Assembly (NCBI GenBank): GCA_040757115.1
Contig: JBFLYA010000249.1
Coordinates: 1-5,496 of the forward strand
Length of the DNA stretch: 5,496 nucleotides
Reading direction: 5' to 3'
Origin: a bacterium
GTDB taxonomy: Bacteria > UBA9089 > CG2-30-40-21 > SBAY01
Part shown: in pieces, positions 1-5,496 of the stretch
How positions within the stretch are numbered: the first letter of the stretch is position 1
Layout: each line of letters opens with the position of its first letter
Position numbers and translations under genes: made by a program
Notes under the pieces: generated by a model
Seen by the model: the letters and a program-made list of their open reading frames with translations, nothing else
What the model was told of the DNA's origin: nothing
The model's database searches: none

Positions 1-44
1 TTAAATAAATTATCAAAGAGCAGATTATGTTAACAAGATTTATC

Positions 45-617
45 TCAATTTTTAGTTTTTTTAAATTTAGTTATATCTTGCTGGGGGATAGTCTGTCTTT
101 TTTTACTTGACATTATACCGCACATCTCTACTATCACATAAATAATAAGTGCTCGAAACTGCCAGTTTTTTCTTCTATCCTTAATTACTTTTATTAATGT
201 TGGTACGCCTGCTTTACCAATATTTACTAACTCCATTAACAATCTGCGAATATCATCTCCTTTTGGTATATCGCTTTTTTTAATTTCCTCCATACTTTTA
301 AAATCTTCCAGCCTAAAGAGAGGAAACATCTCTATTCTCTTAACAACTTCTAATACCTTTTTTTCTATTTGCTTCTTCTGTCTTTTAGAAAGCTTAGGTT
401 CACTCTGGTTAATTTCTTTCTTTAGTTGTATTTTAGCCTCTGCTTTTTGTTCTCTACTCTTATCTATTAGCTCCAAGCCCGTAGTTTTTTCTTCTTTGTT
501 CTTCTTAGCAACTTCTTGCTCTTTGCTCTGCTGTCCACAACCAAGAAATATGCAGACCAACAGTATCAATAATCCACTAAAGACTAAATACAACCGCTTA
601 CTGATTACTAATTCCAT
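45..617 (-). CDS. Small HEAT-repeat lipoprotein (hypothetical)
   Basis: Function unknown. From the ATG at 617 the protein has 190 residues. A basic n-region (MELVISKR) leads into a hydrophobic stretch ending LLVCIFLGCGQQ, a plausible lipobox with the lipidated Cys at residue 27, so it is probably a membrane-anchored lipoprotein. Residues 31-95 are Lys/Glu/Gln-rich and probably helical or coiled. Residues about 127-168 (GDDIRRLLMELVNIGKAGVP, then TLIKVIKD and NWQFRALIIYVIVEMCG) look like a HEAT-type alpha-solenoid repeat. The last about 20 residues are Lys/Gln-rich and do not look like the next repeat, so the gene may be truncated or frameshifted. The frame extends upstream to a TTG at 650, but that codon lies in the -35 box of a strong promoter, so I chose the ATG at 617. 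HEAT repeats usually mediate protein binding; no partner is visible here. Confidence 0.7.
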   Translation of the reverse strand: MELVISKRLYLVFSGLLILLVCIFLGCGQQSKEQEVAKKNKEEKTTGLELIDKSREQKAEAKIQLKKEINQSEPKLSKRQKKQIEKKVLEVVKRIEMFPLFRLEDFKSMEEIKKSDIPKGDDIRRLLMELVNIGKAGVPTLIKVIKDRRKNWQFRALIIYVIVEMCGIMSSKKRQTIPQQDITKFKKTKN

Positions 618-626
618 GATATTACC

Positions 627-655
627 ATTATACTCTTTTATTTTAGACAAGTCAA
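627..655 (-). promoter_or_regulatory. Sigma-70 promoter for the HEAT lipoprotein gene
   Basis: Reading the minus strand, the -35 box is TTGACT (655-650) and the -10 box is TATAAT (632-627), with a 17-bp spacer. This is within one base of consensus. Transcription should begin near position 620, only a few bases before the ATG at 617, so the mRNA would be leaderless or nearly so. No Shine-Dalgarno sequence fits in that space. The upstream T-tract (661-667 on this strand) could act as an UP-like element. Confidence 0.75.
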
Positions 656-689
656 CAAAAAAATTTCCCTTTTTCCCATTTTTCCTTAC

Positions 690-848
690 TTACACTGTTT
701 CTAAAACCTCATCAGGCACAAAAAAAGCTGTCCTTAAATCTTCAGCATAACTAATAGAACCAACTACACTACCACCATTTACCAGGATAGTATTATCATT
801 AATCGTCTCCTTATTCATCTCTTCTGAGAAGGTAATGCGCGGGGAACT
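690..848 (-). pseudogene. Fragment of a Big_5 / SbsA Ig-like surface-protein domain
   Basis: A short minus-strand frame ends at TAA 690-692 and encodes PRITFSEEMNKETINDNT, then ILVNGGSVVGSISYAEDLRT and AFFVPDEVLETV. The order matches the bacterial Ig-like Big_5 (SbsA) pattern: an ITFSEEMN strand, a Thr/Asn-rich loop, a V-x-G-x-(I/V)-S-Y strand, and T-A-x-F-x-P followed by a Leu. Such domains occur in tandem in secreted or S-layer-associated proteins. Only about 50 residues remain. The upstream end runs into the ATTGGGGTC tandem repeat, and the frame stops about where the last strand (YTVTV-like) would be expected. An ATG at 818 could start a 42-residue peptide, but I see no sign that it is a gene. 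I read it as a decayed piece of a larger surface protein; the family call comes from motif memory. Confidence 0.5.
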
Positions 849-872
849 ATTGGGGTCGGAACTATTGGGGTC
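843..872. repeat. Perfect 15-bp tandem duplication carrying the GGGGTC motif
   Basis: GGAACTATTGGGGTC occurs twice in immediate succession (843-857 and 858-872) with no mismatch. The second copy continues into the inverted-repeat element at 867-930. The unit contains ATTGGGGTC, which recurs at 2343-2351 and 2400-2408. A perfect tandem copy suggests recent slippage or a repeated insertion at the same site. Confidence 0.85.
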
Positions 873-930
873 AGACCGTGAATGTTGAATGTAAAAGGGA
901 ACTGCTTTCTACATTCAAGGTCTGACCCTA
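867..930. repeat. GGGGTCAGACC inverted-repeat (MITE-like) element
   Basis: The left arm GGGTCAGACC (868-877) plus TTGAATGTA (885-893) is the exact reverse complement of TACATTCAA (910-918) plus GGTCTGACCC (919-928). The left arm carries a 7-base insert, GTGAATG, a partial copy of the neighbouring TTGAATG. The loop is 894-909. There is no coding capacity, so if it moves it must do so in trans. Similar GGGGTCAGACC ends are, from memory, common near IS200/REP-associated transposases in environmental genomes; I cannot confirm that here. It separates the otsB remnant from the Big_5 remnant. Confidence 0.75.
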
Positions 931-936
931 ATCCTA

Positions 937-1011
937 CTACAAAAACAGGAATATATTTTTATTGGATATGTCTTGTTTAAGTTCATTCCAGTGTTGAAAA
1001 AAATATTTCAT
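937..1011 (-). pseudogene. otsB: 5' remnant of trehalose-6-phosphate phosphatase
   Basis: An ATG at 1011, nine bases after the mscS stop codon, opens a 24-codon frame encoding MKYFFQHWNELK, QDISNKN and IFLFL, followed by TAG. This resembles the start of trehalose-phosphatases (HAD superfamily), in which a short helical N-terminus leads to the IFLFLDYDGTL catalytic motif with the nucleophilic Asp. Here the frame stops exactly before that Asp. After two TAG triplets, GATTA (Asp-Tyr in the expected frame) is followed immediately by the GGGTCAGACC repeat at 928, so everything downstream is lost. Its position behind otsA and mscS supports the assignment, since otsB normally accompanies otsA. It cannot make an active enzyme. 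The match is short, so the call rests on motif plus context. Confidence 0.6.
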
Positions 1012-1020
1012 ACGTTCTCT

Positions 1021-2049
1021 CTATCTGGTCTTCTCCTGTTCATAATTTATTGCCCGAATAGGATAAGGAATAACAATTCCTTCTTGGGCATAGCGCTCAT
1101 GGAGCTTTTTGATGAATTCATGCTTTATTAAATAATTATCCACAAATTCCTTAGCCCGCAGAATTACGGTAAAATTAATGCTGGAATCACCAAAGGTATG
1201 ATATCTGATAAATGGCTCAAAACTGGCTACTCCCCCCAGAACACCTTTCATTACCTCACGCGCTACCTCAATGGTAACCTCTTCCACTTTCTTTAGGTCA
1301 CTGTTATAGTGAACTCCAACCTGAACTAAAACCGCCAACTCTTTATCAGGTAGATAATAATTTGTGATCACGGCCTGGGAGAGTTTGTTATTCGGAATAA
1401 GCACCACATTATTGGGCAACATTCGGACTTTGGTAACGCGCCATCCGATATCCTCTACATAACCCTCCTCGCCTGTATCAATCTTGATAAAATCGCCTAC
1501 CCGAATATTCCTTGATGCGGAGACATAAAATCCCGCGAACAGATTGGAGAGTGTATCCTGCAGGGCCAATGCCACCGTCAGCCCGCCAACGCCCAATGCC
1601 GCCAGGATAGGCGCTATGGATATCCCGAGGCTGTTTAACGCAATGAGAATTCCGATTGTTAAAATAATTATCCTTGATATGTTCTGTGTCAGGCCAACAG
1701 GAAGGGCTACCTCAACCTTTTTTGAATAATGTTTAATGAGTCGGGTAGTTATGTTGACAAGGGCTATAGTTACTGACATAATACCCAGCAGAAGCAGAAT
1801 CTTCCTCGTAACAAAAACCTCTTCATCAGACAGTTTTGAAAACTCAAGCGCCAGATATACGGCGAGCATAAGACACCATATAACACATGGGCATCTTATC
1901 GCGCCAATGATAATATTGTCCACCTCACTCTTGGTCCCCTTGGCCCAGGCCGAAAGGCGCCTGAATATGACCTGCCTGGCTATATATCCTAAGGTCAATG
2001 TAACCACAAACACCGCCAAAGGCATGATGGTCATAAATAAATTTTCCAT
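1021..2049 (-). CDS. MscS-family mechanosensitive ion channel
   Basis: An inner-membrane channel that opens under membrane tension and releases solutes after hypo-osmotic shock. From the start chosen here it has 342 residues; the numbering below counts from the upstream ATG at 2058 (345 residues). Hydrophobic segments lie near 9-30, 56-73, 84-106 and 126-144. The pore helix of the MscS signature spans about 147-179 (APILAALGVGGLTVALALQD, then NLFAGFYV). It is followed by the beta domain with VGDFIKI, GYVEDIGWRVTKVR and IPNNKL at 187-225, and an alpha/beta C-terminal domain ending about 335. Five membrane segments make it longer than minimal MscS (three) and closer to YbdG/YnaI-like forms. Two ATGs compete. 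The one at 2058 directly abuts AAAAGG with no spacing. The one at 2049 has AAGGA about 8 bases upstream and is preferred. It begins just after the otsA remnant's stop, an operon-like arrangement, and appears intact. Confidence 0.93.
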   Translation of the reverse strand: MENLFMTIMPLAVFVVTLTLGYIARQVIFRRLSAWAKGTKSEVDNIIIGAIRCPCVIWCLMLAVYLALEFSKLSDEEVFVTRKILLLLGIMSVTIALVNITTRLIKHYSKKVEVALPVGLTQNISRIIILTIGILIALNSLGISIAPILAALGVGGLTVALALQDTLSNLFAGFYVSASRNIRVGDFIKIDTGEEGYVEDIGWRVTKVRMLPNNVVLIPNNKLSQAVITNYYLPDKELAVLVQVGVHYNSDLKKVEEVTIEVAREVMKGVLGGVASFEPFIRYHTFGDSSINFTVILRAKEFVDNYLIKHEFIKKLHERYAQEGIVIPYPIRAINYEQEKTR

Positions 2050-2062
2050 CCTGAACATCCTT

Positions 2063-2353
2063 TTATGTTTTCTTCAGCGCCGTCAGTTCAGTTATAATAT
2101 TCCCTGCCCAGCGGTAAATATTATTTTCAGCAATAGCCTTCCTCATATTATTCATCCGTTTCTTCTTCTCATTTACCGGCATTTCCAAAGTAAGTTTTAT
2201 CGCCTCAGCAAATTCCTCAATGGTATAAGGGTTGAATTGGATAGCATCGGTTAATTCTCTTGCTGCACCGGTAAATTGGCTTAAGATAAACACACCCAAT
2301 AAATCTTTTTTTGCCTCTACATATTCTTTGGCAACAAGGAGTATTGGGGTCAA
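2063..2353 (-). pseudogene. otsA: 3' remnant of trehalose-6-phosphate synthase (GT20)
   Basis: The frame encodes 96 residues matching the C-terminal end of OtsA: LVAKEYVEA, GVFILSQFTGAARELTDAIQ, FNPYTIEEFAEAI and ENNIYRWAGNII. E. coli OtsA has the equivalent NLVAKEYVAA and GVLVLSQFAGAANELTSAL near its end. The whole enzyme is about 460 residues and makes trehalose-6-phosphate from UDP-glucose and glucose-6-phosphate. About 360 N-terminal residues are gone, including the glucose-6-phosphate site and the DGMN part of the UDP-glucose loop. The break falls inside DGMNLVAKEY: the apparent start (TTG at 2353, then Thr-Pro-Ile-Leu) is encoded by the inserted GAGTATTGGGGTC repeat and is not native. 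The natural C-terminus is retained, ending four bases before the upstream mscS ATG. It is almost certainly inactive. Confidence 0.85.
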
Positions 2354-2408
2354 ACCTTGAAGAATTTAGAATATTATCTACTTTCTTTTTAAAAAGAGTA
2401 TTGGGGTC
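2339..2408. repeat. Pair of GAGTATTGGGGTC direct repeats
   Basis: GAGTATTGGGGTC occurs at 2339-2351 and again at 2396-2408, an exact 13-bp match 57 bp apart in the same orientation. The first copy continues CAAACCTTGAA, a diverged form of the CAGACCTTGAATG sequence seen in the arms of the 867-930 element, so all belong to one repeat family. The second copy continues into GAGATTAAAGTCTC (2407-2420), a short inverted repeat. No right arm was found near either copy. The first copy forms the broken edge of otsA. Confidence 0.75.
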
Positions 2409-2470
2409 GAGATTAAAGTCTCATCATTGCGTCATTTTCTTTCATACTTCTATTTGACAATACCATTTTC

Positions 2471-2546
<76 letters not shown>

Positions 2547-2686
2547 CCTAAATAGTCAGTAGTGCTCTGTCGCTGATAATTTGATTAGCAGGGAAAGTAA
2601 GCATAAAATAATCACAAACAAAATGCTTGTGTTACTCTATTCATTAATTGATTAGCAATGGAACATTAGACTAATGATTTTTCTTC

Positions 2687-2765
2687 TGGTCGGGGCGACT
2701 GGATTTGAACCAGCGACCTCATGGTCCCAAACCATGCGCGCTAAACCAAACTGCGCTACGCCCCG
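2687..2765 (-). tRNA. tRNA-Pro (anticodon UGG)
   Basis: A 79-nt cloverleaf with encoded CCA (2689-2687) and discriminator A. The acceptor arm CGGGGCG/CGCCCCG pairs perfectly. The D-stem is GCGC/GCGC with an 11-base D-loop, slightly long. The anticodon stem CATGG/CCATG carries loop TTTGGGA with anticodon TGG. The T-arm is GCTGG/CCAGT around TTCAAAT. It reads CCN proline codons, mainly CCA and CCG. A possible promoter lies about 110 bp upstream: TTGACA at 2903-2898 and TATTGT at 2880-2875 with a 17-bp spacer, but the -10 is weak and the sequence sits in ACTCAAA repeat debris. Confidence 0.96.
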
Positions 2766-2984
2766 AGTATCAAAAAACAGTAACCGTTCAGGTAATCCTT
2801 TACCGCAGAGACGCAGAGAAACAGAGAGGAAAATATCTTTTTTTGTAACCGTTCAGCCGTGTCCATCAGATGGGACAATATTAACTCAAAACTCAAATGT
2901 CAAAACTCAAAACCTTAAAACTAGTGTCGTGTTGAATAAGTTTTGCACGGGGCATCATCAGGTTTCGTAACCTGCAAACGGATA
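2766..2984. other. Gene-free repeat debris upstream of tRNA-Pro
   Basis: I see no convincing coding sequence on either strand. The stretch holds two exact copies of GTAACCGTTCAG (2780-2791 and 2845-2856). Between them is a CGCAGAGACGCAGAG tract (2804-2818). A run of ACTCAAA-type repeats follows (2883-2913). There is a perfect hairpin with a 6-bp stem and 4-base loop, CAGGTT-TCGT-AACCTG (2959-2974); it has no T-run, so it is not a typical terminator. Confidence 0.7.
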
Positions 2985-3244
2985 ATTGGTAACTGGTAAT
3001 TGGTAATTGGTTAAATAGTTTCGTCCTGAGCTCAGCCGGTAATCCTTCAGTTATCAGTGGTAAAAACTAAATAGAAATTTTCTCTCGCAAAGACGCAAAG
3101 TTCGCAAAGATTATAATTTATTCCTTTGCGTTCTTTGCGCCTTAGCGAGAAATTTAATCTTTATGCCTTTCTCCCACCAATAACTGACCGATTACCTCAG
3201 CCGAACGGTATTTAATTACCAGTTACCAATTACCAGTTACCAAT
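2985..3244. repeat. 260-bp nested palindromic (MITE-like) element
   Basis: Three pairs of inverted arms nest around a 13-base centre. Outer: 2985-3017, made of about 7-bp TTGGTAA units, pairs with 3209-3244; the first 21 bases are identical. Middle: 3038-3060 pairs with 3174-3196 (19 of 23). Inner: 3083-3109, the TCTCGCAAAGACGCAAAG type, pairs with 3123-3149 (23 of 27). CTGAG (3026-3030) also pairs with CTCAG (3196-3200). As single strand it would form one long interrupted hairpin. There is no ORF, so it is non-autonomous if mobile. Its 3244 end interrupts the protease pseudogene immediately after DTGA. No target-site duplication is obvious. Confidence 0.8.
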
Positions 3245-3333
3245 GCTCCCGTATCAACCTTAGCATCAAGCTCTATCGCAGGTTTATCTTTTAAAGGATT
3301 CCTGAGTTTAATTGTGGTCTAGCCTATGCCCAT
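3241..3333 (-). pseudogene. Truncated clan AA (retropepsin-like) aspartic protease
   Basis: From an ATG at 3333 the frame reads MGIG, TAG, then TTIKLRNPLKDKPAIELDAK and VDTGAL. Bacterial single-domain clan AA aspartic proteases begin in this way: a short strand starting MG, an IKLxNP motif, then a VDTGA active-site loop in which Asp is catalytic (the protein acts as a dimer). Two lesions inactivate it. Codon 5 is TAG where the family usually has an aromatic residue, one base from Tyr. The frame is cut directly after DTGA-Leu by the 260-bp palindrome, removing the other about two-thirds of the roughly 100-120-residue protein. I could not find the missing part on the far side of the palindrome. 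Its promoter and ribosome binding site look intact, so inactivation may be fairly recent. Identification is by motif only. Confidence 0.65.
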
Positions 3334-3340
3334 TTTAATA

Positions 3341-3381
3341 CCCCTTTATTATATTTTATCACAATATTTGTTTTTGGTCAA
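3341..3381 (-). promoter_or_regulatory. Sigma-70 promoter and ribosome binding site of the broken protease gene
   Basis: On the minus strand the -35 is TTGACC (3381-3376) and the -10 is TAAAAT (3358-3353), with a 17-bp spacer. Transcription should start near 3346. AAAGGGG (3347-3341) is a good Shine-Dalgarno sequence seven bases before the ATG at 3333. The -35 begins only eight bases after the lptD stop codon, so the gene was an independent unit. With its gene destroyed, this promoter would now transcribe through the palindrome towards tRNA-Pro. Confidence 0.65.
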
Positions 3382-3388
3382 CTAATTT

Positions 3389-5290
3389 TTATTTTAAATT
3401 AAAATTAAGCCAAAATTCTGTATCTTTACTATGTCGGACAGAAAATTTAGCATTCCAACAATGTCCGTCTTTTTCAAGAATCAATCCGCTTTCTTTTATT
3501 CTACGGTCTTTGAGGTCATAATACATCTGGAGTCGAATATGAGTTTTTGGTGAGATGTTAAAACTAACATAATTAGACACATCTAAAATATCCTTATTTT
3601 CTACAGAATGCTCCCTGTAGAAAAATACACTTCCTCCATATTGCCACTTATCCCTTGCTAAATCAAAGTAACTCTCAACTTCCTCTATTTGAGATGATTT
3701 GAAACTATAGGTAGTTTTTAAGGAACCTGCAAGATTATTTTTTAAGGCAAAGTGGACATCAGCAATTAATGGAAATAAACGTATTTTATTGATTTTTAAA
3801 GGTTCATCTTTGTGTTTGCGAAGGTCAAATCCTGCTCCAATTTCTCCCCGTATCTTTCTATTCATCCACAGGTATAATGTCCCGGTTAGTGCATTTGTTT
3901 TTACTCCATAATATTCGTCTGTCTTAAACTTTTTTGTTAAATTATGATTTAGATTCAGTTCTGAGTATCCTCCGATTTTATTTCTTAAATTTAAACCCAG
4001 ATTTAACTCTCCGGTTGCTTTTTCCTCTTCTTTAACTATTCCTGTAAGTCCAAATTTAGGGGAGAAAACTACCCTGTCTGATAAGAAATTTGCCTTTTTT
4101 AAAAAATTAACACCAACAATTCCTTTAAGATAGTGTGTGTTGGTCATTGAACCAGATTGATTTGCTACTTCAACATTTAAATTCGAATACCAATTATTTC
4201 TTTTGATTGATTTGGTCTGCAGAGTCAATTCAGGCAAAAGAGTCGTCTCTTTTTTAAAATCATTAAATTCCCTTGCCCAGCACTCTATTTCCTCACCGAC
4301 TAATCTAATGGTATAATCTGGATAGGTTTTAGTCACGGTGAGGTAGTTTTTTAATTCCCATGTTCCCGCACTACATCTTCCTTCGATAGGATAGTCGCGG
4401 GTGACATTTTTATCGCTTAGAGATTGTAGATAAAGAATTCCGGTTATATCTTTAAATCTTTGAAGGTGTTTTGCATCTATCTCCCATCGTTTTGTATCTT
4501 TAACATCATCGGGCTTTTTCCGCTCGTGAATATAATAGAGATAAGTTTTTCCTTGCGAAATGCTATCTTTCCAATATTTATGTTCTATCCCATTCCCAAA
4601 CCCCTGGTCTTCAAGGAAACTTAAGTGTAATGACCCAATAGACTTTGAAGTAAAGGCATAATCGTAAGTCACTCCTACGGAATTCCCTTTTTCTTCACTT
4701 TTCCCGGTCTTCATAATTATTTTGCCCTTTCTTTCTTTCAAAGACATAGAGTAAAAAGGGAGATAAAATAATGGCACCTTTCCTACTTTAAAAACAATCC
4801 TTTTTGCTATTATTTTTTCCTTTGGGTGAACGATAATTTTACCAGCCTTCAGGCAATAATGAGGTCGAGGTAAATCACAGGTAGTTAGAGAGGCATCCCT
4901 TAAAGTAATAGTTCCGGTTTCAAACAAGGCGTCAGAACCTCTACAATAATAAGGTTTTATAAAAATATATGGTTCTTTCATTTTACCTTGTTTTGTCTTC
5001 AAATTATAGTTTGCCTCGTTACTCTCAAATTTTTCTCCTTTCTCGCCTCTCAAAACTACTTTACCTCTGGCTAAAAGTTCATCTTTGGTCAGATTCAATT
5101 GCATCCAATCTGCCTCTAACCCCATTTCATCAGAATTTAACTTTACGCTACCCCACAGCGTAACTATCTCTTCACTGCCTATCTTTAGATACTCGGCATG
5201 GTCTGCATGCTCAAGGGTTACCGTTCCCTGGGCAGACAAATTTATACCTGGTATTATCAATAAACTAAAAGATAAAAGTAGTCTTTTCAT
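3389..5290 (-). CDS. lptD: LPS-assembly protein LptD (OstA/Imp-like)
   Basis: Outer-membrane beta-barrel that, with lipoprotein LptE, inserts lipopolysaccharide into the outer leaflet. The protein has 633 residues; many LptDs have 700-800. Residues 1-20 form a Sec signal peptide with probable cleavage after LSA. Residues about 22-110 are the OstA beta-jellyroll, with repeating strands such as VTLWGSVKLNSDEMGLEAD and ELLARGKVVLRGE. Residues 135-185 hold the family signature TTCDLPRPHYCLKAGKI followed by GKVPLFYLPFYS. The rest (about 190-633) is alternating beta strands typical of the barrel, ending GHCWNAKFSV and EFWLNFNLK. Cysteines at 116, 138, 146, 306, 337 and 611 could form disulfides, but the E. 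coli pattern is not obvious. The ATG at 5290 has AAGGTGA just upstream. It has no visible lpt or surA neighbour. No hairpin terminator follows the TAA. Confidence 0.9.
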   Translation of the reverse strand: MKRLLLSFSLLIIPGINLSAQGTVTLEHADHAEYLKIGSEEIVTLWGSVKLNSDEMGLEADWMQLNLTKDELLARGKVVLRGEKGEKFESNEANYNLKTKQGKMKEPYIFIKPYYCRGSDALFETGTITLRDASLTTCDLPRPHYCLKAGKIIVHPKEKIIAKRIVFKVGKVPLFYLPFYSMSLKERKGKIIMKTGKSEEKGNSVGVTYDYAFTSKSIGSLHLSFLEDQGFGNGIEHKYWKDSISQGKTYLYYIHERKKPDDVKDTKRWEIDAKHLQRFKDITGILYLQSLSDKNVTRDYPIEGRCSAGTWELKNYLTVTKTYPDYTIRLVGEEIECWAREFNDFKKETTLLPELTLQTKSIKRNNWYSNLNVEVANQSGSMTNTHYLKGIVGVNFLKKANFLSDRVVFSPKFGLTGIVKEEEKATGELNLGLNLRNKIGGYSELNLNHNLTKKFKTDEYYGVKTNALTGTLYLWMNRKIRGEIGAGFDLRKHKDEPLKINKIRLFPLIADVHFALKNNLAGSLKTTYSFKSSQIEEVESYFDLARDKWQYGGSVFFYREHSVENKDILDVSNYVSFNISPKTHIRLQMYYDLKDRRIKESGLILEKDGHCWNAKFSVRHSKDTEFWLNFNLK

Positions 5291-5326
5291 ATCACCTTCA
5301 ACTAACTGTTTTTAAGCCTTTTTAAA

Positions 5327-5368
5327 CACCGAAAAACGCGAAAAACACGAAAAAAAGGTAAGCGTTCA
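5327..5368. repeat. CGAAAAA-type tandem repeat plus GTAAGCGTTCA motif
   Basis: Three roughly 9-bp units, CACCGAAAAA, CGCGAAAAA and CACGAAAAAA, run from 5327 to 5355 and are followed at once by GGTAAGCGTTCA (5357-5368). The latter differs by one base from the GTAACCGTTCA copies at 2780 and 2845. The tract lies 37-78 bases upstream of the lptD start, inside its presumed leader or promoter region. I could not identify a convincing -35/-10 pair for lptD in it. Confidence 0.6.
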
Positions 5369-5383
5369 AGTGGTGTAACAAAA

Positions 5384-5414
5384 GGAGATGTGGAGATTAA
5401 GGAGATAGGGAGAT
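5384..5414. repeat. Four GGAGAT units, about 8-9 bp apart
   Basis: GGAGAT occurs at 5384, 5392, 5401 and 5409 (first bases), giving a purine-only-rich tract on the plus strand. The spacing is 8, 9 and 8 bases. It is not an array of ribosome binding sites, because no start codons follow. It looks like a low-complexity dispersed repeat. Confidence 0.6.
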
Positions 5415-5429
5415 ATTATTAAAAAAATT

Positions 5430-5493
5430 GAAATTAATAGAAATTTATGGAAATTTGTTGTTTTCCACAATCAATTTCTACCTATTTCTATAA
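5430..5493. repeat. Imperfect inverted repeat with 10-bp GAAATT periodicity
   Basis: GAAATT starts at 5430, 5440 and 5450, an exact 10-bp period. The arm 5435-5460 is an imperfect reverse complement of 5468-5493 (about 18 of 26) around a short TTTTCCA loop. The element may continue past the window edge at 5496. The helical-period AT phasing could bend DNA upstream of lptD, but it is more likely another dispersed palindromic repeat. Confidence 0.5.
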
Positions 5494-5496
5494 ATT

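Follow-up and report, generated by a model that had tools for sequence, protein, structure and literature searches.

A bacterial mechanosensitive channel gene stands whole between the remains of two trehalose genes. The window analysed here, a 5,496-nt stretch of one contig, carries on its minus strand a complete mscS gene between the stumps of otsA and otsB. We judge it likely that this fragment represents the central part of what was once an otsA-mscS-otsB(-DUF5752-treT) operon, which most likely came by horizontal transfer from a lineage related to G014 (the genome of another family in the same phylum as the window genome), that repeat junctions cut otsA and otsB, and that the MscS is most likely an ordinary valve.

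A complete mscS gene between two trehalose gene stumps

Read along the minus strand, the genes come in the order tRNA-Pro, tRNA-Arg, otsA stump, mscS and otsB stump (Table 1), with a gap of 4 bp between the otsA stump and mscS (2059-2062) and of 9 bp between mscS and the otsB stump (1012-1020). An earlier note on this DNA, made from the sequence alone, had described the C-terminus of OtsA, a complete MscS and a 24-codon OtsB start at exactly these spacings. The Pfam matches, the spacing and a shuffle test on the OtsB peptide together mean that this observation was right in all its parts.

Table 1. Features of the minus-strand fragment and its surroundings, with window positions.
Feature	Position	Strand	Basis
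Dispersed hairpin repeat, complete copy, ends the otsB stump	864..936	not assigned	26-nt arms
otsB 5' stump, 24 codons, TAG stop at the repeat edge	937..1011	(-)	shuffle test against related OtsB N-termini
mscS, complete, 345 aa	1021..2058	(-)	three MscS Pfam domains above cut-off
otsA (GT20) 3' stump, ~91 codons and stop	2063..2339	(-)	PF00982 match and 91% DNA identity to G014 otsA
Diverged or partial copies of the hairpin repeat (TATTGGGGTC...), end the otsA stump	2340..2408		direct-repeat families D1 and D5
tRNA-Arg (TCT), directly upstream of the fragment, co-oriented	2471..2546	(-)	ARAGORN
tRNA-Pro (TGG)	2687..2765	(-)	ARAGORN

The open reading frame that holds the otsA stump (2353..2063) starts with a TTG at 2353, but its first five codons derive from a repeat and true homology starts at 2339. 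When its translation was searched against the Pfam GT20 profile (PF00982) it matched at E 6e-23, over profile positions 386-472/473 only, leaving the catalytic domain incomplete; the stump is a pseudogene without nearly all of the enzyme. The otsB stump (1011..937) encodes the peptide MKYFFQHWNELKQDISNKNIFLFL and then a stop, one residue short of the DxDGT motif, so that the HAD phosphatase domain with this motif is not present. It is likewise a pseudogene.

The 24-residue otsB peptide found no match in a Pfam search, for which it is too short. We scored it without gaps against the 24 residues that precede DxDGTL in OtsB proteins, using 2000 shuffles. With 13 related OtsB (12 from trehalose-mscS operons and one from G014), the peptide agrees at 7-12 positions, and in none of the 13 comparisons did any of the 2000 shuffles equal its score; with four more distant OtsB the score was not significant (165-1249 of 2000 shuffles reached it), and the likeness is therefore specific.

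The channel itself is well recognised. The MscS (2058..1021) reached 63.1, 30.4 and 31.9 bits against the Pfam models for the MS_channel beta domain, TM2/3 and the C-terminal domain (cut-offs 20.2, 23.1 and 21, respectively), matched YnaI/MscS sequences in the PDB at 5e-21 and shares 60-68% identity with the copies found in Omnitrophota operons. Its structure model was weak (pTM 0.40) and the fold matches had high rmsd, so that the family assignment rests on sequence; by that assignment, the protein is most likely an ordinary tension-gated valve. A promoter scan upstream of mscS gave nothing convincing, and read-through from the co-oriented upstream tRNA genes is one conceivable way in which the gene might be transcribed.

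Intact operons in other bacteria

The MscS protein was searched against one genome per species (84,980 species), and the best 80 loci were kept; a GT20 gene lies near mscS in 32 of them. The three genes are directly adjacent on the same strand, in the order otsA-mscS-otsB, in L069, L071, L077, L078 and L100 fully, and in L083 and L084 in part, where contig ends interrupt. Among the matches listed this order is thus found at seven loci, mostly Omnitrophota, the group to which most genomes with trehalose-mscS loci belong among these matches. Gaps in the intact operons are 9-14 bp and 3-6 bp, and DUF5752 and treT usually follow where the contig reaches far enough. The original operon that the earlier note had deduced from the tight spacing therefore exists uncut in other bacteria, and the window genome kept (or received) the valve alone.

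Other arrangements occur. The order mscS-otsA-otsB-DUF5752-treT is the commoner one among the matches listed (for example L062, L066, L067, L085, L088 and L107), and two Bacteroidota loci (L114 and L116) read otsA-mscS-DUF5752-treT-otsB. The otsA-mscS-otsB gene order appears to be undescribed in the literature searched. Two loci hold a second osmotic gene pair within the same operon as mscS: CBS-domain and cation/proton-antiporter-like genes (names from the proteins read) follow otsA-mscS up to the contig end in L070 (5140-6013) and lie between mscS and otsB in L074 (6019-8004). DUF5752 consistently accompanies treT and otsB in these operons (L077 7848-8519, L173 4361-5020, L174 9172-9849) and also occurs in the trehalose locus of the window genome; as a testable guess, it may take part in trehalose metabolism, and a literature search for DUF5752 with trehalose found nothing relevant.

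A synthase fused to a predicted sensor

In most trehalose-mscS operons OtsA is ~745 aa long and places an N-terminal region ahead of its GT20 domain (L062, L066, L067, L069, L077, L078, L100 and others); L082, L102, L108 and L114 have a shorter OtsA without it. In this region two hydrophobic segments surround a Cache-like domain of ~130 residues (TM - Cache fold - TM). Residues ~5-245 match the WalK sensor kinase in NCBIfam at ~1e-11, below that family's whole-protein cut-off, and when the N-terminal 270 residues were modelled with AlphaFold2 (mean pLDDT 78, pTM 0.54), WalK ranked among the best matches of the model in the PDB. With its TM-Cache-TM arrangement, the region is, as modelled, a WalK-like transmembrane Cache sensor. 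The literature search on sensor-fused OtsA found nothing relevant, and the fusion appears to be undescribed in the literature searched.

Full-length OtsA of the parent operons match GT20 at 1e-118 or better with the GT20 motifs conserved, but score 417-430 bits against the TIGR02400 equivalog, whose cut-off is 565; we therefore infer from these motifs and from the neighbouring OtsB that they are probably T6P synthases. The OtsB of G014 scores 175.7 bits against the TIGR00685 T6PP cut-off of 68.

We tentatively raise the possibility, somewhat short of an even bet, that the parent operon is an undescribed osmotic module which has spread horizontally. One protein, a trehalose-phosphate synthase fused directly to a transmembrane Cache sensor, would both sense and make the solute, and MscS would be expressed together with it as its dedicated valve. 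The components of such a module would be separable, the enzymes occurring without the valve in G014 and the valve without the enzymes in the window genome.

Origin of the fragment

G014 has a full-length otsA, and the otsA stump matches its 3' end with 91% DNA identity, which points to horizontal transfer; the 633-aa neighbour ORF of the window shows only 64% protein identity when genera within the family of the window genome are compared. From this small sample, the cutting of the operon seems recent relative to divergence. At C27 of G014 (L166 and L173), otsA is followed by 3.65 kb of other genes and then by otsB, DUF5752 and treT, with no mscS; no mscS remnant was found in the otsA-otsB gap, and G014 may never have had mscS between the two genes. 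The genes in this gap are BrnT, CopG-like, HicB-like and YafQ-like toxin-antitoxin, transglutaminase-like, DUF5678 and aspartyl-protease-like genes. G014 thus has the parent operon without the valve, and the window genome has the valve without the enzymes of that operon.

The window genome (G000) has exactly one MscS-domain (PF00924) gene, the mscS of the window. None was found in the whole genomes of a same-genus relative (G001), two same-family relatives (G002 and G003) and G014, and all 14 of 14 control genomes have one, which places the window mscS in a bacterial family otherwise showing no MscS-domain channel. The MscS tree identified no donor and put the window copy outside the main clade of otsA-mscS-otsB copies; in-phylum homologues (G012, G016 and G017) had no trehalose neighbours in the stretches compared. 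At C45 the window genome carries, beside treT and DUF5752, an intact fused OtsA-OtsB of a type unlike the stump's operon. This answers the question whether the genome has another otsA/otsB, and the loss of both trehalose genes proposed earlier is accordingly not a loss of trehalose synthesis by the genome.

Altogether, the identity of the stump to G014, the different locus at C45 and a sole MscS gene with none in the three family relatives suggest that an operon was acquired by horizontal transfer and that its channel alone survived here, or alone arrived. On these sequence comparisons we favour horizontal arrival of the operon, or a piece of it, beside the tRNA pair. That the genome has no other MscS-domain gene agrees with the idea that the channel was kept; the operon may have been dismantled at this site or may have arrived as an already cut piece.

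The ends of the fragment bear on how it was cut. The arms of the hairpin repeat at 864..936 are 88% complementary, and its pattern has 61 matches genome-wide, against 0 when the pattern was reversed as a control. This complete copy (~864-936) marks the end of the otsB stump, and the homology of the otsA stump to G014 otsA begins exactly at 2339, where the junction 2339/2340 adjoins the TATTGGGGTC repeat. Because both stumps end at dispersed-repeat copies, we see two repeat-associated junctions where a loss from the outside inwards had been suggested. An OtsB-like LTPIV obtained by reading through the hairpin was dismissed, as these bases are the repeat's own and recur in other copies. Like repetitive extragenic palindromes/REPINs (PMC3116915, PMC2817692), the hairpin repeat is a short, dispersed, imperfect palindrome in tens of copies; its sequence was not found in the literature searched.

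The window as a whole looks like a mosaic of fragments with repeats at the joins. Beyond the hairpin, 690-839 on the minus strand holds another gene fragment, with part of a Big_5 domain (bacterial Ig-like; sub-threshold match, E 0.0015). Dense dispersed repeats fill 2780-3249, including a 32-nt inverted pair with 206 nt between, and ~320 bp of this stretch occur in many copies in the same-genus genome. The 633-aa ORF (3389-5290, minus strand) has no Pfam match and 98% protein identity to the same-genus genome, and by eye resembles an LPS-assembly (LptD-like) outer-membrane protein.

The same repeats and the same intact, sole mscS would also fit dismantling in place, in which a vertically inherited full operon was trimmed by repeat insertions and outer deletions and the channel was kept by selection. 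We consider this unlikely. Neither the window-type mscS nor the stump-type otsA occurs in the same-genus and same-family genomes, whose own trehalose locus is of the different, fused type, and vertical descent sits poorly with a stump so close in DNA to the gene of another family. In G002, moreover, what comes after the tRNA-Pro/tRNA-Arg pair is an ilvC-like gene (named from the protein read) and not the fragment. Flank searches in G001-G003 gave matches swamped by repeats, and contigs there end before the site.

A piece of a co-occurring organism's contig could also have been joined in assembly via the short repeats, the stumps then being contig edges. The contig comes from a short-read style assembly in 462 contigs, both junctions are repeats with tens of copies, relatives with the same repeat family exist and the otsA stump resembles G014. 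Such an artefact is nonetheless improbable: the missing 5' part of otsA and 3' part of otsB were not found anywhere else in the assembly, the window has no run of N, and the same-genus genome matches 3244-5300 at 98.5% identity, which assigns the contig as a whole to the window genome. Chance resemblance, with a peptide lacking any Pfam match and a GT20 tail unrelated to any operon, has a negligible probability given the strength of the GT20 match and a peptide score that no shuffle out of 2000 reached with any of the 13 related OtsB. It is refuted by the intact operons, in which relatives carry all three genes in this order at similar spacing.

Proposed history and function

Under the preferred reading, an otsA-mscS-otsB(-DUF5752-treT) operon would have been acquired horizontally from a donor lineage related to G014. 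Two dispersed-repeat junctions would have cut otsA, leaving ~91 codons, and otsB, leaving 24, and for this reason mscS alone would be whole. The intact parent operon would combine synthesis and release: trehalose-6-phosphate would be made by an OtsA that is anchored in the membrane and has its Cache sensor outside the cytoplasm, OtsB would dephosphorylate this product, and MscS would vent solute as membrane tension rises. In the window genome, the retained MscS would open on hypo-osmotic shock, gated by tension, and release solutes including trehalose, which would then be the product of the separate DUF5752-treT-otsAB locus. We infer the direction of transfer, whether cutting came before or after arrival, expression and all of the physiology.

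Comparison with known systems

The window MscS shares the domain order and sequence of its family with the MscS/YnaI channels. It differs from E. coli MscS, which has three N-terminal hydrophobic stretches, in having about five (by hydropathy only), and from these channels in that its gene adjoins trehalose gene stumps. In E. coli, OtsA and OtsB carry out two-step trehalose synthesis from the neighbouring genes of otsBA, an operon without mscS whose OtsA is soluble and without a sensor domain. The parent operon shares the two OtsA/OtsB steps and differs by mscS and by the sensor-fused OtsA.

The pairing of compatible-solute synthesis with a channel, proposed in the earlier note, has a studied experimental precedent in the msc-gt-tpsp operon of Thermoproteus tenax, where one transcript carries an MscS-type channel gene, the genes for trehalose synthesis and one for a GT4 glycosyltransferase, and where the model is that trehalose is made under stress and released via the channel (PMC3634074). 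Together with the intact bacterial operons, this analogy supports a functional link between trehalose and MscS. The T. tenax operon differs in being archaeal, with a fused TPS-TPP, the channel first, a synthase without fused sensor and, in the available text of that paper, no DUF5752 reported (PMC3634074); in the window, the channel alone is whole. As the arrangement was called unique to Thermoproteus and Pyrobaculum in that source (PMC3634074), the bacterial operons widen the picture: a link that a single archaeal operon had suggested, between making a compatible solute and a mechanosensitive valve, is met again in bacteria, in other gene orders and with a sensor-fused synthase. This opens to testing a path from osmotic signal to solute synthesis within one protein. 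The window, for its part, clearly illustrates how such a module can be cut at dispersed repeats and leave one part surviving alone.

Follow-up and report, generated by a model that had tools for sequence, protein, structure and literature searches.

Palindromic elements occur inside Rickettsia genes, where they are inserted in frame and the open frame is kept. IS630-family elements such as ISY100, of the Tc1/mariner family, insert at a target TA and duplicate it (PMC2170065). RUP of pneumococcus is a short, non-coding element of 107 bp with a TA target and termini that resemble IS630-Spn1, an IS630 element of its own genome, and the Correia/NEMIS elements of Neisseria are TA-ended inverted-repeat MITEs with a longer form that contains an internal insert (PMC2229807). 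Palindromes are reported to provoke chromosomal rearrangement in E. coli (PMC3315005).

The DNA analysed here, a stretch of 5,496 nucleotides (the window), contains a palindromic element that we call A. It has the TA target duplication of IS630 and ISY100 but encodes no transposase. Like RUP, A is short and non-coding, with termini resembling those of an IS630 element in its own genome; A is longer than RUP (183-467 bp), its heptamer arms can expand, and a second MITE is often present within it. It differs from Correia/NEMIS in length and in host organism, and its long form owes the extra length to a second MITE that has an 8-bp target duplication of its own. Unlike the Rickettsia insertions, A does not preserve the frame of the gene that it adjoins, which meets stops inside the element. 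That gene has the DTGA motif and the N-terminal strand pattern of the AF_0612-type clan AA proteases (TIGR03698, retropepsin-like) but survives as a stump of 30 codons, one of them amber.

The protease gene was probably truncated by a single deletion with one end inside a nested stack of hairpin elements. The features that bear on this reading are listed in Table 1. We compared the genome of the window (G000) with that of a sister species in the same genus (G001), with a genome of the same family (G002) and with others of the phylum.

Table 1. Features of the window and their counterparts in other sequences.
Feature	Position	Strand	Comparison
tRNA-Arg(UCU), left neighbour	2471..2546	-	
tRNA-Pro(UGG), left neighbour	2687..2765	-	
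Left part of abundant repeat B1, host of B2; right part missing	2780..2846	+	numerous copies in G000 and G001
Left half of palindromic repeat B2, host of A in its loop; right half missing	2847..2920	+	97% to G001:C259
IS630-type MITE A (assigned from termini and flanks), right end missing by at least 40 bp	2921..3243	+	98% match over 322 bp with the 362-bp full copy G001:C219
Left terminal inverted repeat of A, CTAGTGTCGTGTTGAATAAGTTTTGCACGG; target TA at 2922-2923	2921..2950	+	
Left heptamer arm of A, TTGGTAA/CTGGTAA units, number varying among copies	2984..3011	+	alignment of 18 full copies
8-bp target duplication CTCAGCCG, left of C	3031..3038	+	single copy in A elements without C
Inner MITE C, 157 bp (ends GTAATC.../...GATTAC)	3039..3195	+	standalone copies L086, L090; short A copies without C
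8-bp target duplication CTCAGCCG, right of C	3196..3203	+	
Right heptamer arm of A, inverted complement of left arm	3214..3242	+	
Join of A heptamer arm to gene stump, about 1 bp of microhomology	3243..3244		
Clan AA aspartic protease gene, first 30 codons (pseudogene stump, ends ...VDTGA)	3244..3333	-	intact orthologue in G001
In-frame amber, codon 5 of stump	3319..3321	-	sense codon there in 5 of 5 intact relatives
Promoter TTGACC-17-TAAAAT (3381-3353) and Shine-Dalgarno AAGGGG (3346-3341)	3341..3381	-	
LptD/OstA-like outer-membrane protein gene, synteny anchor	3389..5290	-	98% identical orthologue in G001:C412

The stump has the properties expected of the 5' remnant of a small DTG clan AA (retropepsin-like, TIGR03698-like) protease gene. 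The initial annotation had described, in an MGIG frame, a promoter, a Shine-Dalgarno sequence, an ATG and an amber codon, and all of these are in the sequence at 3381-3319 on the minus strand. Translation from the ATG at 3333 through 3241 gives MGIG, the amber stop and then TTIKLRNPLKDKPAIELDAKVDTGAL; read by origin, this is MGIG, the stop and TTIKLRNPLKDKPAIELDAKVDTGA followed by L, with the final L and base 3243 contributed by A. The join had been placed within the DTGA-L codons, and it does follow ...VDTGA, but the L is encoded by the element, and neither end of the element lies at the join. By score alone the promoter was no better than shuffles (1 found, against 2.1 expected by chance), and the intergenic spacer upstream of the stump (3334-3388) differs from that of G001 at 0 of 55 bases. 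The promoter region (3352-3392) is also 88% identical over 41 bp to a stretch just upstream of tRNA-Pro(UGG) in G002 (L111 2007-2047), perhaps reflecting a common promoter type or a tRNA promoter captured by the protease gene.

Profile searches agreed with the proposal that this is a retropepsin-like aspartic-protease pseudogene. The clan AA check suggested with that proposal gave a weak match of the stump to TIGR03698 (14.3 bits, E 0.038), and a profile built from five intact orthologues and paralogues scored 43.7 bits (best of 2000 shuffles, 7.1); a Pfam search of the 31-aa stump gave no match. The catalytic DTG/A motif, VDTGA, is in the stump and in 5 of 5 intact relatives. Nothing of the flap region is left in the window copy, and the hydrophobic-hydrophobic-Gly motif that follows the flap (LIGAV or LVGAV in the intact relatives) is deleted. 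The stump differs from its G001 orthologue at 6 of 90 bases, the amber codon counted among the differences, versus 24 of 1902 in the LptD-like neighbour (p = 0.002), a surplus of changes that is consistent with lost constraint.

The decisive evidence for the identity of the stump was synteny. In G001 (C412; L061 134-514), an intact protease gene of 126 aa occupies the same place, directly downstream of the LptD-like orthologue, and nucleotide identity between the two genomes extends from the LptD-like gene through the promoter and the start codon and stops exactly at window position 3244. Because of this intact syntenic gene and the position at which identity stops, we regard the stump as a pseudogene. 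Against TIGR03698 the intact orthologue scored 47.5 bits (E 1.9e-12; residues 7-109 on 3-104 of 107), which is below the curated cut-off of 57.35. The window gene has lost 96 of 126 codons, its last three quarters, and the remainder is absent beyond A and, at more than 76% identity, from the rest of the 99.87%-complete assembly. Its closest counterpart in G000 is an intact paralogue with 76% identity (C83; L062 1763-2143), and this being the sole candidate, we rejected a move of the remainder to another place in the genome.

Other relatives were found for both genes. Distant relatives of the LptD-like protein match OstA_2 above the cut-off or LptD_N below it, and relatives of the protease found by a scan of genome contigs include MAGs Yes70-25 and Yes70-08. 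Two genomes from one family of the phylum (G008 and G013) have 19-20 TIGR03698-type protease genes each, which is unusually many. In two relatives (L107 4795-8381 and L109 5663-9144), clan AA protease genes have genes for hydrogenase/NuoF-like subunits on one side and, on the other, paired small genes resembling MNT nucleotidyltransferase/HEPN pairs.

The palindrome is one part of a longer element that has lost its right end. The inverted repeat was confirmed (arms 2980-3011 and 3218-3249) and, folded as DNA, has an energy of -69.4 kcal/mol compared to -24.7 +/- 3.4 in shuffles (z = -13; 0 of 100 shuffles as strong). The palindrome of 260 bp initially reported is therefore real, but it is a right-truncated piece of an element that starts at 2921. 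We found 18 full copies of A, using its right end as a search criterion; they run from CTAGTGTCGTGTTGAGTAAGTTTTGCACGG to ...CCGTGCGTTATTTGTTCAACACGACACTAG and are 183-467 bp long, with a variable number of heptamer units. The right 40 bp, present in 18 of 18 full copies by that criterion, are gone from the window copy, which has the left terminal repeat only and is thus truncated, in a family where other copies have both repeats. In two other copies (L080 1334-1800 and L077 1375-1806) just one of the two heptamer arms has grown to many units, which suggests replication slippage.

The terminal repeat (CTAGTGTCGTGTTGAG...) is present at both ends of most full A copies and at both ends of an element in G000 (C265 860-2075) in which A-like terminal repeats enclose an IS630 transposase gene (NF033545, 143 bits, cut-off 100; DDE_3). 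Most full copies read CTAN...NTAN, that is, with TA flanks. Because the terminal repeats match the IS630 element of the genome and the flanks are TA, we conclude that A is an IS630-type MITE; an IS630 transposase presumably mobilised it. The C265 copy may itself be inactive, because its transposase gene is split between overlapping frames. The terminal motif of A occurs 57 times in G000 and 144 times in G001, compared with 0-3 times per genome in nine further members of the phylum, and a DNA search of 31 genomes found A, save the tip of the inner hairpin, in the genus only. The family thus appears essentially confined to this genus.

Four elements are nested in the window: C in A, A in B2, and B2 in B1. 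Standalone copies of C in G001 (L086 and L090) are flanked by perfect 8-bp duplications of other sequences. An uninterrupted B1(B2) composite in G001 (C259), at a location other than the place orthologous to the window, reads AAAACTA followed by ATAGATTC, where the window reads AAAACTA followed by GTGTCG; the empty site of A in this composite is AAAACTA followed by ATAG. Because the left end of A is intact in that TA and the matching site is empty in C259, we conclude that A inserted at a TA in the loop of B2. The window lacks the right half of B2 and that of B1, which together make up 273 bp in C259. The proposed search of relatives for intact orthologues and an empty site thus recovered both, with the empty TA in B2 and not in the protease gene.

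We conclude that 3243/3244, inside the heptamer arm of A, marks the junction of a deletion or of some other rearrangement and not an insertion edge, because the right end of A, the right halves of B2 and B1 and the remainder of the gene are all missing. The precise insertion site at DTGA that had been proposed does not survive these comparisons: the right terminal repeat of A is absent, its left end lies in the TA of another repeat, and the gene does not resume beyond A.

Starting from the stump, its exact join, the intact orthologue, the anatomy and insertion site of A and the missing ends, all of which can be read in the sequences compared, we infer one deletion as the sole event. The clan AA protease gene would formerly have stood directly after the LptD-like gene, with a nested stack, B1(B2(A(C))), downstream of it towards tRNA-Pro and tRNA-Arg. 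A single deletion, with one end in the right heptamer arm of A and the other after protease codon 30, would have taken the right end of A together with the right halves of B2 and B1, whatever spacer there was, and three quarters of the gene from its 3' side. What is left is a dead 5' stump that still has its promoter. Hairpin formation may have been the trigger. The ancestral order of gene, stack and tRNAs was seen in no relative; the G001 contig stops 180 bp past the protease gene and that of another relative (G003) 194 bp past the LptD-like gene. Gene decay of this kind is known, as are its component parts. The intact gene in the sister species makes the decay readable almost base by base, and the case carries a caution for genome reading: the place where a gene meets a palindrome need not be an insertion site, and both ends of the element should be located first.

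Other histories of the locus were weighed against this deletion. The palindrome might have inserted in the protease gene at the DTGA codons and later lost its right end, its left flank being exchanged by recombination with another copy. The native gene does have a TA, a possible IS630-type target, a few bases before the join (which falls between AAGTAGTGT and TGCTCC), and copies could plausibly recombine in a genome so rich in repeats. We consider this history quite unlikely, as it needs three events, the left end of A sits in a target TA of B2 for which a matching empty site exists, and no second half of the gene is in the assembly. An assembly error, in which the join of stump to A is real but the assembly, on passing through the repeat, was carried on into the tRNA region by mistake, is a somewhat more serious concern but still improbable. 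The genome is a 462-contig draft and A is multicopy, its leftward continuation being identical to another copy in G000 over as many as 126 bases and to one in G001 over 184. The junction of stump and A, however, is single-copy and cannot arise from shared words, and both sides look native, A being essentially confined to the genus. For the left side, this is because tRNA-Pro(UGG) and tRNA-Arg(UCU) are also adjacent in G002, of the same family, and the tRNA-Pro genes otherwise seen in G000 are CGG and GGG. An MscS gene of the window was not found in G001-G003, and a foreign left half of the contig, considered for that reason, was rejected on the tRNA pair and the genus-specific repeats.

That the locus still has a function, as a short DTG peptide or as an in-frame palindrome-fused protein in the manner of the Rickettsia elements, is very hard to credit. 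The promoter and ribosome site are conserved, but there is an amber at codon 5, the flap region and the hydrophobic-hydrophobic-Gly motif are gone and the stump carries its surplus of changes. An open palindrome-fused frame, named in the initial annotation as evidence against a pseudogene, was not present; the frame meets further stops within the element. A working protease is ruled out by the frame, and the window copy is a remnant and not a working member of the clan AA family.

The state of other A copies agrees with palindrome-provoked, length-dependent deletion. Both ends were present in 1 of 7 A(C) copies and 21 of 28 short A copies in G000 (Fisher p = 0.006), and in 7 of 9 A(C) copies in G001 versus the 1 of 7 in G000 (p = 0.04), the G001 count being restricted to copies whose ends are not on contig ends and all modules being counted by hand, post hoc, in small numbers exposed to assembly effects. 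Short-read assemblers tend to stop at long hairpins, which may imitate truncation in such a survey. A further copy in G000 (C242; L063 around 1815-1835) has no left end, and its heptamer array begins directly after the stop codon of a gene. Composite nested MITEs, in which a heptamer-armed IS630-type MITE has a second MITE at its tip, may tentatively be seen as preferred deletion end points that trim nearby genes in the genus, with a stability much lower in the long composite than in the short form, but on present evidence we lean against so general a rule. The sister pair G000 and G001, having short and composite forms of A, could be used to relate hairpin length to deletion frequency, and the value of the case lies in its clear anatomy and in this testable link of hairpin length to gene trimming. 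Besides insertion, deletions ending in palindromic mobile elements would be a route to decayed genes in repeat-rich uncultured bacteria. In one A(C) copy in G000 (C149; L065 4644) the cut coincides exactly with the right end of C, so that it looks like a join at the terminal repeat of C.

Several features lie elsewhere in the window. An Rfam search found the two tRNAs and nothing else. The stretch upstream of the LptD-like gene (5357-5496) has a second copy in the genome, 93% identical (L003 940-1088). A gene of glycosyltransferase family 20 (PF00982) survives at 2063-2353 (-) as a C-terminal remnant of 96 aa, which matches profile positions 386-472 of 473. It is cut on its upstream side beside GTATTGGGGTC repeats (2336-2408) and is a second gene remnant adjoining a repeat. 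A 42-aa open frame at 690-818 (-) has beside it, at 842-932, both doubled GGAACTATTGGGGTC units and a REP-like inverted repeat, GGGGTCAGACC...GGTCTGACCC.
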